This document shows positions 1-64,000 of a stretch of 64,000 nucleotides of DNA, piece by piece (position 1 is the first letter of the stretch; every line of letters begins with the position of its first letter). The position numbers and the translations under genes were made by a program. Location of the stretch: assembly GCF_002197845.1 (NCBI RefSeq), contig NZ_NIDE01000014.1, forward strand, positions 62,001 to 126,000, in the 5' to 3' direction. Origin of the DNA: Fimbriiglobus ruber. GTDB lineage: Bacteria; Planctomycetota; Planctomycetia; Gemmatales; Gemmataceae. The notes under the pieces were generated by a model. It worked only from the letters and a program-made list of their open reading frames with translations. It searched no databases and was not told the origin of the DNA.

Positions 1-1222
1 CGGCCGTGTCTACCGCGGTTGCTTCGGACATCTTTGTCGCCGGATCGAACGGCACGAACGTCAGCCGTTTCGGCAGAGCGGCCGAACTGCTGCGTGCGGC
101 GGCCGAACGAATGGCTGCGTCGACGGGGTCCTGACCGCCGTCCGAGCACGCCAGAGCCGCCAGGCCCAAGACGTGTGCCTCGTCGAAGCCGGGGAGCGGA
201 CGAACGCTGCTCACCGTCAACTCATTTCGCGTCAGCGTGCCCGTCTTGTCCGCGCAGAGAACATCGATGGATGCCGCCTCGTCCACGGCGGAAAGGCGCG
301 TCGGCAAAACCCCCTGGCGGGCAAGAGAGCGGGCTCCGACCGCGGCCGCGAGGGTAAAGGTGGCCGGAAGTGCCACCGGGATTGAGGCCAGGACTGCCGT
401 CAGGATGAGGGAAATGATTTCGGCGAATGGCAGCGTGTGAACCCAGGCGTACGCCACCAAAGCGATGGTAAGGGTGCCGTTAAAGATCGCGAGATTCCGC
501 ACCACGCGCAACACGGCCTTCTGCTGGGAACTCACGACGTGGGCACTGAGAACGAGGTCCGCGGTACGCCCGAATTTCGTCCGCGTCCCGGTCGCTGTCA
601 CCTCTCCGACCGCTTCACCCCGCCGTACCAACGCCCCCGCATAAGTTTGGAAGTCGGTGCCGGCTTCGACGGGGACGGATTCTCCGGTCAGCATCGACTG
701 ATCGAGCAGAACCGATCCTTCCGTCAGGCGGACGTCGGCCGCAACAACGGCGCCGAGCGACAGTTTCACGACGTCGCCGGGAACCAGATCACTGGCGGGG
801 AGACTCGTCCACACGCCGCCGCGCCGGACGGTCGCACTCAGCGCCAGCCGCGATTTGAGGGCGGCCAGGGTAGCCCGAGCCCGCCCCTCATGAAAATAAC
901 CCAGCGCGGCGTTGAACACCAACAGGCCCGCGATGATTGCAGCCTCGACGTATTCACCCAGCGCCGCTTGAAGCACGATCGCGGCTTCGAGCATCCAGGG
1001 AACGGGTGCCCAGAATTTCTCCAAGGCCATACGAACCGGATTTTGAGTCGTGTCGGAAACCGCGTTGGGGCCGAACTGCTTTAGTCGGTGGTTGGCCTCC
1101 TCGCTCGTGAGACCTGTCACGGAATTCACGGACTTCGGGGCGGCCGCCTGGTCGGAGCCGTTGCCGGTCGATGGTGTCGACCGCGAGACTGGGCCGCCCG
1201 GTTTGTTCGCGAAGGTTGGCAT
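1..1222 (-). CDS. P-type H+-ATPase (P3A-like), C-terminal part outside window
   Basis: Reading the minus strand from the ATG at 1222 gives about 407 codons with no stop before the window edge. The protein has a short variable N-terminus, the N-terminal cation-ATPase region, the actuator motif LTGESVPVE, a paired membrane segment containing IPVALPATF, and the phosphorylation motif DKTGTLT near residue 335. The IPVALPATF plus DKTGTLT combination is typical of P3A proton pumps of the plasma membrane, which use ATP to export H+. The P and N domains end and the C-terminal membrane helices lie to the left of the window. Stress genes and an N-ATPase operon follow on the right, so a role in ion homeostasis under stress is a reasonable inference. 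Confidence 0.88.
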   Translation of the reverse strand, partial: MPTFANKPGGPVSRSTPSTGNGSDQAAAPKSVNSVTGLTSEEANHRLKQFGPNAVSDTTQNPVRMALEKFWAPVPWMLEAAIVLQAALGEYVEAAIIAGLLVFNAALGYFHEGRARATLAALKSRLALSATVRRGGVWTSLPASDLVPGDVVKLSLGAVVAADVRLTEGSVLLDQSMLTGESVPVEAGTDFQTYAGALVRRGEAVGEVTATGTRTKFGRTADLVLSAHVVSSQQKAVLRVVRNLAIFNGTLTIALVAYAWVHTLPFAEIISLILTAVLASIPVALPATFTLAAAVGARSLARQGVLPTRLSAVDEAASIDVLCADKTGTLTRNELTVSSVRPLPGFDEAHVLGLAALACSDGGQDPVDAAIRSAAARSSSAALPKRLTFVPFDPATKMSEATAVDTA

Positions 1223-1278
1223 CGTATCTGCTAATTCCAGGTGTGAGATTTTCCGCGCCTGTACTCGAGCATCACACG

Positions 1279-1734
1279 TCACCCGGCGGGGCACAGTGAG
1301 CCGGGGCATGACCTTTTTCCGAGGGGGGAGCGGTTGGTGGTGCAATTCGGCAACTCGAATTCCCCCACCAACCGCTCCAACAGGGCCTCTAACAGGCACA
1401 AGTCGACGGGCTTGAGTAGGTAGTGGACGATCCCGAGTTCGCGCCCGCGGGCTTGGTACGTCGCGGACGTGTGTCCGGTGATCACGACGACCGCCGTCTG
1501 CTCATGGTCGGGTAGCCCGCGGAAATGGGCGGCGAAGGTGAACCCGTCCATCGGGGCCATCGCGATGTCCAGGAGAATGGCGGCCGGGCGGCGGTCGTGA
1601 ACGGCGGCGAGGGCACAGCTGCCGCAGTAACAAGGTTCAGCGTCGTACCCCCAGATGGCGAGTAATTCGGCCATGCTATCGGCCGTGTCGGGCGAGTCGT
1701 CCACCACCAGGACGTAAGGCCGGGTCCGGTTCAT
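1279..1734 (-). CDS. Receiver-only response regulator
   Basis: This 151-residue protein is a single CheY-like receiver domain with no output domain. The acidic pair VVDD lies at residues 10-13, the phospho-acceptor aspartate is in LLDIAMAPMDG near residue 55, the switch Thr is in VVITGHT, and the Lys is in LLKPVD. The last 30 residues are low-complexity. It lies head to tail with the P-type ATPase gene, with a 56 bp gap, and may be transcribed with it. A single-domain receiver probably acts by protein-protein contact or in a phosphorelay; its partner kinase cannot be identified. A second receiver-only protein lies at 7606-7998. Confidence 0.85.
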   Translation of the reverse strand: MNRTRPYVLVVDDSPDTADSMAELLAIWGYDAEPCYCGSCALAAVHDRRPAAILLDIAMAPMDGFTFAAHFRGLPDHEQTAVVVITGHTSATYQARGRELGIVHYLLKPVDLCLLEALLERLVGEFELPNCTTNRSPLGKRSCPGSLCPAG

Positions 1735-2518
1735 GAAATCCTCCAGCGATCCCTACGGACCAACTCGGTGCCTGTCCTGGCCTGCCACGGATGTCAACCT
1801 GTGTAACATCAAGTATGCGAAGCGGACGGGGACGGGCGGACAGGTAAGCCGTCGCAACGGGTTCGGGAAGATCGGAGAGGGTGTGTCGGGGAAAACCCGA
1901 CATCTGACAGGATTTGCGACTTCGATTTCGAGACTTCTCGTCCGACGCGACAAGAGAACGGCAACCCAGTCCCCAGAGTCGGGCAGGAACCGTGTCAATT
2001 GTCAACATCTCGGGAGAAGACATCTCTGGCAGGTACAGCCCGGAACCAGTTTTTACCAAACGAACCCATTCCCGCCGGGTTCATCACCCGATCCAGGTTC
2101 CCGCGCGGCGTCGGGGCCGGTTTTTACCAAACGAACCCATTCCTGCGCCGCCTGGCAGTGGCCTGAGCCGGGTCGCCCGCGGTGCCCCGGGACCAGTTTT
2201 TACCAAACGAACCCATTTCTGCTGGGGCGGGCGACAGGGACCTCCCACCGGGTCGGGCCGGTGTGGGCGCGCCGCAACCCTCCGGCTTCCCATCCGGTCT
2301 GTAACCCACTCGACTCGTGAGTACACGCAACAGGATAACCGCCTCTCGGCGGCGAACCGCGCGATTCCGGCAGCGGTGCACCACAGGTCACGATCCGTAC
2401 CGGCTAATCGCACACTATCCGGCGAGATGTTGGTGATCGATAGGGTGGAACCCAAGCCCCGACCACTGCCCGTTGCCATTTTCGTATCGATCGAGAAGTG
2501 TCTCAATTTCCCGAGGCG
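1735..2518. other. Intergenic region with short dispersed repeats
   Basis: I see no convincing gene in this 780 bp stretch. It holds a divergent copy of the intergenic element found again near 6.2 and 8.4 kb (around 1848-1903), including a hairpin with a 7-bp stem (1884-1890 with 1896-1902) and a GAAAA loop. It also holds three copies of a short direct repeat at 2048-2218. The small ORFs crossing it are built from these repeats. Confidence 0.6.
2048..2218. repeat. Three copies of a 21-22 bp dispersed repeat
   Basis: The unit begins with a T5 run followed by ACCAAACGAACCCATT and occurs at about 2050-2071, 2121-2142 and 2197-2217, in the same orientation. The start-to-start distances are 71 and 76 bp and the intervening DNA is unrelated. 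In translation it reads FTKRTH or YQTNPF. From memory, strings of this kind occur as dispersed repeats in Gemmata-type genomes; the function is unknown. Confidence 0.75.
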
Positions 2519-3169
2519 TTAGCCGTCCTGGAGCCAACCTTGCTGGACGGCATACCGGACGAGGTCGGACCGACTCTGGAGGCCGAGTTTCTCCATCGCC
2601 CGCGCCCGATACGTCTCAACCGTCTTGACACTTAATTCGAGGCGGGCGGCGATCTCCTTGTTGCTGTACCCGGCGGCGGTCCGCCGGGCCACCTCCGTCT
2701 CCCGCTCACTCAGATCCCCGCTCGGCGGGCCGGCGTTCGCGGCCTTCCGGACGAATCCGCCGACCACTTTCGCGGCCATGCTCGGGTCCAGGTAGACGCC
2801 GCCCGCGGCCACCGCCCGGATGGCGTGGATCAATTCCTCGGGCGCCGCCCGCTTGAGGACGTACCCGGCCGCCCCGGCCGCCAGGAGTTGGCGAATGTAC
2901 CCCTTGTCCTCGTGGACGGTCAGGGCCAGGACCCGCACCGCCGGGCATTCTAGCTGCAACCGCGCGGTCGCTTGCGCCCCGGTCAGACCGGGCATCGACA
3001 CGTCCATCACCACCACGTCCGGCCGCAGCACCGCGATCCGCTCGCACGCGATCAGCCCGTCGGCCGCTTCGCCGACGACCGTCAACCCGGTCTGGGCGTT
3101 GATTAATGCCTTCAGCCCCTCACGAACGACCGCGTGATCGTCGACCAGAAAGACGCGCAGGTCTGTCAT
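2519..3169 (-). CDS. NarL/FixJ-family response regulator
   Basis: The protein has 216 residues starting at MTDLRVFLVDDH. It has an N-terminal receiver domain (about 1-120: acidic pair VDD near residue 10, phospho-acceptor Asp in VVMDVSMPG, Lys in YVLKRA) and a C-terminal LuxR-type HTH (about 150-212, with LSERETEVARR and the recognition region KTVETYRARAMEKL). Its ATG at 3169 overlaps the TGA of the upstream kinase gene (ATGA), implying translational coupling. A longer reading is possible upstream, but it runs into the kinase gene in another frame. It is almost certainly the cognate transcription regulator of that kinase. Confidence 0.92.
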   Translation of the reverse strand: MTDLRVFLVDDHAVVREGLKALINAQTGLTVVGEAADGLIACERIAVLRPDVVVMDVSMPGLTGAQATARLQLECPAVRVLALTVHEDKGYIRQLLAAGAAGYVLKRAAPEELIHAIRAVAAGGVYLDPSMAAKVVGGFVRKAANAGPPSGDLSERETEVARRTAAGYSNKEIAARLELSVKTVETYRARAMEKLGLQSRSDLVRYAVQQGWLQDG

Positions 3170-5118
3170 TGCGGCCTCCGCCGGTCGCTCGCCTGGAGTG
3201 GAATTCGGGCGATCACCGTGGTGCCGGGGCGGGAACCCGATTCGACCGTCAGAGTCCCGCCGACCAATGCCACCCGCTCCCGCATGCCGAGGATACCCAG
3301 CCGGTGCTCGGCGACCGAATCGGCGTCGAATCCCCGGCCGTCGTCCTCGACCACGGCCGAGATCTGGCCCGGCGACCGCTGGAGCACCACGCTGACTCGC
3401 CGGGCGGCGGCGTGCTTGAGAATGTTCGTGAGTGCTTCCTGGATGACCCGGTACAGAGCCGTCTCGACCGGCGGCGGCAACCTCTCGTCGTCCGGGCCGG
3501 GGCCGTGAAAATCGACCTCGATCCCGGACCGCTCCGACCACCCCTCGGCGTAGTTCGCCAGCGCGGCCTGGAGGCCGAAATCGTCGAGCGCGGTGGGCCG
3601 GAGTTCGAGGGCCAGGTGGTGAACCTCCCGGCCGATGGTATCAGTCATGGACTGCAGGCGCTGGAGCCGGTCCCGCTCGGGCGACGGGTCCGGGGTCGCG
3701 TCCTTGACGACCTTCAGCCCGAGCCCGAGCGCGGTCAGGTGCTGGCCCATTTGGTCGTGCAGTTCGCGGGCGATCCGCCGCCGCTCGTCTTCCTGGACGG
3801 TCGTCAGTTGCTGCTGGAGGGCCCGCTGCTCCGACTCCGCGACTTCCCGGCGCGCGATCTCCTCCTTCAGCGTCGCGTTCGACTGGGCCAGTTCGGCCGT
3901 TCGTTCCATGACCCGGAGTTCCAACCCCGCGTGCGCCGCCCGGAGGGCGTCCTCGGCCAGCTTACGATCGGTCACGTCCCGGATGTTGCACTGGATGACC
4001 CGGGTGTCGCCGACGTTGTAGACGTTGCTGACAAACTCGACCTCGATGCTCCGGTCGTCGTGCGTCCGGAGCGGCAGGTCGTCGTACCGGATGTATCCCT
4101 TCTCCTGGAGCGTCCGGAACGCCCCCTTGTTGGATTCGATGTCGCGGAACAGGCCGATCTCCCAGAGTTCTTTCCCAACCAGATCGGTCCGGGAGGCTCC
4201 GAGGAGGTCGGTGAGAAACGGGTTCGCGTCGAAGATGCGGCGGGTGTCCGGGGCGACGAGCAGGATGCCGTCCTGGGCCGTCTCGAAGAGGCGGCGGTAA
4301 CGGGTCTCGGAGAGTGTCAAGGCCTCGGCCGCCCGGCGCCGCTCGGTCGCGTCCTCGATCGCCAGCAGAATGAGGGCGGGTCGCCGGCCGGCTGCGGGGA
4401 GGCACCGGGCGTTCAAGACCATCGACCGGAAGCCGAGGCCCTCGAACTCGTACTCCACCGCGAAGTCGTCGAAGTGGCTGTCGCGCGGGAGGATTTGCTC
4501 GAGCAACTCGCGTAACCGCGGGATGTCCCACTGGCGGTTCCCGAGTTCAAAGAAGAACTCGCCCTCGGTCTCCGACGGGGTCACGCGGAACGTTCGGTAA
4601 AACGACCGGTTGGCGGTCCTCACTCGCAGCCCCGCGTCGAGAACCACGAGGGGCTCGCGGACCGTCTGGACGATTCCCTCGGCGAACGCCCGCGCGTCTT
4701 CCACCCCTTGCACGAGCCGCTGGCGTTCGCTGACATCGCAGAAGATCACGACCGCCCCGACGACGGAGCCCGCGGCGTCCCGGACCGGGGCGGCCCCGTG
4801 GTCGATGCGCAACTCGGTCCCGTTCCGGGCGATCAGGACGGTGTGATCAGACAGGGCGATGGCCGTTCCGGCGACGAGGACATCGGCCACGGGGTCAGTG
4901 ACCGAAAGGCGGGTGGTCTCGTTTTCGATCCGGAAGACGACTGCGAGGGGTTGGCCCCTGGTCTCGCCCTGCGACCACCCGGTCATGAACTCGGCCACCG
5001 AGTTCATGAAACGGACCCGCCCGAGGGCGTCGGTGACGATGGTCGCGGCACCGATGCCAGCCAGCGCGGCCTGGATCCATTCTCCAGGCGGGTGCAGTAA
5101 TTCCTGGTCTAAGGACAT
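3166..5118 (-). CDS. Multi-PAS sensor histidine kinase (HisKA_3 type)
   Basis: This protein of about 650 residues contains three PAS/PAC modules in tandem, then a coiled coil (around 395-440). A HisKA_3 dimerisation/phosphoacceptor region follows with the motif ARELHDQMG (the His near residue 454), then a HATPase_c domain with N, G1 (VVEDDGRGFD) and G2 (LGILGMRERV) boxes. It has no membrane segment, so it is probably a cytosolic sensor of redox, gas or another small ligand through the PAS domains. I chose the ATG at 5118 (MSLDQE); an ATG at 5145 and a TTG at 5220 are alternatives. It overlaps the NarL-type regulator by 4 bp, which makes a two-component pair. Confidence 0.9.
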   Translation of the reverse strand: MSLDQELLHPPGEWIQAALAGIGAATIVTDALGRVRFMNSVAEFMTGWSQGETRGQPLAVVFRIENETTRLSVTDPVADVLVAGTAIALSDHTVLIARNGTELRIDHGAAPVRDAAGSVVGAVVIFCDVSERQRLVQGVEDARAFAEGIVQTVREPLVVLDAGLRVRTANRSFYRTFRVTPSETEGEFFFELGNRQWDIPRLRELLEQILPRDSHFDDFAVEYEFEGLGFRSMVLNARCLPAAGRRPALILLAIEDATERRRAAEALTLSETRYRRLFETAQDGILLVAPDTRRIFDANPFLTDLLGASRTDLVGKELWEIGLFRDIESNKGAFRTLQEKGYIRYDDLPLRTHDDRSIEVEFVSNVYNVGDTRVIQCNIRDVTDRKLAEDALRAAHAGLELRVMERTAELAQSNATLKEEIARREVAESEQRALQQQLTTVQEDERRRIARELHDQMGQHLTALGLGLKVVKDATPDPSPERDRLQRLQSMTDTIGREVHHLALELRPTALDDFGLQAALANYAEGWSERSGIEVDFHGPGPDDERLPPPVETALYRVIQEALTNILKHAAARRVSVVLQRSPGQISAVVEDDGRGFDADSVAEHRLGILGMRERVALVGGTLTVESGSRPGTTVIARIPLQASDRRRPQ

Positions 5119-5439
5119 GGGGTCGTGTTTCCCGCCGTCACGCATCAAGGTCGAACCGGCGGCCACGAGGATTTCCTCGTGCCCGACGAAACGAATGGAG
5201 ACGCGCGAGCAGCCCGACAAGGTCTATTGTATTCGGGTGACGTCCCGCACGCTCCGAGCGGGCGGGACATCATTCCGCGCTTCGGGGGTGAAGAACGTTG
5301 ATTCCATGGCCAGAGCCGCCCTTCATGTCGAGGGCAGAAGGCGGCCGGCACTCGTGCGATTGTTGGTTTGTCCGGCGCCGAGCTGGTGGCAAGCCGTCGA
5401 TCACCCTCGACGCCCCGTTATCCCGGTGGCGTCTGCGAC

Positions 5440-6132
5440 TCAAGAGGTCGGGCCGATTGCCTCCGACTTGTCGCCGAATGCTCGCGTGATGGCCTTTTGC
5501 TGCCTGTCGCGGCTCGCGGCAGCAGGGGCGGGAGGAGCGGGCCCAGTGTCGGAGATCGCATTCACGGCATCCCGGGTGGCCTCGTGACCCGTGACGCGGT
5601 CGATCCGGATCCGGTAGTAGACAGAAGCGAACGGCTCGGCCGGGTCGCGGTGGGCGCGGGCTTTCCAGGCGGCGAGGGCCGGCTCACCCCAGAAAGGATT
5701 TGTGCTCAGGATTTGCCACGCCCGCTCCCGCTCCTCGTCGCGTGTCCCGTCCCCGAATCGGCTCTCGCCGTGGTCGACGGACAAGGCGGGCATGACTTCG
5801 GCTGTCTGCCGCGGGCGTTCCGGAGCCCGGAGCATCGCGTCGTCGCTCCCCGGACCCTCGGGCAACTCTTCGTACCGGCCGAACGCAATGATGCTGACCC
5901 ACCTGTCGTAAGCCGTGACCAGGTCCACCTCGACGCAAACGAGTGGATTGGCCCGCATCCACTCGACCTTCTGACCGGGGGTGGTGTAGCCGTAGAGGTA
6001 CCCGGAGGCTTCGTCGTAGACGAGGTAGACGGGGACGATGTACGGCTGGTTCTCACGCGCACAGGCCAGTCGGGCCAGCCGCGTTCCGGAAAGCACTTGT
6101 AAGCATTCCTGCCTGCTGATTTCGCGGATCAT
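5440..6132 (-). CDS. Pyridoxamine 5'-phosphate oxidase-like flavin-binding protein
   Basis: The first 150 of 230 residues fit the split-barrel of flavin/pyridoxamine-phosphate-oxidase-like proteins, with LARLACARENQPYIVPV at the start and YGYTTPGQKVEWMRANP in the middle. Proteins of this kind bind FMN or F420 and are often reductases or nitroimidazole-resistance-like proteins; the substrate cannot be read from sequence. The C-terminal 60 residues are Ala-rich and low-complexity. The 218 bp between it and the kinase gene hold only a GC-rich inverted repeat near 5240. Confidence 0.75.
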   Translation of the reverse strand: MIREISRQECLQVLSGTRLARLACARENQPYIVPVYLVYDEASGYLYGYTTPGQKVEWMRANPLVCVEVDLVTAYDRWVSIIAFGRYEELPEGPGSDDAMLRAPERPRQTAEVMPALSVDHGESRFGDGTRDEERERAWQILSTNPFWGEPALAAWKARAHRDPAEPFASVYYRIRIDRVTGHEATRDAVNAISDTGPAPPAPAAASRDRQQKAITRAFGDKSEAIGPTS

Positions 6133-6593
6133 CGCCCGTCTCCTATGACCCGCTCTCCGCGAACGAGAGGGACGTCCCGCCTCATATTCGGATCGTGGAT
6201 TTAGACTATTGTCTCAATCGCCAGGCAATCGTCGGACGGGGGAAAAGTCGAAAGCGACTCGGGAAATCGGCCGGACTGTGTCAGGGAAACCCCGGCCCCG
6301 TGTAGTCGCGGGTCGCAACGTGGCCGGACGCCCGGAAGGATGAGAAATGGACTTTGGATGTTGCCGCGAAGATGGGGTGACTCGTTTTGCGAAAGTTGCC
6401 GCTCCGGAGTTCCCGGGCGGTTTCGCATTTTCGGCCCGATGTAGCATCAAATAAAGTAAAAAAGGGAAAGTCCTAACTTTCCTTGGCATTTCGCACGGCT
6501 TCGGCTCTCGTCTTGCTAGATATTTTTTATGCGGCCGAAATACTACATAGCGAGGCCAGGTCATTGCGGCCGGACTGGATAAGGAGTTCCGCA
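6133..6593. other. Divergent intergenic region with repeat element
   Basis: This 460 bp lies between the divergently transcribed flavin-protein gene and the desaturase gene. It contains one copy of the roughly 140 bp intergenic repeat (6191-6330) and, closer to the desaturase, an AT-richer stretch around 6450-6545 that probably carries its promoter. No gene is supported. Confidence 0.6.
6191..6330. repeat. Intergenic repeat element, copy 2
   Basis: It shares a 42-nt identical run (6229-6270) with the copy at 8367-8408 and looks similar over roughly 140 bp. It contains a small hairpin (AGTCG-AAAG-CGACT) and a GGGAAACCC-type hairpin. A more divergent copy lies near 1848-1903. All three lie upstream of a minus-strand gene with products of the stress/regulatory type. 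It could be a structured RNA, a regulatory site or a non-autonomous repeat; I cannot assign it to a known riboswitch class. Confidence 0.7.
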
Positions 6594-7553
6594 ATGAACG
6601 AAACAATCGTGCTGCCCGTTACCGATCCCATAGTTGAGTTGTCATCGCGTAAGGGGGTAGTCTACGGGCGACTCTCTCTCGGCGGCCGTATCGCGACCTT
6701 ATTGGGCGTCACGATCCCGCTCGGAGGTTTAGCGGCGGCAGTGATTATTGAGTGGGGGCATGGCTTTCATTGGGTCGATCTCGGGCTCTTCATTGGCATG
6801 TATATCTTGACGACATTAGGAATCACCGTTGGATTCCACCGCCTGTTCGTCCATCGGTCGTTCGAGACATATCTGCCGGTTAAGGTGGGTCTGATTGCCC
6901 TCGGGTCGATGGCCCTCCAAGGGGCGATGATTCATTGGGTCGGACTGCATCGCTGGCACCATCAGCACAGCGACAACCCGGAAGATGTCCACTCCCCTCA
7001 CCATCAAGGGCGAGGGCTAATCGGACTCCTTCGCGGATTTTGGCACGCCCACATCGGGTGGGCATTTTATGCCGACCCGCCCGGTATCGACCGCTACGTA
7101 CAAGATCTGGCAAAGAGTCCGACATTGCGGGTAGCGAGCGGCCTTTTCCCCGTGTGGGTGATCCTCGGGCTTGTCATCCCGGCGGTTCTCGGAGGGGCGA
7201 TTTCGGGCACGTGGACGGGCTTATGGACCGGAATGATTTGGGGCGGATTAGTCCGCGTCTTGCTGGTCCACCACGTCACATGGAGCGTCAACTCCGTGTG
7301 TCATTTATGGGGTCAGCAACCGTATCGGAGTGCCGACGAGAGCCGGGACAACATCGTGTTCGGGATACTGGCGATGGGCGAAGGCTGGCATAACACCCAC
7401 CACGCTTTCCCGACCTCAGCCCGGCACGGACTGCGGTGGTGGCAACTTGACATGAGTTATTGGGCCATCCGGCTATTAGCTCTGGTCGGTCTCGCTTGGA
7501 ACTTAAAAGTTCCCACAAAGCTAGCCAGCGAAAAGGAGCGGCGAACGTCCTGA
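6594..7553 (+). CDS. Acyl-CoA/fatty-acid delta-9-type desaturase
   Basis: This 319-residue membrane protein has the three histidine boxes of the membrane di-iron desaturases: HRLFVH (about residue 83), HRWHHQHSD (about 119) and GEGWHNTHH (about 262). Four or more hydrophobic segments lie between them. It should introduce a double bond into acyl chains at the membrane and so adjust fluidity. The ATG at 6594 is preceded by AAGGAG at 6581. The upstream region contains the intergenic repeat and an AT-rich promoter-like stretch. Confidence 0.9.
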   Translation: MNETIVLPVTDPIVELSSRKGVVYGRLSLGGRIATLLGVTIPLGGLAAAVIIEWGHGFHWVDLGLFIGMYILTTLGITVGFHRLFVHRSFETYLPVKVGLIALGSMALQGAMIHWVGLHRWHHQHSDNPEDVHSPHHQGRGLIGLLRGFWHAHIGWAFYADPPGIDRYVQDLAKSPTLRVASGLFPVWVILGLVIPAVLGGAISGTWTGLWTGMIWGGLVRVLLVHHVTWSVNSVCHLWGQQPYRSADESRDNIVFGILAMGEGWHNTHHAFPTSARHGLRWWQLDMSYWAIRLLALVGLAWNLKVPTKLASEKERRTS

Positions 7554-7605
7554 CACGGGCAGCGGAAAGTTAGTGGTGCGAAGATGGGGTAACATCTTCA
7601 CTCCT

Positions 7606-7998
7606 TCAACACTTCGAGACCACCCTCTCGAAGCGTTCGAGCATGCGGCGGAGAATTTCCGGATCGGCTGGTTTGACCAAGTGCAAGTGAATGCCCACCT
7701 CTTTCGATCGCTGGTGATCTGCCTCGCGGTCCGCCCCCGTGATCGCGACCAAGAGAGGCGGTTTGGCCCGGTTTCGTAGCCGTCGGGCCAACTCCCAGCC
7801 GTTCATCCCCGGCATGTGCAGATCGAGAAAGACCACGTCCGGGGACACTTCCTCGACCACAGACAACGCTTCCTCGCCGCATGACGCAGTCCGGCAAGGG
7901 TATCGCCAAGAGGAAACGAGTGTCGCGAGTGTCGCGACGGTGTCAGCGTGGTCGTCAACGACGAGGACGGACAGTGGGGCTGTGGGATTCTTAGTCAT
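7606..7998 (-). CDS. Receiver-only response regulator
   Basis: This CheY-like single domain has 130 residues from MTKNPTAPLS. The acidic pair is in VLVVDDH, the phospho-acceptor Asp in VVFLDLHMPGMNG, the Thr in VAITGAD and the Lys in HLVKPAD. No output domain is present. It is convergent with the desaturase gene (53 bp apart). Its layout matches the receiver at 1279-1734, so the two may be paralogues feeding the same phosphorelay. An in-frame start further upstream (8067) would add a low-complexity extension and is less likely. Confidence 0.83.
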   Translation of the reverse strand: MTKNPTAPLSVLVVDDHADTVATLATLVSSWRYPCRTASCGEEALSVVEEVSPDVVFLDLHMPGMNGWELARRLRNRAKPPLLVAITGADREADHQRSKEVGIHLHLVKPADPEILRRMLERFERVVSKC

Positions 7999-8705
7999 GG
8001 TACGGCCCAAAGTGTGATTGCTGTGACTCCGGCCGCGGCTGGGACAATTCTCGACCCGACCCGTCACCCGACGATTCCGGTTGCGACGAAATCACCCTGC
8101 TCCTTCCGCTATCGCGACTGGCGGAGCTTCAGGTACTCGCCGCCCGACGCGACACCACGACGAGTGGGCTGATCCGGCGTGTCGCTTGCTGTTCTCGACT
8201 CGTGTCGTCTCCGACCCAGATGCCCGTAACGTCCTCCTGACACCTCGTGGTAAGCCCTGCAGACGGGGACGACGTAAGGTAGGCCCGCAATAGGGAAGTG
8301 ACGCGAAGAACCTTCCGCACACGGACCGAATCGTAGATTCGGGCTATTGTCTCAGTCGTCCGGCATTCGTCGGACGGGGGAAAAGTCGAAAGCGACTCGG
8401 GAAATCGGTCGTTCGGTGTCAGGGAAACCCCGACCGCGTGTAGTCGCGGATCGCTATGTGGTCCGACGCCCGGATCAGCACCGGCGCCTAACTGGGGTGG
8501 TCGGACTGACTTTACGCCTGGCCCGCCTCAATCCAATCGCCTGGCGGTGGCCCCGCTCGTCACTTTCGCGTTCTCCCGACATCAACTCTGCGACTTTTCC
8601 CGACCCGCGCCTCCCCGATCGGCTGTCAGCACTCTCTCGACGGTCCGGGATACTGACAGAGCCGGAGTGCAAAGCCGGACGTTTCAGGAAACCGAGGAAA
8701 TAGCC
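7999..8705. other. Intergenic region with repeat element
   Basis: This 700 bp gap lies between the divergent receiver gene and the small CHEGKQHCH protein gene. It contains intergenic repeat copy 3 (8330-8475). Short ORFs exist on both strands but none shows a recognisable domain or a good start. The part just upstream of 8706 probably contains the promoter and GAGG-type ribosome binding site of the next gene. Confidence 0.55.
8330..8475. repeat. Intergenic repeat element, copy 3
   Basis: It is similar to the copy at 6191-6330 over roughly 140 bp, with a 42-nt identical run at 8367-8408. The same two small hairpins are retained, and differences fall mostly between them. It lies about 230 bp upstream of the small stress-protein gene at 8706 and about 330 bp upstream of the divergent receiver gene. 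Confidence 0.7.
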
Positions 8706-8969
8706 ATGACGAAAACCCCCGAAAACACCCACGACGGCAAAGTCGTGAGCGTGGCCGGCGACAAACTGACGACCACGTGCCATGAAGGCAAACAACACTG
8801 TCACACGATGGCCAAGGACGCCAAGGTGACGTGCGACGGTAAGACCAGCAAAGCCGCGGACCTCAAGGCCGGGACGCCGGTCCGGGTGACCACGCAAAAG
8901 GACGACAAAAACGTGGCGACGGCCGTCGACTCCGGCAAACACGTCGTGGCGGCGGGCACCAAAGCGTAA
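8706..8969 (+). CDS. Small Lys/Thr-rich beta-barrel-like protein
   Basis: This 87-residue protein has the pattern GKVVSVAGDKLTTT ... DLKAGTPVRVTT. It resembles the short beta-barrel repeats of DUF5666-like proteins. A C-H-E-G-K-Q-H-C-H stretch near residue 30 could bind a metal. There is no signal peptide. It sits at the head of a run of small stress-type genes on the plus strand. The function is unknown; the family link is by pattern only. Confidence 0.65.
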   Translation: MTKTPENTHDGKVVSVAGDKLTTTCHEGKQHCHTMAKDAKVTCDGKTSKAADLKAGTPVRVTTQKDDKNVATAVDSGKHVVAAGTKA

Positions 8970-9055
8970 CGAACCCGGGCGCCGGGCCGTGGACCGACCG
9001 ACAGTCGGCCCACCGGTCCCGGGAGTATTCAAGATATTTCCGAAGGTAGCACCAG

Positions 9056-9760
9056 ATGACGATTCAACACCCCCTCGTCCGCACCGAGACCCGATTAAAC
9101 GGCCGGCACCAACATACTTACGAAGCGATCTTCCGCCACCCGACGGCCCAGAGCCTGGAGTGGCACGACGTGGTGTCCCTGCTCGACGCCTTGGCGGACG
9201 TGGTCGAAGGACACGACGGCTCTTTCCACGTGACGCGGGACAAGCACAAACTCACCCTACACCACCCCAAACACAAGGACATCCCCGCCGCCGACGTGTT
9301 GGCCGTTCGCCACTTTCTGGAAGTGTCGAACGAAGCCGAGGGCCCCTCACCCGTCGCCCCGGGCGTCCGCCTGCTCGTGGTCATCGACCACCGGGAGGCG
9401 ACCATCCACCTCACCGAGTCTCACGGGGCCGTCCCCCAGAAGATCCTACCTTACGACCCCCACGGCTTCGGGCGGCACCTCCGGTCCCGCAATGAAGAAA
9501 CCGACGGCAAGCGGCAGCCGGAGCGGAAAAGCTACTACGAGGCCATCGCCGAAACCCTGCGCGGCGCGGACCAAATTCTGATCTTCGGAAGCGGCACCGG
9601 GGAGAGCAGCGCCGTGGACCAGCTGCTTGCCGACTTGAAGGCCAATCATCCCGACGTGGCCGAACACGTTGCCGGCACGGTCGTCACCGACGGGTATCAC
9701 CCGACCGAGAGCCAGTTGCTCGCCAAGGCGCGGGAATTCTTCGCCCCGAAAAGCGAATAG
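9056..9760 (+). CDS. HicA-like / release-factor-like fusion protein
   Basis: This is a 234-residue soluble protein. Residues about 35-90 read W-x-D-V-x-S-L-L ... GSFHVT ... HHPKHKDIP, which follows the HicA double-stranded-RNA-binding-like fold, with the HicA GSHH region here GSFH. The C-terminal half (LLVVIDHREATIH, then ILIFGSGTGESSAVDQLL and GTVVTDGYHPTESQLL) resembles the bacterial eRF1-like/host-attachment family that acts on ribosomes or tRNA. A stress-time translation role is an inference. The start at 9056 follows a short leader with no strong ribosome binding site. Confidence 0.6.
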   Translation: MTIQHPLVRTETRLNGRHQHTYEAIFRHPTAQSLEWHDVVSLLDALADVVEGHDGSFHVTRDKHKLTLHHPKHKDIPAADVLAVRHFLEVSNEAEGPSPVAPGVRLLVVIDHREATIHLTESHGAVPQKILPYDPHGFGRHLRSRNEETDGKRQPERKSYYEAIAETLRGADQILIFGSGTGESSAVDQLLADLKANHPDVAEHVAGTVVTDGYHPTESQLLAKAREFFAPKSE

Positions 9761-9878
9761 CCGCAACGCTTACGCCGGGAATTGACCGGAACGCGCTGCG
9801 TAGACGAACAGCGCGTGAACAGATTCTTGAAGCGATCACCGTATTTCTGCCGTAACAGGCAAATCGAGGGAACGAGCG

Positions 9879-10412
9879 ATGTCCAAATTGAATTCCGTCG
9901 TCGCGGTCTTTGACGCGCACGACCAGGCCGAGAGCGCGATCCGCGAACTTCAGGCGGACGGCTTCGACATGCAAAAACTGTCGATCGTCGGGAAAGACTA
10001 CCACACGGAGGAACACGTCGTCGGCTACTACACCACCGGCGACCGCATGTTGTATTGGGGCAAGTTGGGAGCCTTCTGGGGCGGCTTCTGGGGATTACTG
10101 CTTGGTTCCGGGTTCTTCTGGGTTCCAGGCATCGGCCAACTCCTCGTGGCCGGACCACTCGTCATGTGGCTCGTCGGCGCCCTCGAAGAGGCCGCCGTGG
10201 TCGGCGGGTTGAGCGCCCTCGGCGCCGCCCTGTTCAGCATCGGCGTTCCGAAAAACAGCGTCGTGGAGTACGAGACCGAGGTGAAAAACGGCAAACTCCT
10301 CCTCGTCGCCCACGGGACGCCGGACGACGTGGAACGGGCCAAACACCTCTTGCAAAAAACGCGCGCGAAATCGACGGCGATGCATGCCGAACCCGTCGCC
10401 GTTGGCTCGTAA
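9879..10412 (+). CDS. General-stress-protein-like protein with glycine-zipper membrane segment
   Basis: The protein has 177 residues. The N-terminal 60 residues (VVAVFDAHDQAESAIRELQADGFDMQKLSIVGKD) match the alpha/beta module of GSP17M/YsnF-like stress proteins. A Gly/Trp-rich hydrophobic stretch follows (GKLGAFWGGFWGLLLGSGFF and AGPLVMWLVGALEE) that could insert in a membrane as two helices. The C-terminal 60 residues repeat an alpha/beta pattern (NGKLLLVAHGTPDDVERAKHLL). It sits in a co-directional run of stress genes that ends in phosphoketolase. Confidence 0.72.
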   Translation: MSKLNSVVAVFDAHDQAESAIRELQADGFDMQKLSIVGKDYHTEEHVVGYYTTGDRMLYWGKLGAFWGGFWGLLLGSGFFWVPGIGQLLVAGPLVMWLVGALEEAAVVGGLSALGAALFSIGVPKNSVVEYETEVKNGKLLLVAHGTPDDVERAKHLLQKTRAKSTAMHAEPVAVGS

Positions 10413-10449
10413 CGGATGTCGCGAAAACACGATCAGGAGAAAAAGTCAG

Positions 10450-10695
10450 ATGTCCACGAAAACGCGGCAGCCGAATCACGGTAGCCACTTGGGCAACGCC
10501 GCGACGAGAGAATGGCTCGACGAGAACATACCACCCGTCGGGCCGCCGGCCGGCGCGGAACAGCAGTCTCATTTGATCCGCGCCCGCGCCTATGCCCTGT
10601 GGGAGCGGGCCGGGAAGCCGGACGGCGACGCGGACCGGGAACGGTTTTGGTACGTGGCCGAAAAGGAGTTCCGGGAGGCTCATGCGAGGGGATGA
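10450..10695 (+). CDS. DUF2934 family protein
   Basis: This 81-residue protein has a C-terminal [18 protein letters not shown]...[13 protein letters not shown] segment that fits the short DUF2934 helical motif seen in many stress clusters. AGGAGAAA stands about 10 bp before the ATG at 10450; an in-frame ATG at 10384 lies inside the preceding gene and is unlikely. The function is unknown. Confidence 0.75.
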
Positions 10696-10742
10696 ATGTT
10701 AAGAAGCGAAGCCACCCTGACCCGACTCAAGAGGATTTGACG

Positions 10743-13237
10743 ATGCCAATGCGAGTTCCGACGGACGAGCAGCGGAAGACGGACCCCGCTGGGAACAGAA
10801 CGTCCGCGACGAGTACGGACCGGCAGGCCCTTCCGGAAAGCTCGAATCACAACTCGACGGGTGGCAATCGGGAACCGCTTACGCCGGACCTGCTCCGAAA
10901 AATCGACGCCTACTGGCGGGCCGCGAATTACGTCTCCGTCGGCCAGATCTACCTCTGCGACAACCCGCTGCTCCGGGAGCCGCTGAAGTTGTCGCACGTG
11001 AAACAACTATTGCTGGGCCACTGGGGAACGACGCCGGGCCAGAACTTCCTTTACGTCCACTTGAACCGGGTCATCACCAAGTATGACCTCAACATGATCT
11101 ACATCTCGGGACCGGGGCACGGCGCCCCGGCGGTGGTCGGCCAGGTTTACCTCGAAGGCACGTACAGCGAAGTCTACCCAGCCATTACACGGGACGAAGT
11201 CGGGCTGAAGAAGTTGTTCAAGCAGTTTTCCTTTCCCGGCGGGATTTCCAGCCACGTTTCGCCGCAGACGCCCGGGTCGATCCACGAAGGGGGTGAACTG
11301 GGGTACTCGCTCAGCCACGCCTTCGGCGCCGCGTTCGACAACCCGGACCTCGTCGTCGCGTGCGTCGTGGGCGACGGCGAGGCCGAGACCGGCCCGCTGG
11401 CGACCGCGTGGCATTCCAACAAATTCCTGAACCCGGTGACCGACGGCGTGGTCCTGCCGATTCTCGACCTGAACGGGTACAAGATTTCCAACCCGACCAT
11501 TCTCGCCCGCATCAGTCACGAGGAATTGGAGCAACTCTTCCGCGGCTACGGGTGGACGCCCTATTTCGTCGAGGGCAACGACCCGGACAAAATGCACCAG
11601 GCGATGGCCGCCACGCTCGACCGGGTGGTGGAGCAAATCAAGCGGATCCGACAAGACGCCCGCACCCAGGGGAAGCCCGAACGACCCCGCTGGCCGATGA
11701 TCGTGTTCAATTCGCCAAAGGGCTGGACGGGGCCGAAAGAGGTCGACGGTCAGCCGGTGGAAGGCACGTTCCGGTCGCACCAGGTGCCCCTATCCGTGTC
11801 GTCCACCGCTCCCCCGAGCACCTCGAGCAGTTAGAAAGTTGGATGAGGAGCTACAAGCCGGAAGAACTCTTCGACGAACACGGGCGACTCCTGCCCGAGT
11901 TGGCCGACCTGGCTCCCAAGGGCGACCGGCGAATGGGCGCCAACCCGCACGCGAACGGCGGGAGGTTGTTGCGCGAGCTGAACGTGCCGGACTACCGCAC
12001 CTACGCGGTGAACGTCCCCTCGCCCACGGCCGTCGACGCCGGGAACGTCCACGTGCTGGGGCGGTTCCTGCGGGACGTGATCAAACTGAACACGGACCCG
12101 CGGAATTTTCGGATCTTCGGCCCCGACGAAACGGTATCCAATCGCCTGGAAGACGTCTTCAAGGTGACGAACCGGCAGTGGGAAGCCGAGACGGTCCCGA
12201 ACGACGAGTTCCTCATGCCCAGCGGGGGCGTAATGGAAGTCCTGAGTGAACACCAGTGCGAGGGGTGGCTGGAGGGTTATCTCCTCACCGGGCGGCACGG
12301 CCTGTTCAACAGTTATGAGGCGTTCATCCGCATCGTCGATTCCATGTTCACGCAGCACGCCAAGTGGCTGAAGATGTCGGCGGAGTTGCCGTGGCGGCAG
12401 AAGATCGCCTCGCTGAACTACCTGTTGACCTCCCACGTCTGGCGGCAGGACCACAACGGGTTCACCCACCAGGACCCCGGCTTCATCGACCACGTCATCA
12501 ACAAGAAAGCGGCGATGGTGCGCGTCTACCTGCCGCCGGACGCCAACTGTCTGTTGTCGGTCATGGACCACTGCCTCCGCAGCCTGAACTACATCAACGT
12601 GGTCGTGTGCGGCAAGCACGAGGCCCCGCAACTGCTGGGGATGGACGCGGCGGCCGACCACTGCGCGAAAGGGATCGGCGTCTGGGAGTGGGCGGGCACC
12701 GACGAGGGAGTGGAACCGGACGTGGTGATGGCGTGCTGCGGCGACGTCCCGACCCTGGAGACGCTGGCCGCCGTTTCGATCATGCGCGAGCACCTGCCCG
12801 ATTTGAAGGTCCGGGTGGTCAACGTGGTCGATCTCATGCGATTGGAACCCGACACCGAACACCCGCACGGACTGAGCGACGCGGCTTACGACGCCCTGTT
12901 CACGAAAGACAAGCACGTCATCTTCGCCTTCCACGGCTACCCGTGGGTGATCCACCGCCTGACCTACCGGCGGGCCAACCGCAACATGCACGTCCGCGGG
13001 TACAAGGAAGAGGGTACAATCACGACGGCCTTCGACATGACCGTCCTGAACGACATGGATCGCTTCCATTTGGTGATGGACACGATCGACCGCCTGCCGC
13101 AGACGGGCACCAAGGGCATCGAACTCAAGCGGTTGCTCGGGGAGAAACTCGCCCAACACCGGCTCTACATCGACGAACACGGCATCGACATGCCCGAGAT
13201 TCGCGACTGGAGATGGCCTCTACTCCCTCAGCGATAA
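10743..13237 (+). pseudogene. xfp: Phosphoketolase, split by a one-base frameshift
   Basis: The two halves together form a full phosphoketolase of about 830 residues. The first half (10743 to about 11794) carries the TPP-binding region [19 protein letters not shown] and the pattern GPGHGAPA. The second half resumes in another frame at [23 protein letters not shown] and runs to 13237, with the family's [18 protein letters not shown] and [12 protein letters not shown]-like regions. The frame changes near 11791-11797, where HQVPLS would normally lead straight into ..PEHL; adding one G restores the frame. The enzyme cleaves xylulose-5-P or fructose-6-P to acetyl phosphate. Either the gene is inactivated or the consensus lacks a base. 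Confidence 0.9.
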
Positions 13238-13353
13238 CGCCGGGAATGAAGAAACGATTCGGACGCCCAATCGAAACCGGGGGCCAGAACCAGCCGGCCT
13301 GTCATTTTGTCGCGAACTCCGGAACGCACTGCAAGAGATAAAGGCAGTCAGTC

Positions 13354-13569
13354 ATGAATAAGACCGAACACGACGCCCAGCGGAAGTCTGCCCATCGCGA
13401 GGATCGATCCTGGCACGCCGCTTGGAAACGGCCACACCACGACTGGCGTTTTTGGGCCGCGATCGTCCTGATGCTGATCGGGATCGCCGTCTACATCCTG
13501 ACGGACAGTGAAGTGTTGCGACCCGGCAACTCGGACCACCAGCCGATGCCAGAGACTCTCGGGAATTGA
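13354..13569 (+). CDS. Small single-pass membrane protein
   Basis: This 71-residue protein has a charged N-terminus rich in His, Arg and Trp, then one clear membrane segment (FWAAIVLMLIGIAVYILT, about 33-50) and a short polar tail. The start at 13354 is reasonable. It lies between the phosphoketolase and ATPase genes; the function is unknown. Confidence 0.55.
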   Translation: MNKTEHDAQRKSAHREDRSWHAAWKRPHHDWRFWAAIVLMLIGIAVYILTDSEVLRPGNSDHQPMPETLGN

Positions 13570-13688
13570 GCTGTCGCGACCAGCCCTTACCCTCTCGGGG
13601 CGATCGTTCTGGTGTTACCTAAAGAGCAAGAGAAGTATTCTCAAACGACATCGCTTCGCGTGGGTCATTGGGATGGATCAAGAGCCGT

Positions 13689-13811
13689 AAACTCCCGCAG
13701 GTCTATCTGGCCCGACACGTCGAGACGGCGTGGGCGCTGACCGGCTACCAGGCGGGCCGGACCGGCTCACTCCATACCGAACGGGCCGAGCTCCACACCA
13801 TTTCGCTGATA
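13689..13811 (+). pseudogene. Remnant of a histidine-phosphatase (phosphoglycerate-mutase-like) gene
   Basis: Read in the plus frame, the DNA gives KLPQVYLARHVETAWALTGY and then QAGRTGSLHTERAEL. This matches the first 40 residues of the histidine phosphatase superfamily, whose signature is VYLxRHGETxWxxxGxxxGRTDxPLTERG. The glycine after the catalytic RH is changed to Val, LT is changed to HT, and the reading then runs into the ATPase leader with no further homology. It is therefore a truncated, decaying fragment. Confidence 0.6.
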
Positions 13812-13812
13812 G

Positions 13813-15713
<1,901 letters not shown>

Positions 15714-15721
<8 letters not shown>

Positions 15722-16067
15722 CGAACCTGGACCCGCCCCGACGGGCGAGTCGAACCCGAACGACGAGTCGGCACTCGGCCGTGAGGTCCGCAGGCAGGCG
15801 GCGCGCAAGCTCAAGGCCCGGCGTCAGGCCGCCCGGGGCGTCTGGTTCGGCTTCGGCATGTCCGGACTCATCGGCTGGTCCGTCGTCCTCCCGACGCTGC
15901 TCGGGGTGGCGCTGGGCGTCTGGCTGGACGAGCACTACCCGGCCCGCCATTCCTGGACGCTTACGCTCCTGATCCTCGGCCTCGTCCTCGGTTGCTGGAA
16001 CGCGTGGCATTGGGTGACCAAGGAGCAACAAGGGATGCGGCGGGAAGAGGACACGAACGATGTCTGA
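15714..16067 (+). CDS. atpQ: N-ATPase AtpQ (AtpI/AtpZ-like) membrane subunit
   Basis: The protein has 117 residues from a GTG at 15714. An Arg/Lys-rich N-terminus precedes two membrane helices (about 45-67 and 77-98) with GVALGVWLDEHYP between them, the AtpI-like pattern. In N-ATPase operons this gene sits between atpC and atpR, as here. It is thought to help c-ring assembly or ion loading. It overlaps both neighbours by a few bases. Confidence 0.82.
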
Positions 16068-16374
16068 ACTCATCACCCTGGTGCCAGCGGCGTTGGCCGG
16101 CGGCGTACTCGGTGCGGGCTTCTTCGGCGGGCTGTGGTGGACGGTGACGCGGGCCGTATCCTCCCCGGCACCGGCGGTCTGGTTTCTCGTCAGCATGCTG
16201 CTGCGAACGGGCGTCGCCCTGGCCGGGTTTTATTTCGTCGCCCAGGGAGACTGGACGAGGCTGCTCGCGTGCCTCGCGGGCTTCCTCGCCGCGCGGGCCG
16301 CCGTCACCCGGCTCACCCGCCCGGCCGAAGAAAAGCCCCACCGTCTGGCGGAGGAGGTCGGCCGTGAACCTTAG
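16060..16374 (+). CDS. atpR: N-ATPase AtpR membrane subunit
   Basis: This 104-residue protein has three hydrophobic segments, starts MSELITLVPAALAGG and ends in a charged tail. The third helix carries FLAARAAVTRL, matching the Arg-bearing helix of the AtpR family (TIGR03165), which is specific to N-ATPases and probably works with AtpQ in assembly of the c ring. Its 3' end overlaps the GTG start of atpB. Confidence 0.82.
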   Translation: MSELITLVPAALAGGVLGAGFFGGLWWTVTRAVSSPAPAVWFLVSMLLRTGVALAGFYFVAQGDWTRLLACLAGFLAARAAVTRLTRPAEEKPHRLAEEVGREP

Positions 16375-17035
16375 TCCGGACCAGAAGATCTTCTGGCAGC
16401 ACGGCTTCGTGACCCTCAACGCGACCATCGTCACGACCTGGGGGTTGATGCTCGTGATGACCGCGGGCGCGGTCCTGATCACGCGGAAGTTGAAGACCGA
16501 CGGGCCGATATCGCGGTGGCAGAGCGTCCTCGAAATTCTGGTGACGGGCATCCGGGAGCAAATCCGGGAGGTCGGCTTGCGCGATCCGGACAAGTACCTC
16601 GATTTCTTGGGCACATTGTTCCTGTTCGTCGCCACGGCGAGCCTGTTCACCATCGTCCCCGGCTACGACCCGCCGACGGGTTCGCTCTCGACGACGGTGG
16701 CGCTGGCGCTGTGCGTGTTCGCGGCGGTCCCGATCTTCGGCGTCCGGGCGCGGGGCTGGCGCGGGTACCTGGCCTCGTACCTGAAGCCGACGTTCATCAT
16801 GCTCCCGTTCAACATCATCAGCGAGTTCGCGCGCACCCTGGCCCTCGCCGTCCGCCTGTTCGGCAACATGATGAGCGGGGCCATGATCGTCGGCATCCTG
16901 CTCACCATTACGCCGTTCCTCTTCCCGATCGTCATGACCGCGCTCGGCCTACTCGTCGGCATGGTCCAGGCTTACATCTTCGCCGTCCTCGCCACCGTCT
17001 ACATCGCGGGCGCCACGGGCGACGGCGAGGGCTAA
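16364..17035 (+). CDS. atpB: N-ATPase F0 subunit a
   Basis: The protein has 223 residues with five to six membrane helices. The essential stator arginine lies in LALAVRLFGNMMSG (about residue 163), and the last helix region is QAYIFAVLATVYIAGA. The GTG start at 16364 overlaps atpR. The a subunit forms the ion half-channels next to the c ring. Confidence 0.93.
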   Translation: MNLSPDQKIFWQHGFVTLNATIVTTWGLMLVMTAGAVLITRKLKTDGPISRWQSVLEILVTGIREQIREVGLRDPDKYLDFLGTLFLFVATASLFTIVPGYDPPTGSLSTTVALALCVFAAVPIFGVRARGWRGYLASYLKPTFIMLPFNIISEFARTLALAVRLFGNMMSGAMIVGILLTITPFLFPIVMTALGLLVGMVQAYIFAVLATVYIAGATGDGEG

Positions 17036-17068
17036 CTCGTTCGGCCGCGAACCTTCTCAGGAGACGCT

Positions 17069-17341
17069 ATGGATCCCATGACGCTCGTCGCGCTGGCCTC
17101 GATCGTGACCGCCGGGCTCACGACCGGGTTCGGCTGCCTGGGGCCGGCGCTGAGCGAAGGTCGGGCCGTGGCGGCGGCGCTGGGCTCGCTCGCCCAACAA
17201 CCCGACGCCGCCGCCACCATCACGCGGACCCTGTTCGTCGGGCTCGCGATGATCGAATCCACCGCCATTTATTGCTTCGTGGTCTCGATGATTCTGATAT
17301 TCGCCAACCCGTTCTGGAATCACGTCGTCGCGAAAGGGTAG
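17069..17341 (+). CDS. atpE: N-ATPase F0 subunit c with two-carboxylate motif
   Basis: This 90-residue hairpin of two helices has the ion-binding residues Glu63-Ser64-Thr65 and Tyr68 in helix 2 (MIESTAIYCF). Helix 1 has Glu30 in the place where Ilyobacter c has Gln32 (GPALSEGRAV). That is the Na+ ligand set plus a second carboxylate, as described for the Fusobacterium-type c ring. Na+ coupling is likely but not proven by sequence. GGAGA precedes the ATG. Confidence 0.93.
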   Translation: MDPMTLVALASIVTAGLTTGFGCLGPALSEGRAVAAALGSLAQQPDAAATITRTLFVGLAMIESTAIYCFVVSMILIFANPFWNHVVAKG

Positions 17342-17344
17342 GCC

Positions 17345-18145
17345 ATGACCATCGACTGGTTCACGGTCGCCGCCGAGGCGGTCAACTTCCTCATCCTGGC
17401 GTGGTTGTTGAAGCGGTTCCTCTACAGACCCATTCTCGCCGCCATCGACGCGCGGGAGACCGGCATCGCGACCCGGCTCGCACAAGCCGCGGCCAAGGAG
17501 GCCGAGGCGAACAAGCAGCGCGACGACTTTCAGCACAAGAACGCCGAGTTCGACCAGCAGCGCGGGGCGCTGTTCGGCAAAGTCACCGACGAGGCTGGGG
17601 CCGAGCGGAAGCGGCTGATCGACGCCGCGCGGGCGAAGGCCGACGCCTTACGGACCAAGCGCCGTGAGGCGTTGCAGGCCGAAGAAAAAACGTTGGCTCA
17701 GGAGATCGTCCGGCAGACCCAACGGGAAATCTTTGCCATATCGCGTAAGGCCCTCGCGGACCTCGCGGCGGCGAGCTTGGAAGAGCGGATGACCGACGTG
17801 TTCGTGCGCCGCTTGCGGGAATTGAACGGGGACGAGAAGACGCAACTGGCTGCCATTCTCCGGGGAGAGACGCAAGGGGCTCTCGTCCGGAGCGCGTTCG
17901 ACCTCCCTCCCGCCCAGCGGGCCGCCATCGAGGGGGCGATCCGAGAAACGCTCGCCGCCGGAGCCCCAGTCCGGTTCGAGACCGTGCCCGCCCTCCTCGG
18001 CGGCATCGAACTCACCGCCAGCGGGCACAAGGTGGCCTGGAGCATCGCCGACTACCTGACGTCGCTCGAAAAGAAAGTCGGCGAGTTGGTGGAATCGGAC
18101 CCGTCGCAGGCAGCGAAGCAGGGGGCCAACGGCCATGCCGGCTGA
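17345..18145 (+). CDS. atpF: N-ATPase F0 subunit b, long form with delta-like C-terminus
   Basis: The protein has 266 residues. One N-terminal membrane helix (FTVAAEAVNFLILAWLLKRF) is followed by a long charged coiled coil (about 50-145). A C-terminal part (about 150-240) contains RFETVPALLGGIELTASGHKVAWS, which resembles the end of the delta subunit. N-ATPase operons lack a separate atpH, so the fused domain probably replaces it as stator. The TGA overlaps the ATG of atpA. Confidence 0.9.
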   Translation: MTIDWFTVAAEAVNFLILAWLLKRFLYRPILAAIDARETGIATRLAQAAAKEAEANKQRDDFQHKNAEFDQQRGALFGKVTDEAGAERKRLIDAARAKADALRTKRREALQAEEKTLAQEIVRQTQREIFAISRKALADLAAASLEERMTDVFVRRLRELNGDEKTQLAAILRGETQGALVRSAFDLPPAQRAAIEGAIRETLAAGAPVRFETVPALLGGIELTASGHKVAWSIADYLTSLEKKVGELVESDPSQAAKQGANGHAG

Positions 18146-18195
18146 CATCCTGCGGAGCATCCTTGACCGTACCTTCGCGGACATAGGGCGACCGG
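18135..18195 (+). pseudogene. atpA: N-ATPase alpha subunit, truncated to about 19 codons by an insertion sequence
   Basis: An ATG at 18135 overlaps the end of atpF and gives MPADILRSILDRTFADIGRP, a plausible N-ATPase alpha-subunit start in the expected operon position. The reading frame then runs into the terminal inverted repeat of the ISAzo13-type element (from 18192). No further atpA or atpG sequence occurs in the window. Without alpha and gamma the ATPase encoded here cannot be complete. Confidence 0.75.
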
Positions 18196-19259
18196 AACAA
18201 TTACTTCACCCTTTGGCCGCACCCGAAACTCCTTGGCGTGGCCGGATGGTATAGTTCCAACTCGGACAGGTCTTATGCCGTCGCAAGCGCAACTTCCTCA
18301 TCTCGTGATCCGTGACCTTCAGGCCCCTCTCATAGTTTCCCCGCAACAACACGGCTTTCACCTGCAAGCCTGTTTCGGTTCTCGTGTCCTGAATATAGCC
18401 CAACAAGATCAACCACGAACGCAAGGGCTTGCCGGCCCAGTTGATGTTGATAAAGCTGAACAGCCGATGCTCAATCGGGTTCCACTTGGAGCCACCGCGG
18501 GGGTAGTGGCACACCGTCACCTCCAGGTTGAAGGCGTCAGCCAGCCGTTCCTGCAACTGACGCTTCCACATCCGAGGCCGACAGCCATTACTGCCACCCG
18601 AGTCCGCCAGGATCAGGAGTTTGGTAGCGTCCGGGAAACGACGGCGACCGTGGCTCTTCCACCACGAGACAATCGCATCGACCGCAAACTCCGGCGTGTC
18701 GGCCGATTCGCCCACGTACACGTAACCGCGGTCGTGTTGTACCAGGTAGATGCCATACGGGGTGGCCCGGCCCTCGGCGTCACTGAGGAAGTCATAAGCG
18801 TTGACCTCGTCCGCCTCGTGGCACCAGGTCTGCCCATCCTGCTGGAAGTTGCCGATCAACTCTTTTTTCTTGGTATCCACGCTGATGACCGGCCTGCCCG
18901 CTTTCAGGAACCGCCGCTTCTGGTGGGCGATGTAGCGGAACTGACGATCCCGATCGGGGTGCGGTGGGCCGGTAAACCGTTTCCGATTCGCCTTCAACGA
19001 GTACTTGAGTTTGTGGAGCAAACGCCGGACGGTCTTGGGGTCGATGGCATGGCCTCGTTGGGCCAGCAGTTGGCCCAGTCGCTTCAGGCTCAGACGCACC
19101 CACCGCTGTTTCGTCATCGGGTCGCCGCCGGTGTCATCGACCAGCAGGGCTACCAGGTCTCGCTCCAGGACCGGATCTTTTTTTCCAAGGGCGGGCGGCC
19201 CGCTCCAGGGCGGCGGACCCGTCCCGGCGGGAGGTTGGCAAAAGCCGACCCTAACTCTT

Positions 19260-20509
19260 CAGGGCCATTCCTTGTTTCATCTTGTTGAATCGACCTGGGC
19301 TGGGTAAATGGGGCACCTTCCGATTCCCAGGAGCTGCCCATGCCCGCGTGTACGCTGTACGAGGCCCTCGCCACCCTCCCCGATCCCCGCAGCCGCCACG
19401 GTCGCATTCATCCCCTCCCGGCGGTCATGGGACTGGTCGCTCTGGCCATGCTGAGTGGCCGCAAGAGCTTGGCCGGGATCTCCCGGTTCGGACGGCAGCA
19501 CGGGGCTCCGCTGGCTCACGCCTGGGCTTCCGGCGGGGCAAAACGCCGACCGTCTCGACCCTCTCCCGAACCCTCCGCCGCTTCGACCCCCAGGACCGCG
19601 AAGCGGCCCTGTCCCGGTGGGTGACCGGCCGGTTCGACCCCACGCGTTCGAGCACATCGCGATCGACGGCAAGACGTTGCGAGGCAGCCGCCACGGGGAC
19701 GTGCCCGGCCACCACTTGGTGGCCGCCTACGCACCCGCCGTCCAGGCCGTCCTCGCTCAGGTCCGGGTCGATGCCAAAACGAACGAACACAAGGCCGCCC
19801 TCGAACTCCTCGGTATCCTCCCCGTGCGGGGCAAAGTGGTCACCGGGGACGCCATGTTCTGTCAGCGCGATCTGGCCACCCAGGTGATCGATTCCGGGGG
19901 CGACTACGTCCTCGTGGCCAAGGACAACCAACCGGCCTTGGTCGCCGATATCCGAGCCGGATTCGCCTTCGCGACCGCCGCCCGATCGATCGCGGCGGCC
20001 ACTTCCCCCTGAGGACCTGCCAACGGCACCCGATCCCGACCGGGTGGCCACGTCGGTCGACAAGGGACATGGGCGGATCGAGAAGCGAACCCTCCACACG
20101 ACGACGATTCTGACCGCCGAGGGGAAGTGGAAGGGGGCCAAGCAAGGGTTCCACGTCACCCGCGAGCGGACGGTCAAAGGGAAGAAGACGATCGAGGATG
20201 TGTACGGAATCACCAGTCTGTCGATCCAACAGGCGAATGCGGCGACACTTCTGTCCATCCTCCGGGATCACTGGCCGATCGAGAACGGATTGCATTGGGT
20301 CCGGGATGAGACCCTGGGCGAGGACCGCTGCCGGGTGCGGATGGGTGCGGCTCCGCACGTCCTGGCCGCCATCCGGAACGCCGTCGTCCATCTGTTGGCC
20401 GATGTCGACACCGAGAACCGTCCGGAGGCCATCGAGTGGCTGCAAATCCACCACGATGAAGCCCGGGCGCTGATTGGGATCCCACAAAGTGAATAATGGA
20501 AAGGCCCTG
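19260..20509 (+). mobile_element. ISAs1-family insertion sequence, copy 1
   Basis: The element is 1250 bp with imperfect inverted repeats starting CAGGGCC (ATTCC at the left, TTTCC at the right). A 10-bp target duplication CCTAACTCTT lies on both sides (19250-19259 and 20510-20519). It sits inside the ISAzo13-type transposase gene. It is nearly identical to the second copy at 30891-34665. Confidence 0.92.
19340..20496 (+). pseudogene. ISAs1-family transposase, frameshifted
   Basis: The reading is MPACTLYEALATLPDPRSRHGR and then the conserved IAIDGKTLRGSR, GDAMFCQRDL, DYVLVAKDNQP, HGRIEKRT and the C-terminal ALRN-like region, typical of ISAs1/H-repeat transposases. Three frame changes are needed: near 19524 and 19637, each one C shorter than the second copy, and at 20010 (TCC CCC TGA), which both copies share. 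It is probably inactive as written. Confidence 0.85.
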
Positions 20510-21716
20510 CCTAACTCTTGGCGTCCCCGGCGAATGGTCTGGACGTGGAGGCCTGTGATGGAGGATACCAGGCGGTCACCGCCGTGGCCGATGCGCTGGG
20601 CTTCCCAGGCCGCCAGCCAGCGTCGCTGTTGCTCGTTGAGCCGACTGAGGAGCAAGTTGAGTTGTCGGTGGACCTCCTTGTTGGGATGGTCTGTCGCCTG
20701 GAGGCAATCAGGACATCGACATTGGTGAAGCGGGGTAGGGTGCATGATGTGGTCTCCAGCTGACGCAACAAGCCATGCAAGTGATTGTAGGGACAAGGGT
20801 GAAGTAATTGTTCCGGCCGCCCAAAGTGGTCGAGTGGTTCGGGTACCAGCTGCACCTGCTGGTCGACGTCGCCCACGAGGTGGTCGTGGCGTACCACCTC
20901 ACCGACACCAAGGCCGGGGACAACGAGCGGATCGAGGCCCTGGTCGAACACGCCCAGGCCAACCTGCCGGACGACCGCCTCGCGACCCTCGCGTATGACA
21001 AAGCGGCCGACGACGGGAAGGTGCATGAGATGCTCCACGACGCCGGTATCAAGCCGCTGATCCAGATCCGCTCGTGTTGGCCGAAGGACGGCGAGCGGGA
21101 GAAAGTGATCGGCGGCCGCATCCCCCTGCACGTGGTCCACGACGAGGCCGGGACGGTGTTCTGTGACGACACCGTGAGCCCCGTCCCGGTCCGCCGGGCC
21201 AGGAGTTACGCCGGCCACGAGTCGTCCCGGGGAACGCGCAAGTATCGGTGCCCGGCCACGGTCGAGGGGTTCGCGTGTACGAGTGATGCGAAGTGCAACC
21301 GGGAGACGTCGTACGGGATGACCGTCCGGGTGCCCCAGGAGGTCGACCTGCGGCGGTTCCCGTCGATCCCGCGGGCGACCCCCCAGTTCGAGCGGTGGTA
21401 CAAGGGCCGCACGGCTGTCGAGCGGGTGAACGCCCGGCTCAAGATCTTCTGGGGCCTGGACGACGGGAACGTGGTCGGGTCGCGGCGGTTCCACGCCCAC
21501 GTGGGGGCCGTCCTGGTTGTCCATCTGGCGTTCGCCACCCTGCTGGCGTCGGCCCAGCGGGGCGAGGGGTCGTTCGGGGACTTGAAGGTGCAGTGGTGTG
21601 AGGGTGGCAACCTTTTCACAACCGCTGGTCGAGCGTAAACTTACGCGAATCTCCCTCCCACCGTTTCCCCGATGAGCTGATGGCCATGACTGGCACCTTC
21701 GACCAGACCGTCCTAA

Positions 21717-23086
21717 CAGTACAGCGCGTATTTTACGTAACACGTTTGTGCCGCTGCTTCTTATGAGATCGGGTGGCTTGCTTGTTTCGCCGCTGGTGGT
21801 ATTGAATTACGTCGCTGGTATGTTGGGTGGCCCCGGTTCCCCGTCGCCGCCGGAACAGGATCGCGCACCGGACGTTGAGCGCCCGGCACACCTGCTCCAT
21901 CGTCACGTCTGGGTTTTTCCCCCCGGAGCCGCTCCGTGTGGGCGGCGACGAATCCGAGGACGACCACGGCCAGGGTCCGGTGCCGCATCAGCCCCGTGTA
22001 ATCCCGCCCCTCGTAGTGCATCAGTCCGACTTCCTGTTTGGCGACCCGGAATAGATGCTCGACCGTCCACCGGCGGAAGGCGACGGCGAGAATCCGAGCC
22101 ACCGGCTCGGCCGTGGCGTTCGTCAGGAAGTACTTGATCTCCCCGGTCGCGTCGTTGCGGGCGACCATCAGGGTGTGCTTGCGGTCGGCCACCCAGACGA
22201 TGGCGGTGGCCACCCGCCAGACCGACGGGCGGGTCGTCTGGCGGGTCAACCGGTACACTCGCCCCCGCTCGGCGTGACCCCCGGTCAACCGCTCGTCGGC
22301 CCGCCGGGAGGGGCCCCCGGCCGCGTCCCGGACGGCGAAATTCGTCGGGATTTCACCCACGAACCGCTGTCCCATCACGCCCAACACGGTCAGGAGCGGG
22401 ACGGCTGCCCCGTACCCTTCGTCGAACGTCGGCCCGTCGAACGTGATCCCGTTCGTGTTCGCCCGGAGGAGTTGGTCGAGGGCCAGCCGCCACTTCGGGT
22501 GGTGCCGGACGGTGTCCGGGATGCCGGCCGCCTGACACCGCGCGCGGTCCACGTCCCACGACTCGGGTAGGAACAGGTCGGCGTCCAACAGGGTACGAAA
22601 GGTGCCCTTGGTGACCCCCACGTGGACGGTCACGATCCCATTGTCGACCTTGCCCACACACCCCAGGTACTGCCGTTGGACGCCCGGAGTGTGATCCCCC
22701 CACTTCCGGCTGCTCGTCTCGTCGATCACCCCGACCGTTCCGACGGGATCGGTCGGGAGATCGGCCAGCGTATCGGCCACGAATCGGTGCAACCGCGTCC
22801 GGGCCTCGTCGTACGACCACACCGAGGTCGTCACGAACAACTGGAGGGTACGGACCGTCGTCCCGCTCGCCAACGCGATCGGTTCGATCGATTTCCGCGG
22901 CAGGTCGGATAACAGGCCCCGACAATACGTGTCGAAGTGGGCGGCCGTGCGGTCCTGCCGGAACACGTCCCGATACCGGCCCAGATACCGGGCGAACGCC
23001 GGGCCGACGCCCACGATTTCCTGCTCGGTCATGTGATTCCTCCTAAATCCTTCCCTCCCATCCTATTAAATTACTGCGCTGTACTG
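21717..23086 (-). mobile_element. IS701-family insertion sequence
   Basis: The element is 1370 bp with inverted ends CAGTACAGCGC at both termini and a 4-bp target duplication CTAA (21713-21716 and 23087-23090). It lies inside the IS4-type transposase gene in the opposite orientation. Confidence 0.9.
21733..23032 (-). pseudogene. IS701-family transposase with a late frameshift
   Basis: The protein starts MTEQEIVGVGPAFARYLGRYRDVF and contains GVIDETSSRKWGDHTPGVQRQY, ITFDGPTFDEGYG and RRWTVEHLFRVAKQEVGL, which are IS701-family DDE signatures. Near 21926 a run of six Gs shifts the frame. With five Gs the end reads GKNPDVTMEQVCRALNVRC... and stops at 21733. As written the last 50 residues are out of frame, but the catalytic core is intact. 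Confidence 0.85.
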
Positions 23087-24431
23087 CTAACCAAGTTGCC
23101 GTTGGCCCAAGCGGTCCTGGTCCTGGCCCGCTGGATATTGGACCCCGAACAGCTCGCAGACAACTACGAGACCCACCGCGGGTTGTGCTATACCCGCGTC
23201 CTGGCGTTCCCGTCGTTCGTACACCTCCTGTGGTCGTGTCTGACCGGCCCGTGGAAGAGCGCCCGGGCGGGACTCGTGAAGGCGCGGGACGAACAGACCC
23301 TGGGGGTGTCCCTGAAGTCGTTCTACGACAAGTTGAAGAACACCCCCGTCGACGTGTCCCTCGGGTTCTTTCGGGACGGCGTCCGGCGCCTCCGCCAACT
23401 CGTCCCGTCGGATCCGCCCGGATGCCCGGCGTCCCTCCGCCGCCATCCGTGTCTGATCATGGACGGCAAGGTGATCAAACACGTCCAGCGGCGGCTGAAG
23501 GCTCTCCGCCACGACCAGCAGAATGCGTGCAAACTGCTCGGCCCGCGGACGCTGGTGGCGGCCGACCGGTGGTCCGGTCAGGTGGTCGAGGTGGTGGCCG
23601 ACCTGGACGGCGAGGCGAACGACGTGAAACTCACCGGACCCCTCCTCGACCGCCTCCGGGCGGCGTTCCGGGATCACTTCCTGATGATCGGGGATCGGGC
23701 GTTCGGGATTTTTTCGGTCGCCCACGGGATCGTCGCCCGGGGCGGGGATTTCCTGGTCCGGCTGCACGGCATGACGACGTACGAGCCGGAGGCGTCGCGG
23801 TCGGCGGTGGGTTCGACCGACCGATTCGGGCGGACCGTGCGTGAGGAGTGGGGGTGGATTCGGCGGGGGAAAGAGACGTCGGCGGCCCGCGAATCACTGC
23901 CCGTGCGGCGGATCACGGTGTTCCGGGGGAACACCCGACTGGTGTTGATTACCAGCCTGGCGGACCGGGACACGTTCCCGGTCGGCGACTTACTGGATGC
24001 GTATCTGGCCCGGTGGGACATTGAGGGCCTGTTCCAAGAAGTCACCGACGTGTTTCACCTGCGGAACTTATTTAGTACGACTCCACAGGGCATGCTGTTC
24101 CAACTGACGCTCTGCTTTCTGATGTGTAATGTCCTGCAAACCGTCAAGCAGTCGATCGCCCGGCACCAGACACGGGATGCGAAGACGATCTCGTCGGAGA
24201 TGTTGTTCCGGGACGTCCAGGAGGAATTGATCGCGGCCGCGAAGCTGTTGTCCGCGGACGTGATCGCCGACTTGGTGCCCGTATTCCCCACGGCCGACGC
24301 GCTCCGCGCGTACCTGGACGGGTTGCTCAAGGGGTGCTGGTATGATCGCTGGAAGAAAGCCAACTATCGACCCCGCGATCCGTCGAAGCCTCGACGAGAG
24401 AAGCCGAAACGGGTCCGACAAAAGAAAAAAA

Positions 24432-24455
24432 CATGACTCCGTTTATAGAGTCATG
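24432..24455. terminator. Hairpin at the end of the IS4-type transposase
   Basis: CATGACTC (24432-24439) pairs with GAGTCATG (24448-24455) over an 8-nt loop, and the transposase stop codon lies in the left arm. No T run follows, so intrinsic termination is not certain. Confidence 0.4.
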
Positions 24456-24561
24456 CGATCAAACAAAAAATGACCTTCACACCACTGGACTTGAAGGTGT
24501 CCCCGATCGGGGCCAAGTTGCGGGCCAGGATGGCGGAGGACGCCGCCGCCGCGACGGCCTA

Positions 24562-24964
24562 ATCCGTCTCGCCCGCGTCCGTGCGATAGACGTAACGTAT
24601 TAATAATCTGATATCAATTACGCCCCCGCGCCCGTCGGGAAGGTGGGGGTGCGCGCCGAGAGACATCGAAGCGGCGGTGTGGCCTCCGCGCGGACCTACG
24701 ACCGACCCACGGCGACCGGGAACCGCTGAAAAATCCACATCGCAAGTGGCTCAAACAAGCAGAGCCTCTTGCGCGTTTCATCTGGCGCTGTGAATTCCTG
24801 GAGAAACGGACTCCCTCAAATTGTCCATCCCCCACGGACGCCGGTGATTTCGCTCTGCGGTGGCGACTTTTCTCCCTTTTTCGCGATTTCTACCCCATTT
24901 CCCCTGTTAGGCGGTGAACCCTTGCGCGTCGTTCTGGGAAGACTTCTTTCCCGGGAGATGCGCC
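24562..24964. other. Inter-element spacer, no gene seen
   Basis: This 400 bp lies between the two related DDE transposase genes. It holds an AT-rich patch near 24598-24622 and otherwise GC-rich unique DNA. The outer ends of both elements must lie here, but I could not identify matching terminal repeats. Confidence 0.4.
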
Positions 24965-25824
24965 ATGATCGTCCGTGCCAACAAACCCCTCTTCGCGCGG
25001 GATGAACTCCAACACTCGCCCACCCTCGGCACCATTCGCGCCGCCCTCGAAGCCATCCCCGACGCACCCCTCCTCCACGCCCTCCAACAGCGGCGACACC
25101 GCGGATGCGACACGTACCCGGTTCGCACCCTGTGGGGCGTACTCCTCCTGGCCATCCTCCTCCGACACACCACGACCGAAGCCTGCCTCGAGGAACTCCG
25201 ACGCAACGCCCCTGCGTCTGCTCATCGGCACCGCATCCGAAGACGCCGTGCCCCACGGGTGGAACCTGACCCGCTTCCTCGCCGTCCTCGGACAGCCCGA
25301 ACATCTCACCCTGATGCGGGACATCTTCGACCACATGGTTCAGCGACTCGGCCTCGCCGTGCCCGACCTCGGCACCCACACGGCCGGCGATTCCACCGGC
25401 CTGCGGGGGCGGCTCGAACCCCACGCCCAACGCCGAACCGGTGAGGTCGCCGACGGACTTCCCCAAGCCAGCGGCGGACGCAAGGAGTACAAGGACGACG
25501 ACGGCCACGTCACCAAAGTCGTCGAATGGTTCGGGTACAAACTGCACCTGCTCGTCGACGTGAAACGCGAGGTCGTTCTGGCGTTCGACATCACCGACAC
25601 CAAGGCCGGTGACAACGAACGGATGGAAGCGTTGGTCGATCAGGCCGAGGCGAACCTGCCCGCCGACCGGGTGGAAACGCTGGCCTACGACAAGGCGGCG
25701 GACGACATCAAGGTCCACGAGGTGCTCCACGAGCACGACATCAAACCGGTGATCGAGAACCGGTCGTGCGGGCCGAAGAACGGCGAGCGGGAGAAGGTGA
25801 TCGGCGGCCGGGTGCCACTGCACG
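24965..25824 (+). pseudogene. DDE transposase gene, frameshifted and 3'-truncated by IS66
   Basis: It starts MIVRANKPLFARDELQHSP. The frame changes near 25207-25213, where one extra C would give RRNAPLRLLIGTASEDAVP, and then runs through HTAGDSTGLRG, KVVEWFGYKLHLLVDV and LAYDKAADD to VIGGRVPLHG. There the IS66 terminus replaces the rest, including the DDE glutamate region. It is the same family as the fragment at 20817-24561. Confidence 0.8.
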
Positions 25825-25900
25825 GTAAGCGTACGGTGAACGGGCGTCTTGCGGGGTGAGTTAGGCTGGGGGTTTTCCTCGTACGCAGGGAGACCCCGTT

Positions 25901-26521
25901 ATGGCCGTCCACGATCCACTCCTCGTGAACCGTTGGCAGGCGGTCTTCGCGGCCTGGCGACAGCCCGGTCTGTCCGTCATCGCGTTCTGCCGGTCCCGTG
26001 GGCTGACCCCGTCGAGTTTCTACCGCTGGCGGCTCATCTTCGACACACGTGAGCCCACGGCCGCGAACGCGACCCGCGTTCCGGGCGACCCGCCCCCGTC
26101 GCCGTTCGTTCCCGTCCGGGTCGTGCCGGATGTGGTCGTGGACGTGATCCCCCCGTCGGGCGTGCAACGCCGCGTCCCTCTGACGGCCGATGCCGGGCAG
26201 GTCGCCCGCCTCGTCCGCGCGTTGGGAGGTGGGTCATGCGGACGCTCGGCCCGACCGGCACCATCTACGTGGCCGTCGACCCGCAGGACGGCCGCAAGGG
26301 GATCGACGGTCTCGCCGGTGTCGTGCGCACCGTCCTCGGTCGCGATCCGGCCTCCGGCGATCTGTTCGTCTTTAAGAACCGGCGGGGCGGCACCCTCAAG
26401 ATCCTGGCCTGGATGGGTGACGGGTTTGCCCTGTACATCCGCCGACTGGAGGCCGGGACGTTCGCGTTCCCGGCGGCCGGAGCCACGGAACTCGCCATCA
26501 CGCCGACCCACTTGGCCATGA
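25901..26521 (+). CDS. tnpA: IS66 accessory protein TnpA
   Basis: The first 110 residues form the TnpA HTH protein (WQAVFAAWRQPGLSVIAFCRSRGLTPSSFYRWR). The normal stop near the tnpB start is absent, so the frame runs on to 26521 through tnpB in another phase, giving an Arg/Ser/Pro-rich tail that is unlikely to be functional. Confidence 0.7.
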   Translation: MAVHDPLLVNRWQAVFAAWRQPGLSVIAFCRSRGLTPSSFYRWRLIFDTREPTAANATRVPGDPPPSPFVPVRVVPDVVVDVIPPSGVQRRVPLTADAGQVARLVRALGGGSCGRSARPAPSTWPSTRRTAARGSTVSPVSCAPSSVAIRPPAICSSLRTGGAAPSRSWPGWVTGLPCTSADWRPGRSRSRRPEPRNSPSRRPTWP

Positions 26522-26643
26522 TCCTCGGTGGCGTCGAGGCCGAACGGACGCGCACACGGCGGCGATTCCAGCCCGCCCCGGGGATGTCCGGGACGTCCAC
26601 GAATTCGTCGAACGAGAGACCCCCGTCGCGCGTCGAATGGAGT
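26236..26643 (+). CDS. tnpB: IS66 accessory protein TnpB (Orf2)
   Basis: It starts MRTLGPTGTIYVAVDPQDGRKG and has KILAWMGDGFALYIRRLEAGTF, the IS66 Orf2 signature. The frame has no stop before the tnpC start at 26644, so TnpB reads in phase into TnpC. The coding end is therefore set here at the TnpC start rather than by a stop codon. Confidence 0.75.
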
Positions 26644-26785
26644 ATGGAACGGTCCCCGGAACTCGACATCGTCGCCCTCCGCGAGCAGGTCGCCGGCCTG
26701 CTCGCCGACAACACCTGGTGATCATCATCGGGAAGGAAAACACGAACAGCACGAAAGGAAAACGCGACGGCCGTGAGGTTGAGGG

Positions 26786-27571
26786 TTATTTCCCCTTCTT
26801 CGGGTCCTTGCCCGCTTTGGCTTTCATCGACTCGCGGAAGCGGTAACTTTCGCCCGACATCTCAAAGATGTCGCATTGGTGGGTCAACCGGTCGAGCAGG
26901 GCGGCCGTCATCCGCTCGCCCTGGAACACTTGGCCCCACTCGCCGAACGGCAGGTTGCGGGTGACCAACAGGCTCCGTCGCTCGTACCGGTCGGCGAATA
27001 CCTGGAACAGCAACTCGGCCCCGGCCCGGCTGAACGACAGGTACCCGCGTTCGTCCACGATCAGCAGGTCGAGGCGGTCGAGGGTGGCCCGCATCCGGTC
27101 CAGCCGGTGTTCCTGCTGGGCCTTCTCCAACTGGGTGACGAGTCCGGCCGCGGTCACGAACCGGACCCGCTGGCCGGCCCGGCCGAGGGCCAGTCCGAGG
27201 GCCGTCGCCAGGTGCGTCTTCCCGGTTCCGCTCCCCCCGATCAGACACAGGTTGGTCTGTTGGTCGACCCCGGCCCCGCGGGCGAGTTCGAGGATCTTGT
27301 GCTTGGGGACGGACGGGCACGCGGTGAAGTCGAACGTGTCCCGATCCTTGACCACCGGGAACCCGGCCGCCCGGATGCGGGCGGCGACGGCGTTGGCCGC
27401 CCGGGCCGTCACCTCGACCTCGGTCAGGCGGACCAGGTACGCGTCATACGGCTCGTTGGCGGCCGCCGCCTCACGGGCCAGCTGGTCCCACTCGGCCCGC
27501 AGGGCCGGAAGTTTGAGCGTCTTGAGGTTGGCCGTCACCAGCAGGGCGTTCGCGTCGGTCATCGGTTTCAT
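26786..27571 (-). CDS. istB: IS21 helper ATPase IstB
   Basis: The protein has 261 residues with Walker A GGSGTGKTHLATAL, Walker B LLIVDERGYLSF, the sensor region TRNLPFGEWGQVF and the IstB C-terminus. It is an AAA+ (DnaA/IstB-like) ATPase that assists the IstA transposase in target selection. GAGG stands just upstream of its ATG, and the start overlaps the expected istA stop (ATGA). Confidence 0.93.
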   Translation of the reverse strand: MKPMTDANALLVTANLKTLKLPALRAEWDQLAREAAAANEPYDAYLVRLTEVEVTARAANAVAARIRAAGFPVVKDRDTFDFTACPSVPKHKILELARGAGVDQQTNLCLIGGSGTGKTHLATALGLALGRAGQRVRFVTAAGLVTQLEKAQQEHRLDRMRATLDRLDLLIVDERGYLSFSRAGAELLFQVFADRYERRSLLVTRNLPFGEWGQVFQGERMTAALLDRLTHQCDIFEMSGESYRFRESMKAKAGKDPKKGK

Positions 27572-29068
27572 CTCCTCGGGAGGAACGGGTTAACAAGTGG
27601 TCGAACCGGGACAAGTCGGGAAGGGCGGCGGTGGCGGCCGGCCGGGTCATTGTCTCGGCCGACGTTCCCCGGTCGGCCTCCGCCAGACGCTCGGCGGTCG
27701 CGATGATGCGGGCGGCGTCGGGGGCACCGGCGGCCAACCCGGACGCGACCGCTTGCTCGACCCGGCCCATCGGGTGGCGGGCGAGCAACTGGAGAACGCG
27801 AATGTACGGCTTGGCCCCGGCGGATGGCCCGACCCGCTCCTCCAGAGCGCGCCGGAGGGCCGGAAGGGCGGGCGGCAACTGCCCGTCCCGGTACACGGGG
27901 GCGTGGTCGAGGGCGGCCGGCTTCCGCTCCAGGACGACCAGGAAATGTAACGGATCGAGGATCTTGTCCCCGCGACCGTAGGACCGCGGGTGGGTCGCGA
28001 TCACCTGCCCGTCGGCGACGACTGCGACCCGATCCACGTACCCTGTGACGGTGACCGGGCGGAACGCCCACCGGCGGGGGACGCTGTACGCGTTGTGGTC
28101 GAACCGCGCCGTCTGGTACTTGTCGACCATGGCCGGGTGGAACACGCACGGGTCGAACGGGCGGGCCGGGACCGGGGCGGCGGCCGCCCGCTCCCGGTCG
28201 AACCGGACCTGAACGGTCTCGGGGTTCCCGCCACACGTCCGCCCGCGGGCCGCGACACAGCACGGTCGGAGATGCGTGTTCCACGCGGCCAAGTCGACCA
28301 CCTGGGGAACCGGGGTGGCCCACTGCCGCTGCAGGTCGAACACCCGGTTCTCGACCCGCGGCTTCTCCCGGGGGTAACCGGGAGACAGAACTTCGGGGTG
28401 AACGGGTCGTGGGCCGCGAGGGCCGCGTACCGCGGGTGGACGGTCCGCTCCCGGCCGGCCAGGACGTGGACGGCGACGGTCGTTGGGTTGTCCCACCAGA
28501 CTTCCGCCGGGACACACCCGAAGAACCCGAACGCCTCGACCAATCCGTGCAGGATCGCCTCAGTCCGCTCGGTCGGCAGGGCGAGAGCGAACGGGGCGTT
28601 CGAGTCACTCCAGGTGACGATCCGGACCGGAACCGATCGCCGGCCGCCCGGGAAGTCGACCGCGATGTGTCCGCGGTCGGCTTCGGCCCGTGACCCCGGG
28701 CGATGGTCGAGAGGGACGAATGTCTCCCGGCGGTCGAGGCGGCGGCCCTTCAGGTACCGCTGGACCGGGGCGTAGCTGCCGGCGTACCCGTGGTCGGCGA
28801 CCAACCGGCGGAAGATCTGCTGGGCGGTGTGCCGCTGCTTCCGCGGGGCCGTCTCATCCGCGGCCAGGATCGCATCTACGATCCCGCGAACCGGATCGAA
28901 CACCGGGGCCGCACGGGTGGCCGCCGGGGCCAGTGGGTCCGGGGCCGGACCGGCCAGAACCTTGAGGATGGTCTTCGACGAGTGGTGCAGTTGGGCGGCG
29001 ATCTGGCCGACGGTCCACCCGTCCCGGTGCAATTGCCGAATGCGAGCGTGCTGGTCCACCGTGAGCAT
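27568..29068 (-). pseudogene. istA: IS21 transposase IstA, frameshifted
   Basis: The N-terminus from 29068 (MLTVDQHARIRQLHRDGWTV) has the HTH. The rve-type catalytic domain follows (RGHIAVDFPGGRR, WWDNPTTVAVHV). Near 28384-28390, in a C run, the frame moves and continues as REKPRVENRVFDLQRQW, then PRRWAFRPVTVTGYVDRV. A second one-base offset near 27590 separates FDHLL from NPFLPRR and a TGA that overlaps istB. Both offsets could be consensus errors. Confidence 0.82.
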
Positions 29069-30732
29069 CCTGTTCCCCTACGAGCGGTGAAAATCCCGAT
29101 CGTAGGGAGAGGCCCCGGCGTTTTCCTTTCGTGCTGTTCGTGTTTTCCTTCCCGATGATGACTACCAAACACCCACCTGACGGCCCAACTCCAGGAAGTC
29201 CTGACTCTCGTCCGGGATCTCCGGGCGACCATCGCATCCCAGCAAGCCCACATCGCGAAACTCGTCCACCGGACCTTCGGCCAGCGGACCGAACGGGTCG
29301 ACGGCCCGACGCTGTTTGATGGCCTCCCCGACGAGCCGTCCCCGCCGCCCACACGGCCGGCTCCGCCGGACCCGGTCGCGCCGCGGTCCCCGCGGACGGG
29401 CCACGGCCGTCGCCCGAACCCGGCCGACCTGCCCCGGCGGCGGGAGGAACTCGACCTGACCGCGGCCGAGAAGGTGTGCCCGTGTTGCGCCGGGATCCGG
29501 GTCCGCATCGGGGAGACGATCCGCGAGCGCCTCGACGACACCCCGGCGTCCCTCTTCGTCCGCGAGATCGCCTGCCCGACGTACGTCGGCCGGGCGTGTG
29601 AGCCGGCCGCCCGCCCGCCCCAGTTCGCGGCCCCGGCCGTCCCCCCGGACCCGATCCCGAAGTCGGGCGTCGGGGCCGGCCTCCTGGCCCAGGTGATCGT
29701 GTCCAAATACGTCGACCACCTGCCCCTGTACCGCCAGGAGGCGATCTTCGCCCGGCACGGGTGGCCGGTCTCGCGGACCCGGTTGTGCGACCTCGTCGGG
29801 CACGCCGCGGTCCTCCTCGACCCGGTCGACCGGGCCATGGTCGGAAGAGTCAACGCGTCGTTCGCCATCCACGCCGACGAATCCCCGGTCGCCCTCTTAC
29901 AGCCCCGCCAGACCGCCTACGGGTGGGTGGACCTCGGCGACGCCGTGAATCCGTTCACCCTGTTCGACTTCACGCCCGGTCGGGGCGACGCGTACCCGGC
30001 CGCGTTCCTGGCCGGGTACGCGGGGTTCGTCCACACCGCCGGGTACGCCGGGTACAACGTGCTCCACGGGTCCGGGGAACGACACCTCGGGTGCGGGGCC
30101 CACGTCCGGCGAACGTTCTTCGACGCCCGGACGAACCACCCGGCCAAGGCGAGCGAGGCCCTGGCGTACATCCGCACCCTGTACGCCGTCGAGCGGGAGA
30201 TCGCCGACGGGGCTCTCACGGGGGACGCCATCGTGTCCCGCCGGCAGACGCGGGCCGGGCCGATCGTGACCCGCTTCGGGGATTGGCTGATCGACGAAGA
30301 GCGGACGGCACTCCCGAAGAGCCCGTTCGGGCAGGCGGTGTCGTACGCCCGGAACCAGTGGCCGACGCTCGGTCGGTCTCTCACCGACGCCCGATTCGCG
30401 ATCGATAATAACGTCGCCGAGCGGGCCATCCGGCCGCTGGCGCTGGGCCGCAAGAATTGGCTGTTCGTCGGGGGCGATGGCGGCCTCCGGACGGCCGCCG
30501 TGTTGATGAGCCTGTGCGCCAGTGCCAAGCGGCACGGATTGAACCCCTGGACGTACCTGACCGACGTGCTGACCCAACTCGCCGCGAAACCGGCCGACGT
30601 GAGTCCCCTCCTGCCCGACGCCTGGGCGAGAGACCACCTCCCCACCGGTCGCTGAGTCTCGCGACCCTCAAATCGATTAACCCACCCCGGCCGAACGCAA
30701 AAGCGACCCACGTCCCGCGGCCGGACGCTTAC

Positions 30733-30876
30733 GGTATTGGCGTCGTTGCGGAACGTGGCCGTCTACCTGCTACGGGGATGGGCGGGTCCAGCGCGGCCGC
30801 CGTGACCCGCGAACTATCTGCCCACCCCCGGAAAGCTCTCGATCTCCTCCACGCTCCAGGTTGTATTTCTGAGTAG
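30733..30876 (+). pseudogene. C-terminal remnant of another transposase (ISAs1-like)
   Basis: The DNA right of IS66 gives VLASLRNVAVYLLRGWAG and, after one frame change, VTRELSAHPRKALDLLHAPG with a stop at 30874. This resembles the end of ISAs1/H-repeat-like transposases but is not the same sequence as the two full ISAs1 copies. Its upstream part is absent. Confidence 0.5.
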
Positions 30877-31113
30877 CCTTGCCCGAATAGCAGGGCCGTT
30901 CCTTTATTCACTTTGTGGGATCCCGATCAACGCCCGGGCTTCATCGTGGTGGATTTGCAGCCATTCGATGGCTTCCGGACGGTTATCGGTGTCGATGTCG
31001 GCCAACAGATGGACGACGGCGTTCCGGATGGCGGCCAGGACGTGCGGGGCCGCCCCCATCCGCACCCGGCAGCGGTCCTCGCCCAGGGTCTCATCCCGGA
31101 CCCAATGCCATCC

Positions 31114-31122
31114 GTTCTCGAT
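31114..31122. repeat. att-like core, left junction of serine-recombinase element
   Basis: GTTCTCGAT occurs here and at 33637-33645, and once at the matching place in the uninterrupted ISAs1 copy 1 (reverse complement at 20278-20286). The flanks agree with ISAs1 on the outer side only, as expected for a recombination core. Confidence 0.75.
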
Positions 31123-31157
31123 TGGCCTGTCACACTGACCTCCAAGTTACAAGTTGT

Positions 31158-31200
31158 GCGGGGTCCGGTCATCGACACCGTGACGATGACCGGACCCCGC
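31158..31200 (-). terminator. Perfect 17-bp hairpin after the recombinase gene
   Basis: The arms 31158-31174 (GCGGGGTCCGGTCATCG) and 31184-31200 pair perfectly over a 9-nt loop, 8 bp beyond the recombinase stop. No T run is visible. It may be a terminator or a recombinase binding site near the element end. Confidence 0.5.
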
Positions 31201-31207
31201 CAAGCCA

Positions 31208-33346
31208 TTACGCACGTACCGTCGGCACGCGCAACGCCGCCAGCCGATCCCGATTGGCCCAGACCCGCGGGCATTCCTTGAGCGCACGCAACCGGTCGAC
31301 CTCCGTGCCACCCGCCCACACGGCCCACGGGCCGCCCCGCCCGCCGACTTGGCGGGCATGCAACCATCCCTTCGTCCGCCACCCGTGCAAGGTGTACGGC
31401 GACACGCCCAGGTGGCGAGCCAACTCGTGCAACCACCACTCGCCTTCTGTCAGCGGACCTGCCTCGTCGGGGACTCGCGACACCCGCGGCCGCACCCCCA
31501 GATCGTCCACTAACCGCCGCACCATTCCGGCCGTAAACCCGGTCGCCCGTTTCGGGGGTCGGAACCCGGCCTCCTGGAGAATGGTGGCGATCTCGGCCGG
31601 CGTCCGATTCTGTTCGTGGAGCGCGATCAACCGGGCGGACAACTGCGGCCAATCCCGCTGTTGCCGGTATCCTTGCACCGGGCGGTGGACCGTCTGCTGC
31701 TGGACGGCCCCACCGGACCACTCGACGCGAATCGCGGCCCGGTCGCCGGTCGGGTCGACCGTCACCACGACCGTGTCGATCAGGAGTCGAACGATCTGCC
31801 GCCGGTCCGCCGGTGTCGTGGTCGACGCCCGCCACACCGCCGGCACATGTTCGGCCAACTGCCGGACGCGGTCCCGGTCGGCCTCCCCCAGGACGCGCGG
31901 TTGGGTTCGGCGGACGCGATCGAACTCCGCTTCCAGCCGCGCGACCTCCCGGAGTAACTCGTCCCACCGCTGCTCCAGGGTGCGGGCCACCAGCCGGTTC
32001 TCCGGCTCACAGGCGTGGTACTGGCGTCCCGCCCGATCCGCCTCGTACCGCGCCCGCTCGATCCGTTGCTCCCAGTGCCGGACCAGTTGCCGGCGTTGCT
32101 CCTCGACGGCGGCCGCGGCCGTCAGACTCGCATCCAGGGCGGCCGGTTGCAACGCCGACAGCACCTGCTCGGCCACCCACGTCTCGATGTCCGCGGCCGG
32201 AGTCGATTGGCACAGGGGCAGCCCGTAGTCGGACCGCAGGGTGCTGCACACGTACGACGGTCGCCCCGTCCGGGTATACCGGACGTACATTCGCTTGCCG
32301 CACCGCCCGCACCGTACCACCCCGGCCAGGAGGGCGGTCCCGTTCCGAATCGCCCCGGGCGACCCCGCCCGCGATCGGTTCGCCGCGAGCCGCAGTTGGT
32401 TCGCCTCGAACCGCTCCCAACTGATGTACGCCGGGAATCGATCCCTGAGGAACACGAGGCACTCATCCGCCGCCAGGCCGGAGTTCCGACCACTCTTGGG
32501 ATGTCCCGCCGTCTGCCTCCGCGGGTCGGTCGGCCGGTGCCCGTACCGGTACGCCCCCGCGTAGATCGGGTGGCGGAGGATCTGGCGGATCGTCTCCCGG
32601 CCCGGTGGCCGCCATTGCAACGGTCCGCCGCTCCCGCCGGCGGTCGAGCGCACCGGGAGTCGGATCCCGTGGGCGATCAGGTGGCGAAGGATTCCGTGGA
32701 CGGTGCCCTGCCGGTCGAACTCGTCAAAGATCAACCGGACGACGCCCTGGGCCTGCTCGTCGGGATCGAGGGTGACCTGCCCGGACGGGTGCTTGAGGTA
32801 ACCGACCGGGACGGACACGATCAACTCACCCCGGCGGGCTTTATTCAACTTCCCCTGGTGCATCCGCTGTTTGAGGACGTGCAGTTCGGCCTCATTCATC
32901 ATCCCGTGCAACCCGAGCAGGAGGCGATCCGAATGGTCGGTCGGATCGAACACGCCGTCGGCGTCGGCCAGCAGAACGCGGAACCGGGCGCACAACTCCA
33001 GCAGTTGGTGCCCGTCCTTGCACGACCGGGCCCGTCGACTCATCTCGAGCCCGAGGATCAGGCCGATGCGATCGAGGGCGACCTCGGCCAACAAGCGCTG
33101 GAACCCCGGCCGCCCCTCGATCGACTGGCCGCTCTTGCCCAGGTCGTCGTCGATGACGGTCACCCGCTCACGGGTCCAACCGAGCGCGCTCGCACGATCG
33201 GTGAGGGCATACTGTCGGGCCGTCGATTCCTGGTGGTCGGCGACCTGTTGCGGGGTGGATTGCCGGACGTAGACGATCGCCCCGCGGTCGAGGTGCCACG
33301 GTCGGACCTTGGGGGAAGGCGAGAGATCACGCGGGGTGGCGGTCAT
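31208..33346 (-). CDS. Large serine recombinase
   Basis: The protein has 712 residues from MTATPRDLSPSPK. The resolvase domain has the nucleophilic Ser in IVYVRQSTPQQV and LEMSRRARS, followed by a recombinase domain (RQILRHPIYAGAYRYG) and a zinc ribbon (VVRCGRCGKRMYVRY ... CQS). A long coiled coil (about 380-470) leads to a C-terminal MerR-like HTH (HELARHLGVSPYTLHGWRTKGWL, about 625-650). It probably integrates and excises the 2.5 kb element it lies in. An in-frame start at 33373 is possible. Confidence 0.92.
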   Translation of the reverse strand: MTATPRDLSPSPKVRPWHLDRGAIVYVRQSTPQQVADHQESTARQYALTDRASALGWTRERVTVIDDDLGKSGQSIEGRPGFQRLLAEVALDRIGLILGLEMSRRARSCKDGHQLLELCARFRVLLADADGVFDPTDHSDRLLLGLHGMMNEAELHVLKQRMHQGKLNKARRGELIVSVPVGYLKHPSGQVTLDPDEQAQGVVRLIFDEFDRQGTVHGILRHLIAHGIRLPVRSTAGGSGGPLQWRPPGRETIRQILRHPIYAGAYRYGHRPTDPRRQTAGHPKSGRNSGLAADECLVFLRDRFPAYISWERFEANQLRLAANRSRAGSPGAIRNGTALLAGVVRCGRCGKRMYVRYTRTGRPSYVCSTLRSDYGLPLCQSTPAADIETWVAEQVLSALQPAALDASLTAAAAVEEQRRQLVRHWEQRIERARYEADRAGRQYHACEPENRLVARTLEQRWDELLREVARLEAEFDRVRRTQPRVLGEADRDRVRQLAEHVPAVWRASTTTPADRRQIVRLLIDTVVVTVDPTGDRAAIRVEWSGGAVQQQTVHRPVQGYRQQRDWPQLSARLIALHEQNRTPAEIATILQEAGFRPPKRATGFTAGMVRRLVDDLGVRPRVSRVPDEAGPLTEGEWWLHELARHLGVSPYTLHGWRTKGWLHARQVGGRGGPWAVWAGGTEVDRLRALKECPRVWANRDRLAALRVPTVRA

Positions 33347-33600
33347 GACGCGCCTCCCGTAGTGGGGGCACATCGGTCAGAATTGGCCGGGCGAGTAGGT
33401 CGGCGAGGAGTCGCTGGAGTTGCCGCCGGCGCTCGGGCGGGAGTTGCGCCCAGATCGCCGCCGGAGGGGCTAGCGACGGGGGGACCGAGGACGGGGTCGT
33501 TGTCGGACATGGGGTGCCTCCGTGGCCGGGGCGCTGGTCGCACCACGCGGCCAGCGCCAGAAGGGCCTCGAGTGCGATCGTAACCGGTCCCCCCGACCTC
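33327..33600 (-). CDS. Possible small protein preceding the recombinase
   Basis: One minus frame gives IALEALLALAAWCDQRP and then AAIWAQLPPERRRQLQRLLADLLARP before a stop at 33327 that overlaps the recombinase start. The composition looks like a real helical protein, but no ATG or GTG is evident at the right place; an ATG at 33509 belongs to another frame. Confidence 0.3.
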
Positions 33601-33636
33601 GCACAAGTTGTTGCTTCGCCAGTCGTCTGGCTGGGG

Positions 33637-33645
33637 GTTCTCGAT
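33637..33645. repeat. att-like core, right junction of serine-recombinase element
   Basis: This is the second copy of GTTCTCGAT. To its right the sequence is that of the ISAs1 transposase gene; to its left the DNA is unrelated to ISAs1. Confidence 0.75.
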
Positions 33646-34737
33646 CTGCCAGTGATCCCGGAGGATGGACAGACGTGTCGCCGCATTCGCCTGTTGGATC
33701 GACAGACTGGTGATCCCGTACACGACCTCGATCGTCTTCTTCCCTTTAACCGTCCGCTCGCGGGTGACGCGGAACCCTTGCTTGGCCCCCTTCCACTTCC
33801 CCTCGGCGGTCAGAATTGTCGTCGTGTGGAGGGTTCGCTTCTCGATCCGTCCGTGTCCCTTGTCGACCGACGTGGCGACCCGCTCGGGGTCGGGTGCCGT
33901 CGGCAGGTCCTCAGGGGGAAGTGGCCGCCGCGATCGATCGGGCGGCGGTCTCGAAGGCGAATCCGGCTTGGATATCGGTGACCAAGGCCGGTTGGTTGTC
34001 CTTGGCCACGAGGACGTAGTCGCCCCCGGAATCGATCACCTGGGTGGCCAGATCCCGCTGACAGAACATGGCGTCCCCGGTGACCACTTTGCCCCGCACG
34101 GGGAGGATGCCGAGGAGTTCGAGGGCGGCCTTGTGTTCGTTCGTCTTGGCATCGACCCGGGCCTGGGCGAGGACGGCCTGGACGGCCGGCGCGTAAGCGG
34201 CCACCAGGTGGTGGCCGGGCACGTCCCCCTGGCGGCTGCCCCGCAACGTCTTGCCGTCGATCGCGATGTGCTCGAACGCGTGGGGGTCGCAACGGCCGGT
34301 CACCCACCGGGACAGGGCCGCTTCGCGGTTCTGGGGGTCGAATCGGCGGAGGGTCCGGGAGAGGGTCGAGACGGTCGGCGTTTTGCCCCGCCGGAAGCCC
34401 AGGGCGTGAGCCAGCGGAGCCCCGTGCTGTCGTCCGAACCGGGAGATCCCGGCCAAGCTCTTGCGGCCGCTCAGCATGGCCAGAGCGACCAGTCCCATGA
34501 CCGCGGGGAGGGGATGAATGCGACCGTGGCGGCTGCGGGGATCGGGGAGGGTGGCGAGGGCCTCGTACAGCGTACACGGGGGCATGGGCAGCTCCTGGGA
34601 ATCGGAAGGTGCCCCGTTTACCCAGCCCAGGTCGATTCAACAAGATGAAACAAGGAAAGACCCTGGCCCGAATAGCGAATCGCCGGCGCACCCGTGTTGA
34701 CAAATTCGCCCCGTTTGTTAATCTCACCTTACTGAAA

Positions 34738-34811
34738 CGGGCTGTAGCTCAGCTTGGTAGAGCGCTTGGTTCGGGACCAAGAGGTCGCAGGTTCAAATCC
34801 TGTCAGCCCGA
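34738..34811 (+). tRNA. tRNA-Pro (CGG)
   Basis: It folds as a cloverleaf. The acceptor stem CGGGCTG pairs with CAGCCCG (34804-34810) and the D arm is GCTCAGCTTGGTAGAGC. The anticodon stem CTTGG/CCAAG has loop TTCGGGA, so the anticodon is CGG. The variable loop AGGTC and the T arm GCAGG-TTCAAAT-CCTGT follow. CCA is not encoded. It is the likely attachment site for the adjacent integrase. Confidence 0.95.
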
Positions 34812-34935
34812 CTTAGTTCGAAGTCCTTTGCCGAACACGTCTTAAGTGTACCTCCCGGTGGTCGGGAGTGCGGCTCGAAACCTCGATGCGACACGGTACA
34901 TGTACCGTTTTCGCTCGCGATTTGGAGCTACACTC

Positions 34936-36068
34936 ATGCCGATGGCACCTTCCAAGCAGCCCGCTTACCGACTCCACAAGGCCCGAAACTGTGCGGTGGT
35001 CACCCTCAACGGGAAAAACCACTACCTCGGCCCCTGGCAGTCCCCCGAGAGCCACGAAAAGTACGCCCGCATCATCGCCGAATGGCGGCGGACCAACGGC
35101 GTACTGCCCGAGGCCTCGCCCGCCGTCCTCACCATCAACGAACTCGTTCTCGCGTACTTCCGCCACGCCCAGGCCCGCTACGTCAAACATGGCGAGGCCA
35201 CCAGTGAGGTCGCCTGCATCCGCCAGGCCCTCCGTCCCCTCCGCCGGCTCCACGGCTCCACCCCGGTTGCTGACTTCGGACCGAGGGCCCTCAAGGATGT
35301 CCGCCAGGCAATGATCGACTCCGGGAGGGCCCGCAAGTCGATCAACAAGGACGTCAGCCGCATCAAGCGGATGTTCCGGTGGGGCGTCGAGGAGGAAATC
35401 CTGCCCGGCTCCGCTCACGAGCGGCTGCGAAGGGCCAGACGGCCGCCCGCGAGACCGGAAAAGTACCGCCTGTACCGGAGGCTGATGTCGCGGCGGTACT
35501 TCCACACCTCCCGCCGCCAGTCGCAGCGATGGTCCGACTTCAACTCCTCACAGGCACCCGGCCCCAGGAAGTCATGGGGATCAAACCGTCCCTGGTCCAG
35601 GACCGGGGCGACGGAATTTGGCTGTACACCCCCTCGGTCCACAAGACCGAGCACTTCGACCGCGACAAGGTGATCGTGCTCGGCCCGCAGGCCCAGGAGG
35701 TACTCCGTCCATGGCTCGACCGCGACCCGGAGAGTTACTGCTTCGTACCGGCGGAGTCGGTTTTGTGGATGCGGGAACGAAGGCGAAAGCCGGGAAACCG
35801 CAAGGCCCCGAAACTGCCCACGGGGTTGAACCCACGGTACACCCGTCACAGCTACAGGCTGGCAGTGCAGCGAGCGTGCGAGAAGGCCGGTGTTCCGGTC
35901 TGGTCCCCGAACCAGCTTCGGCACACTCGGGCCACCCAGATCCGGGCCGCTTTCGGGTCGATTGAGGCCGCCCGGGCTGTCCTCGGTCACACCGACACGC
36001 GGGTCACCGAGATCTACGCCGAGCGGGACCTCGGGCTGGCAGCCAAGATCATGAAGGAAATCGGATAG
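34936..36068 (+). pseudogene. Tyrosine-type site-specific integrase, frameshifted
   Basis: The N-terminal part (MPMAPSKQPAYRLHKARN..., with the SAM-like core-binding region FGPRALKDVRQAMIDSGRARKSINKD) is in one frame to about 35425. The catalytic part (TGTRPQE with Arg I, YTRHSYRL, LRHTRATQ with His-x-x-Arg, and the nucleophile in VTEIYAERD) is in the next. A small deletion near 35420-35440 separates them. TTTGGAG precedes the ATG at 34936. The position right after a tRNA gene fits an island integrase. Confidence 0.85.
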
Positions 36069-36100
36069 ATTTTGAACGCATGTTCACTGCCGACTCCTCG

Positions 36101-36140
36101 CACGGAGTTGTGGGTCACCATCATGACGAACAACTCCGTG
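36101..36140. terminator. Strong inverted repeat between convergent genes
   Basis: CACGGAGTTGT (36101-36111) pairs with ACAACTCCGTG (36130-36140). A further GTCA/TGAC pair inside the loop extends the hairpin. It lies between the integrase and the convergent HTH gene, so a bidirectional terminator is the simplest reading. Confidence 0.5.
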
Positions 36141-36227
36141 TCTGCGTTTCCCCGATTCGTTCTGCGGTTGGGTGTACTCGTGAACATCGAACTGGGTCCA
36201 TGCTCGGCAGAGCGTCCCAGGCAGACC

Positions 36228-36635
36228 TCATCCAGTCTCGCGGCGGCCCGACTCGAGTTCGGCACATAATGACCGCAACCGGGTGACGAACGCCTCGGCT
36301 TCCCCGAGCAAGCTTCGGGCCGAACAGAGCAGGTCGTGGACGGCTGGACTAGCCGGGGCACCTGCCGGGACAGGCTGCGGCTCGATGCCGCTGAACCGGA
36401 AACCGCCCGGCACACGGTAGGCCTGGTCGGCCTTGTCGAAGAAGATCGGAATGCCGGCGACAGTCAACACCTCGACATCCCGGTAGACGGTCCTGACAGA
36501 GCACTCCAGTTCGCGAGCCAGGTCGTCCGGGCCCCACCGCCCGTTCCCCATCACGAGACGAGCGATCCGGATCAGTCGTGCGAACTTCGCACACTGACGG
36601 CTGCGGCGGTCGGCGTCTCGTCGCTGCTTGGCCAT
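36228..36635 (-). CDS. HTH regulator, short relative of the WYL-type regulator at 42446
   Basis: This protein has about 135 residues starting MAKQRRDADRRSRQC. The first 75 residues are a winged HTH (LIRIARLVMGNGRWGPDDLARELECSVRTVYRDVEVLTVAGIPIFFD) clearly similar to the start of the WYL protein at 42446-43456. The WYL and C-terminal domains are missing; instead a Pro/Ala-rich tail follows. It is divergent from the nuclease-like gene at 36754 and may control it. Longer starts at 36671 or 36731 are possible. Confidence 0.72.
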   Translation of the reverse strand: MAKQRRDADRRSRQCAKFARLIRIARLVMGNGRWGPDDLARELECSVRTVYRDVEVLTVAGIPIFFDKADQAYRVPGGFRFSGIEPQPVPAGAPASPAVHDLLCSARSLLGEAEAFVTRLRSLCAELESGRRETG

Positions 36636-36753
36636 CCAGCGGGGTTCCCGAACATGAAGTGTTCGGGTCATCATTGCCTGGCTGGATGACAGCTTTGGGG
36701 TCAGTGATCCCGAGTGACCCACACTGGTCACCGGCCCCGGTCAACATCGGGGA

Positions 36754-37578
36754 ATGCGACGCGACCCAAGCCTGAAGCGGCTGATCCCCCTGACCCCGCT
36801 GCGGCACTTTTACGACCGGTTGCGGGACTTCTGTAGCGACTCCTTCCACCGGGAAGCCGCCCGTGAGTGCTTGCGACGGCCTGACCGGCTCCAGGAACTG
36901 GTGGCAGAGAGCGTCAGCCACTTCGGGCTATACGACAACCGGGAGGAATCGTTCCGGCCCGTTTCAGGCGGTTTGACAGCGGCCCGCTCCGGAAGTCCCG
37001 ACATGGCGAACAGACTCCTGGCTTCCATCGCCTGCGGAGCCACGACTGTACTGTCACAGCCGGACCTGGAATTCGACTTCGTGGACTATGAAGTGAGCCC
37101 GATCCGCACCACAAAGTCCGAGTTTGAAAATGGTCGGCAGGCCAGGAATACTGGCGGGATCGACGCCCTCCTGGCGAACCGAGTGGACCGGCTCCCCGCT
37201 GTCGGGGAGTTGAAGGCCAACACCGACCGCAACCCCTTCCTCGGGTTCATCCAGTCCTTGACATATGCCGTGGAACTCTCGACCCCGGCCCAGCGTGCTC
37301 GACTCGATCGCTCGTACCCTGGCCGGTTCGCCTGGCCCGACACCGGCCCTGTGATCGACATCTGTCTGCTACTCATCCGTTACCCGGACGACAGGCCGCA
37401 CTCTGAGTTCCTGGATCTGGTCCGGCAGATCGTCGAGAAACTCGCTGTCCCCGGCTCCCCGTTCACCTCGATTGTTCGACGTGTGACCTGCTTTCACACC
37501 AACATGGACACGGTCGACCGGGCGGAGTTTCGAGTGGCCTTCACACTTCCCGCCGGGATCACGCCACCCAGGCTCTGA
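36754..37578 (+). CDS. Unknown protein with PD-(D/E)XK-like motif
   Basis: The protein has 274 residues with no recognised full-length family. Residues about 131-150 read NTGGIDALLANRVDRLPAVG and continue into ELKANTDRN. A G-G-I-D followed some 15 residues later by E-x-K is the arrangement of PD-(D/E)XK nucleases. The N-terminal 90 residues are Arg-rich and helical. It is divergent from the HTH gene and convergent with the ligase gene, overlapping its end by 20 bp. Nuclease function is an inference. Confidence 0.55.
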   Translation: MRRDPSLKRLIPLTPLRHFYDRLRDFCSDSFHREAARECLRRPDRLQELVAESVSHFGLYDNREESFRPVSGGLTAARSGSPDMANRLLASIACGATTVLSQPDLEFDFVDYEVSPIRTTKSEFENGRQARNTGGIDALLANRVDRLPAVGELKANTDRNPFLGFIQSLTYAVELSTPAQRARLDRSYPGRFAWPDTGPVIDICLLLIRYPDDRPHSEFLDLVRQIVEKLAVPGSPFTSIVRRVTCFHTNMDTVDRAEFRVAFTLPAGITPPRL

Positions 37579-38659
37579 GTTTTGCATGGCGGTAGCGACC
37601 CGACTTGCCCGCGATGTCGTGCCCGGCGATGACAGCCTTGCGACCGAGGTAGTCGGGGTTGAGCATCGGGGAACCGGATTCGTTCACCGTCATCCGCTGT
37701 CGTTCTTCGTCGGTCCAGTTGCTTACCCAGGCGATGGGTCGGGTATTCCCGCCTGGATCGGCGACCGAGAATTCGACGGCACCAACCAGGTGAGCGTTCC
37801 CACGACCGGCAGAGCCGAGTTTGAACCCACTCACGACGGCCTCGATTTCGAGTCCACGCTTTCGCTTGAGCCAGTGGCGAACACGGCGACCCGGCTCATA
37901 ACGTCCGTCAAGCCGCTTCCACACACTGCCTTCCTTACCCTCCGCAAGCATCAACTCGTGGGCCAGGGCCTTCTCCGCCAGGTGCGTTTCAGCCAGGGAC
38001 ACATGGCGGTTGTTCGTCCGCAGAAACGCTTCTTCCAGGACCGTCAACCGATCGCGGAGGGACCGGGATGTCATGTCTCTCCCCTGGAACCTCAGCACGT
38101 CGAAGGCCACGAACCGGAGATGACACTGGTGTCGTTCCTGGATCGCGGACGCATTTTCGGGGCTGGTGGCGAGGATGGCCACCGCTGCCTGCAAGGCGTG
38201 CGTCGTGGTCGTGTCTCCCGTGTCGATGGCAGCCGCCGGGCAGAAGAGTTCGCCATCCAGAACGGTGCCGATCAAGTCGTCGAACCCGGTCGTCAGGTGC
38301 GGCAAGTTCGACTGAAATTCACCCAGTCGGAAGTTCACTTCGGAGACCGTTCGTCCTGTCAGCCGCACACCCGTTTCCGTGATGTGGAGCAGACATCGGA
38401 CACCGTCGTGCTTCTCCTGCAAGCACCAACCCGAGTTGTCTGGCTCGATGGCAGCGGCCTCGGCATCGGTGAGGTCGTTCCAGTCTCCCAGAAGCATCGG
38501 TTCAATCTGTTCTGGGAGCGGGCACCCGGGATGTTCCCGATCCCAGAAGTGGTTCCGCAGGGCGTGGAGGTACGGTTCTTTCGCCGCCCTCGTTTGGGGC
38601 GGTACGGCGATCCCGAGTCGGTCACAAAGGGCTTGTAGCTCGGCGAGGGTCCTGGTCAC
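37559..38659 (-). CDS. ATP-dependent DNA ligase-like protein
   Basis: The protein has about 366 residues from a GTG at 38659 with GGAGG upstream. A SAP-like helical start (TLAELQALCDRLGIAVP) precedes the nucleotidyltransferase core with motif I QEKHDGVR (adenylated Lys), motif IV-like GTVLDGEL, motif EGSVWKRLDGRY and HWLKRKRG. An OB-fold-like end follows (VVSGFKLGSAGRGN ... EFSVADPGG). This is the plan of ATP-dependent DNA ligases. The gene precedes or follows nuclease-type genes, so a repair or defence role is likely. Start at 38719 is the alternative. Confidence 0.82.
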   Translation of the reverse strand: MTRTLAELQALCDRLGIAVPPQTRAAKEPYLHALRNHFWDREHPGCPLPEQIEPMLLGDWNDLTDAEAAAIEPDNSGWCLQEKHDGVRCLLHITETGVRLTGRTVSEVNFRLGEFQSNLPHLTTGFDDLIGTVLDGELFCPAAAIDTGDTTTTHALQAAVAILATSPENASAIQERHQCHLRFVAFDVLRFQGRDMTSRSLRDRLTVLEEAFLRTNNRHVSLAETHLAEKALAHELMLAEGKEGSVWKRLDGRYEPGRRVRHWLKRKRGLEIEAVVSGFKLGSAGRGNAHLVGAVEFSVADPGGNTRPIAWVSNWTDEERQRMTVNESGSPMLNPDYLGRKAVIAGHDIAGKSGRYRHAKLRAWVA

Positions 38660-38728
38660 GGGCACGGTCCTCCGGTGAGTGGGTCTCCGTGCCTGGAAAC
38701 CCTCGCGACCGGCGACCAACGATCGCAG

Positions 38729-40024
38729 TCAGGTAACGACGAATGTCACTCCGTCCACGAGCCGGGTGACGTTCGGGAAGTGGGTGTGAAACAGGTGCGG
38801 CTCGAAGGTGTGAATCGGGACGACGGTCTTTGCGTTCAGGGCAGTCACGAGTTCGACGAGGTCCGCGACGTAGATGTGTCCGCTGGCATGTGCCCGGATG
38901 AAGTCCCCTCCGCAGTCACTCACCTGTTGCTGCAGTTCCACCCAGTCGGGCTTCACCAGGTAGCCGGGCCAGTACCCGTACAGCACCCGTGCCCGGTTCG
39001 GGAGTTGACCGGCGAAGTCCAGGGCGGTCATGGACGGACGGAACGCCATCAGATGACGGTCCGGGGCGGCGAGAACCTCGGCCAGTTCGATCCGATCTGG
39101 CTCGAAAAGTTTGGTCAGATTGGCAATGTTCCGTCGGCGGAAGGCCTCGTTGTGGTAGACCCGGATGCCGGCTTCCCGTGTCGGTCGGGGCAACCGGGCC
39201 TCCCCGGCGACGAGGTGAAGGACGAAGGCAGTGTAGCCGTCGGCCACAAAGACTCGATCCGTCCGACGGGCCGCCCGGTAGAGGGTGACGACCCGATCCA
39301 CATCCTGTGGGGAGAAGGTGGCGAGGACCAAGGCCGGAGCGGAGCGGATCAACTCCACCACCCGTTCTTCCAGGTCGAACTCGGTCGTTCCTTGCTCCTT
39401 CTCTCCGCCCAGGTGGGTCCCCTCCATGATCAGCAAATCTACGTTGCGAGGGCCGATCTGTTCGACCAGGGCCCGCATCATTCCCGGCTTGCGGCCATGC
39501 TGGCGAAGGTCGCCAGAGTAGAGGACGGACTTCCCCTCCGCCTCCAGCAGGAAGGCCACACACGAGAAGGTCGAGTGGTCCACCGCGAACGGTGTCACCG
39601 CGATGTCACCGACCCGAAATGAACGTCCCGGCACGATCTCCCGGTGTCGGTTTCGGTCCAGGGGCGGTCGCCCGGCAAACACGGAGCCCGCCAGCATCAT
39701 CTTGCTGGTTCCCCGTGTCGCGTAGACCGGCACCTCCGGTCGGGAGTGGTGGATCAGGCCCGAGTGGTCGAGGTGAGCGTGACTGAGCAAGATCGCGGCC
39801 GGTGGCTCGGCACCCGTGGTGAACAGTCCCGACACCGGTGGGATCGTCCCATCGGCAATCAATCCTTCGCGAGTCGAGCGGAGGGCCTTGAGGGAGTCGA
39901 ACGGTTCCCGGTTGGCATCGACCAGCGGCAGCCCGACGTCCAGGACGAGCCGGGTCGTCTCGGTCGCCAGTTCGACGCAGGAACCGCCGATCTCCCTGGA
40001 ACCACGGTGGATGGTGAGTTTCAT
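38729..40024 (-). CDS. Metallo-beta-lactamase/beta-CASP nuclease (RNase J-like)
   Basis: The protein has 431 residues from MKLTIHRGSREIGGSCVEL. The metal-binding motif is ILLSHAHLDHSG, with further ligands in FAVDHSTFS and YSGDLRQHGRK. The beta-CASP region follows (about 180-350), and the C-terminal motif DFIRAHASGHIYVADL and KTVVPIHTFEPHLF is that of RNase J/Artemis-like enzymes. It should be an RNA or DNA nuclease. It overlaps the upstream small membrane gene by ATGA, and the ligase gene lies 70 bp downstream on the same strand. Confidence 0.87.
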   Translation of the reverse strand: MKLTIHRGSREIGGSCVELATETTRLVLDVGLPLVDANREPFDSLKALRSTREGLIADGTIPPVSGLFTTGAEPPAAILLSHAHLDHSGLIHHSRPEVPVYATRGTSKMMLAGSVFAGRPPLDRNRHREIVPGRSFRVGDIAVTPFAVDHSTFSCVAFLLEAEGKSVLYSGDLRQHGRKPGMMRALVEQIGPRNVDLLIMEGTHLGGEKEQGTTEFDLEERVVELIRSAPALVLATFSPQDVDRVVTLYRAARRTDRVFVADGYTAFVLHLVAGEARLPRPTREAGIRVYHNEAFRRRNIANLTKLFEPDRIELAEVLAAPDRHLMAFRPSMTALDFAGQLPNRARVLYGYWPGYLVKPDWVELQQQVSDCGGDFIRAHASGHIYVADLVELVTALNAKTVVPIHTFEPHLFHTHFPNVTRLVDGVTFVVT

Positions 40025-40305
40025 CCGACGGACTTCCCGGGATTGACAGCCCTGATCCTCGAACATTCGTCCCGGGCGACGCGATGGGCGACGATGGCAG
40101 GACAGAACACGGCCCCCATCAAACAGCCTCCCCGGCCAGACCACTTGCTCACTTTCGGAAGGCAAGTGCATTCCAGCCATTCACCGACGGATGCACCCAC
40201 GCACCAGCCCGCGAAGCCACCGATAACAACGGCCATCGGCAGGACGAGCATCAAGCTGGCTGCACAGGCCAGGAACGAACGGCTACGCGATTGGTCGGGC
40301 TTCAT
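40021..40305 (-). CDS. Small two-helix membrane protein
   Basis: This 94-residue protein has a hydrophobic segment ACAASLMLVLPMAVVIGGFAG and a second, weaker one with Cys residues. It overlaps both the beta-CASP gene (40021-40024) and the upstream hypothetical gene (40302-40305) by 4 bp, so it is translationally coupled. The function is unknown. Confidence 0.6.
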   Translation of the reverse strand: MKPDQSRSRSFLACAASLMLVLPMAVVIGGFAGWCVGASVGEWLECTCLPKVSKWSGRGGCLMGAVFCPAIVAHRVARDECSRIRAVNPGKSVG

Positions 40306-40613
40306 CGTGTCGCGTCCTGTTCCGCCAGAAGTTCGGCGTCTCGACGAATTGCCGCGTCCCGGTCACTCCACGGAGGCTCGGGTGGGTCGATGGTGGACTG
40401 GCCGTAAACCAGGACTTCCACAGCCTGCCCGTTCACTTCCCGTTGTTCAAGTCGCGGCGGGCAGGATCGCCAGTAGGCATCGAGAAGATTGCGGACCTCG
40501 ACCCCAAGGATCCCTCGTTCCCGGAGCTTCAACCCCGCCGGCCCAACATGGGAGGTCATGTATTCATCGATGAAAGCTGCCAGAAAATCGGATTCGGCCT
40601 GGGTCAACGGCAT
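40302..40613 (-). CDS. Hypothetical protein in the beta-CASP operon
   Basis: This 103-residue soluble, acidic protein begins MPLTQAESDFLAAFIDEYMTSHVG. No domain is recognised. ATGA overlaps on both sides suggest that it is a true member of the operon 38729-41065. Confidence 0.6.
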   Translation of the reverse strand: MPLTQAESDFLAAFIDEYMTSHVGPAGLKLRERGILGVEVRNLLDAYWRSCPPRLEQREVNGQAVEVLVYGQSTIDPPEPPWSDRDAAIRRDAELLAEQDATR

Positions 40614-40624
40614 TTCCGTGTTCC

Positions 40625-41065
40625 TTATCGGCCGCCGGCTGTGATCATCCAGCCCTCGGCATCCTTGGTAACGTGGTAGTCGCTGCTCCTGGCCACGTCG
40701 CCGGAATCCTCTCGAAAGGTCAACGTGACGAGGAACTCGAAAGTGATGCCATCCTTTCGCGTGTTGCCGATCTCGTACCGGCCCAGCTGTTTCTTGGTGA
40801 TCCAGTTCGTGTCGAAGAATGAGACTCCCGGATGGGCTTTCTCGAACTTCTCGATGGGATCACCAAACGCCCAGCTATCCAGGGCGGCCTTGAGAACGGC
40901 CCGTGCCTCGGCCTCGGACCCGGACGACTTGTTCTTGGCGGAATGGGTCGTGTTCTTGGTTTGCTGGGCCTTCTCCTCGCCCGGCTTCGACGACGGGCCT
41001 TTGCTGCACCCCGCCAGGATGCCACTGAACAGGACAAACACGACGCTGAGCGTTCGGACAGACAT
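40625..41065 (-). CDS. Putative lipoprotein
   Basis: The protein has 146 residues with a signal peptide ending in the lipobox LAGC (Cys20), then a Ser/Lys-rich linker and a small alpha/beta domain (AVLKAALDSWAFGD ... SFFDTNWITKKQLGRYEI). It is probably attached to a membrane. Small domains of this kind are common in planctomycetes; the role is unknown. Confidence 0.68.
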   Translation of the reverse strand: MSVRTLSVVFVLFSGILAGCSKGPSSKPGEEKAQQTKNTTHSAKNKSSGSEAEARAVLKAALDSWAFGDPIEKFEKAHPGVSFFDTNWITKKQLGRYEIGNTRKDGITFEFLVTLTFREDSGDVARSSDYHVTKDAEGWMITAGGR

Positions 41066-41117
41066 GAACTCCTCCAGAGACTAAAATCGTTTGCAAGGAA
41101 AGGTCGGCAGGATCGCT

Positions 41118-41297
41118 TCACCATTTGATGCCCAGGACCGACAGCACTACGCAGAGCACGATGCTCACCACGATGATGCCCCCGAAGAGCAGGTAGGCGA
41201 CACCCTGGGCCTCAATCACCTTGTCGTACTCGCCACGGTGAATCCAGGAGCGGACGATCTCCCGGCCCAGGTCGTCACGCTTGGGATCATCAGACAT
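41118..41297 (-). CDS. Small single-pass membrane protein
   Basis: This 59-residue protein begins MSDDPKRDDLGREIVRSWIHRG. One membrane helix (YLLFGGIIVVSIVLCVVLSVLG) lies at the C-terminus. A GGAG-type site precedes the ATG at 41297. The function is unknown. Confidence 0.55.
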   Translation of the reverse strand: MSDDPKRDDLGREIVRSWIHRGEYDKVIEAQGVAYLLFGGIIVVSIVLCVVLSVLGIKW

Positions 41298-41378
41298 CGG
41301 TGCTCTCCTTTTCCAAGAGGGGATAACAGAGGATCGGTCTGCGTGAGTATGGCCCAACTGGCGGGTCTGTCGTGCTGG

Positions 41379-42296
41379 TTACCCGGCCGACGCTGGGCAA
41401 CCCGTGCGATAGGTCGCGACCACGCAGTTCAGCACCCCGCCGCGACAGGCGAGGTCCGTTGCATCGAGTGAAACAACGGAACAGTTCGGGAGACGGTCCC
41501 GAAGGATGGCGATTGCGGTTCGATCCGCCGCGAGGCCGAACTCGGGAACAACGATCAGGTTGCCCACGCGGAGGAAGTTCACCCAGTTCCCCACGGCCGA
41601 TGGGATTCCCTCCGTCACGGTCGTGCTCACCGAGTAGGGGAATTTCACAACGTCCAGGCCGTGCCGGGCGAGAACGGCTGTGACTCGCTGGCCGTACCCC
41701 GGGTCAATGTCGGCGTAATCGTTGGTCACCACGGTCCGTTCGTCCAGGAACCGCACCAGCCCGTCCGAGTGCCCGATCGGGTCACCCGGCTCTTTCGGCA
41801 GGACGACACACGATCGTGCCCCCAGGAGTTGTGACAGTTTCTTCCGGATGTCCTCTCGACCCTGACCCGGGTTCTCGCGGTACACCTTGTCCGTGACAGC
41901 CACCACTGGCCCCGAAGAGACCAGATTGCCGCCGTCGATGATGAGATCGGAGCAATGACGGGCCTTGAGAAATGGCACCGCGTCGCAGACACTTTCTTCA
42001 GTCCGGAGGTGGTCATACCCCCGCAGGTAGTCCGGGGCGTAACGGAACGTGACGAACTCGTTTCCGACCTGGACCGGCAGAAAGTCACGGGCCCAAACAT
42101 CCCGACAACCGCAAACGAGGTGGATGGTTGTTCCGTGCTCACGGAGAAGGCCGGACAGGCGTTTCCAGAGTTGAGGAAACTGTCCGGGGAGCAGGTCCGA
42201 GAACACGGCGGTGTCGGTCTCCCAGTCCGTGATCATGGCCCGCATTCGTGATCTGGTGAAAGAACCCGGTTCGTCGGGGAGCAGGGTGGGGTTCAC
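41379..42296 (-). CDS. Agmatine/peptidylarginine deiminase-family protein
   Basis: The protein has 305 residues and fits the amidinotransferase-fold deiminases: RDVWARDFLPVQ, IIDGGNLV, PIGHSDGLVRFL (His-x-Asp) and the C-terminal cysteine in GGVLNCVVATY. Family members hydrolyse agmatine or protein arginine to release ammonia. The GTG at 42296 gives the longest sensible start; an ATG at 42245 is an alternative. Confidence 0.8.
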   Translation of the reverse strand: MNPTLLPDEPGSFTRSRMRAMITDWETDTAVFSDLLPGQFPQLWKRLSGLLREHGTTIHLVCGCRDVWARDFLPVQVGNEFVTFRYAPDYLRGYDHLRTEESVCDAVPFLKARHCSDLIIDGGNLVSSGPVVAVTDKVYRENPGQGREDIRKKLSQLLGARSCVVLPKEPGDPIGHSDGLVRFLDERTVVTNDYADIDPGYGQRVTAVLARHGLDVVKFPYSVSTTVTEGIPSAVGNWVNFLRVGNLIVVPEFGLAADRTAIAILRDRLPNCSVVSLDATDLACRGGVLNCVVATYRTGCPASAG

Positions 42297-42445
42297 ACGT
42301 TATTGCCGACCGTGGGGGCTGATCCCGTTCGGGGCCCCTGGGTCGGCCGTTGTCCCTTCGCGGGACAGGCGTCTCCCCAACGAACCGGTCGAGCCATTGT
42401 GCCACGCGAGACTGCCAGCTTCAGGGACAGCCGTTTTCGGCCCGA

Positions 42446-43456
42446 TCAGGAATGCGTGGAATTGGTCGCAATCGCCTGTCGGTGCTGATTGATGACTAGG
42501 TCCCGTAGTTCGACAGGCCGCACGACGCGAACTCGACCCGCCCATCCGAGTACCCAGCGGACGATCTCGTTGAGCCCATCGACCCGGAAGGTGAGCGTGA
42601 CCGCTCCGTCCGGTTCGGGCTGGCTCTGCTGGGTGTGGTGCCAGTTGGTTTCCTGCACCACCGCGGCGGCGTCGGGAGAGAACAGCAGTTCGACGTCGTA
42701 GCTCACCTCGCCACGGTACACCGACCAGGCATTTGCGAAGTACGCCCGGAGGTCGAAGTCAGCGGGGATATCGGCCGGTCGGTCGAGTGTCTTCAACTCC
42801 CGGAACCGCAACATCCGGAAAGTGCGGGGCCGGTCTTCACTGTCCGGCCTGGCGATCAGGTACCACGCCTGCTTGACCAACGCTACCCGGTACGGATGCA
42901 AAGTCCACGTGACCGGCCCCGGTTCGTGTGGGGTGTGGTAAGTGCCCGCGAGCATGGTGCCGCCGAGCAGGGCATTCTGGGCCACCCGGATGGTCTCCCG
43001 CTGCCGATGGTCGCCAGCAATTTTGAGGTCCAGCACCTCCGTCAATCGGGCGGCGTCCTCCAGGACCCGGCGAACGGGCACAGCTGCGGTATCGACCAGC
43101 TTCCGCAGGGTCGCATCGGCGACAGGGCCAAGGAAGAGGGCGTCACTCCCGGCAATGGCAGCCGCGGTGCCCTGGCCGAGGGCTTCGTCGGTATCGAGGT
43201 GCAGGGTCGGGAAAGCGAAGTCGGATCGAACCTTGTAGGCGTTTTCCTCACGGGAGAAGTACAGCGGCACTCCGGCCAGTTCGAGAGTCTCCCGCATCCG
43301 GTGGAGGGTGCGGTCACTGCACTCCAGTTCCGCAGCCAGCGACTTCGGGTTCCACCGCCCCCGGCCCATTACCAGATTCAGGAACCGGAGCAGTCGGGCC
43401 AGGCGGTAGTTGTGCCTGAGTCGGCGGTCTGTCTCGGATGGCTTTTTCTCGGGCAC
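42446..43456 (-). CDS. WYL-domain transcriptional regulator
   Basis: The protein has 336 residues. The N-terminal winged HTH (LLRFLNLVMGRGRWNPKSLAAELECSDRTLHRMRETLELAGVPLYF) is followed by a linker, a WYL domain (about 165-240, with HPYRVALVKQAWYLIARPDSED) and a WCX C-terminal region. WYL regulators control many phage-defence loci by ligand binding. The GTG at 43456 is the start; the 5' end overlaps a possible small Myb-like gene on the same strand. Confidence 0.85.
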   Translation of the reverse strand: MPEKKPSETDRRLRHNYRLARLLRFLNLVMGRGRWNPKSLAAELECSDRTLHRMRETLELAGVPLYFSREENAYKVRSDFAFPTLHLDTDEALGQGTAAAIAGSDALFLGPVADATLRKLVDTAAVPVRRVLEDAARLTEVLDLKIAGDHRQRETIRVAQNALLGGTMLAGTYHTPHEPGPVTWTLHPYRVALVKQAWYLIARPDSEDRPRTFRMLRFRELKTLDRPADIPADFDLRAYFANAWSVYRGEVSYDVELLFSPDAAAVVQETNWHHTQQSQPEPDGAVTLTFRVDGLNEIVRWVLGWAGRVRVVRPVELRDLVINQHRQAIATNSTHS

Positions 43457-43628
43457 GGTTGTCGTTTCCCTTCGAGGATCGGTACGGCTTCCGGGGCGTA
43501 CGGAGCCCGCACCGTCGGGCCAGGCTGCTCACCGCATGAACGCTCCGTCCGAACTCGGCGGCCAGTGCGAACGGCCCCTCTGTCGGATACCGGTTCAGCA
43601 GGGCCAGTAACTCGGCGTTGGTCCACAT
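43314..43628 (-). CDS. Possible small Myb/SANT-like DNA-binding protein
   Basis: The first 45 residues (MWTNAELLALLNRYPTEGPFALAAEFGRSVHAVSSLARRCGLR) fit the helix pattern of small prokaryotic Myb/SANT-like domains. The rest overlaps the WYL regulator gene by 143 bp in another frame and is Pro-rich. Perhaps only the first part is a genuine gene truncated or fused by a frame change. Confidence 0.4.
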   Translation of the reverse strand: MWTNAELLALLNRYPTEGPFALAAEFGRSVHAVSSLARRCGLRTPRKPYRSSKGNDNRAREKAIRDRPPTQAQLPPGPTAPVPESGNGPGAVEPEVAGCGTGVQ

Positions 43629-43813
43629 CTGTCGGGACAAGGTCGGTCTCCGGGAAGTTCGCGTCGTCCATCCCCGGGGTTCATCGAGCCGATTTCACTC
43701 GGTCCCGGTTCGACCTGGCCCCCCGACCGTTTTCATCTCACCTACCCGCTGATCCTCCACCCAATCGCAGCACACCCGGCTGCCATCTGCGGGACAGTGG
43801 GGACGCAGACTCG

Positions 43814-44605
43814 TTACCCGTCGCGTTTCGCCGAACAGGTCCGCCGGTTCGGTCGGGTGCCGTGCTTGAAGGTCAGGTATTCGAGCAGGGCGTCGATGAG
43901 GTGCCGTTCGGGCCTGGTGTAGAAGCGATACCGGTCCTGCAGTACGTGGCGGATGTCGGCGTATCCGATTTCTCCAACGAACGGGAGCAGCGGCCAGGGC
44001 GAGATTCGGTCGCTGTGCGGGATGGCGGACTGGAGACGGGTGAGGTTCTGATACTCTCCGACAAATGGGTTCCCGGATTCGGGGGCCAGCACCAGGACGG
44101 CAAAATCTCGCGGTGGCGACTCGAACAAAGTGTCCGTTCGGTAGTATCCGGATTCCAGCAGACCGACCCGGATGTTCCGCACCAACTGGTCGGCAGGGAA
44201 GCCGGTCCGGCCGTCGTTCCGACTGGTGCGGGTGCTCAGGGATGACCCGTACTTGCACTCGATGAAGACGGTGGTCGGCGGATTTTCCCAACTGAACTGC
44301 ACGTCCACCTGGGTGCCACCTTCGTCCCACGGAAGGAGGCTCCTCGGGAACGGGGGTTTCGTGACCCACGGTTGTATCCGGAACCCCCGGTACACCTGTC
44401 GCCGGAACCGCCCGACGCCGAGCCCGCGGTTGAGCAGGTCGCTGACCCAGAGCCGCGGGTTGAGGGCTTGCAGGACGGTAATCAGGTGGGCAGTGACGTT
44501 GTCCTCACTCGTGGGACGAACGATGAGGGGGCAGTGCAGTTGCCCTTCCCGGGCTGGCTGACAGAGCGTTCCTCCCTTGCGGTGAAGTTCGAGCAACACG
44601 GTCAT
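43814..44605 (-). CDS. Restriction-endonuclease-like protein (PD-(D/E)XK motif)
   Basis: This 263-residue protein has no named family. The central motif TQVDVQFSWENPPTTVFIECKYGSS gives D, then E-C-K, the classic PD-(D/E)XK layout, followed by RNDGRTGFPADQLVRNIRVGLLESGYY. It probably cleaves DNA. Similar context to 36754 (nuclease-like gene near an HTH gene of the same type) suggests two related modules. Confidence 0.68.
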   Translation of the reverse strand: MTVLLELHRKGGTLCQPAREGQLHCPLIVRPTSEDNVTAHLITVLQALNPRLWVSDLLNRGLGVGRFRRQVYRGFRIQPWVTKPPFPRSLLPWDEGGTQVDVQFSWENPPTTVFIECKYGSSLSTRTSRNDGRTGFPADQLVRNIRVGLLESGYYRTDTLFESPPRDFAVLVLAPESGNPFVGEYQNLTRLQSAIPHSDRISPWPLLPFVGEIGYADIRHVLQDRYRFYTRPERHLIDALLEYLTFKHGTRPNRRTCSAKRDG

Positions 44606-44617
44606 GACTCCGGGATA

Positions 44618-44950
44618 TCACTCGAAAACACCCGCCCGGACTTCGAGCCCGAGTTTTCCCGCTTCCGCCGTCATTCGATCAAGACATGCCTGGATCTTCG
44701 TCGGGATCGGAGAACTTTTCTCGTCCCCGGCGAAAACTTCCCCGACCCGGTGTTCGAGGACGACAATGGTGATCCCGACCAGTGCCGTGGCGACGACCGA
44801 CACGTTGACGAATGGTGGTGCGTATCGACGCCGGACGGTGATGCGGAGGATCTTCCGGTCAATCCGGTTCTGATCCTTGCGAAGTTCGTCGAAGAACTCA
44901 TCGGGGTCGTGAAAGTTCACGTTCACGGGTGTTGTGCGGACATCATCCAC
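44618..44950 (-). CDS. Hypothetical membrane-anchored protein
   Basis: The protein has 110 residues from a GTG at 44950, overlapping the end of the upstream gene by 8 bp. It has an acidic/basic N-terminus (DPDEFFDELRKDQNRIDRK), one hydrophobic stretch (VNVSVVATALVGITIVVLEH) and a soluble tail. The function is unknown. Confidence 0.5.
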   Translation of the reverse strand: MDDVRTTPVNVNFHDPDEFFDELRKDQNRIDRKILRITVRRRYAPPFVNVSVVATALVGITIVVLEHRVGEVFAGDEKSSPIPTKIQACLDRMTAEAGKLGLEVRAGVFE

Positions 44951-45422
44951 GGGCTGGCTCCGTTGTGAGGGTGTTGAGGTGGTCGATGACGAGCCCGGCG
45001 TCCCGTTTGGTCAAATCGCCCAACTTCTTCGGGGAGCCGGTGACACGGGCGATGATGGCTTGAAGTTCGTCCTGGGAGAGCCCGATCCGCTTCACCAGGT
45101 TCTGGACGTAATGGGCCTGCCTGGATGTCGCAGGTTCGGGCCTGGGGTCAGGGGATCGGGGAGTCGCAGGCTTCGCCAGGGGCGGATCGGCCGGTCGTTG
45201 GGGGATCGCTTCGGGACGGGAAACCGGTGGAGAATCCTGGCCCCGCTCGATCTCGCGGGTCAGGGCTTCGTCGGCGAGATGAAACAACTCGGCGATCTTT
45301 TCCAACACTCCCTCGGAGTCGTCAGTACCGAACGGGATCTCGCCATTCAGAGTGATCCCGTACGACGCCGTGCCCCTGTCGCCGTGGGCCTTTCGTCGCA
45401 CTAACACCGTCGTTCGGAGCAT
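44943..45422 (-). CDS. Hypothetical protein with a C-terminal helical domain like those of phage annealing proteins
   Basis: This 159-residue protein begins MLRTTVLVRRKAHGDRGTASYGITL, then has a Pro-rich linker (about 75-105) and the helical end YVQNLVKRIGLSQDELQAI...KLGDLTKRDAGLVIDHL. A similar end occurs in phage and plasmid single-strand-annealing or RecT/Erf-associated proteins; this is a pattern match only. It is divergent from the helicase gene, sharing a promoter region of about 110 bp. Confidence 0.5.
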   Translation of the reverse strand: MLRTTVLVRRKAHGDRGTASYGITLNGEIPFGTDDSEGVLEKIAELFHLADEALTREIERGQDSPPVSRPEAIPQRPADPPLAKPATPRSPDPRPEPATSRQAHYVQNLVKRIGLSQDELQAIIARVTGSPKKLGDLTKRDAGLVIDHLNTLTTEPARG

Positions 45423-45532
45423 GGCAATTGACCACCTGGCTCGGTTACTATGCTGTGTTGAATCGGCTAAGTTCTGTACCCGCCGGAACAGGCCCAGAAG
45501 GTGAGGCGGCAGACGAGACGCGGAGATCCGAC

Positions 45533-48064
45533 GTGCCCGACAACGATACCCCGACCGAGCCCGGGATTGGCCCCGGACCAACACAGACCCCGACGGCCGG
45601 TAAATACCGCCCATTCGCCGAGGCCCGTGCCTTCGTCCGGTCGCTGGGTCTGAAGTCCCAGCGGGAGTGGTCCGATTACTGCAAGTCCGGACGGCGGCCC
45701 GTGGACATCCCAACGACACCGCACACGGTCTACGCGGAGTGGGTCGATCTGAAGGACTGGCTCGGGAGCGGGAAAGGCTCTACGAAAAGTTTCGAAGAGG
45801 TGCAGGAATACGCCCGGTCGCTCGGAATCCGCACCTTCGAGGAGTGGAAGGCACACGTGAAGGGCGGGCTCCCGCCTGGCATTCCGAGGAACCCCCAGGA
45901 CACCTTCCGGATCAAGGGGTTTACGACATGGAGGGCATTTCTGGACCGTAAGTACCTCCCGTTCGCCGAGGCCCGTGCTCTGGTCCGCACGTGGGGTCTT
46001 CGCACCAAACGGGAGTGGAAGGCAAGGACCGAGCAGCCCGACTTCCCCAGAACGAAGATCCCAAGCTCCCCCTGGGACACGTACCGGGCCGACGGGTGGG
46101 TCAGTCTGGACGATTGGCTGGGGAACGAGAATCGCTGGTCCCGGCCGCAGATCCGGGGGTTTCTGGACTCGCTCCTGCCGGTCGTACACGACCTATCCCC
46201 GGCCGAGCTGCTCGTCATCCTGAAGCGGAAGGGCCTTTTCGAGGGCGACTTCCGGAAGAATTCCAACCGGTCCATTCTTGAAGATCTGATCAAGCTTCTC
46301 AACGCCAACGACCCCGCTGGAGTCGTCCAGAATCTCGTCGACCGACTCGACCAGACGGTGCCGCCTACCGATCTTTCACCAACCGACACCCCCACCGGAG
46401 ATGGCGAGCCGCCCCCGTTAGGTGAAGACACCCTGAACGGTGGATGGGTAGGCGAGCCCGAACAGCCGCGGGATCCGGACACCGTCGACGGCGTTGCCGA
46501 CATCGTGAACGACGACCAGAGCGTCCTCGACTTTCTGATCGAAAATCGCGTCGCCGGGTACTGGCAGCGGGTTCTGACCGGCGACCCGACCTTCTCGGTG
46601 GAAGACTTCCGCCGACACGAGGGGGGAACGCGGTCGAATCTGACTCGGGACCGGTTTCTTGAAGAGTACGACGCTGCGATGAGCCTCCTAATCCCGCCGA
46701 CCTACGCCTACCAGAAGGTGGGCCGGCTCGCCCCTCCATTGCCGATGCAGCGGCTGATCGCGTACCGGGTTTTGAAGCAGAAGTGCGTCGGCAACTGGTC
46801 CGGAGTGGGAGCGGGAAAAACCGTCTCGGCCATCCTATCTGCCCTGGTCGTCGAAGCCCAACTCACCGTCGTCCTCGCGTTCAACTCGACCCTGGAGATG
46901 TGGGAGGGCGAAATCAAGAAGGTTTGCCCCACCGCTCAGGTCGCGGTAAAATCCCGGGGGCCGTTCGAGTTCCCCGGGGCCGGGCCGGCATTCGTGGTCA
47001 TGAACTACGAGTCGTTCCAGCAGGAGTGGGCGAAGACGGAGTTTGTGCCCCACGTCACGACGGCGGGTCGTCGGCTCGACATGGTCATCATCGACGAGAT
47101 CCAGACGGTCCGCCAGCGGAGCGGGGCCGAGGAGTCGGCCCGCCGCGGTGGCGTCAACCACCTCCTGAACGAGGCACGTGCGAGGAACGAGAACCTCCGG
47201 GTGCTCGGGATGTCGGCCACGCCGGTGATCAACGACCTCCACGAGGCCCGGGTGACGCTGGAAATGATCACCGGCAGGTCGTTCGCCCACATCCCCACAC
47301 GGTATTCGGTCGCGAACGCCATCACCTTCCACCAGCAGATGATTCGCCACGGGTTGCGGCTCCGGCCGAGGTATCCTGTGACCGTCGAGGAGGCGGTGGT
47401 GACCGTGGACGGCCGGCCGGTCCTGGACGACCTGCGGGCTCTCGGCCGGATCAGACTGGGGGGCATCCACGCCCTGGAGCGGGTGTTGTTGCGGGCGAAG
47501 CTCGACGCAGTGCGGGACCGCCTCCGGCCCGGCACACTCGTCTACACGCAGTTCATCGAGGGTTTCGTCGATGAACTGATCGGTGCGGCCATCGGAAAGG
47601 GGCTGTCGGTCGGGGTGTTCACCGGCGACGACAAGAGCGGCCTCGACCGGTTCCGAAACCGGCTCAAGCCGGACGTCCCGGCCGCCGACCGCTGCGACGT
47701 GCTCATCGGCTCGGCCCCGGTCGGCACGGGTGTCGACGGACTCCAGGAGGTCGGAGACCGGCTCATCTTCGCGAGCCTACCATGGACCGCAGCCGAGTAC
47801 GACCAGGTGATCGGACGGTTGAAGCGGCACGGGGCGAGGTTCGAGCGGATCGAGGTGTTCGTTCCCCAGGTGGTGCTTACGGACGGCAACTCGAACTGGT
47901 CCTGGGACGCTTACCGATTCCAGTGTATCCGGTTCAAGCGAACGCTGGCCGACGCCGTAATCGACGGTACCGTCCCGGAGGGCCGTCTCCCCACCCGGGA
48001 CGAGATGTTCCGACAGTCCCTCGCGACACTTCAGGAGTGGATGGACCGCGTTGCACGGGACTGA
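45533..48064 (+). CDS. SF2 helicase with three N-terminal tandem repeats
   Basis: The protein has about 843 residues from a GTG at 45533 with GGAG 8 bp upstream (TTG at 45428 is the longer alternative). Three units of about 55 residues near the N-terminus each have F-x-E-A-x-x-x-V-R-x-x-G-L-x-x-x-x-E-W, IP-x-x-P-x-x-x-Y/F and W-x-x-W/F-L. The helicase core has Walker A GVGAGKTVSAIL, VIIDEIQTVR (DEIQ box), GMSATPV, and the C-terminal motifs LVYTQFIEGF, GSAPVGTGVDGLQEV and QVIGRLKRHG. It is probably a DNA translocase or remodeller in defence; no nuclease domain is seen. Confidence 0.8.
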   Translation: MPDNDTPTEPGIGPGPTQTPTAGKYRPFAEARAFVRSLGLKSQREWSDYCKSGRRPVDIPTTPHTVYAEWVDLKDWLGSGKGSTKSFEEVQEYARSLGIRTFEEWKAHVKGGLPPGIPRNPQDTFRIKGFTTWRAFLDRKYLPFAEARALVRTWGLRTKREWKARTEQPDFPRTKIPSSPWDTYRADGWVSLDDWLGNENRWSRPQIRGFLDSLLPVVHDLSPAELLVILKRKGLFEGDFRKNSNRSILEDLIKLLNANDPAGVVQNLVDRLDQTVPPTDLSPTDTPTGDGEPPPLGEDTLNGGWVGEPEQPRDPDTVDGVADIVNDDQSVLDFLIENRVAGYWQRVLTGDPTFSVEDFRRHEGGTRSNLTRDRFLEEYDAAMSLLIPPTYAYQKVGRLAPPLPMQRLIAYRVLKQKCVGNWSGVGAGKTVSAILSALVVEAQLTVVLAFNSTLEMWEGEIKKVCPTAQVAVKSRGPFEFPGAGPAFVVMNYESFQQEWAKTEFVPHVTTAGRRLDMVIIDEIQTVRQRSGAEESARRGGVNHLLNEARARNENLRVLGMSATPVINDLHEARVTLEMITGRSFAHIPTRYSVANAITFHQQMIRHGLRLRPRYPVTVEEAVVTVDGRPVLDDLRALGRIRLGGIHALERVLLRAKLDAVRDRLRPGTLVYTQFIEGFVDELIGAAIGKGLSVGVFTGDDKSGLDRFRNRLKPDVPAADRCDVLIGSAPVGTGVDGLQEVGDRLIFASLPWTAAEYDQVIGRLKRHGARFERIEVFVPQVVLTDGNSNWSWDAYRFQCIRFKRTLADAVIDGTVPEGRLPTRDEMFRQSLATLQEWMDRVARD

Positions 48065-48086
48065 TCGCGACGCAGTCTGGCTCGAT

Positions 48087-49064
48087 TCACACCGCCAGAT
48101 CGAGGGCGGCCTCCCAGGCCTGCTCTTTGATTTTGGCAGCGGTCCCCCACCAGATGCTCTGAAGCCGGTTGCTGGCTCGCTCCTGCTCGTTCCGGCCCCG
48201 GTAGGTGCGGTGGTCGAGCAACTCGGTCACCGCGTTGTACGCACACCAGAACGTGTTCTTGATCCCGGGCATGTCGTGCCCGATGCCGCCTTCAAACAGT
48301 CCGTGGAGCCGCTCCCGAGTTTCCTTCGCCCGCCCATTGTCCGAGGCGTCTTCGGGATCGGGGTAGAGCACCTTGAAGTAGGTGTCGAGCTGGGCCTGAG
48401 TCGGGTAGACCGAGGCGAGCCGGTCGATCTTCGACTGGGCATCGTCGTAGAACTTGGTCGCCAGCCCGAGCACTCGCTGGGCTGCCGCAATCTTTGCAGT
48501 CAAGTTGCCGTTGTGCCGGATGCTGACACCATCCCCCTGCCCCTGTCGCAACGCCATCGACAGCGTGTTCTGGCAAACGACTCGGACCGGGGTAAACAGC
48601 ACTCGGAGGGCGGCAGAACCGTCGTGAGCGTTGGATAGCAGCAGGTACTTGTTCACCATGTCATCGGTGTTTTTGACACGGATCTCGCCCGGCAATTTAG
48701 CGAGGAGGAAAATCTTCTCCCCCCGGCCGAGGGCACCAGCGGTGTGGTACCGGAGGCCACCGTCGGCAACGACCGCGTCCAGGAACCCGAACGCTTGGCG
48801 GTTCTGGACCGGGACGTATCGGTCACTGACCGTCCCGAGGACACTCTGGTTGTCGTACCGGACGACGGCTTTGGTCCGCGGGACCATCAGGCCGTCGACG
48901 GTGGCGACATCGGTGAGGGTGATCTCGTAGTCGAGACCGGCGGCGATGATGGCCTCCGCGGCAGTGGCCGGGGCATCGAGCTTCTGACCGAGCTTGTGCC
49001 AGGGGCTCTCGCCGAAGTAGGCGAAAGCGGGTTTGCCGTTGGTCGTGGCGATGTTTGCAGGCAT
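48087..49064 (-). CDS. DUF932 (phage/plasmid-like) protein
   Basis: The protein has 325 residues from MPANIATTNGKPAFAYFGESPWH. The pattern SPWHKLGQKL, VLGTVSDRYVPVQNRQAF, LPGEIRVKNTD and RVVCQNTLSMAL is that of DUF932 proteins found on phages, plasmids and islands; the biochemical role is unknown. GAGGAG precedes the ATG. It is convergent with the helicase gene, 22 bp apart. Confidence 0.85.
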   Translation of the reverse strand: MPANIATTNGKPAFAYFGESPWHKLGQKLDAPATAAEAIIAAGLDYEITLTDVATVDGLMVPRTKAVVRYDNQSVLGTVSDRYVPVQNRQAFGFLDAVVADGGLRYHTAGALGRGEKIFLLAKLPGEIRVKNTDDMVNKYLLLSNAHDGSAALRVLFTPVRVVCQNTLSMALRQGQGDGVSIRHNGNLTAKIAAAQRVLGLATKFYDDAQSKIDRLASVYPTQAQLDTYFKVLYPDPEDASDNGRAKETRERLHGLFEGGIGHDMPGIKNTFWCAYNAVTELLDHRTYRGRNEQERASNRLQSIWWGTAAKIKEQAWEAALDLAV

Positions 49065-49372
49065 CTGATCTCCTCGGGGTTCAGGGGGACTCACCTGATA
49101 CCCCGCCCACCCGCGGTAAACGCTGACTAACGCCTTTCATCAATTCTTCAAAAATCACGCAAAATCTTATCTGACATGTCTTTGTGCTGTGTGCCCGTTT
49201 TCGCAACACTGAGGAATTCAAGATACCTCACCACGTGATATTGACTGCCAGCTTGAGGGACAGTAAACTTTGAAGTATGGGTTATTCCTCACCAAGTCGA
49301 CCAGGGAAATCGACACAACTAAATCGTTGTGTAAACCTTGACGGCGTGAAAAGACAACGATAGGATTGGGTT
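49065..49372. promoter_or_regulatory. AT-richer divergent intergenic region
   Basis: This 308 bp lies between the DUF932 gene and the long plus-strand operon. It is clearly richer in A and T than its surroundings (for example 49136-49170 and 49240-49370). It is the only long gap before 49373, so it should hold the operon promoter, and likely operator sites for the XRE-type protein. I see no clear inverted repeat to name as operator. Confidence 0.5.
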
Positions 49373-49810
49373 ATGGTCCCGGATTTTGCCGAAGACGACA
49401 ACCTCCCGCCGGGTGTCCACCCCGCCGAGTGGGACGAACTGGTGGCTCGCTTCGGGTGGAACCCGCGGCGGCTTCAGTTGCTCGCGGGCCTGAAGCGGGC
49501 TCTGGTCCCCCTCCGCTCAGCGGGCTGTCGGCAGCTCTACCTCGACGGCAGCTTCGTGACGGCGAAGGAGATTCCCGGCGACTACGACGCGGCGTGGAAT
49601 CCGATCGGCGTCAACCTGCTGATGCTCCGGTTGGTCGAGCCGGTTTTTTTCGACTTCCGGAACAAGCGGGCGGCCCAGAAGGCCAAGTACGGCGGGGAGT
49701 TCTTCCCTTCGACCGGCGACGCCGACGGATGCGGGAAGACCTTCTTCGACTTCTTTCAACAGGACAAGAGCACCGGACTCCCCAAAGGGATCGTGGTCAT
49801 CACCCCCTGA
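49373..49810 (+). CDS. Nucleotidyltransferase-like small protein (DUF6932-like)
   Basis: The protein has 145 residues. The sequence LYLDGSFVTAKEIPGDYDAAW has the G-S-x(n)-D-x-D core of the polymerase-beta nucleotidyltransferase fold (as in MNT/AbiEii-type toxins), and the C-terminus has KTFFDFFQQDK. Proteins of this DUF6932-like type often lie next to HTH genes in toxin-antitoxin-like pairs, as here (13 bp before an XRE gene). It is the first gene of the operon. Confidence 0.65.
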   Translation: MVPDFAEDDNLPPGVHPAEWDELVARFGWNPRRLQLLAGLKRALVPLRSAGCRQLYLDGSFVTAKEIPGDYDAAWNPIGVNLLMLRLVEPVFFDFRNKRAAQKAKYGGEFFPSTGDADGCGKTFFDFFQQDKSTGLPKGIVVITP

Positions 49811-49823
49811 CGGGCAGGCACTT

Positions 49824-51272
49824 ATGATCAAGAACGACCGACAGTATCAGGCGACCAAGCTCCAGGCGGATAAGTTCGCCGTCGCCCTCCGCCAGGCCGA
49901 GGAACGCGAGTACTCCGATTCCCTGCTCGCTGACCTTGAGCGGGACGCCCTCCGCAGTCAGCTCGATGACCTGCGGGCCGAGCTTGCGGAGTACGACCGC
50001 CTCCGGTCCGGCCAGGTGAAGGAAATCCAGGTGGACACGGTCGACCGCATCCCGCAGGCGTTGATCAGTGCCCGCATTGCCGCCGGCCTGAGCCAGAAGG
50101 AGTTGGCCGAGCGACTCGGGCTCAAGGAGCAGCAAATCCAGCGTTACGAGGTGACAGACTACGCATCAGCCGGCCTGTCCCGCATCCTCGAAGTGATGCG
50201 AGCGTTGGGGGGCGGGGTCCGGCTGACGATGACCGTGCCCACGGCTGTCCCGAGCGGCGGGGACTTTCTAAAGCGTCTGGCCAAGGCCGGGGTGAGCAAG
50301 GAGTTGGTCACCCGCCGTCTCCTCGATCCCGAAACCGCCACGAAGCTGGAATCCGCGGACCGGGGGGAGAGCGAGACTGCTGTTCTTCGGGCGGCCTCCA
50401 CCGTCAGCAGGGTGTACGGCTGGCCTACCGACTTGTTGTTCGGCAACGCCCCACTGGCGATCTCGCCGGAGGTGGCCGGACTCGCCCGGTTCAAGATGCC
50501 GTCCCGGGCGAGTGAATCCCACCTGGGCGGGTACGTCATCTACGCCCACCACCTCGCGGGGCTGGCCCTTAAGGCCGCCCCCACGCTGGCACCGACGATC
50601 GTGCCCACGGAGGCCGGGGCGTTCGCGAAGGCGTTGCTGTCCCGGCACGGGTCGATGACGTTCGAAACGGCCCTTCGCTACGCGTGGGACCTGGGGGTGG
50701 TGGTCCTACCCCTGAGGGACAGCGGTGCGTTCCACGGGGCCTGCTGGCGGGTTGCCGGCCGCAACGTCGTCGTCCTCAAACAGCGGACCGCGTCCCTTGC
50801 CCGGTGGCTGATCGACCTCCTGCACGAGCTCTTCCATGCTGGGCAGGAGCCTGACAAAGCCGAGCGGGAGGTGATCGAGGCCGCGGAGACCTCGACCGAC
50901 CGCCGCGAGTCCGATGAGGAACAGGCCGCCGTCCAGTTCTCCGGGGACGTCGCGTTGGGCGGCCGGGCGGAAGAGCTGGCCGACCTGTGCGTCCGGGAAG
51001 CGGGCGGGCGGGTCGAACGCCTCAAGGTCGCCGTCCCCGCGGTCGCCGCCCGCGAGCGGGTCGCCGTGGACGTGCTCGCCAACTACATGGCGTTTCGCCT
51101 GTCGCTCCAGGGGGTCAACTGGTGGGGGGCGGCGACGAACCTCCAGCCGGCGGGCCAGAACCCCTGGGCCGTCGCCCGCGACTGGCTTCTTCAACGCCTG
51201 ACCCTGGACGCCCTGGACCCGGCCGAACGCGACCTTCTGCTCCTAGCCCTGACCACCGAGGAGGAATCATGA
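49824..51272 (+). CDS. XRE-family regulator fused to an ImmA/IrrE metallopeptidase
   Basis: This protein has 482 residues. A coiled coil (about 10-65) is followed by an XRE HTH (ISARIAAGLSQKELAERLGLKEQQIQRYE, about 78-110), a central linker and an IrrE-like peptidase domain with the zinc motif LLHELFHAGQEP (HExxH, about residue 335). Such proteins sense damage and cleave a repressor, or act as antitoxins to the adjacent gene. Its stop overlaps the start of the next gene (ATGA). Confidence 0.85.
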   Translation: MIKNDRQYQATKLQADKFAVALRQAEEREYSDSLLADLERDALRSQLDDLRAELAEYDRLRSGQVKEIQVDTVDRIPQALISARIAAGLSQKELAERLGLKEQQIQRYEVTDYASAGLSRILEVMRALGGGVRLTMTVPTAVPSGGDFLKRLAKAGVSKELVTRRLLDPETATKLESADRGESETAVLRAASTVSRVYGWPTDLLFGNAPLAISPEVAGLARFKMPSRASESHLGGYVIYAHHLAGLALKAAPTLAPTIVPTEAGAFAKALLSRHGSMTFETALRYAWDLGVVVLPLRDSGAFHGACWRVAGRNVVVLKQRTASLARWLIDLLHELFHAGQEPDKAEREVIEAAETSTDRRESDEEQAAVQFSGDVALGGRAEELADLCVREAGGRVERLKVAVPAVAARERVAVDVLANYMAFRLSLQGVNWWGAATNLQPAGQNPWAVARDWLLQRLTLDALDPAERDLLLLALTTEEES

Positions 51273-51913
51273 GCGAACAAACGGCCGCCGGTAAACCGGC
51301 CTTGAAGCCCCTAGCCATCAAATGCACGAGTTCGAAGTGCGAGGATGGGCTGCACTGCTTCAAGGCCACTAGGAAGTTGAAGGCATCCGGCGACGAGGGG
51401 GCGTGCCGGTCGTGCGGGGTCAAGCTGGTGGACTGGCCACGGATCCGCCAGCTTGATCCCGCGGACGCCGCCCACACGTTGACCGCGATGCGACTCGAGC
51501 TGATCCGGCACCACTTCTGGCACGTCGCGATCGACGAGGATGCGGTGGTCAAGGCCCGGCGGAAGGGGAAGACTGGGCTCGAGGCCGCAGTCCCCAAGCG
51601 GATCCGCCAGTCCGTGGGCAAGGAGAAGCCCTTCCGGGACGGCCAGCAGACGCCGTTCGTCGGGAACGTCATCTACTACGCCCAGCACGCCACCGCGTCA
51701 TGTTGCCGGACGTGCATGGAGTACTGGCACGGGATCCCGAAGGGCCGTGCCCTGACCGACGCAGAGGTCGAGTACCTGTCGCGGCTGGCCATGCTGTTCA
51801 TCACGGAGCGGCTGCCGGACCTGCCCCAAGAGGGCGAGCGTGCGACTCGGAAGTACGGGGAGAAGTCGCAGAGCCTCGCGGCGGGAGGGCGTGATGCCGC
51901 TCACACTGATTGA
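51269..51913 (+). CDS. Cys-rich protein with DUF4186-like C-terminus
   Basis: The protein has 214 residues with two parts. The N-terminal CTSSKCEDGLHC ... ACRSCG looks like a zinc-binding knuckle. The C-terminal FVGNVIYYAQHATASCCRTC continues as MEYWHGIPKGRALTDAEVEYL, which matches my recollection of DUF4186. GAGGAA precedes the ATG, and the coding region overlaps the radical SAM gene by 20 bp. Function unknown; the tight coupling makes it a partner of the radical SAM enzyme. Confidence 0.6.
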   Translation: MSEQTAAGKPALKPLAIKCTSSKCEDGLHCFKATRKLKASGDEGACRSCGVKLVDWPRIRQLDPADAAHTLTAMRLELIRHHFWHVAIDEDAVVKARRKGKTGLEAAVPKRIRQSVGKEKPFRDGQQTPFVGNVIYYAQHATASCCRTCMEYWHGIPKGRALTDAEVEYLSRLAMLFITERLPDLPQEGERATRKYGEKSQSLAAGGRDAAHTD

Positions 51914-52898
51914 CACCGACCGGTTCTCGGGGGTGATGCGAGACCGCTCGGTCGACCGGGCGAACCGCCGGCTGCTGGTCACTAACTTCCACGGGACCGA
52001 GCAGGAGAAGGACTTCACCCTCCCGGCGAACTGCGGCGGCTTCGGGCGGGTGCGTCACTTCCGTCGGGAGACGAGTTCGGGCTGGCCCCCGAACCCGCTG
52101 CCGATCGACCCGGCGGCCCGAGCCCTGGGGGTTCCGCCGGCGAACCTGTTGACGGCCCAAGTGTTTCAGAACGCCGCCTGCAACTGGCGGTGCTGGTACT
52201 GCTTCGTCCCGTTCGAGCTTCTCTCGGCCAACAAGAAGCACGCCGAGTTCCTGACGGTGGGGCAGCTCATCGACCTGTACCTCGCCGAGGCGAACCGGCC
52301 GGCGGTGATCGACCTCACTGGCGGGCAACCGGACCTCGTGCCGGAGTGGGTGCCGTGGATGATGGAGGAGTTGGACGCTCGCGGCCTGTCGGATTCCGTG
52401 TACCTGTGGTCCGACGACAACCTGAGCGGCGACTACTTCTGGCGGCACCTATCCGACGCCGACCGGGACCGTGTCGCCGGCTTTAAGAACTACGGCCGTG
52501 TCTGCTGCTTCAAGGGGTTCGACCCGGAGTCGTTCCAGTTCAACACAACGGCTGAGGGGGCACTGTTCGACCGGCAGTTCGAGCTCATCGCCCGGCTGAT
52601 CGGGCACGGCCTGGACGTGTACGGGTACGCGACGTTCACCACGCCGACGGCCGACGGCATTCCGGAGAAGATGGCCCGGTTCGTGGACCGCCTGCAGTCG
52701 GTGTCGGACAACCTCCCGCTCCGGGTGATACCGCTGGAGATCAAGCCGTTCACCCCGGTCAGGCCTCGGATGGAAGACGTCCATCACACGGCGGTCGAGA
52801 ACCAGCATCTCGCCATAGCGGCGTGGTGTGAGGAGCTCCGGCAACGGTTCCCGGAGCCAATGCGGGCGGCATCGATCTGTGACGTGCCCCTTCGGTGA
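51894..52898 (+). CDS. Radical SAM enzyme
   Basis: The protein has 334 residues. The cluster-binding motif is CNWRCWYCF (CxxxCxxC, about residue 97-104), followed by the SAM-binding glycine region IDLTGGQPDLVPEWV and barrel segments to DVPLR. It has no SPASM domain and no long extension, so it is a compact radical SAM fold whose substrate is unknown. GGGAGG stands before the ATG. Its gene lies between the Cys-rich gene and a nucleotide-kinase-like gene, suggesting small-molecule or nucleotide modification. Confidence 0.85.
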   Translation: MPLTLIDTDRFSGVMRDRSVDRANRRLLVTNFHGTEQEKDFTLPANCGGFGRVRHFRRETSSGWPPNPLPIDPAARALGVPPANLLTAQVFQNAACNWRCWYCFVPFELLSANKKHAEFLTVGQLIDLYLAEANRPAVIDLTGGQPDLVPEWVPWMMEELDARGLSDSVYLWSDDNLSGDYFWRHLSDADRDRVAGFKNYGRVCCFKGFDPESFQFNTTAEGALFDRQFELIARLIGHGLDVYGYATFTTPTADGIPEKMARFVDRLQSVSDNLPLRVIPLEIKPFTPVRPRMEDVHHTAVENQHLAIAAWCEELRQRFPEPMRAASICDVPLR

Positions 52899-52971
52899 GG
52901 GAGACAGGCGGACCGGTGGTCTGGGTGGTCGTGGTGGGGTCTGTGCAAGTTGTTTCAGAGGGAGGTAGGGC

Positions 52972-53592
52972 ATGGTTGCTCCTTCGGTGATCGGCGTCGC
53001 CGGCCGTGTCGGTAGCGGGAAGTCGTCGCTGGCGACGCTGCTGAGCGAACAGTCGGGGTGGGCGGTGGTCCGCTTCAGTGACTACCTGAAGCACCTCGCG
53101 GGTGAGCGTGGGATTATCCCGGATCGGGAGTCTCTCCAGCGGCTCGGGGTTGAGTGCATCGAGGCCGGATGGGGCCAGTTCTGCACGGCCGTGCTGGAGT
53201 TCGCCGGTTGGCGTCCCGGTGACAGCGTGATCGTCGAAGGGATCCGGCACCCCGAGGCGGTCGGGGCGTTGAACGCCGTGGTCGCCCCCGGTCGGGTGTT
53301 CTTGGTCTTCCTTGCCGCGGACGACGTGGTGATCCAGGCGAGGATCCGGATTCGCGACGGGTCCGGGGTTGAGCTGCAGAAGATCGAGAGTCACCCGTCG
53401 GACGGTGGCGTCGGCGAGCGGCTTCACGCGGTCACCGACATCGTGCTCGACGCCAACCGGCCCCTACCTGCACTGGCCGGTGAGGTGTGGCGGTGGCACG
53501 GGGTCCGCACGAGGTATCGTTGCGAGTTACCACGATTTCTCCATGTAGTTGCAGGGCAACGGCAGTCGTCCAACACAACAGTGGTGGCGTAA
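52972..53592 (+). CDS. P-loop kinase, (d)NMP- or dephospho-CoA-kinase-like
   Basis: The protein has 206 residues. The N-terminal P-loop is GVAGRVGSGKSSLATLL, then VVRFSDYLKHLA (substrate-side Asp), DSVIVEGIRHPEAV (Walker B-like Glu) and a lid-like RIRIRDG. The fold is that of adenylate-kinase-like (d)NMP kinases; the substrate is not known. AGAGGGAGG precedes the ATG, and the gap to the radical SAM gene is 73 bp. Confidence 0.75.
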   Translation: MVAPSVIGVAGRVGSGKSSLATLLSEQSGWAVVRFSDYLKHLAGERGIIPDRESLQRLGVECIEAGWGQFCTAVLEFAGWRPGDSVIVEGIRHPEAVGALNAVVAPGRVFLVFLAADDVVIQARIRIRDGSGVELQKIESHPSDGGVGERLHAVTDIVLDANRPLPALAGEVWRWHGVRTRYRCELPRFLHVVAGQRQSSNTTVVA

Positions 53593-53604
53593 CAGAGGTG
53601 AATC

Positions 53605-55260
53605 ATGACGCCGGTTCTTTCTGGTAGCAAGATGGACGTGAAGCGGATTGGCGGCGTAGAGATCTTTCGCCCCCGCTTGGTGAGCGAACAGCTCGCACGC
53701 AGCGAAGCCGAAACGCACCTTCGCGAGGGGTACGCCTCGGGAACGTACACCGACACCAAGAAGATCAACGAGATCCTCCAGTATCAGTTCAGCCACTTCT
53801 ACGGGCTGCTGAAGGCTGAGATCGCGAAATCATCATCCCGTCACTTGATGGAGTTTCTCCTCGGTCAGTACGACTTCACGGCCCAGATCGTGGAGAAACA
53901 GAAAGCGGGGCAGCTTTCATCGGACGAGCGGACTTATTGGAGCTCACGCGGACCGATCATCCGCCGTGCACTTAAACATCTTGCCGAAATTGTCGCAATG
54001 TTGGCCCCGCCGGAGACCCCGAATCTGGACCCTGCAGCCCTGCCGCTTAACCTCGACACGATCATGATCGCCGGGGAGATGCTGGTCGAGCTTTATGTGA
54101 TGAGCGATCAGACGCACGGGTTGCACCCTGATGAAACGACCCTGACGATCCACCCTGAGGGTGGGCTCGACTACCTGTCGCTCAACGTCAAAGACTTTGA
54201 ACGGTACCGGGGTCTGTCCGCTCGCATCGGTCGCGACACGGCACGGCAGTCCATGTATCTGGCCGGCAAGCCCCTTCGGTACGATCTGGATTACCAAGCC
54301 TCCGAACTCGACGCCGCGTTCAAGGGGGAATTCGGCTTCACCTACAAGCAAGGCGTCCAGGCCCTCCAAGAGTTGATCGACAAGGCGGTTGTTCCCGACC
54401 CGGGTTCATTTGACGTCCCCTTCGCACGGCGTGAGTTGATGACCGACCGGGTGGTCGAACTGACGGGTGCCGGAAGGGCATCGGTTGACCGGTTCATCGC
54501 CGGCTTCTCCCTGACGAAAGGCCAACTCGAGGGGCGGCTAATCTTCAAACCCAAACAGGAGTACCGGGCCCTCCGGCGTGGGTTCTTCGAGATGCCCCAC
54601 GAAACCGGCCCGCACCTGGTCTGGTCGCGGTGCATGGCCCGGGAGTGCCTCCTGGAACTGATGAAGGGCACGCTCTTCCAGCGTTGTCCCTCAGAGTGGA
54701 AAGCCCCTGGCGTCAACAAGGCTCTCGCGACACTGCAGAACAAAGGCGGAAACTGGTTCGAGGCCGAGGTGGACCGGAACATGGCGGTTCTCGGTGCCCA
54801 GGGGAAGGCCTCGCTCAAGGGCGGGATCGGCGTCGGGGCCGACAGGGTAGCGATCCCCGCGGACATCGGCGAAATCGACTACTTAAGTTTTCTGCCAGCC
54901 GAGGGGCTTCTCACGCTCCTGGAAGACAAGATGGTCGACGGCGGGTTCGAGCCCACTTACTTCCGAGACGACCTGAGCAGCTTTGTTACCGGCAAAAAGC
55001 CGTACGCCGACCAACTGAAGCGGAAGGTCGAGTGGGTTCGGAACAACCTTGCGGCCGTCTCTAAGGGGCTCTCCTCCCTGTTCCCCGGAAAGCCGCTGGT
55101 CAACCCGACCCGGGTCGCCGGGGCGTTGGTGACTCTGCACCCGACCTACGCCTCGTACTTCATCTCGGATTACCCGTGTGTGCCGCTGACGGAGTTGATG
55201 GACGACTACAAGGCGAAGGGGGTGTGGCCCTACGACATCGGCGTGAGCAAGGTGCCATGA
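53605..55260 (+). CDS. Unknown protein with C-terminal nuclease-like motif
   Basis: The protein has 551 residues and is not a recognised family. The first 400 residues are mostly helical. The C-terminal part has IGEIDYLSFLPAEGLLTLLEDK, in which D and then E-D-K are spaced as in PD-(D/E)XK nucleases, preceded by WFEAEVDRNMAVLG. The end YKAKGVWPYDIGVSKVP follows. Its stop codon overlaps the start of the single-TRD specificity gene (ATGA), so the two are likely one module, perhaps a target-recognising nuclease. Confidence 0.55.
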   Translation: MTPVLSGSKMDVKRIGGVEIFRPRLVSEQLARSEAETHLREGYASGTYTDTKKINEILQYQFSHFYGLLKAEIAKSSSRHLMEFLLGQYDFTAQIVEKQKAGQLSSDERTYWSSRGPIIRRALKHLAEIVAMLAPPETPNLDPAALPLNLDTIMIAGEMLVELYVMSDQTHGLHPDETTLTIHPEGGLDYLSLNVKDFERYRGLSARIGRDTARQSMYLAGKPLRYDLDYQASELDAAFKGEFGFTYKQGVQALQELIDKAVVPDPGSFDVPFARRELMTDRVVELTGAGRASVDRFIAGFSLTKGQLEGRLIFKPKQEYRALRRGFFEMPHETGPHLVWSRCMARECLLELMKGTLFQRCPSEWKAPGVNKALATLQNKGGNWFEAEVDRNMAVLGAQGKASLKGGIGVGADRVAIPADIGEIDYLSFLPAEGLLTLLEDKMVDGGFEPTYFRDDLSSFVTGKKPYADQLKRKVEWVRNNLAAVSKGLSSLFPGKPLVNPTRVAGALVTLHPTYASYFISDYPCVPLTELMDDYKAKGVWPYDIGVSKVP

Positions 55261-55889
55261 AAGCTCGAATATGCGACATCGCGGAGGTGCAGATCGGGTA
55301 TCAGCACCGGGACAAGATCGGGGCCGCCGAGGTGGGGTCACACCAGATCATCCAGCCGAAAGACGTGGTCGAGCCTGGGGACCGGTTTTCGGAGGCCTTC
55401 GAACCGGCCGCGGGGATCTGGACGGGTAGCCTCTACATGGTGACGCCGAAGGGAGATCCGGACCGGTACCTGGTCAGTCCGGGGGACGTGTTGTTCACCG
55501 CCCGGGGGAGTCGGAACTTCGCCATTCCCATCGACGCCAGGAGCGTTCGGCCGCCAGTGCAGGACTGGGGGAAGGTGATCGCGGGCTCGTTCTTCTTCAT
55601 CCTACGGCCCAGGACGGAGCGGGTGTCGCCAGGGTACCTCGCCTGGGCGATCAACCAGCCCCCGGTGCAGCGGCAGTTGGACGACGCGGCCCACGGCAGC
55701 CATATGAAGCTGATCCCGAAGAGGATGTTCGAGGAGATCGAGATCGACCTCCCTCCACTGACTGTGCAAGAAATCATCGTCAAGGTGAGCGAACTGTCCG
55801 AGCAGGAACGCCGCCTGACGACATTGATCCAAACCAAGCGGGCCGAATTAGTCCGATTCGCCAGCCTGGCCGCAGCCCGCCAGGGTTAA
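55257..55889 (+). CDS. Single-TRD HsdS-like specificity protein
   Basis: The protein has 210 residues, half the size of normal HsdS. It contains one target-recognition domain (QIIQPKDVVEPGD ... DVLFTARGSRNFAIP, then PGYLAWAINQPPVQRQLDDAAHGS and IPKRMFEEIEIDLPPLTVQEIIVKV) and one conserved helix. It overlaps the nuclease-like gene by 4 bp and lies 22 bp before hsdM. It may act as a homodimeric specificity unit for HsdM or guide the upstream nuclease. Confidence 0.75.
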   Translation: MKARICDIAEVQIGYQHRDKIGAAEVGSHQIIQPKDVVEPGDRFSEAFEPAAGIWTGSLYMVTPKGDPDRYLVSPGDVLFTARGSRNFAIPIDARSVRPPVQDWGKVIAGSFFFILRPRTERVSPGYLAWAINQPPVQRQLDDAAHGSHMKLIPKRMFEEIEIDLPPLTVQEIIVKVSELSEQERRLTTLIQTKRAELVRFASLAAARQG

Positions 55890-55910
55890 CGAATTCGAGG
55901 GTTCAGAGAC

Positions 55911-57425
55911 ATGCCGAGCGAAATTAGCCAGGACGAGATCAACGCCATCGTGTGGAAGGCGTGCGACACCTTCCGCGGGGCCGTCGATCCGTCCGAGTAC
56001 AAGAACTACATCCTCACGATGCTGTTCCTGAAGTACCTCAGCGACCTGTGGAAGGACAAGCGGCGGGAGTACGAGGAGAAGTACAAGGGGGACGCCGAGC
56101 GGGTGAAGCGGGCGTTGGGCCGCGAGCGGTTCGTGCTCCCGGACGAGTGCGACTTCGACCACCTCTACGCCCAGCGGGACGCCGCCAACATCGGCGAGAT
56201 CATCAACATCGCGTTGGAGAAGATCGAGGACGCCAACAAGGCCAAGCTCGAGAACGTGTTCCGCAACATCGACTTCAACTCCGAGCCGGCCCTCGGGCAG
56301 ACACGGGAGCGGAACCGGCGGCTGAAACACCTGCTGGACGACTTCAACGATCCCCGGCTCGATCTGCGGCCTTCCCGCATCGGCAACCGGGACGTGATCG
56401 GCGACGTGTACGAGTACCTCATCGGCCAGTTCGCCGCCGGGGCGGGCAAGAAGGCCGGGGAGTTCTACACCCCGCCGGAGGTATCCACCCTGCTGGCCAA
56501 ACTGGTGGATCCCAAGCCGGGAGACCGCATCTGCGACCCGGCCTGCGGCTCCGGCTCGTTGCTCATCCGCGTGGCCAAGGAGGTGCACGACGAGAAGGGC
56601 AACCCGAGCAAGAACTTCTCCCTCTTCGGCCAGGAGTCGAACGGAAGCACTTGGGCCTTGTGCCGAATGAACATGTTCCTGCACGAGCAGGACGGGGCAC
56701 GGGTCGAGTGGTGCGACACCATCACCAACCCGAAGTTAATCGAAGACGACCAGTTGATGAAGTTCAACGTCGTGGTGGCCAATCCCCCGTTCTCACTCGA
56801 CAAGTGGGGGGCTGACACGGCAGCGGCTGACAAATTCGAGCGGTTCTTTCGTGGTATTCCGCCAAAGAGCAAGGGGGATTACGCCTTCATCACCCACATG
56901 ATCGAGATCGCCCTGGCCGACGAGGGGCGGGTGGGGGTGATCGTTCCGCACGGCGTCCTGTTCCGGGGCGGCTCGGAAGGGCTGATCCGTCAGAAGCTGA
57001 TCGAAGAAAACTTCCTGGAGGCGGTCATCGGCCTGCCGGCGAATCTGTTCTTCGGCACCGGCATTCCGGCGGCCATCCTGATCTTCAAAAAGGGAAAGAA
57101 GACAACGGACGTTCTCTTCATTGACGCGAGCCGCGAGTATGCGGACGAGAAGAAACAGACCCGGCTGCGGCCCGAGGACATCGCGAAGATCGTGGCCACC
57201 TACCAGAAGTTCAAGAGCGTGCCGAAGTACGCCCACCGGGCGAAGCGGAGCGAGATCGAGGAGAACGAGTTCAACCTGAACATTCCCCGCTATGTGGACA
57301 CTTCGGAACCGGAGGAAGTGATCGACGTCGTGAAGCTGCAAGCGGAGATCGACGGGCTGGAGTCGCAGTTGGCCCAGACGCGGGCGGAGATGCAGAAGTA
57401 CCTCGCAGAACTCGGGGTGAAGTAA
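55911..57425 (+). CDS. hsdM: Type I restriction-modification methyltransferase subunit
   Basis: The protein has 504 residues. The N-terminal HsdM helical domain (about 8-140) precedes the N6-adenine methyltransferase domain with motif I ICDPACGSGSLLIRVA, motif IV VVANPPFSLDKWG, GEFYTPPEVSTLLAKL and VIVPHGVLFRGGSEG. The C-terminal coiled coil contacts HsdS. The stop overlaps the hsdS start (TAATG). With HsdS it methylates adenine in a bipartite site; with HsdR it forms the restriction complex. Confidence 0.96.
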   Translation: MPSEISQDEINAIVWKACDTFRGAVDPSEYKNYILTMLFLKYLSDLWKDKRREYEEKYKGDAERVKRALGRERFVLPDECDFDHLYAQRDAANIGEIINIALEKIEDANKAKLENVFRNIDFNSEPALGQTRERNRRLKHLLDDFNDPRLDLRPSRIGNRDVIGDVYEYLIGQFAAGAGKKAGEFYTPPEVSTLLAKLVDPKPGDRICDPACGSGSLLIRVAKEVHDEKGNPSKNFSLFGQESNGSTWALCRMNMFLHEQDGARVEWCDTITNPKLIEDDQLMKFNVVVANPPFSLDKWGADTAAADKFERFFRGIPPKSKGDYAFITHMIEIALADEGRVGVIVPHGVLFRGGSEGLIRQKLIEENFLEAVIGLPANLFFGTGIPAAILIFKKGKKTTDVLFIDASREYADEKKQTRLRPEDIAKIVATYQKFKSVPKYAHRAKRSEIEENEFNLNIPRYVDTSEPEEVIDVVKLQAEIDGLESQLAQTRAEMQKYLAELGVK

Positions 57426-58690
57426 TGGTTCCGCTCTCAACGATCATTTCGGAACTGGAATCGGGCGTCAGTGTCAACAGCGAGGATGTTCCTGCTGGCG
57501 ATTCTGAACGTGGCGTACTCAAAGTGAGCTGCGTTTCCGACGGCCATTTCTATGCACAGGAGAACAAGCGGGTCATCCCAAGCGAACTCCATCGCCTTAT
57601 CTGCTCGGTACGTCGAGGTGATTTGCTAGTCACGCGGGCCAATACCTTCGACTTGATCGGGGCGTCTGGCCTAGTGGACCGAGACTACCCGAACCTGTTC
57701 TTGCCAGACAAGGTGTGGCGTGTCGTGCTCAAGGAGGGCGGTGGGGATTCCATCAACTGGCTAAAGCATGTGCTTAATTCACCCCAGGTACGGGCTGAGC
57801 TCAAGAAGCGAGCAACTGGGACGAGCGGGAGCATGAAGAACATCCCGCAATCGTCATTCTTGGCGATCAACGTCTTTCGGCCTCCTGTGGACGAACAGGT
57901 CTGGATTGCTTGCGTGCTCGACGTGTGGGATCGCGGCGTCCGGCAGCTCACCGACCTAATCTCTGCGAAGCTCTGTTTCAAGCAAGGGCTGATGCAGCAC
58001 CTGCTGACCGGCCAGCGACGGTTCCAGGGGCATGTGAAGAAGAAAGGCGTGCAAGCGTCACCGGCGGGAACCATTCCCGTGGACTGGACGCTGGGCCGGC
58101 TCTCGGATGTTACCGAAGAAGTCCGCCGGAGAAACGACACGGGCGTGACCCGCGTCCTCACTGCCTCGGGGAACCACGGCCTCATCGATCAGCAGGACTA
58201 CTTCAACCGCTCCGTCGCTGGGAAATCCCTGGAAAGTTACTTCCTGCTCAAACGGGGCGAGTTCGCATACAACCGCAGCCTGATGAAGGGGTATCCGTAC
58301 GGGGCCACCAAACGGCTCGAAGATTACGAGGAAGGAGTCGTTTCGACGCTGTACCTCTGTTTCCGGATCACCTCGCCTGAGTGCAACTCGAATTGGCTGA
58401 CCCACGTGTTCGAAGCCGGCGTCCTGAACTCTCAACTTCGTGGGATCGCCAAAATGGGAGCCAGAGCCCACGGGCTGCTGAACGTGGCCGCATCGGAATT
58501 CTTCAACATGGTTCTGCCGGTGCCGTCGCCGGAGGAACAGGCCGCCATATCCAGGGTGCTGGATGCCGCAGACTCCGAAATCGCACTACTTGAGAAAGAA
58601 CTCGAAGCCCTCAAGCAGCAGAAGAAGGGGCTGATGCAGAAGCTGTTGACCGGGCAGGTGCGGGTGCCGCTATCAAAGGGCGTGGCATGA
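57425..58690 (+). CDS. hsdS: Type I restriction-modification specificity subunit
   Basis: The protein has 421 residues with two target-recognition domains and two conserved regions: TRD1 with VRRGDLLVTRANTFDLIGASG, CR1 with KLCFKQGLMQHLLTGQRRF, TRD2 with KRGEFAYNRSLMKGYPYGA, and CR2 ending KQQKKGLMQKLLTGQVRV. It recognises the target DNA and links M and R subunits. Its 5' end overlaps hsdM by one base. Confidence 0.93.
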   Translation: MVPLSTIISELESGVSVNSEDVPAGDSERGVLKVSCVSDGHFYAQENKRVIPSELHRLICSVRRGDLLVTRANTFDLIGASGLVDRDYPNLFLPDKVWRVVLKEGGGDSINWLKHVLNSPQVRAELKKRATGTSGSMKNIPQSSFLAINVFRPPVDEQVWIACVLDVWDRGVRQLTDLISAKLCFKQGLMQHLLTGQRRFQGHVKKKGVQASPAGTIPVDWTLGRLSDVTEEVRRRNDTGVTRVLTASGNHGLIDQQDYFNRSVAGKSLESYFLLKRGEFAYNRSLMKGYPYGATKRLEDYEEGVVSTLYLCFRITSPECNSNWLTHVFEAGVLNSQLRGIAKMGARAHGLLNVAASEFFNMVLPVPSPEEQAAISRVLDAADSEIALLEKELEALKQQKKGLMQKLLTGQVRVPLSKGVA

Positions 58691-58819
58691 TGCCCCACGT
58701 CAACCATCCAAATGTTGCCTCAGCCTGTGGCGGAATTACCGCTCGGGCTGAAGGGATCAACCGGGACAAGCCAGGCTCCGACAGCCACAAGAACCGCACC
58801 AAGCTTTAAGGGGGCAGCA

Positions 58820-59422
58820 ATGGCAACGACCGAACACGTCTCTTGGCCGGTGGGGAACTGTCTTTGTGACAAGCCCCTGGTGATGAACCACACGAGCTCG
58901 CCAGACCACCCTTGGGGTGGTGCTACCTCTTATCGCAGCTTGGACTGCGGCGAGTGTTCTAAGGCCTGGTATTTGAGCGGTTCGCACCTGGTCAATCTCG
59001 CTTCGGAGAGGAGTGTCGAAGCCCAAATTGCTCCGTTGGAGAAACAGGCCACTAGCTTTCGAACCCAGATCGGCTCACTCACCCAGGGCGTGCTGAAACG
59101 CTGGTGCGAGCAACACGGATTTCCCACCAAGAAGCAAGAGTGGGAAACCGCCTCAACTGCAGGGTTGTACACCGGCACCCTTCAGGCCTTTTACAAGGAT
59201 CGACAGACCAAATCGTTGGTTCAAGTGCTCCGGCTGTTCGCAGATTCTGATACGTTTCGTGGCCTCGCGTCTTCATCCGAAAAGAGCGACTGCCAGCGAC
59301 TGCAAGCTGATTTGAAAAAGGTTGAGCAGCAGATCTCTGAGCTTCGGCGAGGAATTCAGCGAGTCCGGTACAAGGAGCTCGACCTGTCAGCACGTGGCTC
59401 GACAGGGGGAGGCCAATCGTGA
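58820..59422 (+). CDS. Hypothetical protein between hsdS and hsdR
   Basis: The protein has 200 residues from MATTEHVSWPVGNCLCDKP. Cys residues C14, C16 and DCGECSK in the first 50 could bind a metal; the middle and end are helical and coiled-coil-like (QRLQADLKKVEQQISELRRGIQRVRYKELDL). The stop overlaps the hsdR GTG start (GTGA), so it is translationally coupled to hsdR. It may be a restriction modulator; no family is recognised. Confidence 0.6.
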   Translation: MATTEHVSWPVGNCLCDKPLVMNHTSSPDHPWGGATSYRSLDCGECSKAWYLSGSHLVNLASERSVEAQIAPLEKQATSFRTQIGSLTQGVLKRWCEQHGFPTKKQEWETASTAGLYTGTLQAFYKDRQTKSLVQVLRLFADSDTFRGLASSSEKSDCQRLQADLKKVEQQISELRRGIQRVRYKELDLSARGSTGGGQS

Positions 59423-62400
59423 CCGACCAACTGCCCTCCTTCCTCGAAGACCACATCTCGCAGATCCCGGCGTTGCAGCTCCTGCAGAACCTAGGGTGGG
59501 ATTACCTCACGCCGACGGAGGCGGTCACGCTCAGAGGCGGCAAGCTGTCCGGCGTTATCCTGGACGGCGTGCTGGTGCCTCAGTTACGGAAGCTGAACAA
59601 CATCCGCTTCAAGGGGGACGAGTACGAGTTCAGCGAGGCGAACATCCAGTCGGCGTTGCAGGCGATCAAGGAGGTGCTGTTCGACGGCTTGGTGCGGACC
59701 AACGAGAAGATCTACGACCTGCTCGTGCTCGGCAAGAGCCTGTCCCAGACCATCGACGGTGATACCAAGAGCTTCCCGCTGTTCTTCATCGACTGGAACC
59801 CGGCCACGTTCCTGACCAACAACGTCTTCCACGTCACGGAGGAATTCGAGGTGGAGCGGACCGGCAGCCACGAGATGCGGCGGCCGGACCTCGTGCTGTT
59901 CGTCAACGGCATCCCGCTGGCCGTGATCGAGTGCAAAAGGCCGGACCTCAAGGAGCCGATCGAGCAGGCGATTTCTCAGCAGTTGCGGAACCAGCGGGAC
60001 GACGAGATCCCCAAGCTGTTCCTGTACTCGCAACTGCTGCTGGCGGTGTCGAAGAGCGAGGCCAAGTACGCCACCACCGGCACCCCGCTGAAGTTCTGGG
60101 CGGTGTGGAAGGAGGACGTCGACGCCGTACTTGCTCCGATCGTGAACGCACCGCTGAGTGATGCAAAGAAAAACCGGTTGTTCGGCGACCGGTACGCATA
60201 CGTGCGGGCCTACTTCGACCGCCTGGAGCAAGAGCGGCGGGAGGTGACGCCCCAGGACCGGGCGTTGTACTCCCTGTGCCGCCCCGAACGACTGCTCGAC
60301 CTGACGTACAACTTCACCCTGTTCGACGCCGGGGAGAAGAAGGTCGCCCGGTACCAGCAGTTCTTCTGCATCAAGAAGATCCTCGGGCGGATCCGCGAGC
60401 GGGACGACGCCGGCCGCCGCAAGGGGGGCGTCGTCTGGCACACCCAGGGGAGCGGCAAGTCGCTGACCATGGTGATGCTGGCCAAGGCCGCCGTCCGGGA
60501 GAACCTGCCGGACTACAAGATCGTGCTGGTCACCGACCGGGTGGACCTGGACGACCAGATCTACAAGACATTTCGGCACTGCGACCTGGAGCCCGACCGG
60601 GCCAAGAGCGGGAGGCACCTGGCCACCCTGCTCGCCGGTCCCAAGAGCCGGGTGGTCACGACCATCATCGACAAGTTCGAGACGGCCGTGCTCAAGTGCG
60701 AGCTGCGGAACGAGAGCGACAACGTGTTCGTGCTGGTGGACGAGAGCCACCGGGGGCAGTACGGGGGCATGCACACCCGCATGCGGAAGGCCCTGCCAAA
60801 CGCCTGCTTCATCGGGTTCACCGGCACCCCGGTGAAGCGGAAGGAGAAGGACACGATCACCAAGTTCGGCGGGCTGATCGACACCTACACGATCCGCCAG
60901 GCGGTGGAGGACAAGGCGGTGGTCCCGCTCCTGTACGAGGGCGGGACGTGGAGCAGCAGGTCGACCGGAAGACCATCGACCGCTGGTTCGACCAGTTGAC
61001 GGCCAAGCTGACCGTCGAGCAGCGGGCCGACCTGAAGAAGAAGTTCGCCAGCACCGACCAGTTGAACAAGGCCGAGCAGAAGGTGAAGGAGATCGCCTTC
61101 GACATCAGCGTCCACTTCCGGGACAACTGGCAGGGCACGCCGTACAAGGCCCAGCTGGTGACGCAGGACAAGACGGCCGCCCTGCTTTACAAGAAGTACC
61201 TGGACGAGTTCGGGCTGGTGTCGTCCGAGGTGCTCATCTCCGGCCCCGACGACCGGGAGGGGAACGAGGAGGTCGACGAGGAGGACCTGCCGGCGGTGGT
61301 GTCCTTCTGGAAGCGGATGATGGCCAAGCACGGGAGCGAGGAGCAGTACAACCGGAACGTGATCAACGCGTTCAAGTCCGGCGAGCACCCGGAGATCATC
61401 ATCGTCGTGGACAAGCTGCTCACCGGGTTCGACGCCCCGCGGAACACGGTGCTGTACCTGACCCGGCTGCTCAAGGAACACACCCTGCTCCAGGCCATCG
61501 CACGGGTGAACCGGTTGTTCGAGGGGAAGGACTTCGGGTACATCATCGACTACCGCGGGGTGCTCCAGAACCTGAACAAGGCGTTCGACCTGTACGGCAA
61601 GCTGGAGGAGTTCGACGCGGCGGACCTGGAGGACGCCGTCATAGACGTCGCCGAGGAGGTGAAGAAGCTGCCCCAGCGGCACTCGGACCTGTGGGACGTC
61701 TTCAAGGGGATCAAGAACAAGCAGGACGAGGAGCAGTACGAGCTGCGGCTGGCGGACGAGGAGCTGCGGGAGCGGTTCTACGAGCGGCTGTCGGCATTCT
61801 CCCGCAACCTGGCCCTGGCGTTGTCCTCGGTCCAATTCACGGAGGACACCCCGAACGACAAGGTCGAGCGGTACAAGGCCGACCTCACCTTCTTCGTGAA
61901 GCTGCGGGCGGCGGTAAAGCGGCGGTACGCCGAGGTGGTGGACTTCAAGGAGTACGAGGCCAAGATCCAGAAGCTGATCGACACGCACGTGACCACCGGC
62001 GGGGTCGAGAAGGTGACCACCCTCATTAACATCTTCGACAAGGACGCCTTCCTCAAGGAGATCGAGAAGCTGGAGGGCACGGCGTCCAAGGCGGACACCA
62101 TCGCCCACCGGACGAAGAAGACGATCATCGAGCGGATGGAGGAGGACCCGGCGTTCTACCGCAAGTTCTCCGAGATGCTGGAAGACGCGATCCGGGCGTT
62201 CCGCGAGAAGCGGCTGGCCGATCGGGACTACTTGAGCAAGGTCATGGAGATCGCCGACTCGGTGCGGAACCGTACCGGCGACTCGCTGCCAGATAAGCTC
62301 CGCAACCAGGATGTGGCGAAGGCCTTTTACGGGGTCGTCCTGGAGCCGCTGGGGCGGCACGTCGCCGAGCCGGGGGAATGTCGGGAACTCTCGGCGGACG

Positions 62401-62606
62401 CGGCATTGCGGATCGACGAGATTGTGCGGGCCGAGCGGATTGTCAGCTGGACGACGAACACCGATGTGCAGAACCGCATGAAGAACCTGATCGAAGACTA
62501 TCTGCACGAGCTTAAGGATGAGACCGGGCTGCTGCTGACCTTCGAGGACATCGACGAGATCCTCGAGAAGTGCCTCGACGTCGCCAAGCGGAGGTACGCG
62601 GCGTGA
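59419..62606 (+). pseudogene. hsdR: Type I restriction endonuclease/translocase subunit, one frameshift
   Basis: The two frames together give about 1062 residues. The N-terminal nuclease domain is PDLVLFVNGIPLAVIECKRPD (PD...ExK), the SF2 motor has Walker A WHTQGSGKSLTMVML, VLVDESHRGQYGG and GFTGTPVKRKEKD. After the offset at about 60940 come EQQVDRKTIDRWFD, IIIVVDKLLTGFDAP, LLQAIARVNRL and the HsdM-contacting C-terminus. One missing G near GAGGGC (60937-60942) separates LLYEG from RDVEQQVD. Overlap with the previous gene and the next gene is 4 bp each. Confidence 0.92.
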
Positions 62607-63334
62607 TCGAGAACGGCCAACCCGGGGGCGGTTACCTCCTGCGGTACGGCGGACTGGCGATCCCGTTCCGGGTCGAGTACCGCGATCGAAAGGATCTGGC
62701 CATCAGCGTCTACCCGGAGCTGCGGCTGGAGGTGTTGGCCCCCCGGCGTGTGAGCGTCGAGCAGGTCCTCACCCGGGTGCAGAAGCGGGCCGGGTGGATC
62801 GTGCGTCAGTGGCGGAAGTTCGAGCGGTACCGCCCGCCCCAGCCGGAGCGGCGGTACGTGAGCGGGGAGACGCACCGCTACCTCGGCCGCCAGTACCGGC
62901 TGAAGGTCCAGGGAGGGACGCCGTCCGGGGTGAAGCTGATCGGCCGGTTCCTGCAAGTCCGGACCACGGGCGAGGCGGACGGCGACGAAGTGCGGAACCT
63001 GCTCGAAGCCTGGTATCGGCAGCACTCCGAGCGGGTGTTCGCCCAGCGGCTCCTGCACTGCCTCGAAGCGGTGCGGTCGCTCCGCCTGGCCCAGAGTCCG
63101 ACCCTGACCGTCCGCAAGATGGCGAAGCGGTGGGGGAGTTGCACCAAGGCCGGGGCGATCCGGCTGAACGTGGAGCTGGTGAAGGCCCCGGTCCCCTGCA
63201 TCGACTACGTGATCGTTCACGAGCTGTGCCACCTCAAGGCCCACAACCACGGCCCGGAGTTCTACCGTCTCCTTGGTCGCTGCATGCCCGACTGGGAGGC
63301 CAGGAAAGAACGTTTGGAAGCCGTTACCGTTTAG
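62603..63334 (+). CDS. YgjP-like (SprT/M48-fold) metallopeptidase-like protein
   Basis: The protein has 243 residues from a GTG at 62603 that overlaps the hsdR stop. The zinc motif VIVHELCHLKAHNHGPEFYRLLGRCMPDW (HExxH with a downstream His/Glu) and KMAKRWGSCTKAGAIRLN place it in the YgjP/DUF45 family, often found next to type I RM genes. Its biochemical role there is unknown. Confidence 0.88.
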   Translation: MIENGQPGGGYLLRYGGLAIPFRVEYRDRKDLAISVYPELRLEVLAPRRVSVEQVLTRVQKRAGWIVRQWRKFERYRPPQPERRYVSGETHRYLGRQYRLKVQGGTPSGVKLIGRFLQVRTTGEADGDEVRNLLEAWYRQHSERVFAQRLLHCLEAVRSLRLAQSPTLTVRKMAKRWGSCTKAGAIRLNVELVKAPVPCIDYVIVHELCHLKAHNHGPEFYRLLGRCMPDWEARKERLEAVTV

Positions 63335-63407
63335 GCTGCTGAGCGGCGATCCAGCGACTGCCGCAGGGGACTTACACGGCCGGCGTGGGGCGGCCCGAGG
63401 AGTACAC

Positions 63408-64000
63408 ATGAAGAACGACTACCGGGTGCAGATCAACTTCTTGCCTGTAGACGGGCCGCTCCCGCCGTTTCGCGTGTACCGCAAGCCGTGCACCGGTAGC
63501 GAAGCCCGCCCCTCGACCGACGTGGCAGCCTACTCCCTCCCCGTCAGCAGCGAAATGGAGGAGCGTCAGTTTTATTGGGTCCGGTTCACCCCCGCTGAGG
63601 GCTACCACGAACACCATATCCACGCGTCGGACAACAACAACCTCACCAAGTGGGCGATTCTGCACGCAATCCAGACTGCTGTTCATGCGAAGTTGAAACC
63701 TTCGGAGTACCACATCCCTGCCAAGGGTTTTGTCGATTCAATTCGGCTGCTCATGGTGGAGCACCCTGAGGGATTCGAGCAACTGGAGGTTCAGCCCTAC
63801 TTCCTGCGTGAAACCCAGCAGTTCGGGTGTCTGGCAGACTTCCACTTCAAGGTGAAGGGGGGCGTCGCCTTCTCCCGACGGATCCAGCAACTGAGCTTGA
63901 GCTTGAACCGGGCAGGGAAGCGGAACGTCGACTACTACCTCGACCGCGACGGGAAGATTCGGACGTTCACGACCGCGAGGCGGGATGTGCTGTCTGGGCT
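63408..64000 (+). CDS. Partial gene, possibly Argonaute-related N-terminal part
   Basis: The ATG at 63408 is preceded by GAGGAG and opens a frame of 197 codons that leaves the window. The protein reads MKNDYRVQINFLPVDG, then HIHASDNNNLTKWAILHAIQ, EYHIPAKGFVDSIRLL, VQPYFLRETQQFGCLADFHF and RRIQQLSLSLNRAGKRNVDY. I do not recognise it with certainty. The alternation of strands and the FLRxxxQFGxLxDF region reminded me of the N-terminal region of long prokaryotic Argonautes, but this is a weak impression. It follows the RM locus on the same strand. Confidence 0.6.
   Translation, partial: MKNDYRVQINFLPVDGPLPPFRVYRKPCTGSEARPSTDVAAYSLPVSSEMEERQFYWVRFTPAEGYHEHHIHASDNNNLTKWAILHAIQTAVHAKLKPSEYHIPAKGFVDSIRLLMVEHPEGFEQLEVQPYFLRETQQFGCLADFHFKVKGGVAFSRRIQQLSLSLNRAGKRNVDYYLDRDGKIRTFTTARRDVLSG

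Follow-up and report, generated by a model that had tools for sequence, protein, structure and literature searches.

Among antiviral systems, the combination of a radical SAM enzyme with a nucleotide kinase is, to our knowledge, known only for viperin. Prokaryotic viperins (PADLOC pVip/VakA, NCBIfam NF038283) are accompanied by a small nucleotide-kinase-like protein and lie in defence neighbourhoods. The (PIN)-GNAT-EVE operons (Bell et al. 2020, PMC7641849) are mobile loci beside type I restriction-modification (RM) genes, with ASCH and AAA_17-type P-loop proteins and an XRE domain sometimes fused to ASCH; radical SAM enzymes come up there once, as a cobalamin-dependent one next to a different EVE group. 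Xre-COG2856 toxin-antitoxin or switch pairs (PMC2701414) combine an XRE helix-turn-helix (HTH) protein with an ImmA/IrrE protein carrying HExxH, and are probably autoregulated via a palindromic operator. Phage dNTP hypermodification employs a dNMP kinase together with enzymes that clear dNTPs.

The window analysed here, a 64,000-nucleotide stretch of the Fimbriiglobus ruber genome, contains genes A, B, C, D and K (Table 1), which by gene content and order are a reduced copy of a mobile operon A-B-C-D-M-H-K, with M and H both missing. An earlier note on this DNA had described five packed plus-strand open reading frames with gaps of 13, -4, -20 and 73 bp, behind an AT-richer region and in front of type I RM genes. 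Re-derivation gave identical gaps, and the AT-richer region upstream of A and the RM genes downstream of the block are present. The domain assignments were likewise recovered: an NTase-like GS...D.D motif in A, an HTH and HExxH (HELFH) in B, a Cys-rich DUF4186-like protein with extra Cys in C, a radical SAM motif in D (CNWRCWYC; Radical_SAM 3.5e-5, 24.5 bits, below Pfam's 29.5 cut-off) and a P-loop kinase in K. B matched no Pfam IrrE model at E up to 1; its IrrE/ImmA-like assignment rests on the HExxH motif. The membership of M and H in the usual set and a 22-bp palindrome before gene A had been overlooked in the first reading. No H was found in the whole genome of the window copy by a search that recovers H in 21/24 block-bearing genomes, and M gave two short generic matches only elsewhere in the genome. 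Gene X (53605-55260) was considered as an eighth member and rejected, being no recurrent neighbour in clustering of open reading frames and having no family match. Many of the apparent clusters in the flanks were antisense shadows of conserved genes and were discarded.

Table 1. Features of the reduced operon copy and its island (window positions unless stated otherwise).
Feature	Position	Strand	Evidence
Gene A, DUF6932 NTase-like	49373-49810	+	PF22014 8e-37
Gene B, XRE HTH + C-terminal HExxH (IrrE/ImmA-like)	49824-51272	+	HTH_3 1.5e-7
Gene C, long DUF4186	51269-51913	+	PF13811 2.4e-26
Gene D, radical SAM enzyme, unnamed family	51894-52898	+	CxxxCxxC at 96-103
Gene K, P-loop (d)NMP-kinase-like	52972-53592	+	AAA_18 3.4e-7
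Predicted operator GACACAAC-TAAATC-GTTGTGTA	49312..49333	.	2/16 positions off consensus AACACAAC-N6-GTTGTGTT
Second, weaker predicted operator copy, abutting gene A start codon	49351..49372	.	3/16 mismatches
tRNA-Pro(CGG), island attachment-site tRNA	34738..34812	+	ARAGORN
45-bp perfect direct repeat of tRNA-Pro 3' half	34770-34814; contig 138140-138184 (outside window)		Exact-repeat extension, whole-genome pattern search

The proposal that the genes form one system held up, but the complete set has seven genes, not five. A profile scan recovered these genes, identically ordered, at 63 genome loci from at least 13 phyla, and they recur likewise on seven plasmids. The full form encodes a DUF6932 NTase (A), an XRE-HExxH protein (B), a long DUF4186 protein (C), a radical SAM enzyme (D), a DPPW methyltransferase-like protein (M), an ASCH protein (H) and an NMP-kinase-like protein (K). 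Among the 47 untruncated loci, including the window copy, D is present in all 47, K in 45, H in 43, B and C in 42 each, M in 40 and A in 31; B-C-D are contiguous in 37/47 and D-M-H-K in 29/47. Most junctions overlap or span less than 30 bp (median junctions -26 to 9 bp). The parts are further tied together by component fusions, namely M-H (L057, L065), H-K (L036), B-K (L047) and C-H (L046). The genes almost certainly form one system. Some loci carry D-M-H-K without A-B-C, others B-C-D alone and others D alone; a Paenibacillus copy lacks M and H like the window copy, and C is absent from two genomes checked among the loci with incomplete sets. The operon consists of two halves, A-B-C and D-(M)-(H)-K, that can be separated.

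The earlier claim of a tRNA-linked island was borne out: the 3' half of tRNA-Pro recurs without mismatch as a 45-bp direct repeat at a distance of 41.4 kb, and what was assigned by eye as a probable tyrosine recombinase lies immediately beyond the distal copy. Besides the window copy, this island holds a PIWI-SIR2 pair and the type I RM locus. In a set of 72,556 plasmid records, seven are matched by D, and exactly these seven also by H, K, full-length B, long C and near-full M; six of them are predicted to be conjugative. A tree of D requires 22 changes for 13 phyla (minimum 12). Sequenced carriers of plasmid-borne copies include Tolypothrix PCC 7712, Nostoc NIES-3756, Roseovarius THAF8 and Rhizobium WYJ-E13, and the function is thus testable now. 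Defence genes are enriched near the loci: 242 PADLOC models (pAgo, DrmD, BrxH, HmaA, SAVED-PDDEXK, AbiEii, GajB, DRT and type IIG among them) are matched by 117 flanking genes, whereas 115 genes taken from elsewhere in those genomes, far from the loci, match 40, mostly generic. The set had also been called undescribed, and no named system with these genes emerged from PADLOC 2023, Pfam, NCBIfam or PHROGs, or from the open full texts searched. The PADLOC 2023 models yielded no matching system when compared with the component proteins: C had no match, B, D and K weak partial ones, and A a near-full-length but modest one (PDC-M63A, 5e-9). The operon is rare and undescribed, and plasmids and defence-rich genome islands have carried it between bacteria that are only distantly related. 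Its neighbourhood, mobility and domain logic suggest a role in defence.

Alternatively, A-B could be a toxin-antitoxin pair stabilising plasmids and islands, with C-D-M-H-K as cargo serving a non-defence host role. About 20 plasmids carry A and a B-like XRE protein without the other genes, one of them next to a reverse transcriptase gene; the block itself occurs on predicted conjugative plasmids and in the tRNA island, and pairs of Xre and Zn-protease are proposed toxin-antitoxin families (PMC2701414). We nevertheless consider addiction improbable, given that several loci have D-M-H-K without A-B-C, that unrelated proteins (DUF4160 or other small proteins) stand in place of A elsewhere, and that the neighbours are specifically defence genes rather than general cargo.

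The palindrome upstream of A has the consensus AACACAAC-N6-GTTGTGTT. It lies within 350 bp upstream in 39/45 A-bearing loci, or in 44/45 when early start calls are allowed for, and was found in 0/14 loci without A and in 0/1,040 control segments. The 14-base core of the better window copy is the sole exact match in the 12.36-Mb genome; tandem copies also occur in L029, L035 and L097-L099. The only A-bearing locus without the palindrome, L044, has a changed recognition helix in B, and across phyla the presence of the palindrome follows B's recognition helix and HTH type. Because the palindrome tracks this helix, it is very likely the operator of B. The predicted operator is nearly unchanged in cyanobacteria, proteobacteria, actinobacteria and planctomycetes, and also in a contig from an archaeal bin, a sameness that is unusual for a local regulator. 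Viral contigs contain 15 exact matches, approximately the chance level when estimated from a guessed collection size. Residues 78-139 of B match HTH proteins in the PDB, and in the alignment of B homologues H334 and H338 are invariant and E335 is at least 90% conserved.

By its motifs and predicted fold, D is a member of the radical SAM superfamily in an unnamed family. Among 59 homologues, 41 columns are invariant, including C96, C100 and C103 of the CxxxCxxC motif and G143, G144 and P146 of the SAM-binding GG(E/x)P motif (59/59). The predicted model (pLDDT 96.3) has a radical SAM fold, which resembles PFL activase (Z 17), QueE (13.7), SPL (12.9), TYW1 (12.7) and viperin (5vsl; Z 11.7, rmsd 3.4, 206 aligned residues, a level shared by many other radical SAM enzymes). 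Since so many enzymes match at a similar level, the fold points to no single substrate class. The best of D's weak family matches include viperin (E 2.1e-4 in NCBIfam, 2.5e-5 in PADLOC), but this match is confined to the radical SAM core and its 20.6 bits fall short of the 180-bit NCBIfam cut-off; D also scores below the cut-off of the QueE model TIGR03365 (13.2 bits, E 0.047, cut-off 206 bits). The top structural matches, SkfB and SuiB by Foldseek and PFL activase by VIA-align, would be in line with D being a peptide or protein maturase (RiPP-like, or a glycyl-radical-enzyme activase), the outcome of the operon then being a modified peptide or an activated enzyme. This seems very unlikely, as the tight junctions leave no room for a precursor-peptide gene, D lacks a SPASM extension, the block lacks a glycyl-radical enzyme, and the NMP kinase, ASCH and dNTP enzymes would remain unexplained.

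The remaining proteins were analysed in the same manner. A exceeds the DUF6932 threshold of 27 bits (PF22014, 127.3 bits), and G59, S60, D70 and D72 of its GS and D-x-D motifs are invariant in 34/34 homologues. C exceeds the 25-bit threshold of DUF4186 (PF13811, 92.3 bits) and has an N-terminal C-x4-C-x4-H...C-x2-C cluster and a C-terminal CC-x2-C. Its predicted model is all-helical (pLDDT 90), with no PDB match at Z 2 or more and a single match among viral structures, a pithovirus protein (E 5e-6). K has a GxxGSGKS motif with invariant G90, R92, H93 and R124, and matches dNMP kinase (phrog_139, 1.1e-7) and, as an NMP-kinase type, AdkA-like kinases (6.5e-12). M has a DPP(W/Y) motif, written DPPWY (D182 and P184 invariant, P183 and W185 at least 95%); one member, L028, reached 29.0 bits against the PF10237 (N6-adenineMlase) cut-off of 23.2, the others 13-14 bits. 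H passed the ASCH cut-off (PF04266, 21.2 bits) in L034 (23.6 bits), other members lying slightly below. Genes for dGTPase-like HD (4 loci) and dCTP-deaminase-like proteins (4 loci), MazG, NUDIX and dNK lie in or abut the operon, each in a minority of loci and the four dGTPase loci being related cyanobacteria; 20 control loci contained one NUDIX and one dNK. These accessory genes point to nucleotide chemistry, and the operon probably has its own DNA switch and serves to make or process an unusual nucleotide.

The same enzymes could serve self-marking, with D-M-H-K hypermodifying a base in the DNA or RNA of the host or element, ASCH as the reader, and nearby HNH or RM nucleases cutting unmodified DNA in an RM-like manner. 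A reading function for modified bases has been predicted for ASCH/PUA domains (PMC7641849), HNH_5 genes adjoin the block in four loci, and the DPPWY motif of M, the dNTP-clearing enzymes and the carriage on mobile plasmids would all fit. We consider self-marking unlikely: it should run constantly, whereas the predicted operator and XRE-HExxH protein make the operon look switch-controlled; a nuclease is not a constant part of the operon; just one M member passed a Pfam model; and neither M nor H, the best modifier and reader candidates, occurs in the window or Paenibacillus copy.

We judge nucleotide-based defence by the mobile operon, with a reduced copy in the window, to be an evenly balanced proposition. 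B would bind the palindrome and repress the operon, and A together with B's protease-like domain would form a switch sensing infection or DNA stress. After release, D would perform radical chemistry on a nucleobase or nucleoside, with C as an essential-looking partner; M, when present, would methylate or dock the product, H, when present, would bind or hydrolyse the modified nucleoside, and K would phosphorylate the monophosphate. The resulting modified nucleotide would block or mark foreign replication. Because M and H are absent, this full pathway cannot run as proposed in the window host; the window and Paenibacillus copies would need only D, C and K, or have host functions stand in for M and H. 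That the operon represents a previously unknown kind of prokaryotic immunity, inducible through an operator of its own that is shared across phyla, and directed against phages or plasmids by a new modified nucleotide that a radical SAM enzyme makes together with the novel-fold DUF4186 protein, is a tentative proposal that we hold at a little short of even. If true, at least 13 phyla would share a multi-gene defence system that has no name yet, one that pairs radical SAM chemistry with a nucleotide kinase and includes the DUF4186 family, whose confident predicted model has no match among solved structures.

The overall logic would resemble that of viperin and its kinase, but with different proteins, and we know of no counterpart of A, B, C, M or H in viperin loci. 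With phage hypermodification the operon shares the match of K to the phage dNMP kinase profile and recurrent dGTPase, DCD, MazG and dNK genes; however, relatives of D were absent from viral contigs and 50,697 phage records, and the examined loci showed no recognisable polymerase or thymidylate-synthase-like gene. With the (PIN)-GNAT-EVE operons it shares ASCH and P-loop proteins and mobile loci beside type I RM, but EVE, GNAT and PIN were not recognised among the annotated proteins of the examined loci, nor were DUF4186 and DUF6932 found in the available part of the paper (PMC7641849). Compared to the Xre-COG2856 pairs (PMC2701414), B likewise has an XRE HTH and HExxH and probable autoregulation via a palindromic predicted operator, but holds both domains in one protein, is partnered by DUF6932, DUF4160 or other small proteins, and would drive a long enzymatic operon.

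The five plus-strand genes of the block (A, B, C, D and K) and the gaps between them (13, -4, -20 and 73 bp) were recovered exactly as the earlier note had described them. Family profile searches assigned gene A to DUF6932 (8e-37) and gene C to DUF4186 (2.4e-26). Gene B is an XRE helix-turn-helix protein with an HELFH motif. D, with the motif CNWRCWYC, is a radical SAM protein; the K product has a P-loop and resembles NMP kinases. In alignments, the GS and DxD residues of A were invariant, and the H/E/H residues of B, the cluster cysteines of both C and D and the P-loop of K were kept. Judged from these alignments, the catalytic-type residues of all five proteins look intact.

The earlier note had proposed that the genes form one system, which recurrence elsewhere in the same order would support. 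The same-order block does recur: the D profile detected 63 loci among 84,980 species genomes, and once all seven families were mapped, the most frequent arrangement was A-B-C-D-M-H-K, in which H is an ASCH protein and M carries a conserved DPPWY motif and weakly resembles RsmD/N6-adenine-type methyltransferases. The five genes are part of a recurrent seven-gene block. Among 47 untruncated loci (window included), D was present in 47, K in 45, H in 43, B and C in 42 each, M in 40 and A in 31, with contiguous B-C-D in 37 and D-M-H-K in 29. Gene junctions mostly overlap or span <30 bp, and single-protein fusions join M-H (L057 and L065), H-K (L036), B-K (L047) and C-H (L046). The system is rare. 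A strong match was found in 2 of 392 planctomycete genomes, the window's own and Candidatus Scalindua (order A-B-C-D-M-H-K), and among 292 cyanobacterial genomes the match was in the centre itself only.

The window copy lacks both M and H. The H profile found no match in the whole 12.36-Mb window genome, while recovering H in 21 of 24 block-bearing genomes; M gave two short generic matches only. Paenibacillus HW567 (locus L044) shares this A-B-C-D-K arrangement and likewise has no H in its genome.

On plasmids, D, C, B, M, H and K each matched the identical seven records of 72,556 (for C, B and M, counting matches that cover >=80% of the query), a near-exclusive co-occurrence. Six of the seven plasmids are predicted to be conjugative. 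A, shorter DUF4186 proteins and the N-terminal HTH part of B spread more widely. Annotated maps from Tolypothrix, Nostoc, Aulosira, Roseovarius and Rhizobium bore out the gene order. Note that in two cyanobacterial plasmids (L097, L099) K is followed by two very large adjoining genes, one encoding 1012 aa without family match, the other a helicase/AAA protein.

Three loci (L045, L065, L067) have D-M-H-K without A-B-C, with no C match anywhere in the L045 and L067 genomes; in both L051 and L054, opposite strands carry the two halves. This separability makes it probable that A-B-C is the regulatory half of the operon and D-(M)-(H)-K the catalytic one. The first position can be filled by different genes. 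Most loci have DUF6932 there, eight have a DUF4160-like protein (grouped by ORF clustering; the single member checked scored 0.0045, below Pfam's cut-off), and L053 and L061 encode other small proteins instead.

An inverted-repeat search of five promoters yielded ACACAAC...GTTGTGT upstream of A. When 380 bp around the first gene were scanned in 59 loci, 39 of the 45 A-bearing loci had the consensus AACACAAC-N6-GTTGTGTT (<=2 of 16 mismatches). L044 aside, the remaining A-loci carry the palindrome 14-24 bp within a gene whose start had been called too early, which brings the total to 44 of 45. At <=3 mismatches it occurred in none of 14 A-less loci and none of 1,040 control segments. Because the consensus was derived from four of the scanned promoters, the weight rests on these controls and not on the hit rate alone. 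The palindrome usually starts 15-60 bp ahead of the start codon, and its 14-base core has a single exact match in the window genome, the block's own. The recognition helix of B is near-constant (KEQQIQRYE) in A-bearing loci and reads TPQ-ISRIE in the 11 B proteins of A-less loci; in L044, the sole A-locus without the palindrome, it has diverged. In Agrobacterium, an A-XRE pair that stands alone carries a related palindrome, TTACAAC-N6-GTTGTAA, in the same place. This DUF6932-XRE pair (L124) is followed by a Beta_protein gene and adjoins a reverse transcriptase and a helicase. On the simplest reading, the palindrome, which loci of different phyla share, is a predicted operator that B would bind to control its own operon.

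The tRNA-linked island suspected from the sequence was delimited at 41.4 kb by a 45-bp tRNA-Pro direct repeat, and contains both the window copy and a type I RM locus. The split of its HsdR suggests a frameshift or sequencing error. Two adjacent genes just past the window end, with matches to PIWI/Argonaute and SIR2 structures, form a short-pAgo/SIR2-like pair of the same island. The protein encoded directly after K contains, by eye, a possible PD-(D/E)XK nuclease motif (GEIDYL...LLEDK) and has one distant plasmid homologue (Enterobacter mori, 28%).

Features in and around the block and on plasmids
Feature	Position	Strand	Remarks
Helicase	window 45428-48064	+	just upstream of block; weak DISARM DrmD similarity
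DUF932 protein	window 48087-49094	-	just upstream of block; 3e-63
Block A-B-C-D-K	window 49373-53592	+	
551-aa protein	window 53605-55260	+	no known family
Type I RM HsdR	window 59419-62606	+	two overlapping frames
HsdR, first frame	window 59419-60999	+	N-terminal part
HsdR, second frame	window 60276-62606	+	domain 3 and C-terminus
PIWI/Argonaute-like and SIR2-like genes	contig 126002-128421 (L027:2-2421)		just past window end; structure matches (AF1318, 2.9e-9; SIR2-like, 8e-10)
NTase-like (GS...D.D), 2H-phosphoesterase-like and histidine-phosphatase-like genes	L027:8332-11580 (contig beyond window)	-	near island end; by eye
Shorter M relative and its neighbours	L122:6914-11809 (Agrobacterium fabrum plasmid)		
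DUF6932-XRE pair, Beta_protein gene	L124:3462-6272 (Agrobacterium fabrum plasmid)		

The earlier note had also asked whether the block recurs near defence genes. The 117 block-flanking genes of 20 genomes matched 242 PADLOC models at 1e-10, with strong single matches to Argonaute, type IIG, Hma, DISARM, BREX, SAVED, AbiE, Gabija and DRT proteins, whereas 115 genes taken from remote parts of those genomes matched 40, mostly broad families (e.g. mad3, mad8, PD-T4-6). Since these counts are of matched models, inflated by redundancy, and not of hit-bearing genes (called with a simple ORF chooser), the contrast is strong but short of a formal test. Placing 13 phyla on a D tree of 60 sequences took 22 changes where the minimum is 12; Planctomycetota, Acidobacteriota, Chloroflexota and Bacteroidota were each split. 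Distances of the other families track those of D (rho 0.27-0.54, uncorrected for species phylogeny; no permutation as high).

The model of D (pLDDT 96.3) has a radical SAM fold nearest PFL activase (Z 17.0, rmsd 3.3, 230 aligned), followed by QueE (13.7), spore photoproduct lyase (12.9), TYW1 (12.7), RlmN (12.4) and viperin (11.7-12.0). Several of these enzymes act on nucleobases; the fold alone does not fix the substrate. The K profile matched AdkA-like and adenylate kinases (6.5e-12), and window K matched phage dNMP kinases (1.1e-7). Extra genes in or adjoining the operon encode dGTPase-like HD (four related cyanobacteria), dCTP-deaminase-like (four loci) and HNH_5 (four) proteins, MazG, NUDIX, dNK and DUF763. 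The confident, all-helical model of C (core blocks 94-99) matched no PDB structure; among viral predicted structures (BFVD) its only match was A0A481Z275 of Pithovirus LCPAC001 (E 5e-6, 30% identity, 130 columns). In L122 and L123, a shorter M relative adjoins a Pua-like/metallophosphoesterase gene; a gene for adenylosuccinate synthetase and a pair encoding a UvrD-helicase and an ATPase lie nearby. This arrangement is a hint of a second purine system based on M.

The operon structure, the co-occurrence, the palindrome and the context are observations; each catalytic step and the target are inferred. Most likely, B would keep the operon off by sitting on the palindrome, and A and B would react to infection or stress. 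D, with help of C, would then produce a modified nucleobase or nucleotide, which M, H and K would complete, handle and phosphorylate, and the product would damage foreign replication. The main rival is that the chemistry serves self-marking of nucleic acid.

In the open full-text literature (most subscription journals and preprints lie outside this scope), neither DUF6932 nor this gene combination is described; DUF4186 appears in four papers, at least three of which give it no function. Given this scope and a PADLOC version of 2023, a recent naming of the system is possible. The Tolypothrix genes were catalogued within an 18.4-kb insertion by a 2022 genome paper, which recognised no system (PMC9679502). 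No curated equivalog reached its own cut-off with gene D; viperin came closest, scoring 20.6 bits where 180 are required.
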